In this document: one piece after another, positions 1-64,000 of the stretch
Layout of the letters: every line of letters begins with the position of its first letter
How positions within the stretch are numbered: position 1 is the stretch's first letter
Assembly: GCF_004361815.1 (NCBI RefSeq)
Contig: NZ_SNWA01000001.1
Span: forward strand, 1-64,000
Direction: 5' to 3'
Source of the DNA: Paraburkholderia sp. BL10I2N1
GTDB lineage: Bacteria; Pseudomonadota; Gammaproteobacteria; Burkholderiales; Burkholderiaceae
Length of the DNA: 64,000 bases
Translations under genes and position numbers: made by a program
The notes under the pieces: generated by a model
Told to the model about the DNA's origin: nothing
Database searches by the model: none
The model's input: the letters and a program-made list of their open reading frames with translations, nothing else

Positions 1-316
1 TTCGGGGCGCAGGCGTCGCACCCGCATGTAGTGCGGCGACGAGCATCGCGCAACGTTCTGAATCCGCCTCTCCTCCTGCGAGCAATTCCTGCTCAACCGC
101 ACGTCGGAGTAACTCGGGAACGGCGTCGCTGAGAGCCTGCGACAGTCGGTCGAGCGTTCGTTTCTTTCGACCATCCAGGACGGCTGCCAACAGGGCCGCG
201 AGCTCCTCTGCAAAGGCGGTGGCAACCGGCGCGAGTGCGGGTCCGAGTTTGTCGCCCGTCCCGGGAATTTCCGACTGGTTGATTCTCTTGAATGCAGACT
301 TGCGGCTTGTGGCCAT
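1..316 (-). CDS. Hypothetical protein, 3' end beyond window edge
   Basis: An open frame on the minus strand starts at ATG 316-314 and runs off the left edge without a stop. GGAG lies six bases before this ATG, which is why I prefer it to the in-frame ATG at 328. The visible part is about 105 residues and starts MATSRKSAFKRINQSEIPG. It is rich in Ala, Leu and Arg and looks helical and soluble, with no signal peptide. I do not recognise the family. It lies in the same orientation as phaB, about 470 bp downstream of that gene with a likely terminator between them, so it is probably a separate unit. It is partial only because the window ends. Confidence 0.55.
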   Translation of the reverse strand, partial: MATSRKSAFKRINQSEIPGTGDKLGPALAPVATAFAEELAALLAAVLDGRKKRTLDRLSQALSDAVPELLRRAVEQELLAGGEADSERCAMLVAALHAGATPAPR

Positions 317-784
317 TGTCAACTCCATAGAATCTTCGGATAGTTGGCCTCAGCGCCCGGAATTCACGGATAGCGTCATCGATGTGCGAACGACCGTCGC
401 GCCCACGTCGAACGAGCGTTCGCTTGATGTCACTGTGTGGCGGACCGCTATCAACCGCCGCGTCGTGTAATGCCGCCGCAAGCGTGGCGCTGTTCGACGG
501 TCCAAACGATGAAATAAAAGACGCTTAACCCCGTTTAAGCGACCCGGACGACACAGCTCATGTTGGCAAGCTTGTGCCGGAGACCACTATGCATCCCGTG
601 AAAACGCGAACGCCACTTTTCCCCGAAAGACGCCGATGAGAGTCGATGCGGTTTATGGCCGCATCGCATCGCGGACGCCCCGTTACCAGCAAGCGCGTCG
701 CGAGGCTTTGCGCCCATCGTCATCCGTCCTTGCGCGCGACTACGGTGCTTTCAGTTGCTCACATGCACCGGCGTCGCGCAGGCC
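317..784. other. Intergenic stretch with one terminator-like hairpin
   Basis: I see no convincing gene here. Short frames on both strands lack a ribosome site and have ordinary random composition. The only structure noted is the hairpin at 522-541, listed separately. The promoter of the leftmost gene should lie in its left half. Confidence 0.5.
511..541 (-). terminator. Candidate Rho-independent terminator after phaB
   Basis: Read on the minus strand, CGCTTAA and TTAAGCG form a perfect 7-bp stem around a six-base loop (522-541), followed by TCTTTTATTT. The stem is AT-rich and so weaker than usual, but the T-rich run and the position downstream of phaB fit a terminator. It could instead be an operator palindrome. 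Confidence 0.45.
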
Positions 785-1525
785 TCAACTCATATGGAGC
801 CCACCGTTCAGTGAGAAGTCTGCACCCGTCGCGAAGGCTGATTCGTTGCCGGCAAGCCACGAAACAATCGAGGCAATCTCCGAGGCCTCTCCGAGACGGC
901 GAACCGGGATGCTCTGGACGATTGCATCCAGTACTTCAGGACGTACGGCACGAACCATATCCGTGCCAATGTATCCCGGTGAAACCGTATTCACGGTAAT
1001 GCCCTTCGTTGCCACTTCCTGGGCAAGCGACATCGTGAAGCCGTGAATACCCGCCTTGGCAGTCGAGTAGTTCGTCTGGCCGAACTGCCCCTTCTGGCCA
1101 TTCACGGATGAGATGTTGATGATTCGCCCCCACTCCCTGCTGACCATCCCCTCGATGACCTGCTTGGTCACGTTGAACAGGCTCGTCAGGTTCGTGTCGA
1201 TGACATCGTTCCAGTTCTCACGCGACATCTTGCGAAACACACCGTCTCGCGTAATGCCGGCATTGTTCACCAGCACGTCAATCTCACCGACCTCTTTCTT
1301 TACCTTTGCGAAAGCGGCTTCTGTGGACTCCCAGTCGGCGACATTGCCCTCCGAAGCAACGAACGAGAATCCAAGGGCGGTCTGCTCGGCCAGCCACCGC
1401 TCCCGCCGTGGTGAGTTGGGTCCGCATCCGGCCACGACCGTTAGCCCGTCTTTGTAAAGCCGCTGACATATCGCCGTACCAATTCCACCCATACCCCCGG
1501 TTACATAAGCGATTCGCTTTGACAT
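785..1525 (-). CDS. phaB: Acetoacetyl-CoA reductase (PhaB)
   Basis: PhaB reduces acetoacetyl-CoA to (R)-3-hydroxybutyryl-CoA with NADPH, the second step of polyhydroxybutyrate synthesis in the cytoplasm. The 246-residue length equals that of the Cupriavidus enzyme and the sequence follows it closely. Visible are the nucleotide-binding motif TGGMGGIG (residues 9-16), NNAG (87-90), the catalytic Ser140 and the Tyr153/Lys157 pair in YSTAK, and the characteristic segment GQKGQFGQTNYSTAKAG. It ends in SLNGGLHMS as PhaB proteins do. No phaC or phaA is present nearby, so this is a stand-alone copy, probably additional to one in a phaCAB operon elsewhere. A phasin gene 1.5 kb away supports a link to storage granules. 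Confidence 0.95.
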   Translation of the reverse strand: MSKRIAYVTGGMGGIGTAICQRLYKDGLTVVAGCGPNSPRRERWLAEQTALGFSFVASEGNVADWESTEAAFAKVKKEVGEIDVLVNNAGITRDGVFRKMSRENWNDVIDTNLTSLFNVTKQVIEGMVSREWGRIINISSVNGQKGQFGQTNYSTAKAGIHGFTMSLAQEVATKGITVNTVSPGYIGTDMVRAVRPEVLDAIVQSIPVRRLGEASEIASIVSWLAGNESAFATGADFSLNGGLHMS

Positions 1526-1590
1526 GTTCTACCCTCGGTTGCTGTTGCGGTTAAGGATTCAAACTTGTGGTTCGCGTGCATGCATGCGGC

Positions 1591-1974
1591 TTACGCTGAT
1601 TCGCGCGCCTTCGCCTTCTGTGAGTCCGTGCTTTTTCGCTTCCGGGCGACGGGTTTGCGAGCAGACACAGGTCCGGGTGCCGCGCTGGGTACCCCCTCTG
1701 GCAAACGGCCGCACTCGATAAAGTCCTGTAGCACCTTGGCCGCAGCCGGCTTCCCGCGCTGCTCCAGTCTTCTGCGAAGTGCCCCTGCAAATGCCTTCAT
1801 GTCGTCGCGTCCGTGCCTGGCCTCGAACTCCAGAATGGTTTCCCTGACCGCCGCAAGCATGCTTTCCTCGTACATCATGCTCGCGATATGCGAGGCGCCG
1901 CGCGCCGACTCCATCTCGTATTCATTCAGGCGCGGCGGCTCCTCGAACGCCCCGTTTGGTTCAGCTGACTTCAC
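1591..1974 (-). CDS. Hypothetical protein with basic C-terminal tail
   Basis: This 127-residue protein starts at GTG 1974-1972 behind AGGGG and lies 65 bp upstream of phaB on the same strand, so the two may be cotranscribed. Residues 1-85 look helical and acidic to neutral. The last 40 residues are rich in Pro, Ala, Lys and Arg (KPVARKRKSTDSQKAKARES), a tail of the kind that binds DNA or polyanions and also occurs in granule-associated proteins. I do not recognise the family. A role with phaB in storage-granule biology is an inference from position and tail only. Confidence 0.65.
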   Translation of the reverse strand: MKSAEPNGAFEEPPRLNEYEMESARGASHIASMMYEESMLAAVRETILEFEARHGRDDMKAFAGALRRRLEQRGKPAAAKVLQDFIECGRLPEGVPSAAPGPVSARKPVARKRKSTDSQKAKARESA

Positions 1975-2138
1975 ATCGATACCCCTATGTTCTGCGGAAA
2001 CACCTGCTGTGTCGCATCAGAAATGCGCACAGCGGTGTCATTTCGAAAGCGATGCCGACTGAGGTGTGCGCATCAGAACGTGTGAGGAGGGCCCGCGTGA
2101 CACCGACGCCATTCACTGCAATTTCAATACAGTGCGCA

Positions 2139-2411
2139 TCAGGCGACCTGAGTCTGCCCTGTGCAAAGCCAGTGAACGTCGAGATTGAGGACGGTGGCGA
2201 GACGCATACAGGCGTTCAGCGGCGGGACGGTGATTCCACGTCGCCAATATTGCACGTCGTATTCACTCACGCCCAGCCACTTCGCTGCGCGCGCAGAACT
2301 GATGCCGGCCCGTTTGAACGCCCTGTCGAGGCGTGCTGCCAAGGCACGCCTGAGGCGGTCATTCTCGGCAGTACGCTCGAGATGGTCAATATTCAGGGTG
2401 GCCCGATTCAT
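2139..2411 (-). CDS. XRE-type helix-turn-helix regulator
   Basis: A 90-residue protein with one helix-turn-helix of the Cro/C1 type at about residues 36-80: AGISSARAAKWLGVSEYDVQ reads as the two helices, followed by the usual YWRRGITVPPLNACMRLATVL segment. There is no ligand or catalytic domain. It lies upstream of the 127-residue gene and phaB in the same orientation, with a gap of 164 bp, and may regulate that set or the divergent phasin gene. The target is not shown by the sequence. Confidence 0.8.
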   Translation of the reverse strand: MNRATLNIDHLERTAENDRLRRALAARLDRAFKRAGISSARAAKWLGVSEYDVQYWRRGITVPPLNACMRLATVLNLDVHWLCTGQTQVA

Positions 2412-3043
2412 CTTCTTTATCTCCCAGCTTATTTTTTTAAGCGATTCAGCACCGATTCTCCTCGATGCCGAATGAATCTATGCGTCCGCCATGACGGCCT
2501 CATGACACCATGTTGGACTCTCCCATTGCGCTATATCACAGCCGGAACAGCGTAACAGTCGCAGTTCCAACTATTCCTCCGCATGTATACCGAAGTCAAA
2601 CGAAAAATAAATTGAACGATTTCGTTGCACCACATCAGGCTCGTGCCTCGGCTTTTCCGGTGACGAACTTTCTGCGCAGGCAACGGCTTTGGTCATGCAG
2701 CTTCGAAGCATTCGTTAGCGGGCCCGGCGAGTGGATTGCAACACTTTTGCGGCGCTGCACACGTCCCGTGAAAGGCCCATGTCTCGCACCCGGTCGAAGC
2801 CCAGAAATGTTGCCAGGGTTTTCCCTGTAAACCGTCTGTGACCCAACGCCGACGGGGCATTTTAGCGGACTCTCACGTACTGAGCACCGCTGCGATGGAA
2901 CAGGTGATTGACATTCACGCGCTACCCCATAGAATGAGATATTGCTGCATCGCATCAATCATTCATTTTTCGTGACCCATAGTGCGCGATTTCATTCATT
3001 GGACTTGCTGACATCGGTCACTTCACCTTCTATGGAGTTAGTG
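2412..3043. other. Divergent intergenic region between XRE regulator and phasin
   Basis: This 630-bp stretch contains no supportable gene. Its right end carries a good sigma-70 promoter for the phasin (2908-2935). The left end must contain the promoter of the XRE gene; it is AT-richer than its surroundings, with runs such as TTATTTTTTTAAG near 2427-2440. Confidence 0.5.
2908..2935 (+). promoter_or_regulatory. Candidate sigma-70 promoter of the phasin gene
   Basis: TTGACA at 2908-2913 and TAGAAT at 2930-2935 are separated by 16 bp. The -35 box is perfect and the -10 box matches the consensus at four of six bases. The distance to the phasin ATG is about 108 bp, leaving a leader of roughly 100 nucleotides. 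Confidence 0.6.
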
Positions 3044-3620
3044 ATGGGCAGTCTTACCCCGGAACAAATCGTCGCCGCGAAAAAAGCCGGTGTTGACACA
3101 ACGTTTGGCCTCCTGACCAAAGCTTTTGCCGGCGTTGTAAAGCTGGTCGAACTGAATATGCAAGCGGCCAAATCGACCCTCGCCGAAAATCAGGGAATCC
3201 TGGCCAAGGGATTTTCAGCCGGAGCCCCGCAGGCGTTGTTCACTCAACAGGGAAGCCAGGTTCAACCCCTCATAGAAAAGGCGCAGTCGTACTGGCGCCT
3301 CGTCTACGAAATCACCTCCGGCACCCAAGCCGAATTCGCGGCGGTCGCCGAAGCGCAACTCAAGCAGTATCAACTCGATGCGCAGATTTTCGTGGACAGC
3401 CTCGTGAAAAAACGCGCCGGCAGGAAGCGAAACCGCTGTGGCGGCATTGAAGACTTTCATGACGACGACAAGTGCGACGGCCGACAAGGCGTATGAAACA
3501 GCGAGGAAGGCAGCCAGGCAGGCAGTGGAGCTTGCAGAAAACAATATCAACGCTGCGTCGCCGGCCTCGGCCAAGCGGACTCGACAGCTTCCGGCACCGG
3601 TCGAAGCCGCCGGGAAGTAA
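3044..3620 (+). CDS. phaP: Phasin family protein (PhaP-like), frame broken at A6 tract
   Basis: Phasins coat polyhydroxyalkanoate granules. The frame opens at ATG 3044 (GGAG 9 bases upstream) with MGSLTPEQIVAAKKAGVDTT and the typical helical phasin body (AQSYWRLVYEITSGTQAEFA, then QLKQYQLDAQIFVDSLVK). At GTG AAA AAA CGC near 3405-3416 the reading frame runs into a non-phasin tail and stops at 3496. Skipping one A of the six gives VKNAPAGSETAVAALKTF and continues as a normal phasin C-terminus to 3620, about 191 residues in all. So the gene carries a one-base insertion in a homopolymer relative to the family, or a sequencing error, or uses slippage. A stable truncated product of 150 residues is also possible. 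The listed coordinates span both frames. Confidence 0.8.
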
Positions 3621-3917
3621 TAGCGTTTTGTCGTAGCCACCGCTATCAAATCTTTCACGCGAGCCCCGGCGCGGTTTTTTGGGGTGGTGGCCTGTGGCGT
3701 CCGGAAGCGACCAGCACGCCTCGAACGCCGTCACGAAACCAATCTCTTGAGCCAGAAATTTTCAGGCGAAGTTGCGCAGGTTGCCTGCCGTAGCTTCGTT
3801 TGATTTCGTCTGGCATCAATCGCGGGAAGCGACCACATTCCTCGCGGCCGAAGGTCTATCTAAGCGAGTGCCACATGGCAACGCCGGGACAACGGCAACG
3901 AGGCTGAGGAGGTGTGG

Positions 3918-4136
3918 ATGAACACGGCAGAAAGGCCCCTGCGGCTCCTGGTTGAAAAGTGGCTGACACCAACTTTTTCGACGCAGATTCGGGTAACCCG
4001 GTTCGGTCGCACTGGCACCAGCCGGCGACGCTATGTGCGCGTTGAGGCACAGCGACCGGAAGGTTCGGTTGCGCTTTTTTTCTTCCGGCACGACGACGGC
4101 ACATGGCACGTGTTCCCGCCGGAAACCGGGAGCTAA
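3918..4136 (+). CDS. Small hypothetical protein
   Basis: A 72-residue protein starting at ATG 3918 behind a strong GAGGAGG site six bases upstream; a GTG at 3912 is in frame but overlaps that site. The product (MNTAERPLRLLVEKWLTP...) is basic and probably a small beta-rich soluble protein ending in DGTWHVFPPETGS. I know no function. It is followed after 178 bp by another small gene in the same direction. Confidence 0.55.
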   Translation: MNTAERPLRLLVEKWLTPTFSTQIRVTRFGRTGTSRRRYVRVEAQRPEGSVALFFFRHDDGTWHVFPPETGS

Positions 4137-4314
4137 CCATACTTGCTTGCGGCATGGTGCCGTGCGATGGGGTTATTTCAGCAGCCCGTTTGCTGTATTG
4201 CTTGATGTCAATTTTCGACCAAATTGAAATATTTTCTATAGCAGAATAATTGAGTGCCACCGTTCTTTCGTGCACATGCCGGATAGAAAGAGCAGGTAAA
4301 TCAGAGCGCATGCA

Positions 4315-4656
4315 ATGACCGCCACCGACAGAGGTTCGACGGGCAAAAGCCCCTACACGTTCCGCGACATCGACGCCGCGATAGCGCATCTCGAGCAGGT
4401 GCTGGGCGCAGAAGGCGCGAATTCACTCTTCTCCAGAACTTACTGGCGTGGGCGAGTTCTTCAGGTACTTGCGACGCCGGGACTTGTACCGAACCAACAA
4501 CAACGACTGCAGAGACTGCTGGAAAGCATCGATGCCTTCCGGCCTGAAGTGCCAGTCTCCAGTCCGGAACAGTCGATGAGTTTAGGCCAACCGGCAGAGG
4601 GGCTCGCACATCCTGGCAAACTCGCCTCATCGATAGCCATTGCGGAGTTTCTATAG
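4315..4656 (+). CDS. Small hypothetical protein of the YWR family
   Basis: A 113-residue protein of unknown function. Its core TYWRGRVLQVLATPGLVPNQ followed by LLESIDAF resembles the protein encoded at 53085-53342 (TYWRKRLHQLLEVEHLSKAQ then LLLQLDEF), so the window holds two members of one small family, one in accessory and one in core DNA. The tail after residue 80 is low in conserved features and may be disordered. The start ATG lies in GCATGCAATGACC with no strong ribosome site, so the true start is not certain. Confidence 0.6.
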   Translation: MTATDRGSTGKSPYTFRDIDAAIAHLEQVLGAEGANSLFSRTYWRGRVLQVLATPGLVPNQQQRLQRLLESIDAFRPEVPVSSPEQSMSLGQPAEGLAHPGKLASSIAIAEFL

Positions 4657-4923
4657 CACCACGCCATCGAAGTCGCGAGTTGGTTGCAAATGCAACTACA
4701 AGGGAAGAAAGTCTCAGGCTATCGGGTCGGGACAGGCGCCGCTGCGAACCGTCCTGACTGCACTGCGCCCGCTACCCTATGGGTTGCGGTGACGCTTCCG
4801 CTTAACGAAAGGACTCGACAGCGGTCAACCCCGGGGGCCATCTGATTTATTATTGACCGGGTATGCCAGCGGGTGCTCTCGGCGGCAACCCTGCGTTCGA
4901 GTCAATAAGGAATCTATACAACT

Positions 4924-5196
4924 ATGGACGACACCCTCACCGCAGAACCCCGCGTTTCTTCAGACGGAAAAGTGGTTGCTTTCGTTGCATCTTTTCGCAA
5001 CCAGTCGGTGCAATGCTCAATCACCCGCGACGCGCTCGAACGGCATTTCTGGTTGCCGGCCGGCGCAAACCAGGCGCGCGTATTGAAAGCGTTTGCCGAC
5101 GGACACCTGCGCATAACGGCAGCCGTCGAAAGAAGAATGCTCAAGAAAGCCGGCGCCCCGATAGTATTGTCGGCAGCAGACTTTGCGGACCGATGA
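4924..5196 (+). CDS. DUF1488 family protein
   Basis: A 90-residue protein matching the DUF1488 pattern: an N-terminal strand with VVAFVASFRNQSVQCSITRDAL, then a HFWLPAG segment, then a helix covering VLKAFADGHLRITAAVERRM. Members are short cytoplasmic proteins of unknown function common in Burkholderia, often near stress or storage genes. The start has only a weak ribosome site (AAGGAA about 12 bases upstream). Confidence 0.65.
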   Translation: MDDTLTAEPRVSSDGKVVAFVASFRNQSVQCSITRDALERHFWLPAGANQARVLKAFADGHLRITAAVERRMLKKAGAPIVLSAADFADR

Positions 5197-5367
5197 CGCG
5201 ACTCCAGCGGCGACCATCTGTGACGTCTCGCACCGATTAAATCCGACGCATCTTTTAGAGTCGGCGCATTGCGTGCTTCCAATGCAGGCAGCCTCAGGGA
5301 AGCAACGCCAAACGCCGACCGAAGCGTCCGGACGGTGGTCGCGCCCGGTCCCCAGGAAACAACGACG

Positions 5368-5598
5368 ATGAAAGAGAAAAAGGTCTCGGCGGAGGCACGC
5401 GCCCTCGAGCGCGTGGTGACCGCCGCGCGAGAAGTACAAGCCGCGTCACTACGGCTGGAAGCGCACTACGCAGGAGACCCACATAAGCAACCAACGACTT
5501 TGGGATTGGCCAGATTCGCGGCGGCCATGCAGGAACTGAAGGACGCGCGGGAAGCCTTCGATGCGCTGCTCGAGAAAACAGACCTGACCTCACCCTGA
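5368..5598 (+). CDS. Small helical hypothetical protein
   Basis: A 76-residue protein starting at ATG 5368, preceded by CCAGGAAAC. An upstream in-frame ATG at 5269 would add 33 residues of low coding quality, so I prefer the inner start. The sequence (KEKKVSAEARALERVVTAAR and later LARFAAAMQELKDAREAFDA) is almost entirely helical with Ala, Glu and Arg, likely a single coiled or helical-hairpin domain. Function unknown. Confidence 0.5.
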   Translation: MKEKKVSAEARALERVVTAAREVQAASLRLEAHYAGDPHKQPTTLGLARFAAAMQELKDAREAFDALLEKTDLTSP

Positions 5599-6159
5599 CG
5601 GCAATCTCACGAGTCAGCTTTGTGAGGCGGCAGTCGCTAGACATCAGCATTTTCCCGCACTCGCCCTGATGGAATGCCGCAGCCGCATTACCATCGACTG
5701 TTCACACCCATTAAGCTGAAGTTCCTGATGGCCCTTCCGCCCTCTGTGCAAGATGGGTTTCTTCAGATGTTGTCCAGAGACAAGATGGCTCGCCTGCGCC
5801 CAACCGGACAGGACACCGCTGTCGAGAGGGCGCGGAAATTGTCGTGGTCCGGCCGTAATGCTTTCAATCTTCAGTTCGGATTGTTCTGTAATGGGCGCAA
5901 TGCGACGGCCACGCTATAGCCGCGAAATCTACTACGGCATCTGCCGAAACAACCGATTACCCGAATCGCGCGAAGGAATATGGCTTAAGTCGTTACGCAA
6001 TAAGGACGCGCCATCGCCCGAGGGCACGAGCGAGACACGTTTGTCCAGCGCCATACCGTTAGCGCGCTGTCTCCGTGTCCCAGGCACGCTCCTCGTGCGA
6101 AGCGCGCCGCCGTTCGGCAAACGCCAGCGCTTTCGCGACATTGTTGCCGCGGTCTCCCG
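5599..6159. other. Intergenic stretch without a supportable gene
   Basis: A frame of 81 codons at 5674-5919 exists on the plus strand, but it has no convincing ribosome site and no recognisable sequence. Nothing else stands out; this may be eroded coding DNA. Confidence 0.4.
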
Positions 6160-6768
6160 TCAACAATCTCGAGTGTCGCGTGCCTCACGCCACATGCTCC
6201 AGACGCGAGGTCCATTGCGCAACTCAGAAGTACCCAGTACCTTGAATCCGTACGCCGAGTAAAACGGCAGATTGCTGGGCTCAGCAGTTTCGAGATACGC
6301 ACCTGTGCCCTCTTCGTCGCACACGCGGAGTCCCGTCTTGAGCAGGGCGCTCCCAAGGTCCGTGCGTTGCTTGTATGGTTCAACTTCCAGGACACCGAGA
6401 TACCAGAACCTTCGGCCGCGAGGATGCATCTGCTCAAGCTGACCCAACACATGCAGTGCCTTGGGGAGTGCCGTCAAACCGGTAGCCATCGCCATGCGTG
6501 GCAGTAAACGTAGATGTGCGGCCAGCGACAGCGGGTAGCGACCGGGAGGTAACCAAAGTGCTGCAGCGCTCTGCTCATTGTTGGTGACAACAATACCGCT
6601 ACGCGAGAATACGCGAAGGTAGAGTCGGTAGACAGCTACCAGCCTTCGCTGGCGAACCAAGTTTTCCGGGAATACGTGGAGCGCGAGTGGGTCACGTATA
6701 AAAGCCCTGGCCAGCATACCCGCCAGAATTTCTCTGTCCGGCGAGCCGGGATTTCGAATCGTCTCCAT
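6160..6768 (-). CDS. GNAT family N-acetyltransferase
   Basis: An acetyl-CoA-dependent N-acetyltransferase of unknown substrate. The fold is indicated by [22 protein letters not shown], the beta-4 strand and acetyl-CoA pyrophosphate loop (motif A), followed by [19 protein letters not shown], the motif B segment with the usual Asn and Tyr. I place the start at ATG 6768; a TTG at 6789 is also in frame. The gene is divergent from the RutE-like reductase with a 144-bp shared control region. Confidence 0.85.
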
Positions 6769-6912
6769 TACGAGGTCGACGTTTTTCAAGAGGTGGACCT
6801 GATGCTACCACCGGTCCACAAAGTAGCTGTCGGCATGCCCTTCGACTACAATTTCGTTAGCCGAAGCGCACCGCGAGTGGTCGCGTCAGCCTTCCCAATC
6901 AAGGAGGATTTT

Positions 6913-7548
6913 ATGAACAAGGTACTGGATGATGACGGACTCAATCTTCTGTTCCGTGAAGCTCGCGCACATACCACGTGGCTGAACCAACCCGTCGCCG
7001 ATGAAACACTGCGGCGACTATACGACCTGATGAAGTGGGCACCCACGAGCGCCAACTGCAACCCCGCAAGAATCGTCTTCCTTCGCACCACGGAAGCCAA
7101 GGAAAGGCTGGTACCGGCGCTCTCTCCCGGGAACGTGGACAAGGTAAGGAACGCTCCCTTGACCGCCATCATCGCCTACGACCTGAAGTTCTATGAAAAA
7201 CTTCCCACGCTTTTTCCACACAACCCCGGCATGCGCGACCACTTCGCCAGCACGCCGGAACTGGTCGACACAACTGCGAGGCGCAACTCGTCTCTGCAAG
7301 GGGCCTATCTGATTCTCGCCGCTCGCGCATTGGGCCTTGATTGTGGACCGATGTCCGGATTCGACAATGCCAAGGTCGACGAGGAGTTTTTTGGAGCCGG
7401 AAAGAGCGACCAGGACACTGACGAAGAGTTCTTCCCGGAGGGCCACCTCAAATCGAATTTCCTGTGCAACCTGGGGTACGGTGATGCTTCCGCGCTCCAT
7501 CCACGCGGGCCGCGCCTTGATTTCGACGAGGCGTGCACGCTTTTGTGA
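6913..7548 (+). CDS. rutE: Malonic semialdehyde reductase, RutE/HadB type nitroreductase
   Basis: A flavin-dependent reductase of the nitroreductase superfamily, 211 residues. The motifs [47 protein letters not shown] and [13 protein letters not shown] follow RutE of Escherichia coli, which reduces malonic semialdehyde to 3-hydroxypropionate in pyrimidine breakdown. The start at ATG 6913 follows AAGGAGG by six bases. No other rut gene is in the window, so the physiological substrate here may differ. Compared with RutE it carries a short acidic insertion ([14 protein letters not shown], near residues 165-180). Confidence 0.9.
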
Positions 7549-7712
7549 CCTGGTCCCTCTTCAGCGCGCTCGGTGAGCCGCCCGACTCACAGAAAATCGT
7601 TCACGAAATTGCAGAGTCCACCGACAATCCCGAGGACCTGGTGTCCCAGATAACACGGTCGCTTAACGTCACCGCCAGACCGGCTTGTATCATCCAACAA
7701 GGACGCAATTAA
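7545..7712 (+). CDS. Possible small ORF coupled to the reductase gene
   Basis: A 55-codon frame starts with GTG at 7545, overlapping the reductase stop as GTGA, and ends TAA at 7710-7712, fourteen bases before the next gene. The product would begin [17 protein letters not shown] and has no recognised domain. The overlap geometry suggests translational coupling, but coding evidence is otherwise thin. Confidence 0.3.
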
Positions 7713-7725
7713 TGGAGATACTGCA

Positions 7726-8247
7726 ATGGACGACCGATTTGATAGACGAGAACTGCTGCTTCACCTCGGGGACATGCTCGAAGCTTTGAGCTGTCTAGCC
7801 AAGACAGGTCGGCCGGACGCGCAGGTGAGGCAGCTTGCGACGCAACAGGAATCGTTGCAGGACTTCGAGTTCCTCCGGGCGCTTGCCCCGAAGATGACGG
7901 TGGCCGAGTTCGGCGCACGCGTTGCGAGCGCATTTTTCCTGTGGCCAAAGGAGCTGCTCGAGATGGAGCTCAACCAGAATGCGCTGGCGTCAACCGTTCA
8001 GCACGACCTTTTTGATGGCAACCCTGACGGCTGGAACGCGTATGTCGCCCACATCCAGAAGAAGGTGAAGTGGTTTGGGACCGGGCTTCCCAAGATGAAA
8101 GGGGACGCCTCGGCCGAACCGACGCACGATGCCGCAGAGGAGGCGAGTCCGGTCGAGGCGTCGGTCGAGGCCGCGCCGCCTGCGGAGTGGGATGTGCCCG
8201 ACGAGAAGAAGGGTTGGCCTTGGCCCCAGCCTGGGTCGACGTCCTGA
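7726..8247 (+). CDS. Hypothetical protein with Ala/Glu/Pro-rich tail
   Basis: A 173-residue protein starting at ATG 7726, preceded by ATGGAGATACTGCA, whose GGAG serves as ribosome site. The first 120 residues look like a compact helical domain (ELLLHLGDMLEALSCLAK; EFGARVASAFFLWPKELLEM). From about residue 120 the sequence becomes an acidic linker rich in Ala, Glu and Pro, ending WPWPQPGS. I do not recognise the family. Confidence 0.65.
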   Translation: MDDRFDRRELLLHLGDMLEALSCLAKTGRPDAQVRQLATQQESLQDFEFLRALAPKMTVAEFGARVASAFFLWPKELLEMELNQNALASTVQHDLFDGNPDGWNAYVAHIQKKVKWFGTGLPKMKGDASAEPTHDAAEEASPVEASVEAAPPAEWDVPDEKKGWPWPQPGSTS

Positions 8248-8833
8248 CGCACTGCTGCCCGTGACATCTACCTCGGATTCAACGTTCCCGAGCGCCCGAA
8301 CCCAGCCCCGGCGACAACACGGTCAACGACAAAAGCCTGAGCTTCTTCTTGCACGAGACAGTGAAGCTGCCGCGCTCTTTGCCGTAGAGCTTTACTGGCC
8401 GATTAGGTCTCAGTCGCGACGACTACGCGCTAACACCGTGTTTGGCGTCCCTGCCCGCGCGCGGCGGAAATAGCATTGCTCCGCACCGACCAGTTAGCAC
8501 CCCGATATGCGCGCGTCATCGGCAACTTGCAGGACGCAGACTTGTATTACGAAACAAATAGTTACAGAAGATTTGAAAGTAAATTCTCGAATAGAGCCTA
8601 AAGTTTAGGCGTGCGTGCGGCACCCCGGCCTGCGCACATGTTTCTTCGCCCGCCCATCTGCGGGCTTTTTTTCAGGTGCAAGCCCAGGCTGTGCAGGCGC
8701 AAGCGGCTGCGGCAGCGGCACGGCAGCGGCACGGCCGACTATCATCTCAGCACGCGGGAAGTCAGACGTACACAGATTGCCAGTAGCAATCGTGGGCGCG
8801 AATGCAACCGCACGAGCGACGAGACTCGAGATT
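8248..8833. other. Intergenic stretch with an orphan terminator
   Basis: No supportable gene. A strong terminator lies at 8648-8672 (listed), with no obvious gene directly in front of it. An AT-rich segment at 8535-8605 precedes it. The terminated transcript could be the long 3' end of the 7726 gene or a short non-coding RNA. Confidence 0.45.
8648..8672 (+). terminator. Rho-independent terminator
   Basis: GCCCGC and GCGGGC pair perfectly around the loop CCATCT and are followed by seven T. It is of textbook form on the plus strand, about 400 bp after the last plus-strand gene. Confidence 0.8.
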
Positions 8834-8986
8834 TTAGTAGCGTGCTCCCCGTCGCAGTTCTTCCGTGACAGACTGACCCATTGGCATGGCCTCCCGCGTC
8901 TTTTCCAGTTCCTGCGCGAAAGCGCAGCGGTCACAATTCGAGGTGTGAATGTTAATACCGCCCTTTACGGTTAAATTCGCATGCAC
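8834..8986 (-). CDS. Possible small CxxC-containing protein
   Basis: A 50-codon frame starting at GTG 8986 encodes a product starting VHANLTVKGGINIHTSNCDR, with a CDRC motif and a charged helix (AQELEKTREAMPMGQS). The frame stays open some way upstream (IKEGDCVH...), so the start is uncertain and the piece may be the end of something larger. It overlaps the last codons of the broken HNH gene in another frame. Confidence 0.3.
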   Translation of the reverse strand: MHANLTVKGGINIHTSNCDRCAFAQELEKTREAMPMGQSVTEELRRGARY

Positions 8987-9786
8987 ACAGTCGCCTTCCT
9001 TGATACCGACGCGGCGCCGGCGTTGTCTTCAGGAATACCTTTTCGCGGTGATGCCGCATGAACACCTCCGCTTCCGCAGACAGTGCGTCGGCCAATCGCA
9101 TGGTGAAGTTGAGGGCAAACGCACTTGCGGCGTTCGATGTCAGTCTCGGTGACCGCACGAGCTTGCCTTGTTCGTCAAAGGTCACGAAGCCCTTGTCGAA
9201 GAGTGCATCCAAACCCGCTGCCAGCAGCAAACCGTTGTGGGCACTAACGCACTGCTCTGAGGAGAAGCGGTTCTTCGACCCCGGTCACCGCGCAAGCTCC
9301 CTCCCACCGCAGGAACAACGCCTTGCGGAATTTCTGCTGGTGGAGGCGCACCTCTTGAAGACGCTTGACCGTTGTCGCAGCACCCGGCGGAAGCTTCAGT
9401 ACGTCGTCGCTGTCGAGCACACCCTTGCGCACGTACGATGCGACTCGCCTGGATTCCTTTAGCCGCCGAGGATAGAGGTAGCATACGCTCTGGGGCGGAT
9501 GCAAACCGAAGAGCGTTTGAAAGTCTTCGTTGGTCGTAAACGCCTTGACGTTTCGCGCACGATAGCGCCAGTTCTTGTGGACCTCATCATAGATAAGTCC
9601 AGCGCTGTCACCAATCCACACATGCGCAACATCCCCAGGCGGCTGCAAATTACCGGCCAAGCTTGCCCTGTGACCCTGGACTCCGACCGCCTCGCACGAG
9701 CCGGCTGCGCATCTTCGTCGGTGACTCATCGCGCCGAACACGCAAGGTGCTTCCCAACAGGCGTTCCGCTGATTCCGGCATTTCAC
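8952..9786 (-). pseudogene. HNH endonuclease pseudogene
   Basis: Two frames on the minus strand together resemble one HNH restriction-type endonuclease. The upstream frame (9786 to 9244) includes FRKALFLRWEGACAVTGVEE, the usual strand before the HNH centre, and then hits a stop. The downstream frame (9230 to 8952) resumes with GLLLAAGLDALFDKGFVTFD, the typical segment after the central His. The stretch that should carry the SHIKPW-type His motif is missing and the frame is shifted, so both the frame and the catalytic centre are lost. Its N-terminal half is not recognisable beyond TTNEDFQTLFGLHP. Confidence 0.65.
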
Positions 9787-9978
9787 CGAACTTCCACGTG
9801 TCGCGAAATATTTGTCGAGCGGAAATCTCGGTACATATCCCGGAGTTTTTGTGGACGTCGAGAAATCTCCCTACATGTCAGCCAGCTTTTGAGAGCTTTC
9901 ACGCCTGTTAAATTGGCTATACCTACTGCCGTCTGTTGCAGCGGATTCAAGTCTTCAAGGACTGAGGTTCGCGGTGGC

Positions 9979-10007
9979 TGACCTTGCCCCTGTTTGGCGA
10001 ATCCCTT
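9979..10007 (+). repeat. Left terminal inverted repeat of the IS3 element
   Basis: It starts TGACCTTGCCCCTG and contains GAATCCCTT at its inner side. It pairs with 18734-18762, differing at the fourth base and in a six-base block. The preceding GGC is the target duplication. Confidence 0.85.
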
Positions 10008-10018
10008 AACCGAGGAAA

Positions 10019-10111
10019 TTACGCAGCCTCGCCTTGCTGGGCTGCGAACCAGTTTTTCTCGAATGTCATGGGACTGACGTAGTCGAGTGTCGAGTGTAGT
10101 CGATGCGCATT
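10019..10111 (-). pseudogene. IS3 transposase (OrfB), C-terminal fragment
   Basis: Thirty codons plus stop encode the last part of an IS3 OrfB: NAHRLHSTLDYVSPMTFEKN, ending QQGEAA and TAA. It was cut from the preceding part of the gene by cassette 1, whose left boundary is at 10114/10115. The upstream codons FY are found at 12642-12647, and the joint is exact. Confidence 0.9.
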
Positions 10112-10647
10112 GTACAAGCCGTCAACACAACGCCCATATCAGCGAATCAAAGGAGGTTCTCTACCGCTGGCACCCGTGGTACGGGCACACGGTATGGATT
10201 TTCACCACGATAGAGAGGAAGAACGCCGAGTCAGTGCTGCGCTGTGGGCGAGAGCCGTTCGACACGGCGGGCTTGCTGGAGGTGCCGCAATGGATGTTCG
10301 ATCCCGTTGCCTGCTGTCGCATTACCTCGGCAACGTCTCCCGCCGTCAGCTGTGAAGCATTGAGGGAACTGAAGTACCTGCTGGCGCAGGCGCCTGCTGC
10401 CACGCCGCGCGGTATGGTACAAGCCGAGCACCATCCTTTGCTCCGTACAGGAGGTGCTGATGCGACGCCAGACAAACCCCCAACCGGGAGGTCAACTCGA
10501 CCTGTTCCGTCCCTTTCCGAAGACACCACAATGGGCGCACCTGCCGCAAGAGGTCCGGCAGCAGACGGTGCGTTTGCTGGCGCAACTGCTGCGGCAACAC
10601 CGTCGCGGGCTGCTCGCCGCCGTACACGAGCCGGAGGTGCGCGATGA
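10087..10647 (+). CDS. Y4bD/DUF5372-like cassette protein
   Basis: The core RWHPWYGHTVWIF, then LEVPQWMFDPVACCRI and SCEALRELKYLL, is that of the first gene in this kind of recombinase cassette, related to the rhizobial Y4bD proteins. The second half is an Ala/Gly/Pro/Arg-rich tail that overlaps the next gene in another frame, as in relatives. The frame opens upstream of the cassette end at 10115, in IS3 DNA; the native start is probably just before VLYRWHP, where AAAGGAGG lies at 10149-10156 but no standard start codon follows. Function is unknown; it may act with the recombinase on DNA. Confidence 0.6.
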   Translation: MSSVVDAHCTSRQHNAHISESKEVLYRWHPWYGHTVWIFTTIERKNAESVLRCGREPFDTAGLLEVPQWMFDPVACCRITSATSPAVSCEALRELKYLLAQAPAATPRGMVQAEHHPLLRTGGADATPDKPPTGRSTRPVPSLSEDTTMGAPAARGPAADGAFAGATAAATPSRAARRRTRAGGAR

Positions 10648-10651
10648 GTGA
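10460..10651 (+). CDS. Small cassette protein
   Basis: A 63-residue protein starting at ATG 10460 behind AGGAGG. It starts MRRQTNPQPGGQLDLF and contains a helical segment LPQEVRQQTVRLLAQLLRQH. Its stop overlaps the recombinase start by 8 bp, so the two are translationally coupled. Homologues sit in the same place in related cassettes; the function is unknown, perhaps a recombination accessory factor. Confidence 0.65.
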   Translation: MRRQTNPQPGGQLDLFRPFPKTPQWAHLPQEVRQQTVRLLAQLLRQHRRGLLAAVHEPEVRDE

Positions 10652-12614
10652 CAAGATTCGGGCGCAGCATCTGGCGCGCAAGGCCATGCTGTACGTGCGC
10701 CAGTCGTCGGCCTACCAGGTCAGCCACAATCTGGAGAGCCAGAAGCTGCAGTATGCGATGCAGGATCGTCTGCATCAGTTGGGCTGGAACGAGATCGAGG
10801 TGATCGACGAGGATCTGGGACGCTCTGCGGCCGGAACGCAAACGCGCACGGGCTTCGAACGGATGGTCGCAGAGGTCTGTCTTGGGCTCGTCGATCAGGA
10901 GACCGTCTACTCACCGCGGCAGAGCAACGATCGTTTGCTGCTCGGCTTGAAGGGCAGCCTGAACGAATACGAGCTGGATCTGTTGCGTCAGCGTTCGCTC
11001 GAAGCTCGTCGGGAGAAGGCCAAACGCGGCGAACTCATTGTCGCGGCGCCGGTGGGTTACTGCAAGACCGAAGACCAGCGCCTGGAGAAGGATCCGGATT
11101 TGCGCGTGCAGGACGCCATCCGCTCAGTATTCCGCCAGTTCGGCGCGATTGGTTCGGTGCGTCAGACGTTGTTATGGTTCCTGGAGCACGGCCTGCAGTT
11201 GCCGGCATGCATGCCGCGCGGCGAAATCCAATGGAAACGGCCGAGCTACGGCACGGTGTACCGGATCCTGACCAATCCGATCTACGGTGGCACGTATGCC
11301 TATGGCAAGACCGAATGCGCGATCCATTACGAGGCTGGGGAACCACGCAAACGTGATCGCCGCAAACCACGGGATCAGTGGCTTGCGCTCATTCCGAATG
11401 CCCACGAAGGGTACGTTGACTGGGACGAATTCGAACGGATCCAGTGTGCCATTAGCGGCAACCTGCGTCTGGCCGGACACGCTGGCGCCCCGAAGAACGG
11501 TGAGGCCCTGCTGGCGGGACGATTGCGCTGCAGGCGCTGCGCGAGCAAGCTGACGCTACACTACACGGGTAACAGGCACGACGCCTTGCGCTATAGCTGT
11601 CATCGCGGCTGGATGGACAAGGGGCAACCGCGTTGTATTGCGTTCGGTGGCACACGCGCGGACGCGGCCATCGCCGAGGCGGTCTTGCAGGTCGTTCAAC
11701 CGGCGGCAATTGAGGCAGCAATCGTGGCGCGCGAAGAAGAGACCCTGAAGCAGGACGAAGTGCTGGCCGCGTTGCAGCGGGATCTTCAGGCTGCACGCTA
11801 CGCCGCGCAACGCGCGCAGAAACAGTACGATGCTGCTGACCCCGAGAACCGGCTTGTCGCCGACGAACTGGAGCGGCGCTGGAATCATGCGCTACTACGC
11901 GTAGAGGAACTGGAATCGCGTATCGAGCAACAGTCGCGCACATCCGGCCAGATACCGCCTACCCAGCCAGAGGAGTTTGCCGATCTTGCCACTGCATTGG
12001 AATCGATCTGGCCGCAGGCCGACGCCCGCCTGAAGAAGCGCATAGTGCGCACCCTGATCCACGAAGTCGTCGTTGACGTTGACGACGCAACGAGCGAAAT
12101 CGTGCTCGTCATTCACTGGAAGGGCGGAGTACATACCGAGATTCGCGTGCCGCGGCGGCGCCGCGGAGAGAACACTACGCATACGTCACGTGAAGCAATT
12201 GATGCCGTGCGCCAGCTCGTCCGTATCTGTCCGGATCTGGTGATTGCCGGCGTGCTCAATCGTAATGACCTGCGAACCGGCCGGGGTAACTTCTGGACCC
12301 AGGAGCGAGTCACCGCGTTGCGCAGCCACCATCAGATCCCGGTCTATTCGAGCGAGCGACGTGCTGCTGAAGGATGGATGACGTTGACCGAGGCATCGGC
12401 GTTCATCGGTGTGAGCCCCGGAACGCTCAGGCTCGCAGTTGAGCGCAACAAGATCCCAGCCGAACATCCGTTACCCAACGGGCCATGGATCTTCAATCGC
12501 GCTTCGCTGACCGGGGACGCAGTTACCGAACTCGTCGGACGGGCTCGCGCACGGCGCGGACACCCCACAATACCAACGACACAACAGGGCTCTCTAGATT
12601 TATCAACAACATAG
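10644..12614 (+). CDS. Large serine recombinase with catalytic-domain deletion
   Basis: A 656-residue recombinase with an N-terminal resolvase domain (YVRQSS, candidate nucleophile Ser21 with Arg19), a recombinase domain (RPSYGTVYRILTNPIYGGTY), a zinc ribbon (CRRCASKLTLHY ... CHRGW), a coiled coil (370-440) and a C-terminal HTH (AEGWMTLTEASAFIGVSPGT). Compared with the recombinase at 14021 it lacks 33 residues after AEVCLG (residue 81), the segment that contains SRLARN. In characterised serine recombinases that helix holds two active-site arginines, so this protein is probably inactive. The deletion keeps the frame. Whether it still binds DNA is open. Confidence 0.85.
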   Translation: MSDKIRAQHLARKAMLYVRQSSAYQVSHNLESQKLQYAMQDRLHQLGWNEIEVIDEDLGRSAAGTQTRTGFERMVAEVCLGLVDQETVYSPRQSNDRLLLGLKGSLNEYELDLLRQRSLEARREKAKRGELIVAAPVGYCKTEDQRLEKDPDLRVQDAIRSVFRQFGAIGSVRQTLLWFLEHGLQLPACMPRGEIQWKRPSYGTVYRILTNPIYGGTYAYGKTECAIHYEAGEPRKRDRRKPRDQWLALIPNAHEGYVDWDEFERIQCAISGNLRLAGHAGAPKNGEALLAGRLRCRRCASKLTLHYTGNRHDALRYSCHRGWMDKGQPRCIAFGGTRADAAIAEAVLQVVQPAAIEAAIVAREEETLKQDEVLAALQRDLQAARYAAQRAQKQYDAADPENRLVADELERRWNHALLRVEELESRIEQQSRTSGQIPPTQPEEFADLATALESIWPQADARLKKRIVRTLIHEVVVDVDDATSEIVLVIHWKGGVHTEIRVPRRRRGENTTHTSREAIDAVRQLVRICPDLVIAGVLNRNDLRTGRGNFWTQERVTALRSHHQIPVYSSERRAAEGWMTLTEASAFIGVSPGTLRLAVERNKIPAEHPLPNGPWIFNRASLTGDAVTELVGRARARRGHPTIPTTQQGSLDLSTT

Positions 12615-12641
12615 CGAGGTTGGGCAGTATGAAACGCACTT

Positions 12642-12755
12642 GTAAAAGCCCAGCCAGTCAATCACCTCATCCATCGCGGCACGCCGCGTGGCGAAGTGCC
12701 GTCCATGCATACGTGCGACCTTCAGCGAACCCCACAGACTTTCGGTCGGCGCGTT
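12642..12755 (-). pseudogene. IS3 transposase (OrfB), middle fragment
   Basis: Exactly 38 codons of OrfB remain between the two cassettes: NAPTESLWGSLKVAR through DEVIDWLGFY. It holds the catalytic Glu of the DDE triad (NAPTE). The upstream codons ending GDCWD are at 16120-16134 and the downstream codons starting NAHRLH at 10111, so the frame reads through when the cassettes are removed. Confidence 0.9.
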
Positions 12756-12778
12756 GGAGTCCGCAGACAACTGCGCCC

Positions 12779-13048
12779 GTGAGTAACGCTGGAAGCCGAC
12801 GTTTTCAGGTAACTCATCCGTACCATCCCCTTCATTTGCAGGAATTCGAACTGGTCCTTCACGCCCAGAACTGGCATGAGGACAGGGTCTGGTTTCACGA
12901 CGCGAATGGCCGACTGCGGGCGTTGCCCGCCAGCTGGACGAGCGTCGTCGGCGAGGACCCATTCAACGTGGTCGCTGCCGGACGCGCCTTGTTTCGTGTG
13001 GAAGAACTGCTTGAACTGGGGCGTTTGATCGCGACGCTGGAGCCATGA
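12779..13048 (+). CDS. DUF5372/Y4bD family protein
   Basis: An 89-residue protein starting at GTG 12779, the first start inside the cassette. RFQVTHPYHPLHLQEFELVL, NWHEDRVWFHDANGRLRALP and WTSVVGEDPFNVVAAGRALF are the hallmark of the family found beside y4bA-type recombinases. It is likely a small beta-barrel protein. Distant likeness to the first gene of cassette 1 (RWHPWYG...LEVPQWM) suggests a common role. Function unknown. Confidence 0.75.
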   Translation: MSNAGSRRFQVTHPYHPLHLQEFELVLHAQNWHEDRVWFHDANGRLRALPASWTSVVGEDPFNVVAAGRALFRVEELLELGRLIATLEP

Positions 13049-13257
13049 ACAGCGCAAGCACGTGTAAAGCCAAATACGCCGAATATGTAAAGTCAATCAT
13101 GCCCGATGTCGCCTTCTATGGCGATCCTGTGTTCCAGTATTGGTCCATTTATTCGGCCATATTCGCGCATATATTCCAGAAATTGGACTTGCATATTCAG
13201 AACTATGGTACATAATTATATTTACACTGACTTGGCCGCCCTCTCTGGAGTTCGTGC

Positions 13258-13719
13258 ATGGCGACAGACCGACGCAACGAGGACAAGCACCGCGCGCTGC
13301 GGGAGCAGGCGAGCCTCAATCCGCGCCCCGATGCCGTGACGCATCCGCTGTTTCGGGACGGAGAGTTCTTCGATCCCCACGATCTGCTGCAGGTCAAGTA
13401 CGAGATGCTGCGCGCGGTGCGCGTGGACAAGCGGCCGATCAGCGAAGCGGCCAGGTCATTCGGTTTCTCCCGCCCGTCGTTCTATCAGGCTCAGGCGGCC
13501 TTCGAACAGGGCGGACTGGCGGCCTTGATTCCGCAGAAGACCGGGCCGCGCAGCGGCCATAAATTGACGCCGGCGGTGATGGAGTTTCTGAACCGGGCGC
13601 GGGTTGCCGAGCCGGCTGTGCGAGCGGAGCGACTGGCCAGCCTGGTGCACCAGAACTTCGGCGTACAGGTTCATCCGCGCAGTATCGAACGGCAGTTTCT
13701 GCGCCAAAAAAAACCGTAA
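13258..13719 (+). CDS. Helix-turn-helix protein (Y4bB-like)
   Basis: A 153-residue protein. After a variable N-terminus, VDKRPISEAARSFGFSRPSF is a helix-turn-helix of the transposase/Homeodomain-like type (about residues 60-85), followed by GGLAALIPQKTGPRSGHKLT, a motif common in transposase N-terminal DNA-binding domains. No catalytic domain follows. In the cassette it lies between the DUF5372 and the 97-residue gene, and could serve as a terminus-binding or targeting subunit; that role is inferred. Confidence 0.75.
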   Translation: MATDRRNEDKHRALREQASLNPRPDAVTHPLFRDGEFFDPHDLLQVKYEMLRAVRVDKRPISEAARSFGFSRPSFYQAQAAFEQGGLAALIPQKTGPRSGHKLTPAVMEFLNRARVAEPAVRAERLASLVHQNFGVQVHPRSIERQFLRQKKP

Positions 13720-13730
13720 CGAAACCGTCC

Positions 13731-14024
13731 GTGTCATTGCCGGACCGTGCGCTGTGCAATGACGGACTGATCTCGCGTTATGAAGATCTGAGACAGCAGG
13801 CACTTGGACTGCCGTGCGAGATTCCTCGCGGCCAGGGCCTCGTGCTGTTGATGCGCAGCGGCATGAGAGCGTGGATGCAGGCATGGGCGCAGTGCGCGAC
13901 CACGGTTGTACGGCGGCAGCCGCCGCCTGGTGAGACAGGGATCGTCCCCTTCACGCTGCATCAGGAGGCGACGATGATTCTGGCTTCAATGCTTCTACAT
14001 GGGCGTCAGGAGGCAACAGCATGA
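13731..14024 (+). CDS. Y4bC-like cassette protein
   Basis: A 97-residue protein of unknown function starting at ATG 13731, 11 bp after the HTH gene and overlapping the recombinase start as ATGA, so the three genes look coupled. The middle contains GQGLVLLMRSGMRAWMQAWA, a probable amphipathic helix. No fold is recognised. Its constant place in this cassette type suggests that it is part of the recombination machinery. Confidence 0.65.
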   Translation: MSLPDRALCNDGLISRYEDLRQQALGLPCEIPRGQGLVLLMRSGMRAWMQAWAQCATTVVRRQPPPGETGIVPFTLHQEATMILASMLLHGRQEATA

Positions 14025-16102
14025 AGAGCGATCCTCACCAGAAGGTCCAGGCGAGCCATCTGAAGCGCAACGCCTATCTGTATATCCGGCAATCGACGCT
14101 GCGTCAGGTGTTCGAGAACACCGAGAGCACCAAACGCCAATACGCGCTGCGCCAGCGGGCCGTTGCCCTGGGGTGGTGCGAGGACCGGATTATTGTGATC
14201 GACAGCGATCTCGGCCAGTCCGGCGCTTCATCGGCGGATCGCGAAGGCTTCCAGCGCCTGGTTGCCGAAGTCGGCGTGGGTCACGCCGGCATCGTGCTTG
14301 GACTGGAAGTATCGCGCCTGGCGCGCAACTCCACCGACTGGCACCGGCTGCTCGAGATCTGCGCAATCACCGACACCTTGATCCTTGACGAGGATGGCGT
14401 ATACGATCCTGCTCACTTCAACGACCGGCTGTTACTGGGGCTGAAGGGCACCATGAGCGAGGCCGAATTGCATGTGCTGCGCGCACGACTGCAAGGAGGA
14501 ATCCTAAGCAAGGCGAGGCGTGGTGAGCTGCAGATGCGTCTGCCTGTCGGCTTCGTGTATAACGCCGCGGGCGCGGTCGTTCTCGATCCGGACCAGCAGG
14601 TCCAGCACTGCCTGCGGTGGCTGTTCGACACCTTCCGCGGTACGGGATCGGCGATGGCCACCGCACGCGCTGCGCATCACCTCGAGCTGGCGTTTCCGCG
14701 ACGGTGCTGCAAAGGTCCGCACAAAGGCGAACTGCTGTGGGGCAGTCTCGGTCACAGCCAGGTGGTGCGCATTCTGCACAACCCGAGGTATGCCGGCGCG
14801 TTCGTCTACGGTCGCACTCATACGCGCAGGACAGTCGATGGACGCACGCGTGTGATTCGCGCCCCGCGAGACCAGTGGGATACGCTGATTCCGGGTGCCC
14901 ATGCCGGTTATCTGTCCTGGGAAGAGTACGAGCACAACCAGAAGCGTTTGCATGAGAGCGCACAGGTGATCGGAGCCGACCGGCGCCGTGGCGCGCCGCG
15001 TGAGGGTCCAGCACTTCTTCAGGGACTCGTGGTCTGTGGTCGATGCGGGAACCGCATGACGGTCCGTTATCACAGCCGCCAGGGCGGCTTGTGTCCCGAG
15101 TACATCTGCCAGCGCGAAGGCATCGAGCAGGCCGAACCGGTCTGCCAGCGCATCCACGGCGCGGCCATCGATGAGGCCATTGGCGAACTGCTCGTCGAAG
15201 CGCTCAATCCGCTTGCCATTGAGGTGAGCCTGGCGGTTCAGCGCGAACTCCAGTCCCGCATCGAAGAAGCCGACCGTCTGCGTCACAAGCAGGTGGAGCG
15301 CGCCCGGTATGAAGCCGATCTGGCGCAGCGTCGCTACATGCGCGTCGACCCCGAGAACCGGCTGGTTGCCGACTCGCTCGAAGCGGACTGGAACCATAAG
15401 CTTCGAGCGCTGACTGAGGCTAACGAGGAATATCAGCGTCGCCGCGAACAGGACGCGCGCATCCTGACGGACGAGCAGCGCGCCGTCATCGTCTCGCTGG
15501 CGTCCAACTTCCCCCGGCTATGGCGCGATCCCGCCACGCCCGACCGGGAACGCAAACGCATGATGAGGCTGCTTCTGGAAGACGTCACCCTGAACCGCGA
15601 CCAGCAGGTTACCGCACACATCCGCTTCAAGGGCGGCGCTCACCGGACCCTCAGGCTGCCGTTGCCGCTGAAATCGTGGCAGCGATGGGTCACCCCCGCC
15701 GCGGTGATCGAGGAGATTGACGCACTGCTCAATCACCATACTGTCCTGCAGATCGCGAATATTCTGAACGCACGTGGTGCGCCCTCGGGCACGGGTAGGC
15801 CCTTCAATGCAAAAATGGTCGCGCGCCTGCAGCGCAACTACTGTCTGAAGCCGCGCTATGACCGGTTGCGCGAAGCGGGTCTCCTGACGCTGCAGGAGAT
15901 GGCCGACGCGCTGCACGTCACGCCGACGAGCGTGAAGATATGGAACCGTCGCGGACTCATCCGCGGTCACGCCTACAGCGACAAGAACGAGTGCCTGTAC
16001 GACCCGCCGGGCAATAACGCGCCCAGAAAGGCGATGGGCGTCAAGCTGTCCTGCCGGCGTCGCCATCCCGACGTCGTTTCTGATCGCCGCGAGGAGGTGT
16101 AG
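14021..16102 (+). CDS. Large serine recombinase, apparently intact
   Basis: A 693-residue recombinase starting at ATG 14021 behind CAGGAGG. Domain order: resolvase catalytic domain (YIRQST with Ser25; LEVSRLARNSTDW with Arg99 and Arg102; NDRLLLGLKGTMSEAEL), recombinase domain (HSQVVRILHNPRYAGAFVYG), zinc ribbon (CGRCGNRMTVRY ... CQREG), coiled coil around residues 410-480, and a C-terminal HTH (LTLQEMADALHVTPTSVKIW). All expected catalytic residues are present, so this copy could move its own cassette and perhaps cassette 1. Its stop lies 15 bp from the cassette end. Confidence 0.9.
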   Translation: MKSDPHQKVQASHLKRNAYLYIRQSTLRQVFENTESTKRQYALRQRAVALGWCEDRIIVIDSDLGQSGASSADREGFQRLVAEVGVGHAGIVLGLEVSRLARNSTDWHRLLEICAITDTLILDEDGVYDPAHFNDRLLLGLKGTMSEAELHVLRARLQGGILSKARRGELQMRLPVGFVYNAAGAVVLDPDQQVQHCLRWLFDTFRGTGSAMATARAAHHLELAFPRRCCKGPHKGELLWGSLGHSQVVRILHNPRYAGAFVYGRTHTRRTVDGRTRVIRAPRDQWDTLIPGAHAGYLSWEEYEHNQKRLHESAQVIGADRRRGAPREGPALLQGLVVCGRCGNRMTVRYHSRQGGLCPEYICQREGIEQAEPVCQRIHGAAIDEAIGELLVEALNPLAIEVSLAVQRELQSRIEEADRLRHKQVERARYEADLAQRRYMRVDPENRLVADSLEADWNHKLRALTEANEEYQRRREQDARILTDEQRAVIVSLASNFPRLWRDPATPDRERKRMMRLLLEDVTLNRDQQVTAHIRFKGGAHRTLRLPLPLKSWQRWVTPAAVIEEIDALLNHHTVLQIANILNARGAPSGTGRPFNAKMVARLQRNYCLKPRYDRLREAGLLTLQEMADALHVTPTSVKIWNRRGLIRGHAYSDKNECLYDPPGNNAPRKAMGVKLSCRRRHPDVVSDRREEV

Positions 16103-16119
16103 TGTGAAACGCAAGCCTT

Positions 16120-16803
16120 ATCCCAGCAATCGCCGCGTCGGCTCATCGACGAACGCATGCCGTAGGCCTTCAACGCGTCCTGGAACAGGCCGCTGCAATA
16201 CTGGCTACCCCGGTCGCTATGGACGATTACGCCGGCTTCCGGGTGGCGCCGGAACCACGCCATACGCAGTGCGTCGGTGACCAGCTCAGCCTTCATGTGC
16301 GGCTGCATCGACCAGCCCACCACCTGCCGGCTGAACAGGTCGATGATGACCGCGAGGTACACCCACCCCTCGGCTGTCGCCAGATAGGTGATATCGCTCG
16401 TCCAGACCTGGTTCGGTGCGGTAGCGGTGAAATTGCGCTCCAGCAGATTCGGCGCCACCGGCAAATCGTGGTTCGAGTTCGTCGTCGCGATGTACTTGCG
16501 CTTGTGGCGGGCGCGAATGCCATGCTGCGCCATCAGCTTGCGAACCCGCTCCTTGCGCACGCGCACGCCACGCGCGAGCAGTTCCTTCCACATGCGCGGC
16601 CAGCCGTACTCGCCCTTGACCTGCGCGTGAATCGCCTTGATGTTTGCGAGCAGTGCATCGTCGCTCAAGCGGCTTCGGTGCGGCCTGTCCTGCGCGGTGC
16701 GTTGCCGGCGCTGATGATATCCGCTGGGGCTGACCTCCAGCACTTCGCATAGCACCGAGACCGGCCAGTGGCGTCGATTGCGCTCAATGAATGCGTACTT
16801 CAC
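16120..16803 (-). pseudogene. IS3 transposase (OrfB), N-terminal fragment
   Basis: The first 228 codons of OrfB start at GTG 16803 (VKYAFIERNRRHWPVSVLCE). The rve core is visible: VWTSDITYLATAEGWVYLAV with the first catalytic Asp and GVIVHSDRGSQYCSGLF with the second. Native sequence ends at RRGDCWD; beyond it the open frame runs on for 47 codons of antisense recombinase sequence to a stop at 15973. The start overlaps the orfA stop (ATGTGA), as usual for the family. Confidence 0.9.
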
Positions 16804-16851
16804 ATCGACTCCCTGGCGAAGTACGCAGCGGCTTTCCTAAGAAACTCACCT

Positions 16852-18207
16852 TCACGTTGGCGAACCCTGAGGTTGCAGTGAATATCCAAATTGCGCCGCG
16901 CGGCGATGAAGCTGCTTGATAACACGGTCCCTGTACTGCTGTTCGTAATGATCCGCACCCGGGTCGCGGTAGTCCATGCCGTAGCGCATCGCGTTATAAA
17001 ACAGGACAGCGATCTTGCGCGCCGTCGCGGTCACGGCCTTGGCATTCCCGATCCGGCCGGCAAGGCGCCGGTAGAATGCGCCAAGCGCGGTATTGCTTCT
17101 TCCAACGGTCACCGCCGCAAGCCTCAGCGCGACTGTGATGCGGCTGCTGGTTTTGCGCGTGTGCGATGACAGTACCTTGCCACCGCTGATCTTGCAGCCG
17201 GGCGAAAGCGTGAGCCACGAAGTGAAATGCTTGGCGGTTGGCCATCGGCTCAGGTCCGTTCCGCATTCGCCGATCAGGCGCAGCGCAAGGAATGGACCGA
17301 TGCCGTGGATTTGCGTCAGGTCGGTCCCCGCAAGCTGGTACATGGCCGTGCGCACATCGAAGCTGGGATCGCTGGGCATCTTGCTGCGATGCTTCGCCTT
17401 CGGCAGCGGTGCTTCCGGAATCGGGTGAGCGACATTGAGAATCGCGACAGCTCGTTCGATCTCAACGTCGCACTCGTCAATGCACTGCTGGTAAAAATCG
17501 TAGAGCGCAAGCGCCTGTTTCAGGGCGAACACGTGTTCGGGCTGGTAGTTGCCCACCAGCGCATGACGAATGGTCTCAAGGCTTTCCTTGCAACGGACGT
17601 CGCGCATTGCCGCCAGTCTGTCCGGATCGCGCTCGCCGGCGACGATCGCGCGAATGATCCGCATCCCAGTGACGCCCGTAATATCCGCGATCACATGGTG
17701 CAGCTGGATATTCATGAAGGTCAGCGCCTTCTGCATGTGCTGGATGTGCGCGGCGGCGTAGTCGGTATGCCTTTCGCGGGAACGCAGGTACGCGCGCAGT
17801 TCCGCGATGTCGCGGCCAGGCCGGAAACTTGCCCGCAGCAATCCGCACGCATGCAGCCGCTGCAGCCATTGTGCGTCGTTGACGTCGCTCTTCCTGCCGG
17901 GGACTGCGCGCGCCTCGCGTGCGTTGGCCAGAATGACTTCAAGGCCCTGGGACTCTAGCACCTCGTAGGCGGCGACCCAGTACACGCCGGTCGATTCCAT
18001 CACGACCGTCTTTGTGCCGGTCGCGACGAGCCAGTCAGCCATGCGTTGCAGATCGCCGGTAAATGCCTGGAATGTCTGCACCGGCTCGTCGCACAAGTCG
18101 GGACTGACGGCGACAACATGGAACCGCGAACCGATATCGATACCGGCTGCGAACGGATGAATGATCGGTAACCCCGAGGGCTTGGATCGTGTTCGGTCTT
18201 TTGGCAT
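16852..18207 (-). CDS. IS110 family transposase
   Basis: A full-length 451-residue DEDD-type recombinase. The N-terminal RuvC-like domain shows the acidic set: Asp24 in GIDIGSRFHV, Glu71 in VVMESTGVYW, and Asp108/Asp111 in GRKSDVNDAQW. The C-terminal Transposase_20 domain contains IHGIGPFLALRLIGECG and the serine-bearing stretch GCKISGGKVLSSHTRK. In studied IS110 elements this enzyme is guided by an RNA made from the non-coding end. The gene appears intact. Confidence 0.92.
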   Translation of the reverse strand: MPKDRTRSKPSGLPIIHPFAAGIDIGSRFHVVAVSPDLCDEPVQTFQAFTGDLQRMADWLVATGTKTVVMESTGVYWVAAYEVLESQGLEVILANAREARAVPGRKSDVNDAQWLQRLHACGLLRASFRPGRDIAELRAYLRSRERHTDYAAAHIQHMQKALTFMNIQLHHVIADITGVTGMRIIRAIVAGERDPDRLAAMRDVRCKESLETIRHALVGNYQPEHVFALKQALALYDFYQQCIDECDVEIERAVAILNVAHPIPEAPLPKAKHRSKMPSDPSFDVRTAMYQLAGTDLTQIHGIGPFLALRLIGECGTDLSRWPTAKHFTSWLTLSPGCKISGGKVLSSHTRKTSSRITVALRLAAVTVGRSNTALGAFYRRLAGRIGNAKAVTATARKIAVLFYNAMRYGMDYRDPGADHYEQQYRDRVIKQLHRRAAQFGYSLQPQGSPT

Positions 18208-18448
18208 GGCCCACCTCCTGGATAGTCAGGCGCAGGACGGGGACTCGGAATAAATCAATTTCCTAAACGGGGTCGTCCGAAGACGCCGCCACAGATGAGT
18301 CCGCAGCTTCCCCTGGGCCAGGTTCTTTGACGGGGTTCATGCCTCCAAGAAGCTTACGGCCACTGTCTCTGCGTGCATCGAGTGTACTCGCCCGGAGTTT
18401 CTATTCATGAGGGCCGCGCGCAAGCGCGTGGGACGGTTTTTTAAAATA
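18208..18448 (-). ncRNA. Candidate bridge-RNA region of the IS110 element
   Basis: This 240-bp non-coding end precedes the transposase on the same strand. IS110 elements such as IS621 make a structured bridge RNA from the equivalent place, with loops pairing to target and donor DNA. A GC-rich hairpin (CGCGCG with loop AA, near 18415-18430) lies inside. I could not derive the two guide loops by eye, so this is an inference from element architecture. Confidence 0.35.
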
Positions 18449-18699
18449 TCTCGCTCCATCTTCAGGCGAGCCACCTCCGCACGCAGCCGGGCCAGCTCCA
18501 TCTGTTCCGGGCTTACTGGCTTTGTTCCAGCTCCCGCCAGCTTGCCTTCCCGGTCAGCCTTCACCCAGTTGTACAGCGTCTGTTCAACCACACCCAGTGT
18601 CGCCGCCACGGCTACCATGCTTTGCCCGGCCTTGACCAGCCGCACCGCTTCCAGCTTGAATTCGAGCGTGTACTGTGCCCGCTTTGCCTTGCCTGTCAT
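18449..18699 (-). pseudogene. IS3 OrfA, N-terminal part
   Basis: The DNA-binding OrfA of the IS3 element begins at ATG 18699: MTGKAKRAQYTLEFKLEAVR, an HTH (MVAVAATLGVVEQTLYNWVK) and the leucine-zipper stretch EQMELARLRAEVARLKMERD. It is cut after DIL by the IS110 insertion; the open frame continues into IS110 DNA to 18337. The missing C-terminus (KAAAYFARESM) lies at 16800-16838. Confidence 0.9.
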
Positions 18700-18733
18700 C
18701 GTTCTTCTCCTTGCGTGAGTTTACCTGCTCAGC

Positions 18734-18762
18734 AAGGGATTCGTTTTTCAGGGGCAAGCTCA
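18734..18762 (-). repeat. Right terminal inverted repeat of the IS3 element
   Basis: On the minus strand it starts TGAGCTTGCCCCTG and contains GAATCCCTT, matching the left end at 9979. GGC (18763-18765) follows as the target duplication. Confidence 0.85.
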
Positions 18763-19110
18763 GGCGGACGTGCAGTAGGGGCACCTTGTTTGTGCTCGAA
18801 TGAAACTCAAACATATTTGGCTGGGGATACTGATGGACGACACGAACATTTTTGACGGAGACGACGGGCTTTTTGAGTTTGGTACGTTGCTTCCGCTTTG
18901 GCTGTTCAATCCGAGACCGGAAAAGACGGTTGGATTGCCGGACAACACTCCGGTGTTGACGTGCCCGGTGGCAGACGAGGACGCTCACTGCCTTGCGACG
19001 GATTACCTCGAGTCATCCGTTAGGGAAACGCTGATCAATGGACCAACTGCCCAAGTTGCAGGCGAGACGGCGTCGACTTTTCCAGATGACGAAGCGGATC
19101 GACGCTCGAT

Positions 19111-20461
19111 TGGGGGTGTCCGGAATTTTGTGTAAACGGGTTGAGGTTTAACCCGGCACCAGCCGCTCTTCGAACTGGATCGTGAAGCGGTTCAGTGCGG
19201 CCTTCCAGTCGCGGATCGGCATCGTCCACTTCTTGCTGATGTTGTTCAGGGCCAGGTAAAACAGCTTGGTGACGGCCTCATCGGTCGGGAACGAGCTGCG
19301 GGTCTTGATCACCTTGCGCAGGCTCATGTTGATCGATTCTATGGCATTCGTGGTGTAAATCACCTTCCTGATCTCCGGTGGGTAATCGAAGAACGGAATC
19401 ACACGTGCCCAGTTGCGTCGCCAGCTCTGCCCGATGGACGGATAGTCCTTGTCCCACCTGGCCTCGAAGGCGCCCAGCATCTGTTCGGCCAGTTCGACGG
19501 TCGATGAAGTGTAAATCGTCTTCAGGTCGGCGGCGACTTCCCGCTGCATTTTCCACGGTACGAAGTTCAGGCTGTTGCGCACCATATGCACGATGCACAG
19601 TTGCACGGCCGCTTCTGGGTAGACCGCTTCAATGGCTTCGGGAAAGCCTTTAAGCCCGTCGACGCAGGCGATAAAGATGTCCTGCACGCCGCGCGTCTTG
19701 AGTTCAGTGACCACCTGCAGCCAGAACTTGGCTCCCTCGGTCTGGGCGATCCACAGGCCCAGGACTTCCTTGTGGCCGGCCATGTTCACGCCGATGGCCA
19801 GGTACACCGCCTTGGTCCGCACCGCGCCGCTGTCGCGCACTTTGACGTGAATGCAGTCGAGATAGACAATCGGATAAAGCGCGTCGAGCGCACGGGCCTG
19901 CCAGACCTTCACCTCATCACTGACTGCGTCGGTGACCGCCGAGATCAGCGTCGGCGAGACCTCCGTGCCGTACATTTCTTCCAGGTGCCCCTGGATCTCG
20001 CGCACGCTCAGGCCACGCGCATACAGCGAAATGATCTTGTCGTCGAAACCCGTCCAGCGCGTCTGATGGCGCTCCACCAGCTTCGGCTCGAACGCCCCCT
20101 GACGGTCGCGCGGGATATTGAGCGGCAACTCGCCAAACTCCCCCTGCAGCGTCTTGGTGCTATGACCATTACGGGTATTGCCCGTGGCATTGGTCACCGC
20201 TTCGCTCTTGCCATGGCCCAGGTGCTCGGACATCTCCGCCTCTAACGCACGCTCCACCAGCATCCTGGTAAGCTGCTTGAGCAGGCCGTTCTCGCCTATC
20301 AGGTCTTCCGGCTTCTGGTAATTCGCCAGCAGGCTGTCTGCCAGCTTGACGAGTTCAGGATCGGCTTTCTCTCTTTTATTGCGTTTCGCTACGGTCATCT
20401 ATGCTCCTGTTGCTGGCAGTCTCCTGCCAAATGACCGTTTACACAAAACTTTTTACACCCT
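19111..20461 (-). mobile_element. IS256-family insertion sequence, complete
   Basis: The element is 1351 bp with terminal repeats GGGTGT...TTTTGTGTAAACGG on the left and the same sequence inverted on the right, flanked by the perfect 8-bp duplication CGCTCGAT (19103-19110 and 20462-20469). The single transposase is intact, so the insertion looks recent. Confidence 0.92.
19148..20398 (-). CDS. IS256 family transposase
   Basis: A 416-residue DDE transposase of the mutator type. The N-terminus carries [24 protein letters not shown] and the usual [21 protein letters not shown]. Catalytic residues are in [11 protein letters not shown] (Asp), [17 protein letters not shown] (Asp) and [12 protein letters not shown] (Glu). 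Length and motifs are complete and the frame is unbroken. Confidence 0.96.
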
Positions 20462-20485
20462 CGCTCGATCGGTGAATTGAACGCG

Positions 20486-21591
20486 TAAACGAGCCTCCCT
20501 GCTCGCATTTTTCATACGCATGACGGATTGCTCCCATGGACCGATCGCAACAGATTTCGCGCGATCACCAGATTCGCCAGAGCGAACAGGCTGAACAGTT
20601 GCGCGGTGTTCTTGGCCAGGCCCTTGTATCGGGTCTTGCGATGGTGAAACAGGTTCTTGACGATATGAAACGGATGCTCAACCCGCGAACGGATCTGCGC
20701 CTTGGTTCGCTCGAGCGCGATTACCAAGTCCTTCAGCGTCCCCTCCAGCATCGCCTTGATCTTTCCCCGCTTGGCAGCGACGTGCCACTTCACGGTCTTG
20801 CCCGCCATTTCCTCGCGCTTGTCTACGCCAATGTAGCCCGCATCGGCGAACGCCTGCTCCTCATGTCCGTGCAGCAGGGCATGCGCTTGCGATACATCCG
20901 ACACGTTGGCCGCCGTGCCAACCACGCTGTGGATCAGGCCCGAATCGGCATCGACGCCAACGTGGGCTTTCATCCCAAAGTGCCATTCGTTTCCCTTCTT
21001 CGTTTGATGCATTTCCGGGTCACGACTCTTCCGGGCGTTCTTGGTCGACGGCGGCGCTTCAATGATCGTCGCGTCAACCAGTGTGCCTTCTTTCATCATC
21101 AGCCCACGCTCGCACAGCGAGATGCCAATCTCGTCGAACAACTTCCGTGTCAGTTCGTGTTCGATCAGCAGGCGCCGGAACTTCAACAGCGTGGTTGCAT
21201 CAGGCACGTTCTCGACTGCCAGATCGATGCCGGCGAAGGCGCGCAGCGCGATGCTGTCATACAGCGCGTCTTCCAGTCCTTCGTCCGACAGTCCGTACCA
21301 CTGTTGCAGGAAGTAGATTCGCAGCATTCGCTCCAGGCCAATCGGTGGGCGCCTCGCGTGCCCTTCGGATAGTGCGGCTCGATTGCCGAAAGCAAGCGCT
21401 GCCACGGAACGACCTTCTCCATCTCGACCAGGAAGCGTTGGCGCCTCGTCACTCGCTTCTTGCCTGCAATTTCCGCTTCCGCGAAGCCGATCTGCCTCTT
21501 CATCATCGTGAGTCTGTTCCGTGAGTTACCTTCTATAACGTCCTCAGCTATGCCAGCGATGACCACCGAGCTGAATAAATCAGCGTTTCCT
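20486..21591 (-). mobile_element. IS5-family element, one end missing, transposase frameshifted
   Basis: The right end GCTGAATAAATCAGCGTTTCC (21571-21591) has IS5-type sequence and is followed by TTAG, a YTAR target of the kind this family duplicates. No matching inverted end is found on the left near 20486-20511, where the element abuts the stop of the preceding gene. The transposase frame is broken. This copy is probably dead. Confidence 0.65.
20512..21506 (-). pseudogene. IS5 family transposase, frameshifted
   Basis: The first frame starts with MMKRQIGFAEAEIAGKKRVT and reads to IEPHYPKGTRGA; family sequence then continues in another frame from RRPPIGLERMLRIYFLQQWY to the stop at 20512. 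The shift lies near 21350-21360, at the conserved YPK-G-G-RRPPIGLE junction. The second frame contains the DDE motifs TLVDATIIEAPPS, GLIHSVVGTAANVSD and FADAGYIGVDKRE. A single-base change is enough to explain it. Confidence 0.85.
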
Positions 21592-22054
21592 TAGTTTCGG
21601 GTATTACAAGGCGGACGACTTTTTCGTCATTGCAATCTGTCTGCGGTTTGGTTACACGCAGGTCTACTGGGTCGCGGAGATAAGTGACCCGGAAGTCTAT
21701 GAGTCTATTGAGATGTGGATGCGGGTGGGGCAAGTTCCTATTATGTTTTGTGTCCGTGAAGGTGAGCAAAGGCGTCTGTTGTTTCACGTTGTAGATATGC
21801 CCTTGTTCACTCCGCACGTTGACGAATTCTGGTCTTGACCGGAGCACGCGCCGACCGCGCTCAAATGGCAAGCGATGGCCTCGCTAGTTGCTAGATGGCG
21901 CTTTCAGACGGATGCGGTGACCGAGATTGCGGGTTTCCAGAAGTGGCACGTCTTTGGGAGTGTGTTGCTCACAAAGCGGTGGGAACGGTTCATAAACGAA
22001 GGCGCGGTCGTCACGAACTCAAGGATTGCGAAAAACGCTGAGGCACTGGATTAG
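21592..22054 (+). pseudogene. Remnant of a gene truncated by IS5
   Basis: Directly after the IS5 end an open frame reads YYKADDFFVIAICLRFGYTQ and on to HVDEFWS, then TGA (21836-21838), then in the same frame PEHAPTALKWQAMASLVARW to a TAG at 22052-22054. The start was removed by IS5. A TGG-to-TGA change would explain the internal stop, in which case this is one protein of more than 150 residues; two adjacent genes are the alternative. Family unknown. Confidence 0.45.
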
Positions 22055-22112
22055 CCTCGCTTGGCCTTTAGAGGCACCCAAGCCTTTCGAAGCTCCGCGA
22101 AATCGAGCCGCA

Positions 22113-22349
22113 TCACTTCCTGGGAGAAGAACGCCGCAGTGATTTCTGGAATTCTTCTTCGGACTGCACCTTGTCTGCAAGCGCGGCCTTGAGACCCTCC
22201 TCGGCATCATGCAACAGGACGAGCCGACCGTCCTCGGCTTCGAGAGCGTGGTAGTAATTCAGCTTTCGGGCGTCGACAATCGCGACGTATGCCGCACCAT
22301 TTTTCGTCAAGACTTTCTCGGCACCTGCGACGACGTCTTCGGCGAGCTC
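22113..22349 (-). CDS. Phd/YefM-like antitoxin, start uncertain
   Basis: The minus-strand frame reads ELAEDVVAGAEKVLTKNGAA, then YVAIVDARKLNYYHALEAED, the pattern of prevent-host-death antitoxins (N-terminal DNA-binding half followed by the strand with YVAI). An ATG exists only at TKNG (22310); a stop lies two codons before ELAED, so the native start may be the CTG at 22355 or may be lost. No toxin gene is found on either side, so it is an orphan or decayed. The C-terminus ends SLRRSSPRK. Confidence 0.4.
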   Translation of the reverse strand, partial: ELAEDVVAGAEKVLTKNGAAYVAIVDARKLNYYHALEAEDGRLVLLHDAEEGLKAALADKVQSEEEFQKSLRRSSPRK

Positions 22350-22648
22350 AGTCAGTCACGAAGAGGCCCGACTGTCCGCGACACCCACGCATGTCACGCT
22401 CCCACCGCCGACCTGTACGTAGCTGCCCTCAGCATCGGCCTTCTGACCGACTCGTACCCCTGAATCGGCAGTACGGAAAGCATAGGCACGATGGTCCGGT
22501 GCCGATATCAAGGGAAAAAATCGGTAAGCGAGTGGAAGGCCGGCGCGGCAGCAGGCGGAGCCCTTCGGACATCTGCGACGGGTTCGCACAACGCAGAGCA
22601 AATCGTGAAGGAGGTAATCCAGAGTTCTTGCAAGGACCAAGCTCCGCT

Positions 22649-22987
22649 CTAGGTCGTTGAGAACACGACGGCCGCGCTGTCGCCGACCTGCGTGAAGCTG
22701 CGAACAAACCGGTACGCCTGCCCGTCGATTTCCATCTGGTTCGCACCGGAATGAGTCAATTCGAGCATCTCATTGGCGAGTCTGGCCGAAATCGCCCCTT
22801 GCTTCTTGAGGTCTTCGGGCAGACCTGCCGGGTCGCCAACATATACAGTGCAAACATCGCTTCCGTGACGCATCATTACCACGCTCGTTGCTCCGTCAAG
22901 GGAGAGTTCGAGATATTCGGCTAGTATCTGCAGCGATTCAGGTAAATGCCCACGTTCGCCAAGCGGCTGTTCGGGTGTGTTCACCAT
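22649..22987 (-). CDS. Hypothetical protein
   Basis: A 112-residue protein starting at ATG 22987 behind AAGGAGAT. It looks like a small alpha/beta domain (DGATSVVMMRHGSDVCTVYV; YRFVRSFTQVGDSAAVVFST) and lacks a signal peptide or membrane segment. Strong ribosome site and even composition support a real gene. I know no family. The 290 bp downstream show no clear gene. Confidence 0.7.
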   Translation of the reverse strand: MVNTPEQPLGERGHLPESLQILAEYLELSLDGATSVVMMRHGSDVCTVYVGDPAGLPEDLKKQGAISARLANEMLELTHSGANQMEIDGQAYRFVRSFTQVGDSAAVVFSTT

Positions 22988-23195
22988 TCTGTATCTCCTT
23001 GTTGCGTTGGCGACTTGTTAAAAGAGCGCCCGCTCGACGGCGCCAGTTCCACTATAAGCGGCTTCATAGCGAAAGCGAAATGTCTCGAAGCACCGAGCTT
23101 AGGTAAGATTTTCGACCCCTGTTCCCTTTCTCTCCAGAGGAAAACGCCCGCCCGCTGCGATGGAATATGATGTCCGGAAAGCGGAGGTCGCGGCT

Positions 23196-23882
23196 ATGTG
23201 CACGAGTTACGAACCCAATCCACACGAGCGTTTTGAGGCGTACAGGCTGTTCCAGGCGCCTGATTTTGACTACAAGCGCGAGATTTACAAAGACTACGCG
23301 GCGCCGATTTTTCGGCGCCGCGAGGACGGTTGGTGTACGCACCCGGCGACGTTCGGAATGGTGCCCCGCAAGCGCATTCCCGCTGGCGTTCGTCCATATG
23401 ACACGATGAACGCCCGCGCCGAGACGATTGGCGAAAGGCGCAGCTTCTCCAGCGCATGGACCCGCCTCCAACTCTGTCTGATACCTTGCCGAGCATTCTT
23501 TGAGCCCAACTACGAATCGGGAAAGCCTGTCCGTTGGCGTATCAATCTGGCGAGCGAACAACCGACGGCCATTGCCGGGCTGTGGCGAACGTGGGAAGAG
23601 GCCGACGGTGAGGCGTCGCTGTCGTTCACGATGCTCACAGTGAATGCCGACACACATCCGTTGATGAGGCGATTCCACAAACCTGGTGACGAAAAACGGT
23701 CTGTCGTCGTCATTCGACCTGAAGACTACCAGGATTGGCTTTCATGCCACACCATGGACGAAGCGCAGTCGTTTCTGCAACTCTACCCGGCGGAGGAAAT
23801 GCACGCAGAGGCGTTCCCGTTGCCACCAAGAGCGCCTCGTACAAAACCTGCTGGCGGTGGCCAGCCAACGCTGCTCGACTAG
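23196..23882 (+). CDS. HMCES/YedK-type abasic site processing protein
   Basis: A 228-residue member of the SOS response-associated peptidase family, which crosslinks to abasic sites in single-stranded DNA through Cys2. The start at ATG 23196 exposes that Cys (MCTSYEPNPHERF) and has GGAGG upstream. Also present are MNARAET (the conserved Asn), CLIPCRAFFEPNY with the active-site Glu, and ADTHPLMRRFHKPGDEKRSV with the conserved His. The usual P-x-Y-E-W is FFEPNY here, a deviation typical of a divergent subgroup often carried on mobile DNA. The tail is Pro-rich. Confidence 0.88.
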   Translation: MCTSYEPNPHERFEAYRLFQAPDFDYKREIYKDYAAPIFRRREDGWCTHPATFGMVPRKRIPAGVRPYDTMNARAETIGERRSFSSAWTRLQLCLIPCRAFFEPNYESGKPVRWRINLASEQPTAIAGLWRTWEEADGEASLSFTMLTVNADTHPLMRRFHKPGDEKRSVVVIRPEDYQDWLSCHTMDEAQSFLQLYPAEEMHAEAFPLPPRAPRTKPAGGGQPTLLD

Positions 23883-23932
23883 TCGGGCTGATTGTTATGC
23901 CTCAACGTCTGGCCTACCAGGAGGAACACGTG

Positions 23933-24370
23933 ATGCAATACGCCACGTGGTCCCGTCGGGCCCGTGCGCTGCTGATTGACAGCATTTGGTGGACCGTGCT
24001 CGTGCTATTCGTCCCGGTCGGACCGTCGACGGAAGATTTGCTGAATGCTCCCGCACTGGCCGGTCCGTCTATCCTCTTCTGGCTGACAGTCGCCCAATGC
24101 ATTCCGGTGGTCATGACGGGAGTCATGTGGGCCATCTGGGGCACTTCCCCGGGCAAACGGGCATTGGGTCTGCGCATTGTCGATTCCGATACGGGACAGG
24201 CAATGACGGCAAAACAAGCCGCCGTGCGAACGTTGGGTTATCTGGTCTGCTTCGCGACCTGCGGTGCCGGATTTCTCTGGATGCTGTTCAACCCGCGCAG
24301 ACAGGGATTGCATGACCGCATGGCGAACACCGTGGTCATTGACGAGAAATTGCCGAAGGCCCGCAGTTGA
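23933..24370 (+). CDS. RDD family membrane protein
   Basis: A 145-residue inner-membrane protein with three predicted membrane segments: after RRARALLIDSIWW, in the FWLTVAQCIPVVMTGVMWAI region, and in LVCFATCGAGFLWMLF. The family signature is visible as RARALLID at the start and GTSPGKRALGLRIVD in the middle, with the end LHDRMANTVVI. The start at ATG 23933 follows AGGAGG. Function is unknown; members are proposed transport or envelope proteins. Confidence 0.85.
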   Translation: MQYATWSRRARALLIDSIWWTVLVLFVPVGPSTEDLLNAPALAGPSILFWLTVAQCIPVVMTGVMWAIWGTSPGKRALGLRIVDSDTGQAMTAKQAAVRTLGYLVCFATCGAGFLWMLFNPRRQGLHDRMANTVVIDEKLPKARS

Positions 24371-24836
24371 CACAGTTATGCGGAAGCGAAGGCGCCCGTC
24401 CCGCCCGCACGAAGAATCTATTCGGCTGACCACAACGCATCCGCAGTCTTTGGAGCCTTGACTTGCAGGATTCGGTCGAGCGACAAGCCGATGTAACTCA
24501 AGCCCAAGCCATTCGGGAGCTGCGGTGGCTGCGGCAGTGCGACCGGACGCTCGCCCAGCGCACTCAGCGCCGGTCAATTCCAGGTTGCTGAATAAGCAGG
24601 TCAATCGCAACAGCCGCTCGATTTCTGCGAGGACGTTACCGAAGTGCGCTCCTGCCCCCGCCGTCCGGCAGCCGCCATGCGAGCCATGGCGTACCCCATC
24701 CGTCCGAGTTTGTGCCGCGCGCCGTCAGTCTGGCCGAGCGACGTCGCAAGCCTATGTAATCCCTAAGCCGGACGAGCCGGAACCAAACAGGTAGTACGAT
24801 GCGTAGCCATATAGCCAGCCGATGCCGAAGTGAACC
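24371..24836. other. Intergenic stretch, no supportable gene
   Basis: I find no frame with a ribosome site or recognisable product. The stretch separates the RDD gene from the 504-residue gene and may contain the end of the element carrying the latter, but no inverted or direct repeats were seen by eye. Confidence 0.4.
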
Positions 24837-26351
24837 ATGAAGGCCGATCTGATTGAGCGTTACGCGGCGAATTTGCACGGCGTGCTGTCGTGCTTTGACC
24901 GAATCCTGATCACGGGCACGCTGCCTGGCGCGTGCTACGCAGCGGGCATGACGAGTTTTCTGAACGCCAACGGCATTCGCCTATTCGACTACGCCAGGTT
25001 CGCCGAACCGCTGCGCGAACGCATCCGTGTGCGCGCGCAAGAGGTCTGCGCTGCCGCCGGCATCGAGATTGAGCACGTCAACAAGAGCCACATCCGCAAG
25101 GAAGATCTGGTGGCACGCGTGCTGCAGGGGCGTGGCGATGCACCCGGGCTGGTGCACGTCATCTCGGCGATGGAGGCCTGCCCGAGCTACAAGCCGTGGC
25201 ACGACAAGAGCAGCGGCAAGACCTACCTGCGCCCCGAGACGGGCAAGTGTCTGCACTACTACTTCTACTTCATCGATGACGAACTCGGGCTGTGCTACCT
25301 CAGGGTCCCGACCTGGGCACCGTTCGGCTTGCAGTTCTACTGCAATGGCCACGGCGCCGTGGCCCGTGCGCTCAAGCGCGAGGGCATCGGGTTCGTGCAG
25401 GCCGACAACGCCTTTTTGCGCATTGCCGATATGGACCGTGCACAGGCCATCGCCGACGCGCTGAGCCCCGATATGCTGCATGAGCGACTGGACCGCTACG
25501 CGCAGTGGCTGTGCCCGGTGCTCGACGTGTTCGGCCAGACCTACCACTGGAGCCTGCGGCAGGCCGAGTATTCCACTGACCTGATGTTCCGCAGCCAACA
25601 GACGCTGGTGCCGCTGTACGACGTGCTGTCGCGTCAGGCGGTGCTGGCCGCGCACGCCGGGAAAGTAGCCGGCTTCCTGGGCAAGAAGGTCACGCCGCAA
25701 TTGGCGCAGGAGATCGGCTCGCGGCTGTCCACCCGCATCGAGGGACGCTGCATCAAGCACCATATGGGCGTTGCCAGCGTCAAGGTTTACGACAAGTTCT
25801 CCCATGTGTTGCGGATAGAAACCACCATCAACGACGTGAGCTTCTTCAAACACCACCGCAAGGTGGAACACAGGAATGGCCAAAGCACCTACGAACTCGC
25901 AGCGTTGAGGAAAACCATCTACAGCCTGTTCGACCTGCGCGAGATCATGCTGGGCTGCAACCAGCGCTACCTCGCGTTTTTGTCGAGTCTGGATGACCCC
26001 AGCGCAGGTGAGCGCGACCTTCAACGTTTGAGCCAGTCCCGCGTGGGCAGTAATGAGCGCAGGGTCAAAGGACTCAACTTCTTCAACGGCGGCGAGCAAG
26101 CACTGCTGCGTGCCTTGCAGCGCGGCGAGTTCAACGTGCATGGCCTGCGCCGTGCCGATCTGGCCAGGCATGTGGACATGAGCGCCCCGGTGCTGTCCCG
26201 ACAGCTCTCGCGACTGCGCACACTCGGCTTGATCAAGAAGGTGGCCCATACCTACCGCTACTACCTCACGCGTCTGGGCCGTGCCGCCATCGCTGCTGCC
26301 TGTTCTCTCACCCGTTTCAACATCGTTCCAATTCTGGCCGCAGCACACTGA
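24837..26351 (+). CDS. Conserved 504-residue protein with MarR-like C-terminus, probable mobile gene
   Basis: The N-terminal 420 residues are well-ordered sequence of no named function (RYAANLHGVLSCFDRILITG; HDKSSGKTYLRPETGKCLHY; IKHHMGVASVKVYDKFSHVL; LRIETTINDVSFFKHHRKVE). Residues about 430-490 form a winged helix (ADLARHVDMSAPVLSRQLSR, then LIKKVAHTYRYYLTRLG), which is why such proteins are usually labelled MarR regulators. From memory, near-identical copies occur across unrelated bacteria and near insertion sequences, which fits a selfish gene better than a regulator. The segment KVYDKFSHVLRIETT is reminiscent of replication initiators. No neighbour shares an operon with it. Confidence 0.7.
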   Translation: MKADLIERYAANLHGVLSCFDRILITGTLPGACYAAGMTSFLNANGIRLFDYARFAEPLRERIRVRAQEVCAAAGIEIEHVNKSHIRKEDLVARVLQGRGDAPGLVHVISAMEACPSYKPWHDKSSGKTYLRPETGKCLHYYFYFIDDELGLCYLRVPTWAPFGLQFYCNGHGAVARALKREGIGFVQADNAFLRIADMDRAQAIADALSPDMLHERLDRYAQWLCPVLDVFGQTYHWSLRQAEYSTDLMFRSQQTLVPLYDVLSRQAVLAAHAGKVAGFLGKKVTPQLAQEIGSRLSTRIEGRCIKHHMGVASVKVYDKFSHVLRIETTINDVSFFKHHRKVEHRNGQSTYELAALRKTIYSLFDLREIMLGCNQRYLAFLSSLDDPSAGERDLQRLSQSRVGSNERRVKGLNFFNGGEQALLRALQRGEFNVHGLRRADLARHVDMSAPVLSRQLSRLRTLGLIKKVAHTYRYYLTRLGRAAIAAACSLTRFNIVPILAAAH

Positions 26352-26382
26352 AGTCTTCTCACAAATCGCGAAGACTTAACTT
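26351..26382 (+). terminator. Rho-independent terminator-like hairpin
   Basis: AAGTCTTC (26351-26358) pairs with GAAGACTT (26370-26377) and is followed by AACTTTTT. It begins in the stop codon of the 504-residue gene, so it is probably the transcript end, or the conserved right edge of that element. Confidence 0.55.
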
Positions 26383-26525
26383 TTTAGTTACTAGACACGA
26401 ACCCATCGCACCTTGAACTCATATCGCTCAAACGGACCGCCTGAATTCGCCGAGGAAATGTGTAATAGTGCGATGGGAATGCCCTGGTGACAGATACCGA
26501 AGGACGGTTCCCGGCCAGCGCTGGA

Positions 26526-27122
26526 CTATTGCACCGCAGGGATGACGTCCCCGGTCATGTCACCGCCCAGGCTGCGCTTGTATGCCTGTGCCACTACTGC
26601 CGCCGGCACTCCGTTCGCAGGGTCCCGTCCCATGGACGCGAGCGTCTCGGCAATCCAACCGGGGCTGACGGTGTTCACGCGCGCCTTGCCTCGCAATTCG
26701 AGCGCTGCGGACCGGGTAAATGCCTCCACACCGGCGTTCACAACGCTCACTGCGGCGCTGCCCTCCATTGGCTGCTGGGCGAGGACACCGCTGGTGAGGG
26801 TAAGCGAGCCACCTTGGGACACGTGGCCGACTGAGCACCGAACGAGATTGACCTGGCCCATCAGCTTGTTTTTAAGGCTAAACGCGAAGTCCTCATCTGA
26901 CAGTGCGCCCAAGGGAGCGAATTTCGCTGCGCCGGCTACGCAAATCACAGCATCAATCGTGCCGACTTTGGAGTACATCGATTCGATGGACGCCTTGTCC
27001 GATATATCTACGCTTATGGCAGAGCCTTTTCGGCTTGCCGTAATCACCTCGTGCTCCGGCGAAAGTAGCTGAACAATCTCTCTTCCGATTAAACCCGTTG
27101 CGCCAACGACCAGTACTCGCAT
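26526..27122 (-). CDS. Short-chain dehydrogenase/reductase
   Basis: A 198-residue classical-type SDR starting at ATG 27122 behind AGGAGGG. It has VVGATGLIG, an unusual GxxGxxG-like cofactor loop, then SRKGSAISVDISD, VICVAGAAKF in place of NNAG, LTLTSGVLA with the Ser, and VNTVSPGWIAETL. The catalytic Tyr of YxxxK is not obvious: the equivalent region reads SAAVSVVNAGVEAFTRSAAL, so the Tyr and Lys are replaced by other residues. Substrate unknown; activity doubtful. It is a single gene on the minus strand. Confidence 0.85.
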   Translation of the reverse strand: MRVLVVGATGLIGREIVQLLSPEHEVITASRKGSAISVDISDKASIESMYSKVGTIDAVICVAGAAKFAPLGALSDEDFAFSLKNKLMGQVNLVRCSVGHVSQGGSLTLTSGVLAQQPMEGSAAVSVVNAGVEAFTRSAALELRGKARVNTVSPGWIAETLASMGRDPANGVPAAVVAQAYKRSLGGDMTGDVIPAVQ

Positions 27123-27376
27123 ATGCCCTCCTGAAGTCTGCAGCAAGCGGCCCGCAGCGTCGGGAGCGACGAACTCCCTATGCCGCGATGCCTGGGAAAC
27201 GACGCTGATATCGTACTGCTAGCGGGCGAGGCGCGCGGGGGCTTGTTCGAAAGCTAGACCCGAGCTGTGAGATGCTTCGCTCGCGCTTCGATGGGCTGTC
27301 GCCGGCGCCGCAACCGAAGCCGTGCCAATGTCCGTTGCTCCAAACTTCCAAGTGGCGTTTGCCTTCGCACGTCCGC
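27123..27376. other. Intergenic DNA beside a decayed chromate-transporter gene
   Basis: No supportable gene; open frames continue from the chrA remnant but no longer resemble the transporter. Confidence 0.4.
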
Positions 27377-27585
27377 GAGTCAGGGCCAGATAGAACCATG
27401 CAGCAGTTCAACGCGTGCAGAAGCCGCTTCTCGGAAATCCAGCGTTTCCGCTCGACGAGGTCCTGATGCATGATGGCAACCTGTCATGCGGGACCGCCAA
27501 AGCTGATGACGCCAAGGCGAAGCCAATACCACAACGCCTGCCAGAAGCTGACTGACTCGGCCGGTGTCTCTCGAGTGATACTCAT
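27377..27585 (-). pseudogene. Chromate transporter (ChrA) 5' remnant
   Basis: On the minus strand ATG 27585 opens MSITRETPAESVSFWQALWY, then WLRLGVISFGGPA, then a TGA where ChrA has Gly, then [20 protein letters not shown] and [16 protein letters not shown]. This is the N-terminus of a long-chain ChrA proton/chromate antiporter, including the signature FGGPA(G)Q. The internal stop and the loss of everything after the LPGP-like motif make it a dead fragment of about 70 codons. Confidence 0.7.
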
Positions 27586-27807
27586 CGCATTCTCGTGCGC
27601 TAGCTGACTGGGTTCCATGCAAAGCTCCGGCTCAACTTATGAACCTGCGCCCCTCGGCCGCGTACAAGAGGTGACAGCGCGAACCGAGTGGCAATGATAG
27701 TTATGTCATCTCGTCCGCGCGGACGGCCATCGGCGCACCGACGTTTACTGTTTTTACCGATGCCTTGGGGCGGCACGCTTTTCGGCTGCGGCAAAGTGCG
27801 CGAGTAG
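27586..27807. other. Intergenic DNA, nothing recognised
   Basis: No supportable frame between the chrA remnant and the next gene. Confidence 0.4.
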
Positions 27808-28053
27808 TTACTCGAGCACGCGACTCATTTCGGTCAGTAAGTCGTCGTCGCTCAGGCCGCGCTCTCTTGCCCCTGTCATGACGGCCTCGAATCCTGCCAC
27901 TTCCGGAACGATGAGGCCGCCGACATCGAGCGACTGAACCATGCTCGCGAGTCCGGCCATGCCCGGTTCGTCATCGACGCCGAAACTGGCAGTGGGCACA
28001 TCAAAGTCACTCGGTCGTTGATGTTTGAGAACGGCGGCCAGCTGGTCGTGCAC
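27808..28053 (-). CDS. Small hypothetical protein
   Basis: An 81-residue acidic protein starting at GTG 28053 behind ACGGAGG (MHDQLAAVLKHQRPSDFDVP). It has alternating helices (SLDVGGLIVPEVAGFEAVMT; ARERGLSDDDLLTEMSRVLE) and no membrane segment. No family recognised. It is the last accessory gene before the core region. Confidence 0.5.
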   Translation of the reverse strand: MHDQLAAVLKHQRPSDFDVPTASFGVDDEPGMAGLASMVQSLDVGGLIVPEVAGFEAVMTGARERGLSDDDLLTEMSRVLE

Positions 28054-28098
28054 ATCGCCTCCGTAAGGCCGGTGCCGGACTATCGGACGGGAGCTTGG

Positions 28099-28587
28099 CT
28101 ACACGGAGTGGCTCAGGCGGCGAAACCTGGAGAAGAGGCAGTGAGAAAAGTCGGATGTGCTGTTCATCTTCTTTACTAACGAACGTTGGTTGACCATCCA
28201 GTCGGCGGTATCGAAGAACGAATGCAGCAGTCGCTCGCGCAGTGCCTCGGAGAGCCCGACGTCTTCCATTGCCCACGCCATGCAGCGCAGCCACTGGTCG
28301 CGCTCGCCCGAGGCGATCGTAAACGGCAGATGCCGCGCCCGCAGACGCGGATGGCCAAAGCGGCTGATGTAGTGATCCGGGCCGCCCAGCCAACCGCACA
28401 GGAACCAGAAGAACTTGTCGCGCGAGCCTTCGAGCGTCGGCGGATGCAGCGCATGGATGCCGGCGAAATCCGGCTCGAGGTCCATCAGGTCGTAAAAACG
28501 GTCGACGAGTTCGCGCACGCGCGCCTCGCCGCCCACGAGTTCGAAGGCCGTCGGTTGCGCCGGCGCTTCGTCGATTGGATCGCTCAT
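28099..28587 (-). CDS. Group II truncated haemoglobin with altered C-terminus
   Basis: A haem-binding globin of the YjbI/GlbO type. FELVGGEARVRELVDRFYDL opens the fold; KFFWFLCGWLGGPDHYISRF, HPRLRARHLPF with the proximal His region, and WLRCMAWAMEDVGL follow. Such proteins normally end soon after FFDTADWM; here the frame continues for about 33 residues (VNQRSLVKKMNSTSDFSHCL...) that do not belong to the family. The original stop was probably lost at the accessory-core junction near 28190. The globin core is complete. I use ATG 28587; a TTG at 28599 is in frame. Confidence 0.85.
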   Translation of the reverse strand: MSDPIDEAPAQPTAFELVGGEARVRELVDRFYDLMDLEPDFAGIHALHPPTLEGSRDKFFWFLCGWLGGPDHYISRFGHPRLRARHLPFTIASGERDQWLRCMAWAMEDVGLSEALRERLLHSFFDTADWMVNQRSLVKKMNSTSDFSHCLFSRFRRLSHSV

Positions 28588-28614
28588 ACGTGAAGACAAA
28601 AGAGATTCGAAAAA

Positions 28615-31200
28615 TCAGGCATCGCGCAACGACTGCAAGGCCGGGCGTGTCAATACGTGGCGCAGACTCAACCACCCGCCGACGCCCGCGCAGGCGATGC
28701 CGGCGGCCACGCCAACCGGCAGCATCCACGGGTCGAACTCGAGATGAAACTCGAAGACGCGCGTGGCAAGCACCCAGCCGATCGCCTGCGCGCCGAGCGC
28801 CGCCATCAGCCCGGCGAGCGCGCCGACCGCAACGAATTCCGCCACCTGCACCGCCCGCACCTGCCGGTGCGACGCGCCCAGCGCGCGCAGCAGCGCGGAT
28901 TCTCGCATACGCTCGTCGCGTGTGCCGGCGAGCGCGGCGTACAGCACCAGCACACCCGCCGCGAGCGTGAAGGCGAACAGGAACTGCACCGCGCCGATCA
29001 CCTGCACCAGCACGCGCTGCACCTGAGCCAGGATCGGGCCGGTATCGATCGCCGTGAGGTTCGGATACTCGGCGATCAGGCCATCGATCGCCGTGCGCCT
29101 GTCCGGCGGCAAATGGAAGCTCGTGATGAACGTCGCTGGAAAATCCTGCAACGCTGCGGGCGGCATCAGCACGAAGAAGTTGACCTTGAACGAGCCCCAG
29201 TCGAGCTTGCGCACGCTCGTGACGGGTGCGTCGACCTGCAGACCGGTCACATCGAAGCGCAGCATATCGCCCGGCTTGACGTTGATCAGCTTGGCGAGAC
29301 CCTGCTCGATCGAGATCTGCGGCTTCGTTGTGTCGCCGTACCAGTTGCCCGCTTCGATCCGGTTGTCGTCGGGCAGGCTCACCGTGTACGACAGGTTGAA
29401 TTCGCGGTCCACGAGGCGTCGCGCATCCTCGCTACTGTACGAATCCGGATTGACCGGCTTGCCGTTGATCGCGATCAGGCGGCCGCGCACCATCGGCGAC
29501 AGCTCCGCGCCGGCCAAGCCATGCGCGCCCAGGTATTGCGTGACCACGTCGCGCTGATCGGGCTGGATGTCGATGATGAACTCGTTGGGCGCATCGGGCG
29601 GCGTCGATTTGCGCCATCCTTGGACCAGATCGTTGCGCGTCATCGCGATCAGCAGGAGGCACATCAGGCCGATGCCGAGCGCCGTGATCTGCAGCGCACT
29701 GGCGCTGCTGCGGCGTTCGAGCGAAGCGAGCGCATAGCGCCAGCCGATACCGGCATTCACACGCTCGCTGCGCACGAGCCGCGAGGCACCCCACAGCGCA
29801 AGCCGTGCGATGACGGCGAATACGAGCAGCCCACCCGCGAAGCCGCCCGCTACGATGCCCCCGAGCTTCAACTCGCCCGCCGCGACAATCAGGAGCGCCG
29901 CGAACAGCACGATACCGAGCGCGTAGGCCGCCCACGCGGTGCGCCCCTCTTCGCCCCACTCGCGACGCAGCACACGCACCGGGGGCACGCGCGTCAGCGG
30001 CAACAGCGGTGGCATCGCGAAGCCGAGCAGCAGCACAAGGCCCGCCGCAACGCCTTCGACAGCGGGCCATACGGTCGGCCAGGGCAGCACCACATCGATC
30101 AGACTGCCAAGCCATGCGAGCAGCGCAAGATGCCCCGCAAAGCCAAGCGCGACACCGGCTACGCCGCCCGTCACACCGAGCGCGACGAATTCGAGCGTGA
30201 ACAGCGAGCGCAGCGTCTTCTGACTGACGCCGAGGCAGCGCATCGCGGCACAGCCGTCGAGATGCCGGCGCATGAAGCGATGCGCGGTCATCGCGATGGC
30301 GACCGCGGCAAGCAGCGCGGTCAGCAGCGAAACGAGCGTGAGGAAGTGGCTTGCGCGATCGAGCGTCTGACGCACCTGCGGCTGGCCTTCCTGTAGTGAC
30401 TCGAGCGCGACGCCGCGCATCTTGCCGCCGTCCACGCGCGTGTGCGACCACGCTGCGAATTTCGCTACGGCTTCGTCCGGTCCTGCCACCAGCAGCCGGT
30501 AGGTGACACGACTGCCATAAGCAATCAGGCCGGTCGACGCGAGGTCATCGGCATTGAGCATCAGGCGCGGCGAGAAATTGACGAACGCGAAGCCGCGATC
30601 CAGTTCGCGGGTGATGATCGCGCCGATCGTGAAGGTCCGGCTACCCACCTTCACCGCGTCGCCGACGTGCAGCTTCAGCGAATCGAGCAGTTCCTGATCG
30701 CCCCACACGACGCCCTTCGGCGGAATCGCGTCGGCGGGACGATCCGGCGCACCGGGCGCCGTTGCGATGCGCAGCGCGCCACGCAACGGATAACCGGCCG
30801 ACACCGCCTTTAGCGCCGCAAGGCGCGACACCGGCTGCGCTACGGTCGAACTGATCATGCTGGGGAAAATGGCGGTGGTCGCCGTGTGGAGATCGAGCGC
30901 CTGGGCCTGCTGGCTGAACTGCGGATCGACGGGATGATCGGCGCGCACGATGAAATCGGCGGCGATCATGCGCCGCGCATCCCGTTCGAGCCCTTGATGC
31001 AGCCGGTCCGCGAGGAAGCCTACGCTGGCGAGCGCCGCCACCGCAAGCACCAGCGCGAGCAGCAGCATGGACAGCTCGCCTGCGCGCCAGTCGCGCAGCG
31101 TCATGCGCCCGGCCTGCGCGAGAAGATCAGACAGCGTGAAGCGGCGGGCCGTCCTCGCTTGCTGCGAGACACGCACCGAAACATTCAAGCGATCACTCAA
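28615..31200 (-). CDS. FtsX-type ABC transporter permease (YbbP-like)
   Basis: An inner-membrane permease of about 861 residues with the layout of two FtsX/MacB repeats: an N-terminal membrane helix (MLLLALVLAVAALASVGFLA), a large periplasmic domain (FIVRADHPVDPQFSQQAQAL...), a central helix bundle (LVSLLTALLAAVAIAMTAHR and following), a second periplasmic domain, and a C-terminal bundle ending RHVLTRPALQSLRDA. Start: TTG 31200 overlaps the upstream stop as TTGA; GTG codons slightly downstream are alternatives. Relatives work with a YbbA-type ATPase, which is not in the window. It is likely cotranscribed with the DUF4126 gene. Confidence 0.88.
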   Translation of the reverse strand: MSDRLNVSVRVSQQARTARRFTLSDLLAQAGRMTLRDWRAGELSMLLLALVLAVAALASVGFLADRLHQGLERDARRMIAADFIVRADHPVDPQFSQQAQALDLHTATTAIFPSMISSTVAQPVSRLAALKAVSAGYPLRGALRIATAPGAPDRPADAIPPKGVVWGDQELLDSLKLHVGDAVKVGSRTFTIGAIITRELDRGFAFVNFSPRLMLNADDLASTGLIAYGSRVTYRLLVAGPDEAVAKFAAWSHTRVDGGKMRGVALESLQEGQPQVRQTLDRASHFLTLVSLLTALLAAVAIAMTAHRFMRRHLDGCAAMRCLGVSQKTLRSLFTLEFVALGVTGGVAGVALGFAGHLALLAWLGSLIDVVLPWPTVWPAVEGVAAGLVLLLGFAMPPLLPLTRVPPVRVLRREWGEEGRTAWAAYALGIVLFAALLIVAAGELKLGGIVAGGFAGGLLVFAVIARLALWGASRLVRSERVNAGIGWRYALASLERRSSASALQITALGIGLMCLLLIAMTRNDLVQGWRKSTPPDAPNEFIIDIQPDQRDVVTQYLGAHGLAGAELSPMVRGRLIAINGKPVNPDSYSSEDARRLVDREFNLSYTVSLPDDNRIEAGNWYGDTTKPQISIEQGLAKLINVKPGDMLRFDVTGLQVDAPVTSVRKLDWGSFKVNFFVLMPPAALQDFPATFITSFHLPPDRRTAIDGLIAEYPNLTAIDTGPILAQVQRVLVQVIGAVQFLFAFTLAAGVLVLYAALAGTRDERMRESALLRALGASHRQVRAVQVAEFVAVGALAGLMAALGAQAIGWVLATRVFEFHLEFDPWMLPVGVAAGIACAGVGGWLSLRHVLTRPALQSLRDA

Positions 31201-31808
31201 TCGTGCCGGCTCCTTGCGAGGCGCGACACCATGTGGTTCGCCATGCCGCGAAAACCGCCCTGCACGCCTCGCCACAGACGCGGCAGCGCCCACGCGGCCG
31301 CCATCAGAAAACCGATCAGGAGCAGCAGGAACAGGAACGGCAAGAACAGCGCAAGCAGCAGCCCGCCGAACACCAGCCCATCCTCCGCCGACGACGCTAT
31401 CACGTTCGACACCGGTTCTGGCGACAGGTTGATGAGCGCCCGCGTCCCAGCCTTTGCGAGATGGGCCGTGCCTGCGAGCGTACCGCCGGCGAGCGCGGCG
31501 ACGGTCAGCAGCGCCGGATCGGCGTGGCCGAGCGCGCCGACGGCGAGCATCGCGCCGGCAGGAATGCGGATGAAGGTATGGATCGCGTCCCACAGCGAAT
31601 CGACCGCGGGAATCTTGTCGGCGAGGAATTCGGCGACGGTGAGCACGGCCGCCGCGCCGATGACCCACGGCGACGACAGCACGGAAAGCGTAGCAGGAAG
31701 ATGGATGAGGCCGAGGCGTTCGAACACGCCGGCGAGCAGCACCGTCAGATAGAGGCGAAGGCCGCTGCCCCATGCGAGGCCCGCTGCAAGCGAAAGTGGT
31801 TCAAGCAT
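31197..31808 (-). CDS. DUF4126 family membrane protein
   Basis: A 203-residue inner-membrane protein starting at ATG 31808 behind TGGAGG. It begins LEPLSLAAGLAWGSGLRLYL, contains LADKIPAVDSLWDAIHTFIR, the family hallmark, and several hydrophobic helices, and ends in a basic tail (RLARSRHD). Function is unknown. It lies directly upstream of, and overlaps by 4 bp, the FtsX-type permease. Confidence 0.85.
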   Translation of the reverse strand: MLEPLSLAAGLAWGSGLRLYLTVLLAGVFERLGLIHLPATLSVLSSPWVIGAAAVLTVAEFLADKIPAVDSLWDAIHTFIRIPAGAMLAVGALGHADPALLTVAALAGGTLAGTAHLAKAGTRALINLSPEPVSNVIASSAEDGLVFGGLLLALFLPFLFLLLLIGFLMAAAWALPRLWRGVQGGFRGMANHMVSRLARSRHD

Positions 31809-32112
31809 TGCTGCCTCCAGGTGCACTGCGTGCGCCCTGCGGGGCGCACCGCACGTGCCACACACCCTGCACGCACCGCAGTGACAACAGGCACGACGGA
31901 CGCAACGGCGGCACGATGACGGTCTCGCTGCGCCGATCGGTCGTGTCAGACCCCAAGCGACGCCAGACCAGCCGCACGAGCTATTTTGAGACTGGATCCG
32001 GCTTCATTATAGCCACGTTGATTCGCAGTCCGCTGAATCTCTCGCGTTCGAACCTTCGAGACATTGGCGGGTGCGGCGGACCGGCCAGCCCGCGTAGTGC
32101 TCAGTGCCCCGC
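31809..32112. other. Intergenic stretch of 304 bp
   Basis: No gene seen. It holds the promoter side of the DUF4126 gene and the 3' side of sugE; no clear terminator hairpin was found. Confidence 0.4.
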
Positions 32113-32433
32113 TCAATGCCCCGAAGAAAGCTTGAGCCCGACCAGCCCGACGACGATCAGCGCCGCGCTGGCGACGCGCGCCAGCGTCAGCGCTTCGCCC
32201 ATCATGACAATGCCAAAAATGAATGCGCCGACCGCGCCGATCCCCGTCCAGACGGCGTAAGCCGTGCCGAGCGGCAACTGGCGCATGGCCATCGCGAGCA
32301 GGATGAAACTGCCGAGCGCGGTCACCACCGTGAATGCCGATGGCCAGAAACGGGTGAAACCTTCGGAAGACTTGAGACCGGCCGCCCACGCGACTTCGAG
32401 CAAACCGGCGATCAATAGAAGAATCCAGGACAC
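32113..32433 (-). CDS. sugE: Guanidinium exporter SugE (Gdx), SMR family
   Basis: A 106-residue proton-coupled guanidinium exporter of the small multidrug resistance family. It has four membrane helices and the conserved Glu in [20 protein letters not shown]; other family motifs are [20 protein letters not shown] and [19 protein letters not shown] choose GTG 32433 (GGAGGTCCCC directly upstream), which gives the family's usual start and length; an ATG at 32445 overlaps the ribosome site. The gene is controlled by the guanidine-II riboswitch at 32455-32496, which confirms the substrate assignment. Confidence 0.93.
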
Positions 32434-32454
32434 GGGGACCTCCATGGGTTAGAT

Positions 32455-32496
32455 GGGGCCGTCCCCGATGAATCGAACGTGCAAGGTCGTCCTTAC
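32455..32496 (-). promoter_or_regulatory. Guanidine-II (mini-ykkC) riboswitch
   Basis: Read on the minus strand there are two hairpins with ACGR loops: GTAAGG-ACGA-CCTTGC (32481-32496) and GGGG-ACGG-CCCC (32455-32466), separated by a short spacer. That is the complete definition of the mini-ykkC guanidine-II class. GGGGAC of the second hairpin can instead pair with GTCCCC at 32439-32434, next to the sugE ribosome site; guanidinium binding would free that site. The alternative pairing is my inference. Confidence 0.88.
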
Positions 32497-32559
32497 AGCG
32501 TCACTATCATATCAAATCGATTTAGTTGGGCTCGCGTGCCATATCGCCGGGCATATATC

Positions 32560-33258
32560 TCAGAGCGCGCCGACCAGCCGGTAGCCGACCCCGGTTTCGG
32601 TCACGATGTGCTCTGGCTGCGCCGGATCGCGTTCCAGTTTCTGCCGCAGATGCGCCATGTAGATGCGCAGATAGTGATGGCTTTCGACATGCGACGGCCC
32701 CCAGACGTCGCGCAGCAACTGGCGGTGCGTCAGCACACGGCCGGCGTGACGGACGAGCGTCGCCAGCAGCCGGTATTCGATCGGCGTCAGATGAACCGCC
32801 ACGCCGTCGCGCGAAACCTGTCGCAGCGCCAGATCGACTGTGACCGCGCCGAACTGCACCTGCGGCGAATCGTTCGCGCCGCCCTGGTTGCGGCGGCGCA
32901 TGTGCGCGCGAATCCGCGCGAGCAATTCCGACACGCCGAACGGCTTGGTCAGGTAGTCGTCGGCGCCGGCGTCCAGCGCGGCGACTTTCTCGGTTTCCTG
33001 GGTGCGCGCCGACAACACGATGATCGGCAGATCGCTCCAGCCGCGCAGTTCGCGGATCACGTCGAGGCCGTCGGTGTCCGGCAGGCCGAGATCGACGATC
33101 ACCAGATCGGGTTTGCGCGTCGCGGCTTCGACGAGTCCCTGCTTGCCGGTTTCCGCGTCATGAACCGCGATGCCCTCGCCTTCCAGCGACGCGCGCACAA
33201 AACGCCGGATCTGTTTTTCGTCTTCGATCAGTACGACGGTAATGCTCGGGTCACTCAT
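32560..33258 (-). CDS. kdpE: KdpE response regulator
   Basis: A 232-residue OmpR-type regulator that activates kdpFABC when potassium is low. The receiver domain shows the acidic pair (LIEDEKQ), phosphoacceptor Asp in VIVDLGLPDTDG, and the Lys in DYLTKPFG. The C-terminal winged helix has LTPIEYRLLATLVRHAGRVL and TETGVGYRLVG. The start at ATG 33258 overlaps the kdpD stop by 8 bp, so kdpD and kdpE are translationally coupled. A longer in-frame ORF upstream is an artefact of the overlapping kdpD. Confidence 0.96.
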   Translation of the reverse strand: MSDPSITVVLIEDEKQIRRFVRASLEGEGIAVHDAETGKQGLVEAATRKPDLVIVDLGLPDTDGLDVIRELRGWSDLPIIVLSARTQETEKVAALDAGADDYLTKPFGVSELLARIRAHMRRRNQGGANDSPQVQFGAVTVDLALRQVSRDGVAVHLTPIEYRLLATLVRHAGRVLTHRQLLRDVWGPSHVESHHYLRIYMAHLRQKLERDPAQPEHIVTETGVGYRLVGAL

Positions 33259-36202
33259 GGGTCGGCTTTGAGTTCTGCGGGGAGGTTCCTGCCGACGCGG
33301 GCGTCGAATCGACCGGCAGATCGTGGGGAATGGAAGACGGCATATCGGTGGCGTCTGCTGTGTGGTCCGGCACGGAAACCGATGTCGCGGGTTCGTCTGC
33401 GAGGCCGGGTTCGTCGACCAGGGATTCGTCCGGGGATTCAAGCGCTTCGGGCGACGACGGCGGCGGCGTTTCCACCGGCAGCGTGAACCAGAAGCGCGCG
33501 CCTTCGACATGCCCGTCCGCCGCCATGCGATTGACCGCGCCGATTGTACCGCCATGCGCATCGACGATCGCACGGCAGATCGCCAGACCCAGCCCGATGC
33601 CGGGCTTCGCCGATTCCTTCTCGCCGCGCGTGAATTTCTCGAACACTCGCGCTTCCATACCGGCCGGCAGGCCCGGGCCGAAATCGTCGACGATGACGCG
33701 CACGAACGGTTTGCCATCGTCTTCGACAAGCTCGCCACCGATCACGAGCGGTGTATCCGGCGGCGCATATTTGGCGGCGTTCTCGAACAGGTTCGAGAAC
33801 AGGCGCTCCATCAGCACGGCGTCGAGCTGCAGCAACGGCAGGTCCAGCGGCAACTTCACCTGCACCGGGTGCCGCACGAGCACGCGACGGCAGGCGCGCA
33901 GCGCAGCACCGACCGTCTCTTCGAGCAGTGACCACTGCCGGTTCAGCTTCAGCCCGCCCGCCTGAAGCCGCGCCATGTCCAGCAGGTTCGTGACGATACC
34001 GGTCATCCGCAGCGCCTCTTCGTGAATCGCTTCCACGAGATCGTCGCCGGGCAGCGGCTCGGGATGCGATTCGCGCGTCTGCGCAAGCATCGACGAGAAA
34101 CCGACGATGGCGGTCAACGGCGTGCGCAGATCGTGCGATATGGCCGACAGCAACGAATTGCGCAACCGCTCCGACTCCATGTTCACCAGCGCATCGCGCG
34201 CGATGTCCACGTAGTGGACGCGCTCGAGCGCGAGCGCGATCTGGGCGGCGAACGCGTCGAGCATGCGCTGCTGCTCGGGCACGTTGAGTTCGCGCTCGTC
34301 TTTGGTCACGACGGCGAGCACGCCGCGCGTGCGCATCGGCGCTTTCAGCGGCAGATACAGCGCCGCGGCGGCGGGCAGCGTGTCGGTGCCGTGGCCCGCC
34401 GGCTTCTGCTGGTCGTAGACCCACTGGCCGACGTCGATATCGAGCGCGCTGCCTTCGAGCGTGATCGCCGCGTCGGCCTCCTCGATCTTCTGCTTAACCT
34501 GATCGGCGCTGTCCGGCAGCAGGATCGCGACGCGTGCTCGGAACACCTCGCTCACATGCCGGCTGCCGATCTCGACAATCTGTTCGGTCGCGAGCGCCGC
34601 CGCCAGCTCGCGCGCCATCGCATACATCGCGCCGGTGCGCTGCTCGCGACGTCGCGCGACGCTCGCCTCGCGCCGCAGACTCGAAGTCAGATGGCTGATC
34701 ACGAGCGAAGTCAGCAGCATGCTGAAGAACGTCAGCAGATATTGCGTATCCGATACCGACAACGACATGCGCGGCGGCACAAAGAAGAAATCGAATGCCG
34801 CCACGCTAAGAAACGACAGCACGACGCCCGGCCCGCGCCCGAGCTTCACGGCGGCGAAGATCACACCGAGCAGATACAGCATCACGAGGTTGGTCAGATC
34901 GATGCGGTCGAGCAACTGGCTCGCGACCAGCGTGATACCTGCGCAGATCGCCAGCGCCCAGGCATACGCGTGCGGCGGCGAGCGGCGCTCGCGGGCCGCG
35001 CTCATTGCATCGCGCCATGCGCGTGCGCCTGCGTCGAGCAGCGTGTGGCGCTCGACGCCTTCCTGTCCCGAAGACTCACGGATCAAGGTCAGCTCGACAT
35101 CGCCTGCGCGTTCGGCGATACGGTCGCCCAGCGGCCGACGCAGCAAGCGCGTCAAGCCCGAACGCGACGACGCGCCCGCCACCAGCTTCGAGACGTTGCG
35201 CACGCGCGCGTAGCCGATCAGTGCCGCGACGGCGTCGCTACCGGCCAGCGTCGCTGTTTCAGCGCCGAGTTCCGCCGCGAGTTTCAGCGCATTCAGCGTG
35301 CGTTCGCGGCGTGCATCAGGCAGCCGCTGGAGCTTGGGCGTTTCGACGTAGACAGCGATCCAGTCGGCTTTCAGCGCCGCGGCAAGGCGCGCGGCCGCAC
35401 GTACGAGGGTCGGTGCCTCCGGACCGGGACCGACGCACACGAGCAGCCGGTCGCGCGCCTGCCAGATACGCTGGATCGAACGGTCGGCGCGATATTCGCG
35501 CATCTGTGCATCGACGCGATCCGCCGTGCGCCGCAACGCCAGTTCGCGCAGCGCAATCAGATTGCCCTTGCGAAAGAAGTTGCGCACCGCCCGCTCGGCC
35601 TGCTGCGCCATATACACCTTGCCGTCGCGCATCCGGTCGAGCAATTCTTCGGCGGGCAGGTCGACGAGTGTCACTTCGTCCGCGCGATCGAACACGCGGT
35701 CAGGCACGGTCTCCCAGACGCGGATGCCGGTGATCTGGCCAACCACGTCGTTGAGGCTTTCGAGATGCTGGACGTTGACCGTCGTGTAAACATCGATGCC
35801 CGCGTCGAGCAGTTCGTAGACATCCTGCCAGCGCTTCAGGTGACGCGCGCCCTGCACGTTCGAATGCGCCAGTTCGTCGACGAGAATCAGCTGCGGTTTA
35901 CGCGCGAGCGCCGCATCCAGATCGAATTCGCCGAGCTTGCGGCCGCGATACTCGATCTGCGCGAGCGGCAGCACATCGAGGCCGTCGAGAAGCGCGGCCG
36001 TCTCGCTGCGCCCGTGCGTCTCCGCGATGCCCACCACCACATCGACGCCATCCTCCTTGCGCCGGCGGGCTGCCTGCAACATCGCATACGTCTTCCCCAC
36101 ACCGGCCGACGCGCCAAAGAAAATCTTCAGCTTGCCGCGCTGGCTTTTCGCTTCATCGCGTTGCAGCTTGTCGAGCAACTCGTCGGGATCGGGTCGGTTC
36201 AT
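33251..36202 (-). CDS. kdpD: KdpD sensor histidine kinase
   Basis: A 983-residue membrane kinase of the potassium-sensing pair. It begins with the KdpD domain with a P-loop (FGASAGVGKTYAML) and LIDELAHSN-like LVDELAHSNVQGARH, followed by a universal-stress-like domain (LLVCVGPGPEAPTLVRAAAR), four membrane helices (ALAICAGITLVASQ to LVISHLTSSL), a GAF-like domain, then the kinase core with the H-box LLSAISHDLRTPLTAIVGFS and ATP-binding boxes (NLFENAAKYAP; DFGPGLP; GIGLGLAICRAI). After the kinase core there is a long acidic, Pro-rich C-terminal extension of about 80 residues not typical of E. coli KdpD. Confidence 0.96.
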   Translation of the reverse strand: MNRPDPDELLDKLQRDEAKSQRGKLKIFFGASAGVGKTYAMLQAARRRKEDGVDVVVGIAETHGRSETAALLDGLDVLPLAQIEYRGRKLGEFDLDAALARKPQLILVDELAHSNVQGARHLKRWQDVYELLDAGIDVYTTVNVQHLESLNDVVGQITGIRVWETVPDRVFDRADEVTLVDLPAEELLDRMRDGKVYMAQQAERAVRNFFRKGNLIALRELALRRTADRVDAQMREYRADRSIQRIWQARDRLLVCVGPGPEAPTLVRAAARLAAALKADWIAVYVETPKLQRLPDARRERTLNALKLAAELGAETATLAGSDAVAALIGYARVRNVSKLVAGASSRSGLTRLLRRPLGDRIAERAGDVELTLIRESSGQEGVERHTLLDAGARAWRDAMSAARERRSPPHAYAWALAICAGITLVASQLLDRIDLTNLVMLYLLGVIFAAVKLGRGPGVVLSFLSVAAFDFFFVPPRMSLSVSDTQYLLTFFSMLLTSLVISHLTSSLRREASVARRREQRTGAMYAMARELAAALATEQIVEIGSRHVSEVFRARVAILLPDSADQVKQKIEEADAAITLEGSALDIDVGQWVYDQQKPAGHGTDTLPAAAALYLPLKAPMRTRGVLAVVTKDERELNVPEQQRMLDAFAAQIALALERVHYVDIARDALVNMESERLRNSLLSAISHDLRTPLTAIVGFSSMLAQTRESHPEPLPGDDLVEAIHEEALRMTGIVTNLLDMARLQAGGLKLNRQWSLLEETVGAALRACRRVLVRHPVQVKLPLDLPLLQLDAVLMERLFSNLFENAAKYAPPDTPLVIGGELVEDDGKPFVRVIVDDFGPGLPAGMEARVFEKFTRGEKESAKPGIGLGLAICRAIVDAHGGTIGAVNRMAADGHVEGARFWFTLPVETPPPSSPEALESPDESLVDEPGLADEPATSVSVPDHTADATDMPSSIPHDLPVDSTPASAGTSPQNSKPTHE

Positions 36203-36313
36203 GCGTGGTGGTTGTCATGTTGCCGTGGGCGTGCGCTGCCGGTTCGGTGTCGTCGCGCAAACGGCGGTTTATCTTTGCATGGTCGCATGGCTGTAAAACG
36301 ACCGCAAACGGCA

Positions 36314-36342
36314 AAGGCGGTGCCGCAGCGCGGCACCGCCTT
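36314..36342 (-). terminator. Strong intercistronic hairpin between kdpC and kdpD
   Basis: AAGGCGGTGCCGC (36314-36326) and its perfect reverse complement (36330-36342) form a 13-bp stem with a 3-base loop. It lies between the kdpC stop and the kdpD start. On the minus strand only TTTGCCGTTT follows, so termination may be partial, or the hairpin may protect the kdpFABC message and lower kdpDE expression. Confidence 0.6.
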
Positions 36343-36367
36343 CAGGAGCTTCATGCACTGCCGCAGA

Positions 36368-36946
36368 TCAGCCCTGGTGCGCCTGATCGAGCGCCAGGTT
36401 CAGCTGCAGCGCATTGACGCGCGACTCGCCCAGAATGCCGAACTGGCGCCCGCTCGTATAACGCTCGACGAGCGCCTGCACATCGTTAGGGTTCATCTTG
36501 CGCGCCTTCGCCACACGGTCGATCTGATACGCGGCCGCCGCGGGACTGATCTCAGGATCGAGACCGCTGCCCGACGACGTCACGAGATCGACCGGCACCG
36601 GCTGCGACATATCGGTACCGGCAGCCTTCAGCGCGTCGATGCGGCCTTTGACTTCGTCGGCAAGCGCCGGATTGGTCGGTCCGAGATTCGAAGCCGACGA
36701 GCCCTGCGCGTTGTACGGCATCGGCGAAGTGGCCGACAGACGGCCCCAGAAGTACTGCGGCGCGTCGAACTGCTGGCCGATCAGCTTCGAGCCGACCACC
36801 TTGCCGTTCGCTTCGATCAGGCTGCCATTGGCCTGATCGTTGAAGACCGCTTGTCCAACCGCGGTCATCACCGCGGGATAAGCCAGTCCGGTGATGGCGC
36901 TCAGCACGGCGAAGATCACGATCAGCGGACGAAACAGGGATTTCAT
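36368..36946 (-). CDS. kdpC: KdpC subunit of potassium-transporting ATPase
   Basis: A 192-residue chaperone-like subunit that helps ATP binding by KdpB. It has one N-terminal membrane helix ([20 protein letters not shown]) and the family motifs [49 protein letters not shown] and [15 protein letters not shown]. The start ATG 36946 follows AAGGAAC and lies 30 bp after kdpB. Confidence 0.96.
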
Positions 36947-36976
36947 GATTAACAGTTCCTTTTTGGAGCGCAGCGT

Positions 36977-39088
36977 TCAAACCCAGCCAAACGCGGCCAG
37001 CACCATGTCGATCAGCTTGATGCCGATAAACGGCACGATGATCCCGCCGAGGCCGTAAATCAGCAGATTGCGGCGCAACAGGATCGCCGCGCCAAGCGGC
37101 CGGTAACGCACGCCCTTCAGCGCCAGCGGAATCAGCAGCACGATGATCAGCGCGTTGAAGATCACCGCCGACATGATCGCGGACGCCGGCGTCGCGAGAT
37201 GCATCACGTTGAGCGTATTCAGCACCGGATAGGTGGTCGCGAACGCGGCCGGGATGATCGCGAAATACTTGGCGACGTCGTTGGCGATCGAGAACGTCGT
37301 GAGCGAGCCGCGCGTCATCAGCATCTGCTTGCCGATTTCGACGATCTCGATCAGCTTCGTCGGGTTCGAATCGAGGTCCACCATGTTGCCGGCTTCCTTC
37401 GCCGCCTGCGTGCCGGTGTTCATCGCCACGGCGACGTCGGCCTGCGCGAGCGCGGGGGCGTCGTTGGTGCCGTCGCCCGTCATCGCCACGAGCCGCCCTT
37501 CGGCCTGGTGCGCGCGGATCGTCGAGAGCTTCGCTTCCGGCGTGGCTTCAGCAAGGAAATCGTCGACACCCGCTTCGGCCGCGATTGCCGCGGCGGTCAG
37601 ACGGTTGTCGCCGGTCACCATCACGGTCTTGATGCCCATCTTGCGCAACTCGGCAAAGCGCTCCTTGATGCCGCCCTTCACGACGTCCTTCAGTTCGATC
37701 ACGCCGAGCGCGCGCGCATTGCCCTCGCCTTTTTCCGCCACCACGAGCGGCGTGCTGCCGCGCCGGGCGATTTCCGTCACCGCGTTGTTCATCTCGGCAG
37801 GGAAACGGCCGCCGTGCGCCTCGACGTACTGCCGGACGGCGTCGGCCGCGCCCTTGCGGATTTCACGTCCCGGCGCCCCGAAAGAAGTCCCCTTGGGGGA
37901 CAGATCGACGCCACTCATCCGCGTCTGCGCGCTGAACGCGATGAACACCGGATGCAACGTTGCCATGTCGCGCTGACGGATGTTGAAGCGCTGCTTGGCC
38001 AGCACGACGATGCTGCGGCCTTCCGGCGTTTCATCGGAGAGCGACGAGAGTTGCGCGGCGTCGGCCAGCGCTTCTTCGGTCACGCCTGGCGCCGGCACGA
38101 AGAGCGACGCCTGACGGTTGCCGAGCGTGATCGTGCCGGTCTTGTCGAGCAGCAGCACGTCGACGTCGCCGGCCGCTTCCACGGCACGACCCGACGTTGC
38201 GATCACGTTAGCCTGCATCATGCGGCTCATGCCGGCCACGCCGATCGCCGACAGCAGGCCACCGATCGTCGTCGGAATCAGGCAGACGAGCAGTGCCACC
38301 AGTGCGGTGATCGTCACCACATGCCCGGCTTTCGCCGCTTCGACGGAGAACATCGAGAACGGCAGCAGCGTGGCCGTGGCGAGCAGCATCACGATCGTCA
38401 GCGCCACGAGCAGGATCGTCAGCGCGATCTCGTTCGGCGTCTTCTGACGCTTCGCGCCTTCGACCATCGCGATCATCCGGTCGAGGAAGGCCTCGCCCGG
38501 GTTCGCCGTCACGCGCACGACGATCCAGTCCGACAGCACGCGCGTGCCGCCCGTCACCGACGAGAAGTCGCCGCCCGATTCGCGGATCACCGGCGCGGAT
38601 TCGCCGGTGATGGCCGATTCGTCGACCGACGCGACGCCTTCGACCACTTCGCCGTCGGCCGGAACCACGTCGCCGGTCTCGACCAGCACGACGTCGCCGC
38701 GGCGCAGGTCGGTCGCCGCCATGATGCGGATCGGCGACTTCGGATGAGGCGCGTTGAGCTTCTTGGCCATCACGTCTTTCTTCGCGCTGCGCAGCGACGC
38801 CGCCTGGGCCTTCGAGCGGCCTTCGGCGAGCGCCTCCGCAAAGTTCGCGAACAGCACCGTGAACCACAGCCACAGCGTGACCGCGAGAATGAAGCCCGCC
38901 GGCGCTTCAGCCTGACCGGCGAGCGCGGCGATCCACAGGATCGTCGTCAGAATGCTGCCGACGTACACGCAAAACATCACCGGATTGCGAAACTGCGTAC
39001 GCGGCGTGAGTTTCCTGAAGGAGTCCACGATCGCCGGACGCACCAGCGTCGGATCGAACATGGACCGGGTTGCGGAATGATCAGTCAT
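36977..39088 (-). CDS. kdpB: KdpB, P-type ATPase catalytic subunit
   Basis: A 703-residue P-type ATPase that energises potassium uptake through KdpA. Visible motifs: TGES of the actuator domain ([13 protein letters not shown]), the phosphorylation site [11 protein letters not shown], the nucleotide-binding KGAADAV, and the hinge [20 protein letters not shown]. Membrane helices flank these in the usual order. Length agrees with the family. It is 31 bp downstream of kdpA. Confidence 0.98.
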
Positions 39089-39119
39089 CTGTTCCTCGAA
39101 TTCCTCAATATGCCTGGGT

Positions 39120-40925
39120 TCAATGGCCGGCGATCATCAACAGATGTTCGACGCCGGGGCCCAGAGCCAGGGCAGGCACGTAAGTCAGTGCGCCAACCAG
39201 CAGGACGGTGCCAAGCAGCAGGACGACGAACAGCGGTCCGTGCGTCGGCAGCGTGCCGGCCGTGACGGCGATGCGCTTTTTCGCGGCGAGCGAGCCGGCA
39301 ATCGCCAGCACCGGAACGATGGTGCCGAAGCGGCCGAACCACATCGCGATACCGGTGAGCCAGTTGTAGAACGGCGTGCTCACGGTCAGGCCGGCGAACG
39401 CGCTGCCGTTGTTGTTGGCAGCCGAACTGAACGCATAGAGAATCTCGGAGAAGCCGTGCGCGCCCGGGTTCGCGATACCCGCCTTGCCGGCATCGGTCAG
39501 CACGGCAATCGACGTCCCGACCAGCACGAGTAGCGGCGTGAGCAGTACGACGATCGACACCATCTTCATTTCGAAGGACTCGATCTTCTTGCCGACGTAC
39601 TCAGGCGTGCGGCCGATCATCAGCCCCGCGACGAACACCGCCAGCAACGCGAACACCAGCATTCCGTACATCCCCGAACCGACACCGCCGAAGATCACTT
39701 CGCCGAGCTGGATCAGGAGCATCGGAACCAGGCCGCCGAGTGGCGTCAGCGAGTCGTGCGCGTTGTTCACTGCGCCGCACGAAGCCGCTGTCGTCGCGAC
39801 CGTGAAGATGCCCGACTGCGCGATGCCGAAGCGCGTTTCCTTGCCTTCCATATTGCCGCCCGGCTGCAGCGCGTTCGCCGATTGGTCGACGTGCAGCGCA
39901 GAGAACGTCGGATTACCGCGTTGCTCGGCGCCGATTTCACCGGCCACGCAGATGGCGAACGCGATCGTCATCACTGCCAGCACGGCAACGCCCTGCTTGC
40001 GGTCCCCGATGGTCTGCCCGAACACGAGGCACAAAGCCGCCGGAATGATCAGGATCGCGAGGATCTGCACGAAGTTGGCGAACGGCGTCGGGTTTTCATA
40101 CGGGTGCGCCGAGTTGGCGTTAAAGAAGCCGCCACCGTTAGTGCCGAGCATCTTGATCGCCTCCTGCGAAGCGACCGGACCCATCGCGATCGTCTGCGTC
40201 GTGACCTTGGTGTCGACCGTCACCGGATTGCCCTTCGCGTCCTTCACCGGGTTGCCCTGGGCGTCGAGCTTGGGCGCAGCGTAGGTGGTGGTCTGCAGGG
40301 TCGGCACGTCCTGATAGGACTTGAAGTTCTGGATCACGCCCTGGCTCATCAGCAGCGCAGCGATAATCGCAGCCATAGGCAGCAGCACGTACATCGTCAC
40401 GCGCGTGATGTCCACCCAAAAGTTACCGATCGTCTGCGTCGTGTGACGTGCGAAGCCACGGATCAGCGCGATCACGACGACAATACCGGTCGCAGCCGAC
40501 AGGAAGTTCTGCACGGTCAAGCCGAGCATCTGGGTCAGATAGCCGACCGTCTGCTCCGGCGTGTAGTTCTGCCAGTTTGTGTTGGTCACGAAGCTGACCG
40601 CCGTATTGAACGCGCCGTCTACACTCATCGCGCCGAACTGCTGCGGGTTGCCCGGCAACCAGCCCTGGACGCGCAACAGCAGATACAGGAAGAAGACGCC
40701 GAAAACATTGAACGCAATCGTCGCTATCGCGTAATGCTTCCAGCTCATTTCGGTCGACGGATCGACGCCGGCAATGCGATACAGCAAGCGCTCGACGGGA
40801 CCGCCGAAGCGCACGACGCGCGAGGTGCCATCCATCACCTTCGTCAGGTAGCGCGAGACGGGCACCGCCGCGGCCAGCAGAACGACGAGAAAGATCACAC
40901 TTTGAAGGACATTGTTGGCGTTCAT
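39120..40925 (-). CDS. kdpA: KdpA, potassium-binding channel-like subunit
   Basis: A 601-residue membrane subunit with four channel-like repeats; the selectivity-filter segments are visible at [60 protein letters not shown] and [20 protein letters not shown]. It binds and passes K+, driven by KdpB. The ATG 40925 overlaps the kdpF stop (ATGA). Confidence 0.98.
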
Positions 40926-41014
40926 TCAATGTCCTCCGCGCGCAGAAGCGCATAGACGAGGTAAGCGAAGAGCAGCGCGGTCGCGGCTCCCGACAGCCAC
41001 AGGATCCAGCTCAT
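40922..41014 (-). CDS. kdpF: KdpF small stabilising subunit
   Basis: A 30-residue single-helix protein (MSWILWLSGAATALLFAYLV, then [10 protein letters not shown]) that stabilises the KdpABC complex. The length and the end RAEDIE match the family. Its start overlaps the stop of the preceding small ORF and its stop overlaps kdpA, both as ATGA, so the set is translated in a chain. Confidence 0.92.
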   Translation of the reverse strand: MSWILWLSGAATALLFAYLVYALLRAEDIE

Positions 41015-41124
41015 GAGCGCGCTCCCTGGCCGCGCCGGAACTGCATCAACTTCTCGCAGCCAGCGATCAATGCAAAGGTCAGCGCTGTGAAAAGCACCAG
41101 CCCCCCGATGTACAGCACATCCAT
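41011..41124 (-). CDS. Small membrane protein upstream of kdpF
   Basis: A 37-residue ORF (MDVLYIGGLVLFTALTFALI, then AGCEKLMQFRRGQGARS) begins at ATG 41124 and ends by overlapping the kdpF start as ATGA. It has one membrane helix followed by a basic tail. GAGAAC lies upstream as a weak ribosome site. Small ORFs of this kind precede kdpF in several bacteria; I suggest a minor Kdp-associated subunit or leader peptide, without proof. Confidence 0.7.
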   Translation of the reverse strand: MDVLYIGGLVLFTALTFALIAGCEKLMQFRRGQGARS

Positions 41125-41194
41125 TTAGAGTTCTCCATGTACGGACTTTGGATGACTGCAACGTTATGCCGATCGGCGTAAAGGACGGGTCAAA

Positions 41195-41214
41195 GGTGTC
41201 AAGGGAGGTATAAA
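41195..41214 (-). promoter_or_regulatory. Candidate KdpE operator and -35 region of kdp
   Basis: On the minus strand TTTATACCTCCCTTGACACC resembles the Escherichia coli KdpE site, which pairs TTTATAC with ACACC across a seven-base T-rich spacer. TTGACA within it is a perfect -35 box about 75 bp before the first kdp ORF. A clear -10 box is not visible, as expected for an activated promoter. Confidence 0.55.
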
Positions 41215-41228
41215 AATCCCGTAAACGG

Positions 41229-41265
41229 ACAAGGCCACTTCAGCGTCGAGCTGAAGCGGCCTTGT
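41229..41265 (-). terminator. Hairpin terminator after qor
   Basis: ACAAGGCC-A-CTTCAGC and GCTGAAG-C-GGCCTTGT form a 15-bp stem with a single mismatch and a five-base loop. It lies 50 bp after the qor stop and just upstream of the kdp promoter, so it should insulate kdp from read-through. The T-run (GATTTTTA) lies some 10 bases past the stem on the minus strand. Confidence 0.65.
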
Positions 41266-41317
41266 TGTGTCGGCGCGTCTGGACGCGCCTCTGGCGTGGC
41301 TGATCCCTGCGGCCTCC

Positions 41318-42292
41318 TTACGGCAGCAGGATCGTCGATCCGGTCGTGCGACGGCCTTCGAGGTCGGCATGCGCCTTCGCGACATCGGACAATGCATAGC
41401 GCTGGTTCACGCTGGTCTTGACCTTGCCCGAAACGATCATCTCGAATAGCTCGGCCGCCATCGCGTCGTAATCGCTGCGCTTAGCGATGTAGGTGAAGAG
41501 CGCCGGACGCGTAAAGAACAGCGAGCCCCGACCGGCGAATTCGGACGAATCGATCGGCGGCAGCGGCCCCGATGAATTGCCGAAACTCACGAACATGCCC
41601 AGCGGCGCGAGGCAATCGAGCGACGCCGTGAACGTGTCCTTGCCGATCGAATCGTAGACGACGGGCACGCCCGCGCCGTTCGTGATCTCGCGCACGCGCT
41701 TCGTAAAGTTCTCGCGCGTATAGACGATTGGATAGTCGCAACCGTGGGCTTTCGCGACGTCGGCTTTCTCGTCCGAACCGACCGTGCCGATCACCGTTGC
41801 ACCCAGCGCCTTCGCCCACTGGCACGCGAGCAGCCCGACGCCGCCGGCTGCCGCCTGGATCAGGATCGTGTCACCGGCCTTCACCGGGTAGGTACGGCGC
41901 AGCAGATATTGCACCGTCAGGCCTTGCAGCATCACTGAGGCCGCGTCTTCATAGCTGAGCGCATCCGGTAGCTTTACGACCTGCGCGGCAGGCAGCACGC
42001 GAGCCTGCGCATAAGCGCCAGGCGGACGCCCAACGTAGGCGACACGATCGCCGGCCTTCAGATCCTTCACGCCCGCGCCGACCGCCGTCACCTCACCGGC
42101 CGCCTCCATGCCGAGTCCGCTCGGCAACGGCAACGGATAAAGCCCGTTGCGAAAGTACACGTCGATATAGTTGAGGCCGACGGCGTGCTGTTTGATACCG
42201 ATCTCGCCCTCACCCGGCTCGCTTACGTCGACATCGACCCATTTCATCACTTCCGGGCCGCCCGTCCTGTCGAATCGAATCGCCTTCGTCAT
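41318..42292 (-). CDS. qor: Quinone oxidoreductase (zinc-independent MDR family)
   Basis: A 324-residue NADPH-dependent quinone reductase. The N-terminal catalytic domain has HAVGLNYIDVYFRNGLYPLP and GMEAAGEVTAVGAGV; the Rossmann domain has QAAAGGVGLLACQWAKALGA. Zinc-binding Cys and His residues of alcohol dehydrogenases are absent, as in Qor. The end GRRTTGSTILLP is typical. It is followed by its own terminator and preceded by mgsA on the same strand. Confidence 0.93.
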   Translation of the reverse strand: MTKAIRFDRTGGPEVMKWVDVDVSEPGEGEIGIKQHAVGLNYIDVYFRNGLYPLPLPSGLGMEAAGEVTAVGAGVKDLKAGDRVAYVGRPPGAYAQARVLPAAQVVKLPDALSYEDAASVMLQGLTVQYLLRRTYPVKAGDTILIQAAAGGVGLLACQWAKALGATVIGTVGSDEKADVAKAHGCDYPIVYTRENFTKRVREITNGAGVPVVYDSIGKDTFTASLDCLAPLGMFVSFGNSSGPLPPIDSSEFAGRGSLFFTRPALFTYIAKRSDYDAMAAELFEMIVSGKVKTSVNQRYALSDVAKAHADLEGRRTTGSTILLP

Positions 42293-42356
42293 GGTGTCTC
42301 CTGATTGTTGTTGCGTGTTGCTGCCTGTTGCTGGCCGCGCTGGATCGACAGATGTG

Positions 42357-42746
42357 TCAAACCTGATGCGTGAAACGCAGCGTCAGGACGTCGAGAATCA
42401 TCCGCGCGGTAGAAATGTTCGTCGCGCAGGGGACGTTGTGCACGTCGCACGCGCGCACCAGCGCGTTGATGTCGGGTTCGTGCGGCTGTGGCGTCATCGG
42501 ATCGCGCAGGAAAATCACCATGTCGACCTTGCCTTCGGCGAGTTGCGCGCCGATCTGCAAGTCGCCGCCGTGCGGGCCCGACAGCATCCGTTCGACCGTC
42601 AGGCCATGCGTCGACGCAATACGCGAACCGGTCGTGCCGGTCGCGACGATCTCGCAGCGCCCGAGCGTGTCGACATATTCGCCGGCGAGGCGAACGATGT
42701 CGTCCTTCTTGTGATCGTGCGCGATCAGCGCGATGCGGGTGGTCAT
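42357..42746 (-). CDS. mgsA: Methylglyoxal synthase
   Basis: MgsA turns dihydroxyacetone phosphate into methylglyoxal and phosphate. The 129 residues contain [12 protein letters not shown], with the substrate-contacting His and Lys, [26 protein letters not shown] and [20 protein letters not shown] with the catalytic Asp residues. The length is slightly below the E. coli enzyme (152) because of a shorter C-terminus. It lies 65 bp upstream of qor. Confidence 0.95.
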
Positions 42747-42806
42747 GACGTGCTACTCCTCAATGTGTTGTTATGGTGGCGTGGTGCTGACAACCGCAAC
42801 TGGCGT

Positions 42807-43586
42807 TCAGAACGTGCCCGGATAGGCGCCGCCGTCGATCAGCCAGTTCTGGCCCGTAATATAGCCCGCATGCGTGCTGCACAGGAACGCGCAGGCGCGG
42901 CCGAATTCATCGGACGTGCCAAAGCGGCCCGCCGGAATCGACGCCATGCGCCGCTTGCGCGACTCTTCGACGGAAATGTCCTGCGCCTTCGCCTGCGCGT
43001 TGATGGTCGCGACGATACGGTCCGTGTCGAACATGCCCGGCAGCAGGTTGTTGATCGTCACGCCCTGCGGCGCGACCTTGCGAGCCAGTCCGGCAACGAA
43101 ACCCGTCAGCCCCGAGCGCGCGCCGTTGGACAGACCCAGCACGTCGATCGGCGCCTTCACCGCCGAACTCGTGATGTTGACGATGCGGCCGAAATTGCGT
43201 CCGATCATCCCGTCGATGGTCGCGCGGATCAGTTCGATCGGGGTCAGCATGTTGGCTTCGAGCGCACGGATCCAGTCGTCGTGCGTGAACTGGCGGAAGT
43301 CGCCGGGGGGCGGGCCGCCCGCATTGTTGACGAGGATATCCGGCTGCGGACAGGCGGCGAGCGCGGCGGCACGGCCTTCGGGCGTGGTGATGTCGCAGGC
43401 GACCGTCTTGACGTCGACGCCGGTTTTTGTGCGGATTGCGGCCGCGGTCGCCTCCAGCGTCTCAGCAGTGCGCGCCACGATCACGACGTTCACGCCTTCG
43501 GCGGCCAGCGCTTCCGCGCAGCCGCGCCCCAAACCCTTGCTCGCTGCGCATACCAGCGCAGTGCGTCCTGCGATTCCCATGTCCAT
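42807..43586 (-). CDS. SDR family protein with atypical active site
   Basis: A 259-residue short-chain dehydrogenase-like protein starting at ATG 43586 (AGGA upstream). The cofactor motif is ALVCAASKGLGRGCA and NNAG is present (ILVNNAGGPPPGDF), as are the catalytic Ser (VNITSSAVK) and the end NWLIDGGAYPGTF. At the catalytic pair YxxxK the sequence reads SNGAR (GLSNGARSGLTG), so Tyr is Ser and Lys is Arg. A recognisable subgroup shares this feature. The substrate is unknown and classical SDR chemistry is doubtful. Confidence 0.9.
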   Translation of the reverse strand: MDMGIAGRTALVCAASKGLGRGCAEALAAEGVNVVIVARTAETLEATAAAIRTKTGVDVKTVACDITTPEGRAAALAACPQPDILVNNAGGPPPGDFRQFTHDDWIRALEANMLTPIELIRATIDGMIGRNFGRIVNITSSAVKAPIDVLGLSNGARSGLTGFVAGLARKVAPQGVTINNLLPGMFDTDRIVATINAQAKAQDISVEESRKRRMASIPAGRFGTSDEFGRACAFLCSTHAGYITGQNWLIDGGAYPGTF

Positions 43587-43882
43587 GTGCGTATCCTCTT
43601 TTCCCACTCCGCAAGCGGAATGGCGGTTTTATCGACGCTAGAAAGCGGAACACCGGTGCGGCGGGCGCCGCATCGGCCATGCCGGCCTGGATGAGGCGGC
43701 CGGCCTGATGCCCCTGATTCTAGAAGAATCGCCGCCGCGTTGCCGCGAAGAGCCCCGCAATCTCCGGTTTCTTCCGACGGCACTTTCGGTAAACTTGCAG
43801 CCGTGGCGCGCGCTGCCCGCCGGTTTGCCGGCGCGGTGGGAGGCGCCTGCCGATTCCTCTTGCCAACGCGTGCGCTCAAGCC

Positions 43883-44533
43883 ATGACACAGGACAGCCGT
43901 TTTCCCAATCTTTTCATCCTCGACCACCCGCTGATCCAGCACAAGCTGTCGCACATGCGCGACCGGGATACGTCGACGCGCACGTTTCGTGAACTCCTGC
44001 GCGAGATCACGCTCCTGATGGGCTACGAGATCACCCGCAACCTGCCGATGACGACGCGCCGGGTGTCGACGCCGCTCGTCGATATGGACGCGCCCGTGAT
44101 CGCCGGCAAGAAACTGGCGATCGTGCCGGTGCTGCGGGCGGGCGTCGGCATGTCGGACGGGCTGCTGGAACTGATTCCGTCGGCCCGCGTCGGGCACATC
44201 GGGGTGTACCGGGCGGAAGATCACCGGCCGGTCGAATATCTGGTGCGCCTGCCGGACCTCGAAGACCGGACCTTCATCCTGTGCGATCCGATGGTGGCCA
44301 CCGGCTATTCGGCGGTGCACGCGGTGGACGTGCTGAAGCGCCGCAACGTGCCGGGCGGGAGCATCATGTTCCTCGCCCTGGTGGCCGCGCCCGAAGGTGT
44401 TCAGGTGTTCCAGGACGCGCATCCGGATGTGAAGCTGTACGTGGCATCGCTCGATTCGCATCTGAATGAACACGCGTATATCGTGCCTGGCCTCGGCGAC
44501 GCCGGCGACCGGCTGTTCGGCACCAAGAACTGA
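43883..44533 (+). CDS. upp: Uracil phosphoribosyltransferase
   Basis: Upp salvages uracil to UMP using PRPP. The 216 residues include [20 protein letters not shown] at the start, [20 protein letters not shown], the PRPP-binding loop [20 protein letters not shown] and the uracil-binding end [17 protein letters not shown]. It is divergent from the SDR gene and followed by a strong hairpin. Confidence 0.97.
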
Positions 44534-44545
44534 CTGCGGGCGCGT

Positions 44546-44583
44546 CGAAAGCGGGCGCTGCGCGGGTGCAGCGCCCGCTTTCG
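44546..44583 (+). terminator. Strong hairpin after upp
   Basis: CGAAAGCGGGCGCTGC pairs perfectly over 16 bp with its reverse complement around a six-base loop, 10 bp after the upp stop. No long T-run follows, but stem strength and place suggest transcript termination or 3'-end protection. Confidence 0.65.
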
Positions 44584-44954
44584 CTGTTGCGCCGCGCTTC
44601 TTCCGCGCATTTCCCCGCCGAACACGCGCTGCCGCCGTCCTGCGGCATGATAAAATTCGAATCCGCTCATCAGGCGACTCAAATCTGCCAGCCCCACAGC
44701 GCAATGCGCTTTCGCGGGGCCTTGCGGCCGGCGCAGTATCGGCGCCAATGGCCCGCATAGCCCCGGCAGCCCGCTTCGCCCCGCCCACCCGCTCCACCCT
44801 GTGTGGTCCGGCGCCAAAGGCGGGCCCGGGGTGAACACGGTGTGATGGAACAGACATCGAGGCGCGCTCGGGTAGCGCCTGAAGAAAGCAACATCGGCAA
44901 AGACAACTTGCACTTATGCGTGCGCACCCCGTGTGCACGCGACGGAGAAAGGTA

Positions 44955-45683
44955 ATGGCGGGTCATTCGAAATGGGCCAACATCAAGCATAAGAAGGCAG
45001 CGACGGATGCCAAGCGCGGCAAGATCTGGACGCGGCTGATCAAGGAAATTCAGGTCGCGGCCCGCATGGGCGGCGGAGAAGTCGACACCAACCCGCGTCT
45101 GCGGCTCGCCGTCGACAAGGCGTATGACGCCAACATGCCGAAAGACAACATCAACCGCGCGATCCAGCGTGGCGTTGGCGGCGTCGACGGCGCAAACTAC
45201 GAAGAAATCCGCTACGAAGGTTACGGCATCGGCGGCGCGGCGATCATCGTCGACACGATGACCGACAACCGTACACGTACCGTGGCGGAAGTGCGTCACG
45301 CGTTCTCGAAGTTCGGCGGCAACATGGGCACGGACGGCTCGGTGTCGTTCATGTTCGATCACGTCGGCCAGTTCCTGTTCGCTCCCGGCACGCCTGAAGA
45401 CAAGCTGATGGAAGCCGCGCTCGAAGCCGGCGCTGACGACGTCGTCACGAATGACGACGGCAGTATCGAAGTAGTTTGCCCGCCGAACGATTTCCCGAAG
45501 GTGAAGACGGCGCTCGAAGGCGCGGGCTTCAAGGCGGAAGTCGCCGAAGTGACGATGAAGCCGCAGACGGAAGTCGAATTCACCGGTGAAGACGCGCTCA
45601 AGATGCAAAAACTCCTCGACGCCCTGGAAAATCTGGACGACGTGCAGGAGGTCTACACGAACGCAGCCATCGCCGACGAATGA
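44955..45683 (+). CDS. yebC: YebC/PmpR family translation or transcription factor
   Basis: A 242-residue member of the TACO1/YebC family, described as DNA-binding regulators or as factors that help ribosomes at proline-rich stretches. Visible are [60 protein letters not shown] and [15 protein letters not shown]. The start at ATG 44955 follows GAGAAAGG. It opens a run of housekeeping genes on the plus strand. Confidence 0.96.
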
Positions 45684-45856
45684 GCAGGGCGCGCGGGCCA
45701 GCTCTCGTGGGCGCCCCCTTGTGCGCTGCCCGCCGGCTCCCGCGTTCCGGCTCCTGCATGGCGCATCGTGCTTTTCGCCTTGCGCGAATCTTGCTGTAAA
45801 TCACGGCTGACGCAGGCGCGTCGGCCGTCACTGTTTTTTAGTCTTCGGGGAATCAC

Positions 45857-47134
45857 ATGAAGTTACTCGTCGTCGGTTCCGGCGGTCGCGAACATGCGCT
45901 CGCATGGAAGCTCGCGCAATCGCCGCGCGTTCAGCTCGTCTACGTTGCACCGGGCAACGGCGGCACCGCGCAGGACGAGCGTCTGCGCAACGTCGATATC
46001 ACCGAACTGGATGCGCTCGCCGACTTCGCCGAGAAAGAACAGATCGCCTTCACGCTGGTCGGGCCGGAAACGCCGCTCGCCGGGGGCATCGTCAATCTGT
46101 TCCGCTCGCGTGGTCTGAAGATTTTCGGGCCGACGAAAGAAGCCGCGCAGCTCGAAAGCTCGAAAGATTTTGCGAAGGCCTTCATGAAGCGTCACGCGAT
46201 TCCGACCGCCGAATACGAAACCTTCTCGGATGTCGCCGCCGCGCACGCCTATCTGGATGCGAAGGGCGCGCCGATCGTCATCAAGGCCGACGGCCTCGCC
46301 GCCGGCAAGGGCGTGGTGGTCGCGCAGTCGCTCGATGAAGCGCATGCCGCCGTCGACATGATGCTGTCCGGCAACAAGCTGGGCGATGCGGGCGCGCGGG
46401 TCGTGATCGAAGAGTTTCTCGATGGCGAGGAAGCGAGCTTCATCGTGATGGTCGACGGCAAGCACGTGCTGGCGCTTGCATCGAGCCAGGATCACAAGCG
46501 GCTGCTTGACGGCGACGAGGGTCCGAACACAGGCGGCATGGGCGCGTATTCGCCCGCGCCGATCGTCACGCCCCAGTTGCATGCACGCGTGATGCGCGAA
46601 ATCATCCAGCCGACCGTGCGCGGCATGGAGAAAGAAGGCATCCGCTTTACCGGTTTCCTCTATGCCGGCCTGATGATCGACGCGCAGGGCAACCCGAAGA
46701 CGCTCGAATTCAACTGCCGCATGGGCGACCCGGAAACGCAGCCGATCATGGCGCGCCTGAAGGGCGATTTCTCGAAGGTCGTCGAGCAGGCGATCGCGGG
46801 CACGCTCAATACGATCGAACTGGAATGGGATCGTCGTACCGCGCTCGGCGTCGTACTGGCTGCGCACAACTACCCCGACGTCCCGCGCAAGGGCGACCGG
46901 ATCAGCGATATCCCGGCCGAAACCGGCGATGCCGTGACGTTCCATGCCGGTACGACCTTCACGGACGGCAAACTGACCACCTCCGGCGGCCGGGTGCTCT
47001 GCGTTGTCGGCCTTGCGGATTCGGTGCGCAGTGCGCAGTCGGTTGCCTACGAGACGATCAACCAGATCTCCTTCGACGGCATGCAGTACCGTCGCGACAT
47101 CGGCTATCGCGCGGTCAACCGCAAGCACAGCTAG
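45857..47134 (+). CDS. purD: Phosphoribosylamine-glycine ligase
   Basis: PurD makes glycinamide ribonucleotide from phosphoribosylamine, glycine and ATP in purine synthesis. The 425 residues follow the family: MKLLVVGSGGREHALAWKLA, GPTKEAAQLESSKDFAKAFM, the ATP-grasp lid and loop (VIKADGLAAGKGVVVA; GEEASFIVMVDGKHV), GPNTGGMGAYSPAPI and LEFNCRMGDPETQPI. Confidence 0.98.
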   Translation: MKLLVVGSGGREHALAWKLAQSPRVQLVYVAPGNGGTAQDERLRNVDITELDALADFAEKEQIAFTLVGPETPLAGGIVNLFRSRGLKIFGPTKEAAQLESSKDFAKAFMKRHAIPTAEYETFSDVAAAHAYLDAKGAPIVIKADGLAAGKGVVVAQSLDEAHAAVDMMLSGNKLGDAGARVVIEEFLDGEEASFIVMVDGKHVLALASSQDHKRLLDGDEGPNTGGMGAYSPAPIVTPQLHARVMREIIQPTVRGMEKEGIRFTGFLYAGLMIDAQGNPKTLEFNCRMGDPETQPIMARLKGDFSKVVEQAIAGTLNTIELEWDRRTALGVVLAAHNYPDVPRKGDRISDIPAETGDAVTFHAGTTFTDGKLTTSGGRVLCVVGLADSVRSAQSVAYETINQISFDGMQYRRDIGYRAVNRKHS

Positions 47135-47264
47135 TCCGCAGCGCAGCATGGCTGCTCTCCCAGTCAACGCTACACTGCGGGTTGACCTGCGGTGTAGTGG
47201 CCATGCCAATGTCGCCCGATACCGCGCCGGGGCGTATTGATGCCGGGTGCTCCCGGGCGCTGTT

Positions 47265-47328
47265 CCGGGCAACCCGGCAACCCGGAAACCGGGAAACCGG
47301 GAAACCGGGCAACCGGGCAACCGGGCAA
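47265..47328 (+). repeat. Tandem 8-bp repeat upstream of hemF
   Basis: Eight consecutive 8-bp units of the type CCGGG(C/A)AA fill 64 bp; the last three are identical CCGGGCAA and two earlier ones are CCGGGAAA. It lies in the purD-hemF gap, 72 bp before the hemF start. Such short-unit arrays change length by slippage. Confidence 0.85.
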
Positions 47329-47399
47329 CCAGGATACGGCCCACCCCACTGCTCCTTTCATGAACCCGCGGCCCGACTATCCGGCCGCCGTCAGCATCC

Positions 47400-48323
47400 A
47401 TGACCGATTTGACCTACGACGTAGCGGCCGTCCGCACATGGCTAGAGGGCCTGCAGACACACCTCGCCGATACGCTCGGCACCTTTGACGGCACGCCGTT
47501 CGCCACCGACGCCTGGCAGCGCGCGCCCGGCGAAAAGCTGCGCGGCGGCGGCTGCACGCGGATTCTCGAAGGCGGCGCTTTCTTCGAACGGGCCGGTATC
47601 GGCTTTTCGGACGTGGCTGGCGATACGCTGCCGGGCTCAGCGAGCGCGGCGCGCCCGCAGCTTGCCGGACGCGGTTTCGAGGCCATGGGCGTATCGCTCG
47701 TGCTGCACCCGCACAATCCGTACTGCCCGACGGTGCACATGAATGTGCGGCTCCTGATCGCGACGAAAGCCGGTGAGGCGCCGGTGTTCTGGTTTGGCGG
47801 CGGCATGGACCTCACGCCCTACTACGGCTACGAGGACGACGCGCAGCACTTTCACCGCGTCTGCCGCGACGCGCTGCAGCCTTATGGCACCGACCTGTAC
47901 CCGCGTTTCAAGCGCTGGTGCGACGAGTATTTCTTCCTGAAGCATCGCAACGAGCCGCGCGGCATCGGCGGAATTTTCTTCGACGATTTCGCGGAACTGG
48001 GTTTCGACCGCTCGTTCGAGATGGTGAAAAGCGTCGGCGACGCGTTCCTGAACGCTTACCTGCCGATCATCGAAAAGCGCCGAGCACAACCTTATGGCGA
48101 AGCCGAGCGCGATTTCCAGGCTTATCGACGCGGCCGTTACGTCGAATTCAACCTGGTCTTCGACCGTGGCACACTGTTCGGGCTGCAGAGCGGCGGACGC
48201 ACCGAATCGATCCTGATGTCGATGCCGCCTGTGGTGAACTGGCGCTATAACTGGCAGCCGGAACCGGACACACCGGAAGCGCGCCTCTATTCCGATTTTC
48301 TCGTGCCGCGCGAGTGGGTTTGA
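47400..48323 (+). CDS. hemF: Oxygen-dependent coproporphyrinogen III oxidase
   Basis: HemF converts coproporphyrinogen III to protoporphyrinogen IX in haem synthesis, using O2. The 307 residues contain [57 protein letters not shown], the conserved [16 protein letters not shown] and [20 protein letters not shown] with [12 protein letters not shown]. The start ATG has only a weak ribosome site. Confidence 0.97.
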
Positions 48324-48385
48324 GCCGGGTGCATTCCCACCGGCCCCGCCCCACGCCCGACGCCCCGTCACGAAAGGACCCGCAC

Positions 48386-49093
48386 CTGAATCCGAACGCT
48401 CATCCTGTCGCGCTGCCCCGCCGGATCGGTCTGCTGGGTGGCACCTTCGATCCGATCCACGACGGCCACCTCGCGCTCGCGCGGCGTTTCGCCGACGTGC
48501 TCCAGCTGACCGAACTCGTGTTGCTGCCGGCCGGCCAGCCGTGGCAGAAGACGGACGTATCCGCGCCGGAGCACCGGCTTGCGATGACGCGCGCGGCGGC
48601 CGGCTCGCTCGTGATGCCGGGCGTCACGGTGAGCGTCGCCACCGACGAAATCGAGCGTGAAGGACCCACCTACACCGTCGAAACGCTGCAACGCTGGCGC
48701 GAACGCGAAGGTGCGAAGGTGTCGATATCGCTGCTGATCGGCGCCGACCAGCTGGTGCATCTCGACACATGGCGCGACTGGCGGCGGCTCTTCGACTACG
48801 CGCACGTGTGCGCGGCGACCCGGCCAGGTTTTGAACTTGCAACGATCCCGTCGCCGGTGGCCGCCGAGATCGCCGCGCGAGAGGCCCGCGCGGAAGTGTT
48901 GCAGGCAACCCCTTCAGGCCATCTGCTGATCGACACGACGCTTGCATTCGACGTCTCAGCCACCGACATCCGCTCGCACCTGCGCGAGCGGCTCCAGCAC
49001 CATGCCGGAGGCAAGGAACACGACAGTGCCGCAAGCCCTGTCCCTGCCGACGTATGGGACTATATTCTTCAACATCATCTGTACCATCGATAA
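48386..49093 (+). CDS. nadD: Nicotinate-nucleotide adenylyltransferase
   Basis: NadD adenylates nicotinate mononucleotide in NAD synthesis. Motifs: [20 protein letters not shown] with the nucleotidyl-transferase HxGH-type signature, [23 protein letters not shown] and the C-terminal [11 protein letters not shown]. The start is unclear: the only good ribosome site, GAAAGGA, precedes a CTG at 48386, giving the usual N-terminus [15 protein letters not shown] codons at 48314 and 48329 are in frame but lack ribosome sites; 48314 would overlap hemF. Confidence 0.95.
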
Positions 49094-49096
49094 ACA

Positions 49097-49555
49097 ATGG
49101 ATATCCGCAAACTGCAACGCGCGATCGTCGACGCCCTCGAAGACGTGAAAGCGCAAGACATCAAGGTGTTCAACACCAGCCATCTGACCTCCCTGTTCGA
49201 CCGCGTGATCGTCGCGAGCGGGACGTCGAACCGGCAGACCAAGGCGCTTGCTTCCAGCGTGCGTGAAAAGGTCAAGGAAGCCGGCGCCGACATCATCAGC
49301 ACCGAAGGCGAGGACATCGGCGAATGGGTGCTGGTCGACTGCGGCGACGCGGTCGTGCACATCATGCAACCGGCGCTGCGCCAGTACTACAACCTCGAAG
49401 AAATCTGGGGCGACAAGCCCGTGCGCGTGAAACTGTCCAGCTCGAACACCTTTGGCGGCGCGCGCGCGAGCGAGCCGCTCGACGATGAAGACGAGGACGA
49501 AGAACCGGTCGCGAAGCCCGCGCGCAAGGCGGCGGCGCGCCGTCGCTCGACTTGA
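49097..49555 (+). CDS. rsfS: Ribosomal silencing factor RsfS
   Basis: RsfS binds ribosomal protein L14 and blocks subunit joining in starvation. The 152 residues include [40 protein letters not shown] and [20 protein letters not shown]. The last 40 residues are an extra tail, first acidic (DDEDEDEEP) then basic ([12 protein letters not shown]). It follows nadD by three bases, the usual neighbour. Confidence 0.96.
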
Positions 49556-49613
49556 CGCTGCGTCACTTCGATGTCCCTTGATTTGTTCGGCTCCTCGCTT
49601 TGACCGGCTCACG

Positions 49614-50084
49614 ATGAAGCTGCATATCCTCGCAGTCGGCCACAAGATGCCGGACTGGATCGCCACCGGTTTCGACGAATACGCGAAGCGCATGCCCCCC
49701 GAGCTGCGCATCGAGCTGCGCGAAATCAAGCCGGAACAGCGCTCGTCTGGCCGTCCGGCGGAAAGCGTGATGGCGGCTGAGCGGCAGAAGATCGAAGCTG
49801 CGCTACCGAAGAACGCGCGCATTGTCGCCCTCGACGAGCGCGGCAAGGACTGGACCACCATGCAGCTCGCCGCGGCGCTCCCCGTCTGGCAGCAGGACGG
49901 GCGCGACGTCGCGTTCCTGATCGGTGGCGCTGATGGCCTTGATCCTGATCTGAAGGCTCGCGCCGACATGATGCTACGCGTCTCCAGCCTGACGCTGCCG
50001 CACGCGATGGTGCGCGTGCTGCTCGCCGAACAGCTTTACCGCGCGTGGACCATCACGCAAAATCACCCCTATCACCGCGCGTGA
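49614..50084 (+). CDS. rlmH: 23S rRNA pseudouridine-1915 N3-methyltransferase RlmH
   Basis: RlmH methylates pseudouridine 1915 of 23S rRNA using S-adenosylmethionine. The 156 residues start [20 protein letters not shown] and show the SPOUT knot: [33 protein letters not shown] and [20 protein letters not shown] with the end NHPYHRA. It stands in the conserved rsfS-rlmH order. Confidence 0.97.
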
Positions 50085-50275
50085 GCGCTGGAGCGTCTGA
50101 CAGCATCAGACCGTTCGCGGATTCGCTTCGCTCCCCCGGCCCCTTTCGCTGCTTTCGCTCCAGTCGTGCAATGGACGTGGCTCATACGCGGTTTTCCGTG
50201 TGCCTTTTGCGTCCGCCTGAGTCTTCAGGCGTTCTCGAGCGCACTGCAAGCGATACGCCACATCGAGACCCGTTC

Positions 50276-50905
50276 ATGCCTTCGTCGTCCTCTGCGCTTC
50301 ACCCTTTCGTGTACCTCGCCTCGCAAAGCCCGCGCCGCCAGGAGTTGCTGCAACAGCTCGGCGTGCGCTTCGAACTGCTGCTGCCCCGCCCCGACGAAGA
50401 CGCCGAAGCGCTCGAAGCCGAGCTGTCCGGCGAGCTTGCGCACGACTACGTGATGCGCGTGTGCATCGCGAAGGCGCAAGCCGCGCGAGCACGGCTCGTC
50501 GCGGGCGGTCATGCGAATGCGCCGATTCTGGTTGCAGACACAACGGTCACCATCGATGATGCGATCCTCGGCAAACCGGTCGATGCCGACGACGCCGTAG
50601 CGATGCTGACGCGCCTCGTGAGTCGCGATCACGAAGTGCTGACGGCGGTGGCCGTCGTCGATGCGGCGGGTTCGCTGTTACCTGCCGCGCTGTCGACGTC
50701 GCGGGTTCGCTTTGCTGCAGTGCAAGTCGACGCGCTGCGCCGCTACGTTGCGACGGGCGAGCCGCTCGGCAAGGCCGGCGCCTACGGCGTGCAGGGCCGC
50801 GCCGCGGAGTTTATCGAGCATATCGACGGGTCCTATTCAGGTATCATGGGTTTGCCACTTTTTGAAACCGCTGAACTGTTGCGTGCAGCGCGCATCGACT
50901 TCTAG
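50276..50905 (+). CDS. maf: Maf-type nucleoside triphosphate pyrophosphatase
   Basis: A 209-residue Maf protein, hydrolysing non-canonical or pyrimidine nucleoside triphosphates to monophosphates. It starts at ATG 50276, with the family signature [20 protein letters not shown], then [20 protein letters not shown] and [20 protein letters not shown], ending [14 protein letters not shown]. The longer upstream frame is not coding. It lies directly before rng, as in relatives. Confidence 0.95.
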
Positions 50906-50914
50906 AACAACACC

Positions 50915-52384
50915 ATGAATGAAGAAATCCTGATCAATGTAACGCCCCAGGAAACGCGCGTCGCGCTTGTCCAGCAGGGCGCAGTCCAGGAACTTCACGT
51001 CGAGCGCACGCTGTCGCGGGGCCGCGTCGGCAACGTGTATCTGGGCAAGGTCGTGCGCGTGCTGCCCGGCATGCAATCCGCGTTCATCGACATCGGTCTC
51101 GAGCGCGCCGCGTTCCTGCACGTTGCCGATATCTGGCATCCGCGCATTGCCGGCGAACCGCAACAGCAGGTGCCTCATCAGCCCATCGAAAAAATCGTCT
51201 TCGAAGGCCAGTCGCTGATGGTGCAGGTTGTCAAGGATCCGATCGGCACGAAAGGCGCGCGGCTCTCGACGCAAGTCAGCATCGCCGGCCGCACCCTCGT
51301 GTACCTGCCGCAGGAACCGCACATCGGCATCTCGCAGAAGATCGAAAGCGAAGCCGAGCGCGAGGCGGTGCGCGCGCGGCTGACCGCGGTGTTGCCCGCG
51401 GATGAAAAAGGCGGCTATATCGTGCGCACCATTGCCGAGGATGCGACGAGCGAAGAGCTTGCCGGGGACGTCGCGTATCTGCGCAAGACGTGGGCCACGA
51501 TCCTGTCGCAAGGCCAGCGCATGCCGCCGACAAGTCTCCTGTATCAGGACCTGAATCTTGCGCAGCGCGTGCTGCGAGACTTCGTCAACGACGAGATCAC
51601 ACGCATCCAGGTCGATTCGCGCGAAACGTTCCAGATGCTGTCCGACTTTGCGGCGGAGTTCACGCCGGCGGTGTCGTCGAAGCTGCATCACTACACCGGC
51701 GAGCGGCCGCTCTTCGATCTGTACAACATTGAGACCGAAATCCAGCGGGCGCTGTCGCGGCGAGTCGACCTGAAATCGGGCGGCTATCTGGTCATCGACC
51801 AGACCGAAGCCATGACCACGATCGACGTGAATACCGGCGGCTACGTCGGCGCGCGCAATTTCGACGACACCATTTTCAAGACCAACCTCGAAGCGGCCCA
51901 TACGATCGCGCGCCAACTGCGCCTGCGCAACCTGGGCGGTGTGATCATCATCGATTTCATCGATATGGAAAACGCCGAGCATCGCGACCAGGTGCTCGGT
52001 GAACTGAAGAAGGCGCTGTCGCGCGACCGCACACGTGTGACCGTAAACGGGTTTTCGCAACTCGGGCTCGTCGAGATGACGCGCAAGCGCACACGCGAAT
52101 CGCTTGCGCATGTGCTATGCGAGCCTTGTCCAGTGTGCCAGGGCAAGGGGCAGGTGAAAACCGCGCGCACCGTCTGCTACGACGTGTTGCGCGAGATCCT
52201 GAGGGAGTCGCGTCAGTTCAATCCACGCGAGTTTCGGGTGGTGGCTTCGCAGCAGGTCATCGATCTTTTTCTTGAAGAAGAGTCGCAGCATCTGGCGATG
52301 CTAATCGACTTTATCGGCAAGCCGGTGTCGTTGCAGGTGGAGTCGAATCTGAGTCAGGAACAGTACGACATTGTCTTGATGTAG
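50915..52384 (+). CDS. rng: Ribonuclease G
   Basis: A 489-residue endoribonuclease that matures the 16S rRNA 5' end and degrades some messages. The S1 domain is at residues 30-130 (GNVYLGKVVRVLPGMQSAFI); the DNase-like catalytic core contains EAMTTIDVNTGGYVGARNFD and GVIIIDFIDMENAEHRDQVL with the metal-binding Asp residues; the zinc-link cysteines are in CEPCPVCQGKG. The length fits RNase G rather than RNase E. Confidence 0.97.
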   Translation: MNEEILINVTPQETRVALVQQGAVQELHVERTLSRGRVGNVYLGKVVRVLPGMQSAFIDIGLERAAFLHVADIWHPRIAGEPQQQVPHQPIEKIVFEGQSLMVQVVKDPIGTKGARLSTQVSIAGRTLVYLPQEPHIGISQKIESEAEREAVRARLTAVLPADEKGGYIVRTIAEDATSEELAGDVAYLRKTWATILSQGQRMPPTSLLYQDLNLAQRVLRDFVNDEITRIQVDSRETFQMLSDFAAEFTPAVSSKLHHYTGERPLFDLYNIETEIQRALSRRVDLKSGGYLVIDQTEAMTTIDVNTGGYVGARNFDDTIFKTNLEAAHTIARQLRLRNLGGVIIIDFIDMENAEHRDQVLGELKKALSRDRTRVTVNGFSQLGLVEMTRKRTRESLAHVLCEPCPVCQGKGQVKTARTVCYDVLREILRESRQFNPREFRVVASQQVIDLFLEEESQHLAMLIDFIGKPVSLQVESNLSQEQYDIVLM

Positions 52385-52558
52385 AGACCCAACTGAGCGC
52401 GCCGAGGTCGACTCTTACCCGGAGATCCTCCACCACCCAACACCTCAAGGCCGCCTTACAAACGAAATCTCCCGTTACCACTTGCTGCATCTATTACTGC
52501 CTGGCCCGCCGACAATCGGCAGCATGTCGCTCAAAGCTACAAAATGCAGGAGAGCAAC

Positions 52559-52879
52559 ATGCAAAAGATGGCGGCATCACTGTTACTTGCCGGAAGCCTG
52601 ATCGCGTCAGGCCAGGCTTCCGCCCATGATCATGACGGGGATATTCTGGGCGCGCTGATCGGCGGGGCGGTCATTGGCGCGGTAGTGAGTTCTGCCCTGA
52701 ACCCGGCGCCGGTGGTCGCCTACCAGGCGCCCGTGTACCAGACTCCGGTGTATCAGGCGCCTGCCTATGAAGGACCGCCGCCGGGTTACTGCTACGACCA
52801 GTATCAACGCGCCTATGTCGCCTGTTGTGCCGCGCCGGCGGGTCAATACGGCTACGCTCCCGGCCGGCCGGCCTGGTGA
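52559..52879 (+). CDS. Secreted Gly-zipper/Tyr-Pro repeat protein
   Basis: A 106-residue protein starting at ATG 52559 behind AGGAGAG. A signal peptide (MQKMAASLLLAGSLIASGQA, probable cut after ASA) leads a short His/Asp stretch, then a Gly-zipper-like helix (ILGALIGGAVIGAVVSSAL), then repeats of YQAP/YQTP and a Tyr/Pro/Gly-rich tail with three Cys. Likely an envelope or periplasmic protein; function unknown. Confidence 0.75.
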   Translation: MQKMAASLLLAGSLIASGQASAHDHDGDILGALIGGAVIGAVVSSALNPAPVVAYQAPVYQTPVYQAPAYEGPPPGYCYDQYQRAYVACCAAPAGQYGYAPGRPAW

Positions 52880-53084
52880 CCGAGTTCACGCCGGAAGCCG
52901 CCTTGCGCCGCTTCCGGCACACTGACTCCAACGACGGCGCTCAACCTGCTTTTCCCATGGGCCGCGCCCCTCCGTCGCCTATCGAATTGGACAGTTGGCA
53001 GTTCACTTAAATCAGTCTAGAGTATTCATCAGATGTAAGAGCAAAACAGGTCAACGACCAGCAAACAGCATGTCACGGGGGCAT

Positions 53085-53342
53085 ATGATGACCTTGATCG
53101 ACCAGGACATCGCGCACATCACGCGCGTGATGTTGCCGTCATTGCACGGCGATCTCGGCGGGCCGATCCTGCCGTCTACCTACTGGCGAAAGCGGCTCCA
53201 CCAGTTGCTTGAAGTCGAGCACCTTTCAAAGGCGCAGCTCTGTTCGTTAGATAGCCTGCTGCTTCAACTGGACGAGTTCGACGCCGGTTCGCGGCGGCGC
53301 GATACCGCGCCCCCTCCCCAGGCCTTCGCCCGTCACGTGTAA
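53085..53342 (+). CDS. Small hypothetical protein of the YWR family
   Basis: An 85-residue protein from ATG 53085 (MMTLIDQDIAHITRVM). Its core TYWRKRLHQLLEVEHLSKAQ and LDSLLLQLDEF resembles the protein at 4315-4656. It is soluble and helical. GGGGG lies upstream as a plausible ribosome site. It stands in a group of small genes between rng and msbA. Confidence 0.65.
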   Translation: MMTLIDQDIAHITRVMLPSLHGDLGGPILPSTYWRKRLHQLLEVEHLSKAQLCSLDSLLLQLDEFDAGSRRRDTAPPPQAFARHV

Positions 53343-53509
53343 GCCTCAAATCAGCGGATGTTTTGAAGCCAACGCAACGGGGGCGCTTGCCCGTTGCATT
53401 TTCAAACTGATCTTGCAAATCCTTCAATAAACAGCCCGATTATCAAATTCGGCATTCCCGCGGAGAATGTGTCCCTGGTTCAGCGCAACGCTTTCTCGCG
53501 GGAAATGTC

Positions 53510-53702
53510 ATGTTGAAAGCACTTTCCGCCGCCGTCCGCGCTACCGCCATCGCCGCCACTGCAGTAGCCGCTCTGGCCACTTCACCGGTCGCCCACGCCG
53601 CCAGCGAATGACTACCTCGGCCATATCCTCTAAGCGTCGGCGAAACCTCGTCGGAAAGACAACCTGACGCTGCTGAAGCAACTGGGTGTCGTGAAGCCGT
53701 AG
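53510..53702 (+). pseudogene. Broken small secreted protein gene
   Basis: ATG 53510 opens a signal-peptide-like sequence (MLKALSAAVRATAIAATAVA...SPVAHAAS) and stops after GlyCys-free ASE. Shifting frame by one base continues NDYLGHIL, a stop, then ASAKPRRKDNLTLLKQLGVV and KP, ending TAG 53702. This looks like a small exported protein with one frameshift and one stop. The family is not identified. Confidence 0.4.
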
Positions 53703-53766
53703 CGGTCCCTCTCCCTGCAGATCACCTAGAATTCCTGGTATGCAGGTGAAATAGATGGAGGCCGCC

Positions 53767-53925
53767 ATGGCTGAATCGATGGTGAGCGCGGTGGTCGGGC
53801 TGATCGTGCTGATCGTTGCCGCAATCCTCGTGAGCTCGCACTACCGGCGCGCGCATTCCAGAGAGCGGCTGCTTCAGCGGCTCGACGGACACCGTCTCTG
53901 GGAGCGCATGAGGCATCGGCATTGA
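53767..53925 (+). CDS. Small single-helix membrane protein
   Basis: A 52-residue ORF starting at ATG 53767 with GGAGG ten bases upstream. MAESMVSAVVGLIVLIVAAI followed by LVSSHYRRAHSRERLLQRLD is one N-terminal membrane helix and a basic cytoplasmic tail. Ribosome site and clean topology support it. Function unknown. Confidence 0.55.
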   Translation: MAESMVSAVVGLIVLIVAAILVSSHYRRAHSRERLLQRLDGHRLWERMRHRH

Positions 53926-54029
53926 ATGACGCGCCAAATTGCACCGCGCGGCGCGAAAACCGCCCGCAGACCAGATGGCAGTCAAACGAAGCGAATACCC
54001 GAAACGAAACGGCTTGAACGGAGACGATC

Positions 54030-54344
54030 ATGTCCGACGAACAGGCGCAGTGGCAATTGGTGGAATATGAAGGATTCGAAATCCACGTGGCCCCGTCTGT
54101 AAAGGGCCAGACAGAGCAGCACTCGCCCCAACCCGGCGACCGCTTCACCTACGTCGGCTACGTCTGCCACCCGGGCGCGGACCCGAAGCTGCCCGGCCAT
54201 TCCGTGCCGTTTCATGCAGACGGAGAAGAGACATTCAAGAGCGCGGATGACGCGCTGTACGAAGGGGTTCACGTTGGGCGCAGCATCATCGACGGCACGC
54301 ATCCCGATTTGACGGTGCTCCCGCTCGTGACTGGAGGTACGTAA
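54030..54344 (+). CDS. Hypothetical protein
   Basis: A 104-residue acidic protein (MSDEQAQWQLVEYEGFEIHV) with GGAGACGATC before its ATG. It looks beta-rich (FTYVGYVCHPGADPKL; FHADGEETFKSADDALYEGV). No signal peptide or membrane segment. Common among Burkholderiaceae without known function, to my recollection. Confidence 0.7.
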   Translation: MSDEQAQWQLVEYEGFEIHVAPSVKGQTEQHSPQPGDRFTYVGYVCHPGADPKLPGHSVPFHADGEETFKSADDALYEGVHVGRSIIDGTHPDLTVLPLVTGGT

Positions 54345-54468
54345 AAAAGGGCTACCTAAGCCGGGCAATTCGGCTGATGGCAAAAAGACTCGTCAGAGGT
54401 CCTCTGACATCAGCCACCCAAAGGCAGATATACACCTGCCTCCGCTCCCTCCACCAGAGTGCGGCGTA

Positions 54469-56250
54469 CTACGCCGCCTGCTGCTGGTACTGGATCTTGT
54501 GCAGATGGGCGTAGAGCCCGTCAGTTTGCAGCAGTTCCTCGTGACTGCCCTGCTCGACGATACGCCCGCTCTCCATCACGAGAATGCGGTCCGCACGCTC
54601 GATCGTAGACAGCCGGTGCGCGATGACGAGCGTCGTGCGTCCCTTCATCAACGTCTCGAGCGCGGCCTGCACGTGGCGCTCCGATTCCGAATCGAGCGCC
54701 GAGGTCGCCTCGTCGAGAATCAGGATCGGCGCATCCTTGTAGATCGCGCGGGCAATCGCCAGACGCTGCCGCTGTCCGCCCGACAGGCGCATGCCGTTGC
54801 CCCCGATCAGCGTATCAATGCCCTCGGGCATCGCCGCCACTGCATCCGACAGGTTCGCAGCGCGCAGCGCGGCTTCGACGCGCGCCCGGTCCGGCGTATG
54901 GCCGTACGCGACGTTGGCGGCGATTGAATCGTTGAACAGCACGACGTCCTGGCTCACCATCGCCATCTGGCTGCGCAGATCGTGCACGCCGTATTCGTCG
55001 ATCGACACGCCATCGACGAGGATCTGCCCACCCGTCGGCGAGAAAAAGCGTGGCAGCAAATTGACGAGCGTCGTCTTGCCGCTGCCCGACGGTCCTGCGA
55101 GCGCGATCATCTCGCCGGGTCTGACCGTGAATGACACGCGGTCGAGCGTCGGACGATCGACTGCGCCATACGTAAACGAGACGTCGCGGAATTCGATGTC
55201 GCCGCGCGCGTGCTCGAGCTTGCGTCCGCCGCCTTCCGGCTCGACCGGCTCATCGATGAGACCGAAGATCAGCTCGCACGCGGTCATCCCACGCTGCAAT
55301 GGCTGATTGACATCGATCAGGTGCTTGAGCGGTGATATGACGAGCAGCATCGACGTGACGAACGCGACAAAGCCACCGACCGTCGTCTGGTCATGCGCCG
55401 ATTGCACGACCGCGATCGTGATGACGATCGCGAGCGCGATCGACGCGAGAAACTGCGTGAGCGGCTGTGCAAGACCTCCGGCCACGATCATACGCATCGC
55501 ATAGCCGCGCAGACGCTTGCTCATCTCGCTGAAACGGTCGATCTCGTACGCCTCGCCGTTGTGCACCTTGACGACCTTGTAGCCGCCGACCGTCTCCTCG
55601 ACGATGTACGACAGCTCGTTGGTCAGCAGCTGCTGCTCGCGGCCGAGCCGCCGCAAGCGCCGGTTGATCTTGCTGACGAGCCATCCGATGCCCGGCAGGA
55701 TCACCGCGACGATCAGCGTAAGCCGCCAGTTCAGGTAGAAAAGATAGCCAAGCAGAAAAATGACCGTCAGCGAGTCGCGCACGAGCGTCACCATCACGCC
55801 GATCAGCACGTTCAGGATCTGATTGACCTCGAACACGATTGCGTTGATGACCGTGCTAGCGGTTTCGCGCTGGAAAAACGACGCACTCGCATGGATCATC
55901 CGGTTGAACATATCAAGCCGCAGTTGCAGCAGGATGCGGTTCGACACATACGAAAGCAGGTATTGCGACGCATATTGCGCGGCGCCGCGCACGAGTGCGA
56001 GGCCGATCACCGCAACAGGCACGAACAGGACCGCCCGCCGACTGGCGTTGGCGCCGAAACCGTGGTCAAGCAGGGGTTTCAGGAGCGCTGGAATCCCGGC
56101 GTCAGTCGCGGCGCTGACGCCCATCGTGAAGATGGCGAGCACCACCACCCAGACGAGCGGCCGGACGTATGGCCAAAGCCGTTTCATCACCGCAGACGGC
56201 GATGTGCGCTCAGCGCCGATCGGCTTATTCAAACTTGTTTGGGTATCCAA
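54469..56250 (-). CDS. msbA: MsbA lipid A/core flippase
   Basis: An ABC exporter half-transporter of about 593 residues that flips lipid A-core across the inner membrane. Six membrane helices occupy residues up to about 330; the ATPase domain has Walker [15 protein letters not shown], the signature [15 protein letters not shown], Walker [16 protein letters not shown] and the switch His in [14 protein letters not shown] place the start at TTG 56250, behind GAAGGGAA; the frame is open further upstream. Neighbouring glycosyltransferases and ligase fit lipopolysaccharide assembly. Confidence 0.95.
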
Positions 56251-56562
56251 GAAATTCCCTTCGATTGCAATTGACACCGCACGCGCGGCGACTTTGGGCA
56301 AGCCATGAGGCATCGACTCGTCGCGCGTCGGCGTTGCGAGGCACCCCCGAGGCGCCCTTGGTCAGCGCCTCTGGTCACGAGGCGAGGAACTGCTCGCACG
56401 GAGTAGTCATGCGGTGCGAAAAATCGGAACATTATAACCGCCGCCCCTCACAGGCTGGCATTTCGGTTCGGTCGCGCCAACGCCGCCCGGGCGCAATCCG
56501 GCATGGCTTGCCACGACCGGTATACTCGCGCTCACCCATTTAAAACGTGACGACACCACGAC

Positions 56563-57351
56563 GTGCAGCCTTCGACAATCGATTCCACCGCAGCCCCCAC
56601 CGTCGGCGTTGCCCTCATCGCGCGCAACGCTGCAGCGAGGCTTGCGCAATGCCTGGCGGCGCTTTCATTCGCCGACGACATCGTTGTCATCGACGGTGGC
56701 AGCACCGACGAGACGGTATCGATCGCGCAGGCGCACGGCGCACGTGTGATCGTTCACACCGACTGGCCAGGCTTCGGCCCGCAAAAGAACCGGGCCGTCG
56801 AGGCGCTGTCGGCAGACTGGATTCTGTCGATCGATACCGACGAGATAGTCTCGCCTGAGCTGGCGGCGTCGATCCAGGCCGCGATTCGCGCGCCACGCGC
56901 CGAAGTCTACGCGCTCGACCGTCTTTCCAGCTTCTGCGGACAGTGGGTCCGCCATAGCGGCTGGTATCCCGACTGGGTGCCGCGTCTCTTCAAGCGCGGG
57001 GCCGCACGCTTCTCGGACGATCTCGTACACGAATGTCTCGTCTTCGAGACGCCTGCCGCGCGTCTCGAAGGCAAGCTGATTCACTACTCGTATGAGGACT
57101 TCGAGACCGTGCTGCGCAAACTCGACGACTATTCGAGCGCCGGGGCCCAGCAGCGCCACGCGGCCGGCAAGCGCGGCGGCTTTGGCAAGGCACTTGGGCG
57201 CGGCGCGTGGGCGTTCATTCGCACTTACCTGCTGCGGCGCGGCTTCCTGGACGGCCGCACGGGTTTCATGATCGCTGTCTTCAATGCGGAGACGGTCTAT
57301 TACCGGTTCCTGAAGCTCGATGCAGCGAACCGGCATCACGATGGCGAATAG
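56563..57351 (+). CDS. waaE: GT2 glycosyltransferase, WaaE-like LPS core
   Basis: A 262-residue family-2 glycosyltransferase. GVALIARNAAARLAQCLAAL, ADDIVVIDGGSTDETVSIAQ and WILSIDTDEIVSPEL hold the nucleotide-sugar Asp and the DxD-like motif; WYPDWVPRLFKRGAARFSDD and VHECLVFE follow as in WaaE/KdtX proteins, which add glucose to the inner core. The C-terminus has the basic and hydrophobic stretch FIRTYLLRRGFLDGRTGFMI. It is divergent from msbA. Confidence 0.88.
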   Translation: MQPSTIDSTAAPTVGVALIARNAAARLAQCLAALSFADDIVVIDGGSTDETVSIAQAHGARVIVHTDWPGFGPQKNRAVEALSADWILSIDTDEIVSPELAASIQAAIRAPRAEVYALDRLSSFCGQWVRHSGWYPDWVPRLFKRGAARFSDDLVHECLVFETPAARLEGKLIHYSYEDFETVLRKLDDYSSAGAQQRHAAGKRGGFGKALGRGAWAFIRTYLLRRGFLDGRTGFMIAVFNAETVYYRFLKLDAANRHHDGE

Positions 57352-57458
57352 GCGCCGAGGCGTCTGCGTCGGCGCAACGGGTGGCGGTACAATGCAGCCA
57401 GTTTTTTTGCCGGCGCTTTAAATGTGCGCCGTGTCAACGACAACCAATCCCGATCTCG

Positions 57459-58301
57459 ATGTTCTCAATCATCATTCCGACCTGGAACAATCTCGCCTAC
57501 CTGCAATGGGTGGTCGAGAGCATTCGTCGAAACTCGACACACGAGCATCAGATCATCGTCCACGTCAACGACGGCTCGGACGGCACGCTCGCATGGGTGC
57601 ACAATGAAGGTATCGAACATACGGCCTCGCCGGCCAATATCGGCATCTGCCACGCGGTCAATCTTGCGGCGGCACGCGCGACGCGCGACTACGTCGTCTA
57701 CATGAACGACGACATGTACTGTTGCCCCGGCTGGGACGACGCGCTTGCGCGACGCATTCCGCAGATGCCGTCCGACCTGTTCATGCTGTCGGGAACGATG
57801 ATTGAGCCGGTCGATACAGGCAATCCGTGCGTCGTCGTGAGCGACTTCGGCCGCGATGCGCAATCGTTCCGGGCCGAAGATCTGATCGCCGCCACGCGGC
57901 AACTCCAACGCGCCGACTGGCGTGGCGCCACCTGGCCACCGACGCTGGTCCCTCGCGACTGGTGGAACAAGGTCGGCGGCTACAGCAGTGAACTCAGCCC
58001 CGGGATGAGCAGCGACAACGACTTCTCGATGAAGATGTGGGATGCCGGTTGCCGTGTCTTTCTCGGAGTGGGCGATAGCCTCGTCTATCACTTCCAGCAG
58101 AAAAGTACGGGCAAGATCGTCAAAAACAACGGACGCCGGCAGTTCCTGAACAAATGGGGAATGACGCAGGCGACGTTCGATCGCTTCTATCTGCGCCGCG
58201 GGCAACCGGTTGGCGAGCGGCTCGATGTGCCTGAGCCGGAAACGACCGGAGCATTGCGGCGAGCGCTCCTCAAGTCCCGCATCAAACGGGCATTCAGTTA
58301 G
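57459..58301 (+). CDS. GT2 family glycosyltransferase
   Basis: A 280-residue glycosyltransferase starting at ATG 57459 (MFSIIIPTWNNLAYLQWVVE). HVNDGSDGTLAWV and DYVVYMNDDMYCCPGWDDAL carry the nucleotide-sugar and metal-binding Asp residues (MNDDM), and FSMKMWDAGCRVF follows in place of the catalytic ED region. Acceptor and sugar are unknown; the context suggests lipopolysaccharide or another surface glycan. Confidence 0.88.
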   Translation: MFSIIIPTWNNLAYLQWVVESIRRNSTHEHQIIVHVNDGSDGTLAWVHNEGIEHTASPANIGICHAVNLAAARATRDYVVYMNDDMYCCPGWDDALARRIPQMPSDLFMLSGTMIEPVDTGNPCVVVSDFGRDAQSFRAEDLIAATRQLQRADWRGATWPPTLVPRDWWNKVGGYSSELSPGMSSDNDFSMKMWDAGCRVFLGVGDSLVYHFQQKSTGKIVKNNGRRQFLNKWGMTQATFDRFYLRRGQPVGERLDVPEPETTGALRRALLKSRIKRAFS

Positions 58302-58499
58302 CGGCGCCAGAGAGCTCGCGGCGCGTCTGCGCCGTCGCACTCGTTGGGGAAAGACGTAGAACGCTGCGCGGGTAAACTGGGCTCCCCTGCTTTGAGATCG
58401 CGAGTGGGCACCGGCGTGAAAGACAGGCTCATACGTATAACGCGAGCGTGATCCGACCTGCAAACCACGTGGCACAGGTCCGCCATACTTTCGACCGCG

Positions 58500-59771
58500 C
58501 TAGCCCACCGTGGCTACGTTTGACGTATCGCGTCTGGCAACAGTCTGCGTGCGATAGCCACAGCCAAGGAGAATCCCCGCGAGCAGTACCAGCAGATGAC
58601 CTTCGGCGAAATCGAGCAGCAGCGAATTGGCGAGGCAGCTGATAGCGAACGCGGCAAGCCAGGCCAATAGCAACTGACGCGAACGCGGGTCCAGTGAGCG
58701 CGCGTCGCGTCCGATCTGGATCAGCAGATTCACGAACAGCACAAAGCCGATCGCACCCAACTGCACTGCCATCAGCAGATATTCGTTATGCGGATTCTGG
58801 GTCAACTGACCTTCCGCTTCCGTTTTGCCCTGGGTCAACTTTTTGAATTCGACGCCGAGCCCACCTGCCCCGTAGCCGATCAGCGGACGTTCGCGGATCA
58901 GCTCAAAACACTTCCGGTACCATTCGAGTCGCAGCCCGGTCGAAGTGATCGCATTGCTTTGCCGGTATTCGTGCACTTCGGTTGCAACCTGGAGCAGGCG
59001 TCCTCCCTGCATGGTGCAGGCGACCGCAACCAGCAGGCCCGCGGCAGCGAGGACCGCGCTGACGGACAAACCCGCGCGCAGCGGCGACTGGTCGTGCTTA
59101 CGCCATGCGAATCGCACCGCAACGGCCAGCATGAACAGCAACGCGATCACCTGACCCGTCCGGCCCTGCATCATCACGAATACGTTGATCAACGCGAGCA
59201 CTGCGATCGCCGCAAACGCGATCCGCGCCCGGCTGTGGCGCGTCACCATCGCGAGATCCGCGGCTTGATAGAACAGTAGCGCGCCGAACAGGCCCGCCGC
59301 AATGTGGTTCTTGAACACCCACGCACGCGACAGCGGCAATTCAGCTGCATGAGCCGGTCCGATCGCGGTCAGTCCGAGATAGTTCGTCGTCGACAGTAGC
59401 AGGATTACGCACAGGGTCGCAAACCAGCTCCAGCGCACGACGCCGGCCCAGTCCGAATCCTTGAATGCAACGATCGCGAGCGGCAACAGCAGCAACTTGT
59501 CGTACTTGCCGATCCACGACCATGCGTCGCTATGCGGCGCGACGGTATAGGCAACGCTCACGATCAGCGCGACGAGCAGTAGCAGCGCGGAGACCGCAGT
59601 CCGGTTTCGGAACATCGACGGCAGATTGCGCCAGAATTCGGGTGCGCTCAGCAAAGCGATGACAAACAGGGCACAGGCTATGTTGGTGAGCGCGGTCGAG
59701 ACCGGCACCAGACACAGTGCGACAACGGCGAAGATGCGCGAGGCGGTCAATCGGTGCGAAACGTTATACAT
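58500..59771 (-). CDS. O-antigen ligase family membrane protein
   Basis: A 423-residue polytopic protein of the WaaL/Wzy_C family. About ten hydrophobic helices, with the large periplasmic loop at HEYRQSNAITSTGLRLEWYR...LTQNPHNEYLLMAVQLGAIG, which contains the conserved RxxxW-like and PHNEYL motifs; the His of PHNEYL is the usual functional residue. It probably joins O-antigen to the lipid A-core. Start: ATG 59771. Convergent with the GT2 gene. Confidence 0.9.
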   Translation of the reverse strand: MYNVSHRLTASRIFAVVALCLVPVSTALTNIACALFVIALLSAPEFWRNLPSMFRNRTAVSALLLLVALIVSVAYTVAPHSDAWSWIGKYDKLLLLPLAIVAFKDSDWAGVVRWSWFATLCVILLLSTTNYLGLTAIGPAHAAELPLSRAWVFKNHIAAGLFGALLFYQAADLAMVTRHSRARIAFAAIAVLALINVFVMMQGRTGQVIALLFMLAVAVRFAWRKHDQSPLRAGLSVSAVLAAAGLLVAVACTMQGGRLLQVATEVHEYRQSNAITSTGLRLEWYRKCFELIRERPLIGYGAGGLGVEFKKLTQGKTEAEGQLTQNPHNEYLLMAVQLGAIGFVLFVNLLIQIGRDARSLDPRSRQLLLAWLAAFAISCLANSLLLDFAEGHLLVLLAGILLGCGYRTQTVARRDTSNVATVG

Positions 59772-60086
59772 AGGTAAGAACGCTGAAGTTCGGTGAAGCA
59801 GAGGTTGGCTGGACCAGCGCCGCGCGCGGGGCACGATAGCTTTCGTACGACGGTTTCGCTGACCAGCAAGGGGCGAAGTATATCAACTGGCTGCGGGTCC
59901 CTGTCCTGGTCGGCGCCGTCAGGCGGAGTTGTATGGGGTCAGTACACGGGATGGAAGGTGCTCATGAAAAAGCAGACTGTCGGAAAAACCCACAACCAGT
60001 TTTCGCCAACGAGGCGCATATCACGGCGAAATGCAACGAACGCTTCGTCACGTTAGCAATGTCGTCCGATTCGTCAATGCAACCAC
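59772..60086. other. Intergenic region between ligase and GT9 genes
   Basis: About 315 bp without a supportable gene. The promoter of the ligase gene should lie here (the GT9 gene ends at its other side). No hairpin or repeat was noticed. Confidence 0.4.
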
Positions 60087-61286
60087 CTACGTGCCGTCGC
60101 CCAGCCTTAGCAGCGACGTATCGACGATCGACTGGATAACCGCCGGATTCGCGACCGATGGAGCCGGCAAGCCGAGCAGTTCGGCCGCTGCGCCGATAAC
60201 ACGGCTGGCACCGAGATTCGCCAGGCAATCGCTACGGCTTTCGACATGCCCCTCGCAACCTTCGCCCCGGCACGGCACACAGTCGCCCTCTCCCTGGAGC
60301 AGATAAACATTGCTATGACGGCCCGACCCGCGCAGAGGCCAGGGATCGACTCCGGCCGGCCATCCGCACGGCCACGGCCCCCAGCGAACTGGGTCAGACG
60401 GGCCGAATAACGCGATCGTCGGCGTACCGGTGGCCGCGGCAATGTGCGTGGCGCCCGTGTCCGGACCCACGTAGAGCCTGGCCTGCCGAATCATTTCCGC
60501 GCTTTCGCCAAGCGACAATTGCCCGACCATATTGAGCACCGGGCCGCCAGCCGCGGCAGCAACCCGCTCCGCGTACTCCCGTTCCTCCGCAGCCGGGCCG
60601 CCGCTCAACGCAATCGCGAAACCAAGCGAACGCAGCCAGGCGATCAACTCGACCCAGCCTTCGAGGTGCCAGCGCTTGTACGCAAACATCGGGTACGGGT
60701 GTAACACCACGAACGGCTGGCCGGCAAGTACGGCGGGCGGCGCGTGAATGCGTGCATCGAACTCCGCGCGCCGCACAGGGTCGTCGCCAATGCCGGGCGC
60801 AACGACCTCGGCGCGCGGCTCGATCCCCAAAAGCGGCGTCAGCGCGAGGCTGCTGTTGACCGTATGGACCGACTCGTGGTGATTGATGGCAATGCCGTGC
60901 AGCATCAGCCGGGTCAGCAGTGTGACGCGGTTGGGATCGACGAGTCCGATGCGCTTCTTGCCCGCGAACCAGCAATAGAAACGCGGACGATCTGAACTGA
61001 CGGCGGCGCAAGCGAGATCGTAGCGGCGCCAGATCTTCGCTGCATCAGCAATCCGTTCCCGCAGCCTGGCGCGCTGTGCGACGACAATCACGCGGCGCAC
61101 GTCAGGATTGTGTTCGAGTATCCCTTCGGTGCCGCGGAACACGAGCATGTCGATCGGAGTATCGGGCCATTGAGCCTTCAGTGACCGGACGAACGGCGTC
61201 GTGAGCAGCACATCGCCGATGCGGCGGGTGCAGACGACGAGGATGCTGCGCGGCGGACGGGAAGTCGAAAATAATGCAGCCACGGT
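60087..61286 (-). CDS. GT9 family heptosyltransferase
   Basis: A glycosyltransferase of about 399 residues with the ADP-heptose:LPS heptosyltransferase layout: SILVVCTRRIGDVLLTTPFV at the N-terminus, MLVFRGTEGILEHNPDVRRV, FVVLHPYPMFAYKRWHLEGW, MVGQLSLGESAEMIRQARLY and VGPDTGATHIAAATGTPTIA with the donor-binding D-(T/S)G-TH motif. GEGDCVPCRGEGCEGH is a Cys-rich loop seen in WaaQ-like members. The start is uncertain: GTG 61286 lies 7 bp after dnaE, TTG 61310 overlaps it. It is probably cotranscribed with dnaE. Confidence 0.9.
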   Translation of the reverse strand, partial: TVAALFSTSRPPRSILVVCTRRIGDVLLTTPFVRSLKAQWPDTPIDMLVFRGTEGILEHNPDVRRVIVVAQRARLRERIADAAKIWRRYDLACAAVSSDRPRFYCWFAGKKRIGLVDPNRVTLLTRLMLHGIAINHHESVHTVNSSLALTPLLGIEPRAEVVAPGIGDDPVRRAEFDARIHAPPAVLAGQPFVVLHPYPMFAYKRWHLEGWVELIAWLRSLGFAIALSGGPAAEEREYAERVAAAAGGPVLNMVGQLSLGESAEMIRQARLYVGPDTGATHIAAATGTPTIALFGPSDPVRWGPWPCGWPAGVDPWPLRGSGRHSNVYLLQGEGDCVPCRGEGCEGHVESRSDCLANLGASRVIGAAAELLGLPAPSVANPAVIQSIVDTSLLRLGDGT

Positions 61287-61293
61287 CGGGGAC

Positions 61294-64000
61294 TCAATAA
61301 ACGATCTCAATCGCGCTTCCCGCGAACTCGCCGCGCAAAGCGTTCAGCAATTCGTCGGTCGGTTTTACGCGCCACTGGTCGCCGAGCCGCACCTCGCCTT
61401 CCGCATGTTCGCTGCGATAGATGATCTGCACCGCAAGACCATTCGGTATCTGCACAGGCGCGCGCTGCCGGCCGCCATCGCCCCCGTAACCGCCATTGCC
61501 GCCGCGCCCGCCACCGCCGCGCGATGGGGCGGGTGCGGGTGCGGCCTGCGCCGTCTCCTGCGGACCGGCGCAATGCGCCTCGAGCACGCGACGCAACGCC
61601 TGCGCATCGGTATTGCCGTTCATCTGCACCTTGACAGCCTGTGCGTAGCGACTGCGTGCCCGTTCGAGGTCCATGACCGTATCGACGGTAAAGCGGATCC
61701 CGCCCGTGAACGCGTCGTTACGCGCCTGCCCTTGCACGACGAGAAGCTCATCTTCCTTGAAGAGCTGCTTGTGTGCCTCGAACTGCTCGTTGAAAACGGT
61801 GACTTCGCACTGACCCGTGCCGTCGTCGAGCAATGCGATCAGCATCTTGCCGCGCTGGGTCATCTGCGTGCGCAGCGACGCGATCACGCCCGCAACCAGC
61901 TTGTCGCGCCCTTCCTTCAGTTCGCCGATCTTCTGGCGAACGAAGCGGCGCACTTCGCCCTTGTACGCGTCGAACAGATGCCCGGACAGGTAAAAACCAA
62001 GTGCGGCTTTCTCTTCCTGAAGCTTCTTCTTTTCCGGCCATGCCGGTTCGTCGACGAGTTCGTGGCCTTGCGACGGCTCATCGCCCATGTCGAAGAGGCC
62101 CGCCTGCAACGCATTGGCGCTGGCCTGATCGGCTGCTTCCATCGCGAGCGAAACGGACGCGATCAATTGCGCGCGGTTCTCGTGCAATTGATCGAACGCG
62201 CCTGCGCGAATGAGTGCCTCGACGGTCCGACGGTTCACTACCCGGCGGTCGATGCGGTTGCAGAAGTCGAAGATATCAATGAACAGCCCTTCTTCGCGTG
62301 CACGGAGGATTTCCTCGATCGCGTTCTGGCCACTGCCCTTGATTGCGCCGAGACCATAGCGGATCGTCTTCGACCGCTTGCCGTCGGCTTCGGCGACAGG
62401 CTCGAAGCGATATGCCGACTGGTTGACGTCCGGCGGCAACACCTTCATCCCGTTCGTGATGCAGTCTTCGAACAGGATCTTGACCTTGTCGGTGTCATCC
62501 ATGGCGAGCGACATATTCGCTGCCATGAATTCAGCCGGATGGTGCGCCTTCAGCCACGCGGTAAAGTACGCGAGCAGCGCGTAGGCCGCCGCGTGCGACT
62601 TGTTGAAGCCGTAGCCTGCGAACTTCTCCATCAAGTCGAAGATTTCGTCGGCCTTTTCGGCCGTTAGGCCGTTCTTCGCCGCACCTTCGCGGAACAACGC
62701 GCGGTGCTCGGCCATTTCCTCGGCCTTCTTCTTACCCATCGCGCGGCGCAGCAGGTCGGCGCCACCGAGCGAGTATCCGCCGATGATCTGCGCCATCTGC
62801 ATCACCTGCTCCTGATAGACCATGATGCCGTAGGTCTCTTTCAGGATGGGCTCGACGCGCGGATCCGGATAGTCCACCACTTCGCGGCCGTGCTTACGCG
62901 CGCAGAAGCTCGGAATCAGGTCCATCGGGCCCGGACGGTACAGCGCCACGAGCGCAATGATGTCCTCGAAACGGTCAGGCTGCGCGTCCTTCAGCATGCC
63001 CTGCATGCCGCGGCTTTCCAGCTGGAACACGGCGACCGTATTCGCTTTCTTGAGGATCGAGAACGACGCGGGGTCGTCGAGCGGCACCTGGGCAAGCGAC
63101 CAGTCTTTCTTCGACGGATCGAGCCGGCGAATATAACGCTCGGCCCAGTCGAGGATCGTCAGCGTGGTCAGGCCCAGAAAGTCGAACTTCACGAGGCCGA
63201 CGGCTTCGACGTCGTCCTTGTCGTACTGGCTCACGACGCCGCTATCGTCGCCCTGCGTGTAGAGCGGGCAAAAATCGGTCAGCTTGCCGGGCGCGATCAA
63301 CACGCCGCCCGCATGCATGCCGACGTTACGCGTCAGCCCTTCGACACGCTGCGCGAGTTCGAGCAACTGATGGACTTCGTCTTCGTTGTCGAAGCGCTCC
63401 TGCAGAAGCGGCTCTTCCTTCATCGCGTCGGCAATCGTCACGTGCTTGCCGGGCTTGAACGGAATAAGCTTCGCGATGCCATCCGTGAACATGTAGCCCA
63501 GATCGAGCACACGGCCGATGTCGCGCACCGCGGCCTTCGCCGCCATCGTGCCGAAGGTCGCGATCTGCGAGACGGCGTCCGCGCCATACTTCTGCTTCAC
63601 GTACTGAATGACGCGGTCGCGCCCTTCCTGACAAAAGTCGATATCGAAGTCGGGCATCGACACCCGCTCCGGATTCAGGAAACGTTCGAACAGCAGGTTG
63701 TAGCGCAGTGGATCGAGGTCGGTCACGCCGAGCGCATAGGCGACGAGCGAACCCGCACCCGAGCCCCGGCCCGGCCCTACCGGCACGCCGTTGTTCTTGG
63801 CCCAGTTGATAAAGTCCGCAACGATCAGGAAGTAGCCCGGAAAGCCCATCTTGATGATCGTGCCGCACTCGAATTCGAGCCGCTGGTAATACGTTTCGCG
63901 CTGCGCGTCGCGTTCGGCCTGGTCCGGATACAGCTGCTCGAGCCGCTTCTCCAGCCCTTCCTTCGATAGCTGTACGAGGTAGTCGTCGAGCGACATGCCG
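61294..64000 (-). CDS. dnaE: DNA polymerase III alpha subunit, C-terminal part
   Basis: The catalytic subunit of the replicative polymerase, running off the right edge; some 900 codons of an expected 1150-1190 are present. Visible are the palm GPGRGSGAGSLVAYALGVTD with NPERVSMPDFDIDFCQEGRD (catalytic Asp pair), FDFLGLTTLTILDWAERYIR, GIMVYQEQVMQMAQIIGGYS, and the OB-fold domain VAGVIASLRTQMTQRGKMLI. A Gly-rich linker (PSRGGGGRGGNGGYGGDGG) precedes the last domain, ending FAGSAIEIVY. The N-terminal PHP domain lies mostly outside the window. Confidence 0.98.
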   Translation of the reverse strand, partial: GMSLDDYLVQLSKEGLEKRLEQLYPDQAERDAQRETYYQRLEFECGTIIKMGFPGYFLIVADFINWAKNNGVPVGPGRGSGAGSLVAYALGVTDLDPLRYNLLFERFLNPERVSMPDFDIDFCQEGRDRVIQYVKQKYGADAVSQIATFGTMAAKAAVRDIGRVLDLGYMFTDGIAKLIPFKPGKHVTIADAMKEEPLLQERFDNEDEVHQLLELAQRVEGLTRNVGMHAGGVLIAPGKLTDFCPLYTQGDDSGVVSQYDKDDVEAVGLVKFDFLGLTTLTILDWAERYIRRLDPSKKDWSLAQVPLDDPASFSILKKANTVAVFQLESRGMQGMLKDAQPDRFEDIIALVALYRPGPMDLIPSFCARKHGREVVDYPDPRVEPILKETYGIMVYQEQVMQMAQIIGGYSLGGADLLRRAMGKKKAEEMAEHRALFREGAAKNGLTAEKADEIFDLMEKFAGYGFNKSHAAAYALLAYFTAWLKAHHPAEFMAANMSLAMDDTDKVKILFEDCITNGMKVLPPDVNQSAYRFEPVAEADGKRSKTIRYGLGAIKGSGQNAIEEILRAREEGLFIDIFDFCNRIDRRVVNRRTVEALIRAGAFDQLHENRAQLIASVSLAMEAADQASANALQAGLFDMGDEPSQGHELVDEPAWPEKKKLQEEKAALGFYLSGHLFDAYKGEVRRFVRQKIGELKEGRDKLVAGVIASLRTQMTQRGKMLIALLDDGTGQCEVTVFNEQFEAHKQLFKEDELLVVQGQARNDAFTGGIRFTVDTVMDLERARSRYAQAVKVQMNGNTDAQALRRVLEAHCAGPQETAQAAPAPAPSRGGGGRGGNGGYGGDGGRQRAPVQIPNGLAVQIIYRSEHAEGEVRLGDQWRVKPTDELLNALRGEFAGSAIEIVY

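Follow-up and report, generated by a model that had tools for sequence, protein, structure and literature searches.

Small serine-recombinase transposons that probably insert at conserved coding motifs in the genes of other mobile elements

Within a window of 64,000 nucleotides (the whole stretch of DNA analysed, from a genome of 9,202,521 bases in 4 contigs), a single IS3 OrfB gene on the minus strand (10022-16803) is interrupted twice, by cassettes that we designate A and B. We interpret both, at a probability of about 0.9, as serine-recombinase transposons that insert at conserved coding motifs in the genes of other mobile elements. Together with their relatives, the two cassettes suggest parasites of parasites.

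Two elements within one IS3 gene

An intact IS3 protein (P0001, 296 aa, 97% identical) was aligned to the window by tblastn in three contiguous pieces at 94-100% identity with zero residues lost, indicating that A and B both entered one IS3 gene precisely. The sequence-only reading had described two cassettes in one IS3 transposase gene, each ending in a large serine recombinase; the three-piece match confirmed the location, and the ORFs and Pfam domains confirmed the recombinases. The features of the region are as follows.

10022..10114, minus strand: 3′ part of the IS3 OrfB gene, residues ~267-296 (P0001 tblastn)
10087..10647, plus strand: open frame holding A orf1, crossing the left joint; conserved part ~10129-10371 (ORF list)
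10115..12644, plus strand: element A, 2530 bp, core TTGTA/TA counted once (P0001 match, joint comparison)
10460..10651, plus strand: A orf2, 63 aa, overlapping the recombinase start (ORF; relatives)
10644..12614, plus strand: A recombinase, 656 aa, without 33 residues that its relative L135 has (Pfam, L135 alignment)
12624..12644, plus strand: right-end 21-mer of A, GCAGT...TA (end comparison)
12645..12755, minus strand: IS3 OrfB residues 229-266, between B and A (P0001 match 12755-12642, 100% over 38 residues)
12754..12755, no strand: TT core at the left joint of B, repeated at 16118-16119 (copy comparison)
12756..16119, plus strand: element B, 3364 bp, TT core counted once (comparison with the second copy L007)
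12770..12774, plus strand: left arm ACTGC of B, 14 bases inside the core (sequence)
12818..13048, plus strand: domain part of the DUF5372 gene, whose open frame starts further upstream (PF17342, E 8.6e-20)
13258..13719, plus strand: transposase-like HTH protein, 153 aa (HTH_28/HTH_29; weak IS481/IS630 profile matches below cut-off)
13731..14024, plus strand: 97-aa ORF, its stop overlapping the recombinase start (ORF list)
14021..16102, plus strand: large serine recombinase of B, 693 aa (Resolvase, Recombinase, zinc ribbon)
16099..16119, plus strand: right-end 21-mer of B, GTAGT...TT (arm the inverted partner of ACTGC, one mismatch)
16120..16803, minus strand: 5′ part of the target gene, IS3 OrfB residues 1-228 (P0001 tblastn; the longer frame matches NF033516 and rve)

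Element B has a second copy (L007) at 2.10 Mb on contig 1 of the same genome. The two are identical over 3369 bases (12754-16122) and lie in different flanking DNA, so that the joints of B are not due to chance; the five differences in the aligned block all fall left of TT, within the target. L007 occupies another IS3-type gene, between GNCHD and KATTESFFGTL, and the window joint lies between GDCWD and NAPTESLWGSL, at homologous codons. Both copies thus share two bases (TT) at the crossover without a long target duplication. In B-type elements the arms GCAGT (right) and ACTGC (left) each stand 14 bases from TT, inverted, as expected of an attP. The common right-end string reported earlier for A and B was found again, as GCAGTATGAAACGCA at 12624 in A and GTAGTGTGAAACGCA at 16099 in B. 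Pfam analysis of the B recombinase returned PF00239 (E 2.2e-18), PF07508 (8.3e-16) and PF13408 (6e-08), and the 97-aa ORF had no family match in the four libraries searched. The order DUF5372 then HTH is conserved in 78 of 100 B-type elements.

Element A is differently built. Neither a DUF5372 nor an HTH gene was found in it by Pfam or by the search of relatives; relatives of its orf1 and orf2 occur in 20 and 13, respectively, of the 26 A-type rows (the window's own rows counted). Its recombinase is ~33% identical to that of B over the main stretch and 84% identical to L135 (tblastn), with one in-frame gap of 33 residues that removes the conserved SRxARN stretch (SRFARNS), which we take to be needed for catalysis. 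The Pfam families are those of B, with the resolvase domain disrupted where the 33 residues are missing, and from this deletion in its sequence A is probably dead on its own. The joints of A have TTGTA in common (10110-10114 and 12640-12644), and the relative L222 carries TTATA at the left joint and TTGTA at the right. Together with the 21-base spacing that TA would then share with B, the L222 joints make TA a more likely core of A than TT, this putative 2-base core being deduced from the shared TTGTA. Two earlier statements, that both cassettes carry a y4bA-D-like gene set and that both have TT at their joints, stand for B (the latter by copy comparison). The first does not hold for A, which has another first ORF and the 63-aa ORF, and TT is the less likely core of A. 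We rejected the placement of A and B in one family with one gene set on recombinase identity (33%) and gene content; they belong to two sub-families, which differ in gene set and probably also in core.

Beyond this IS3 copy, an ORF at 16852-18207 reads as an IS110-type transposase and is followed at 18337-18699 by an IS3 OrfA-like frame (HTH_Tnp_1 match for 18340-18720); the copy may be split a third time, at 16852-18699. Elsewhere in the genome (contig 2, ~626.5 kb; L274:2001-3277), another IS3 copy is cut after residue 228, as in the window, by an element that differs from A and B and whose ORF reads as an IS110-type transposase; the IS3 part past this interruption (residues 229-291) shows only 45% identity. 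Proteins P0002, P0013 and P0037 also break at the residue-228 codon. L011 was considered as an empty IS3 copy and rejected, since another element interrupts it at the same codon.

Relatives and their target genes

Plasmid records matched B in 539 cases and A in 513. Scanned genome contigs held 143 B relatives, of which the best 80 were kept, and 17 of 249 genomes of the host family contained B relatives at E 1e-100; relatives occur in records of many phyla. With further plasmid loci added, 179 distinct places were assembled, near copies among them, so that the rows are not independent. Removal of 2 partial duplicates and of rows with less than 230 nt of right flank left 152 with at least 230 nt, 150 of which were taken into the Pfam right-flank scan. 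Comparison of copies and relatives, proposed earlier as the way to define termini and target, yielded exact ends for B, a coding motif as target and no long duplication. A transposon family with defined ends, as earlier supposed, was upheld with respect to the exact ends (copy comparison), the hundreds of relatives and the conserved B-type gene order, and failed with respect to one family with one target. A homology search of the collected rows did not find the B accessory genes in other branches hitting similar targets, and the multi-subunit nature suggested in the sequence-only reading would require a role of the small genes in recombination. The right-end regular expression fails for some branches, so that only for the A and B types are core positions more than tentative.

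A third relative in the window's genome (L008/L003; contig 2, 2.256 Mb; 45%) lies in a group II intron reverse transcriptase at IPKANGKLRPLGIST, and L009 (contig 2, 2.4056 Mb) is a lone 27-residue, 67% match to the C-terminal part of the B recombinase. Four draft contigs (L039, L040, L071 and L093) end exactly at the element right terminus CTT/TTT, as expected of a repeated sequence.

Of the 152 elements, 133 were found in mobile-element genes, one in a host gene and 18 in targets without assignment. The mobile-element labels were obtained by phmmer sequence linkage for 104 and by reading of the joint for 29; for some linkage groups, which contained no named reference, the name was assigned by reading. 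The 133 comprise other rve-type DDE genes, mostly IS3 (54), istA (37), istB (14), IS66 TnpC (10), group II intron reverse transcriptase (6), IS66 TnpB (5), IS91 (4), IS5 (2) and ISL3 (1). The IS91 label was read from the motif at the joint (WAxL..RVF before it, xxDVLxCPxCG after it), and the IS91 Pfam model gave no match in a plus-strand scan of 36 chosen frames. Pfam analysis of the longest minus-strand right-flank frames (n = 150; one frame can match several families) detected rve in 62, HTH_21 in 23, rve_3 in 14, IstB in 11, DDE_Tnp_IS66 in 8, HTH_Tnp_1 in 4, DDE_Tnp_1 in 2, and ISL3, RVT_1 and RVT_N in 1 each. Control frames 2 kb further out (n = 101) gave HTH_Tnp_1 in 7, HTH_21 in 3 and DEDD_IS110 in 3; rve occurs in at most 1 of the 101, since it is not among the 25 of 45 families listed, and neither IstB nor IS66 is among those 25.

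The sole host-gene target seen is in a host-family genome (L115), where an A-type element lies in a gene reading as a dnaE-type DNA polymerase. To the right of L156 and L158 the plus strand appears to encode the C-terminal part of IS66 TnpC, and these elements seem to be inserted in the opposite orientation; the ends of their branch share GC, a palindrome.

Insertion position, movement and alternative explanations

On the target strand, the core TT of B-type elements takes positions 1 and 2 of an AAx codon (Asn or Lys), four codons before the catalytic glutamate of DDE transposase genes. When the left joint was located by the element's own arm (TT, 14 bases, then ACTGC with at most one mismatch), glutamate stood at residue +5 from the joint in 35 of 41 B-type sites, and in all 22 whose left arm was perfect; we take this residue to be the catalytic Glu of the DDE triad (NAPTE, KGRVE, KAKVE). 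Two of the six sites without Glu at +5 (L045 and L147) have a second arm that gives Glu. L147 appears to combine flanks of two istA types, with RRPRD to its right and KGRVER to its left, which would fit recombination between two copies of the element. A two-sided comparison found 27 of 92 DDE-labelled loci matching one intact reference on both flanks with residues adjacent within 10; for the remaining 65 no pair of this kind was obtained, many lacking a left flank or a reference.

Other branches enter other motifs. A-type elements enter the IS3 YNxxR motif, with YN at the start and R at +5 in all 8 left joints located among the 25 distinct rows searched. Reading from the joint, we found the IstB Walker A motif entered in L112, L123, L254-L256 and L258, the FRGRRG motif of IS66 TnpB in L114 and L124, DNNxxERxxR of IS66 TnpC in L134, L240, L242, L253 and L263, and RPLGIPT of the group II intron reverse transcriptase in L107, L119, L121, L008 and L106. 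In a recombinase tree built by a quick method (n = 89), the target labels require 32 changes, as against 51.2 in shuffles, and none of 200 shuffles was as low. The IstB Walker A, IS66 TnpC and IS3 YN branches stand apart from the B branch, within which istA and IS3 targets are mixed, indicating that these elements target a motif rather than a gene family.

A target matrix from 33 empty sites contains ~20 bits, with 2 bits at each base of TT, ~2.1 and ~1.5 bits at two bases encoding the Glu codon and mostly less than 1 bit per position elsewhere. In 30 of 33 cases the left-out site scored above 99.9% of the 5378 TT sites of the window, a result slightly favoured by the selection of sites, since 6 mislocated sites had been removed for an arm pick without E; 2 duplicates had also been taken from the original 41. 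The constant bases may be read by the enzyme or may merely be constant in transposases, and the sequences fit either.

Plasmid pNGR234a carries two blocks of 3325 bp that are 100% identical, one in a gene between CANTPQA and KGRVERANQ, beside an annotated ISNCY transposase, and the other in a gene between RPRRPRD and KAKVEAAVR, beside IstB of ISRel16. The recombinases of L170 and L271 are likewise identical in the tree and sit in different targets. Identical elements in unrelated targets argue that the element moves between unrelated insertion sequences by itself. Sequence comparison thus shows exact ends, target positions and the movement of identical copies between unrelated targets.

The large serine recombinase would move these small transposons as follows. 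A circular form of the element would serve as attP, with inverted arms around the 2-base core, and the recombinase would join it to an attB in the target by a 2-base crossover, leaving no long duplication. For B-type elements attB would consist of the codons just before the DDE catalytic Glu, for A-type elements of the YNxxR motif of IS3 OrfB, and other branches would use other conserved motifs. Such sites are multi-copy, dispensable to the host and kept constant by the function of the target protein. We infer the circle, the crossover chemistry, the roles of the small genes and the benefit to the element from the sequences.

A loose choice of targets followed by differential survival, in which the recombinase accepts many sites, insertions that hit useful genes disappear and insertions into IS genes survive and multiply along with their IS, would draw on the degeneracy of the target motifs outside TT and the E codon, on the dispensable and multi-copy nature of IS genes, and on the L115 copy in an apparent dnaE-type gene. 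Survival alone does not, however, bring insertions to one shared codon across IS3, IS21, ISL3 and further DDE genes, and spacers and ordinary dispensable genes would be equally harmless yet are not the targets seen; we regard this explanation as improbable. Landing in IS genes by chance, because these are common near mobile DNA, accords with surroundings rich in transposase fragments (HTH_Tnp_1 and IS110 DEDD in the 2-kb control frames), but is contradicted by the joint-level counts (rve at 62/150 as against at most 1/101) and by codon-exact joints, and it is barely credible.

If the elements were mainly passengers of insertion sequences, with a recombinase kept for another purpose such as resolution, one could point to a ~5.9-kb block of IS21 plus element that occurs at four places (L143, L148, L264 and L265; S. 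meliloti, S. medicae) within direct repeats of 7, 7, 9 and 9 bp, and to IS and element being about equally diverged in 3 of 6 pairs. In the other 3 pairs, though, divergence of the element exceeds that of the IS by 1.3-1.6 points, identical elements occupy unrelated transposase genes, and the elements of L149 and L264 share 99.64% identity although they lie in different istA genes. IS21 may move with its passenger, as these sequences read, the alternative being repeated entry into separate IS21 copies; as a general account, passenger status is very unlikely. The sequence-only reading itself, one family with a four-gene set and a GCGCR-TT target, would hold for the window's two joints if the core of A were TT. 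It is contradicted by the second copy of B, which entered TGGCC-TT, by the varying DNA left of TT in other B-type sites and by the absence of the gene set from A, and deserves almost no credence. Insertion by the recombinase at conserved coding motifs is the explanation that we favour.

Relation to known systems and significance

On pNGR234a, a four-gene set that presumably carries the y4b names resembles B in its order (DUF5372, HTH, a small ORF labelled 'transposase', recombinase), in a recombinase relative at 53% and in entry before the catalytic Glu codon; A does not share this order. The record differs in annotating single genes, and no account of ends and target was found in the papers searched. 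Large serine recombinase integrases and transposons include the TnpX/TndX type. Elements of this kind resemble A and B in the Resolvase, Recombinase and zinc ribbon domains, the 2-base core, the inverted arms and the lack of a long duplication, and differ in that A and B target conserved codons in the genes of other mobile elements. Tn5053-type elements aim at resolution sites, not at coding motifs, and use a different transposition machinery. As transposons aimed at another mobile element, these res-site hunters (PMC7765201) resemble the A/B family. Helper-embedded PICIs have an integrase clade that repeatedly targets prophage late genes, with subclades per site (PMC10111431), a repeated tropism for another mobile element's genes like that of the A/B family; PICIs are large phage satellites, whereas the A/B family has a serine-type recombinase and, as hosts, IS elements and group II introns. 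DUF4368 is present in 63% of the large serine recombinases of the multi-targeting clade of Durrant et al. 2022, hence not universal (PMC10083194); A and B differ from this clade in giving no Pfam match to DUF4368 at E up to 1.

Several other identities were rejected. A classical DDE insertion sequence is contradicted by the lack of a DDE gene (Pfam) and of any duplication beyond the core. A phage integrase or prophage was discarded since the five A and B proteins match only integrase, invertase, transposase and DNA-binding families of PHROGs; 175 phage records match B, none covering more than 80% of it. An RNA element in the stretch was dismissed (no Rfam match at gathering score), as was a defence system (PADLOC on the five proteins, no match).

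Searches of open-access PMC papers yielded no account of the family, nor any of serine recombinases that target transposase genes, although the supplement of PMC10083194 may hold one. DUF5372 had no mention in those papers, and y4b names appeared only in an unrelated one. The earlier suggestion that no transposon family with this gene set has been described is consistent with this search of open-access papers. What is new is the choice of target at conserved codons of mobile-element genes; the kind of element itself is known.

We see an even chance that a broad clade of serine transposons consists of hyperparasites reading codons that their victims cannot change, namely those of the DDE catalytic Glu, the IstB Walker A motif and conserved motifs of IS3, IS66 and the group II intron reverse transcriptase. 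Each hit would silence a single victim copy, and the victim, if sister copies still mobilise it in trans, may carry the passenger. If this is true, the elements would act as a brake on insertion sequences and provide a natural collection of recombinases directed against transposase genes.

A family of this kind would form a dedicated layer of parasites on insertion sequences and would account for the recurring 'hypothetical, HTH, recombinase' gene sets on rhizobial and other plasmids. It makes testable how a motif at the protein level, instead of a single DNA sequence, can guide a serine recombinase and whether such elements limit the spread of insertion sequences, and it would offer recombinases whose natural sites lie inside transposase genes.
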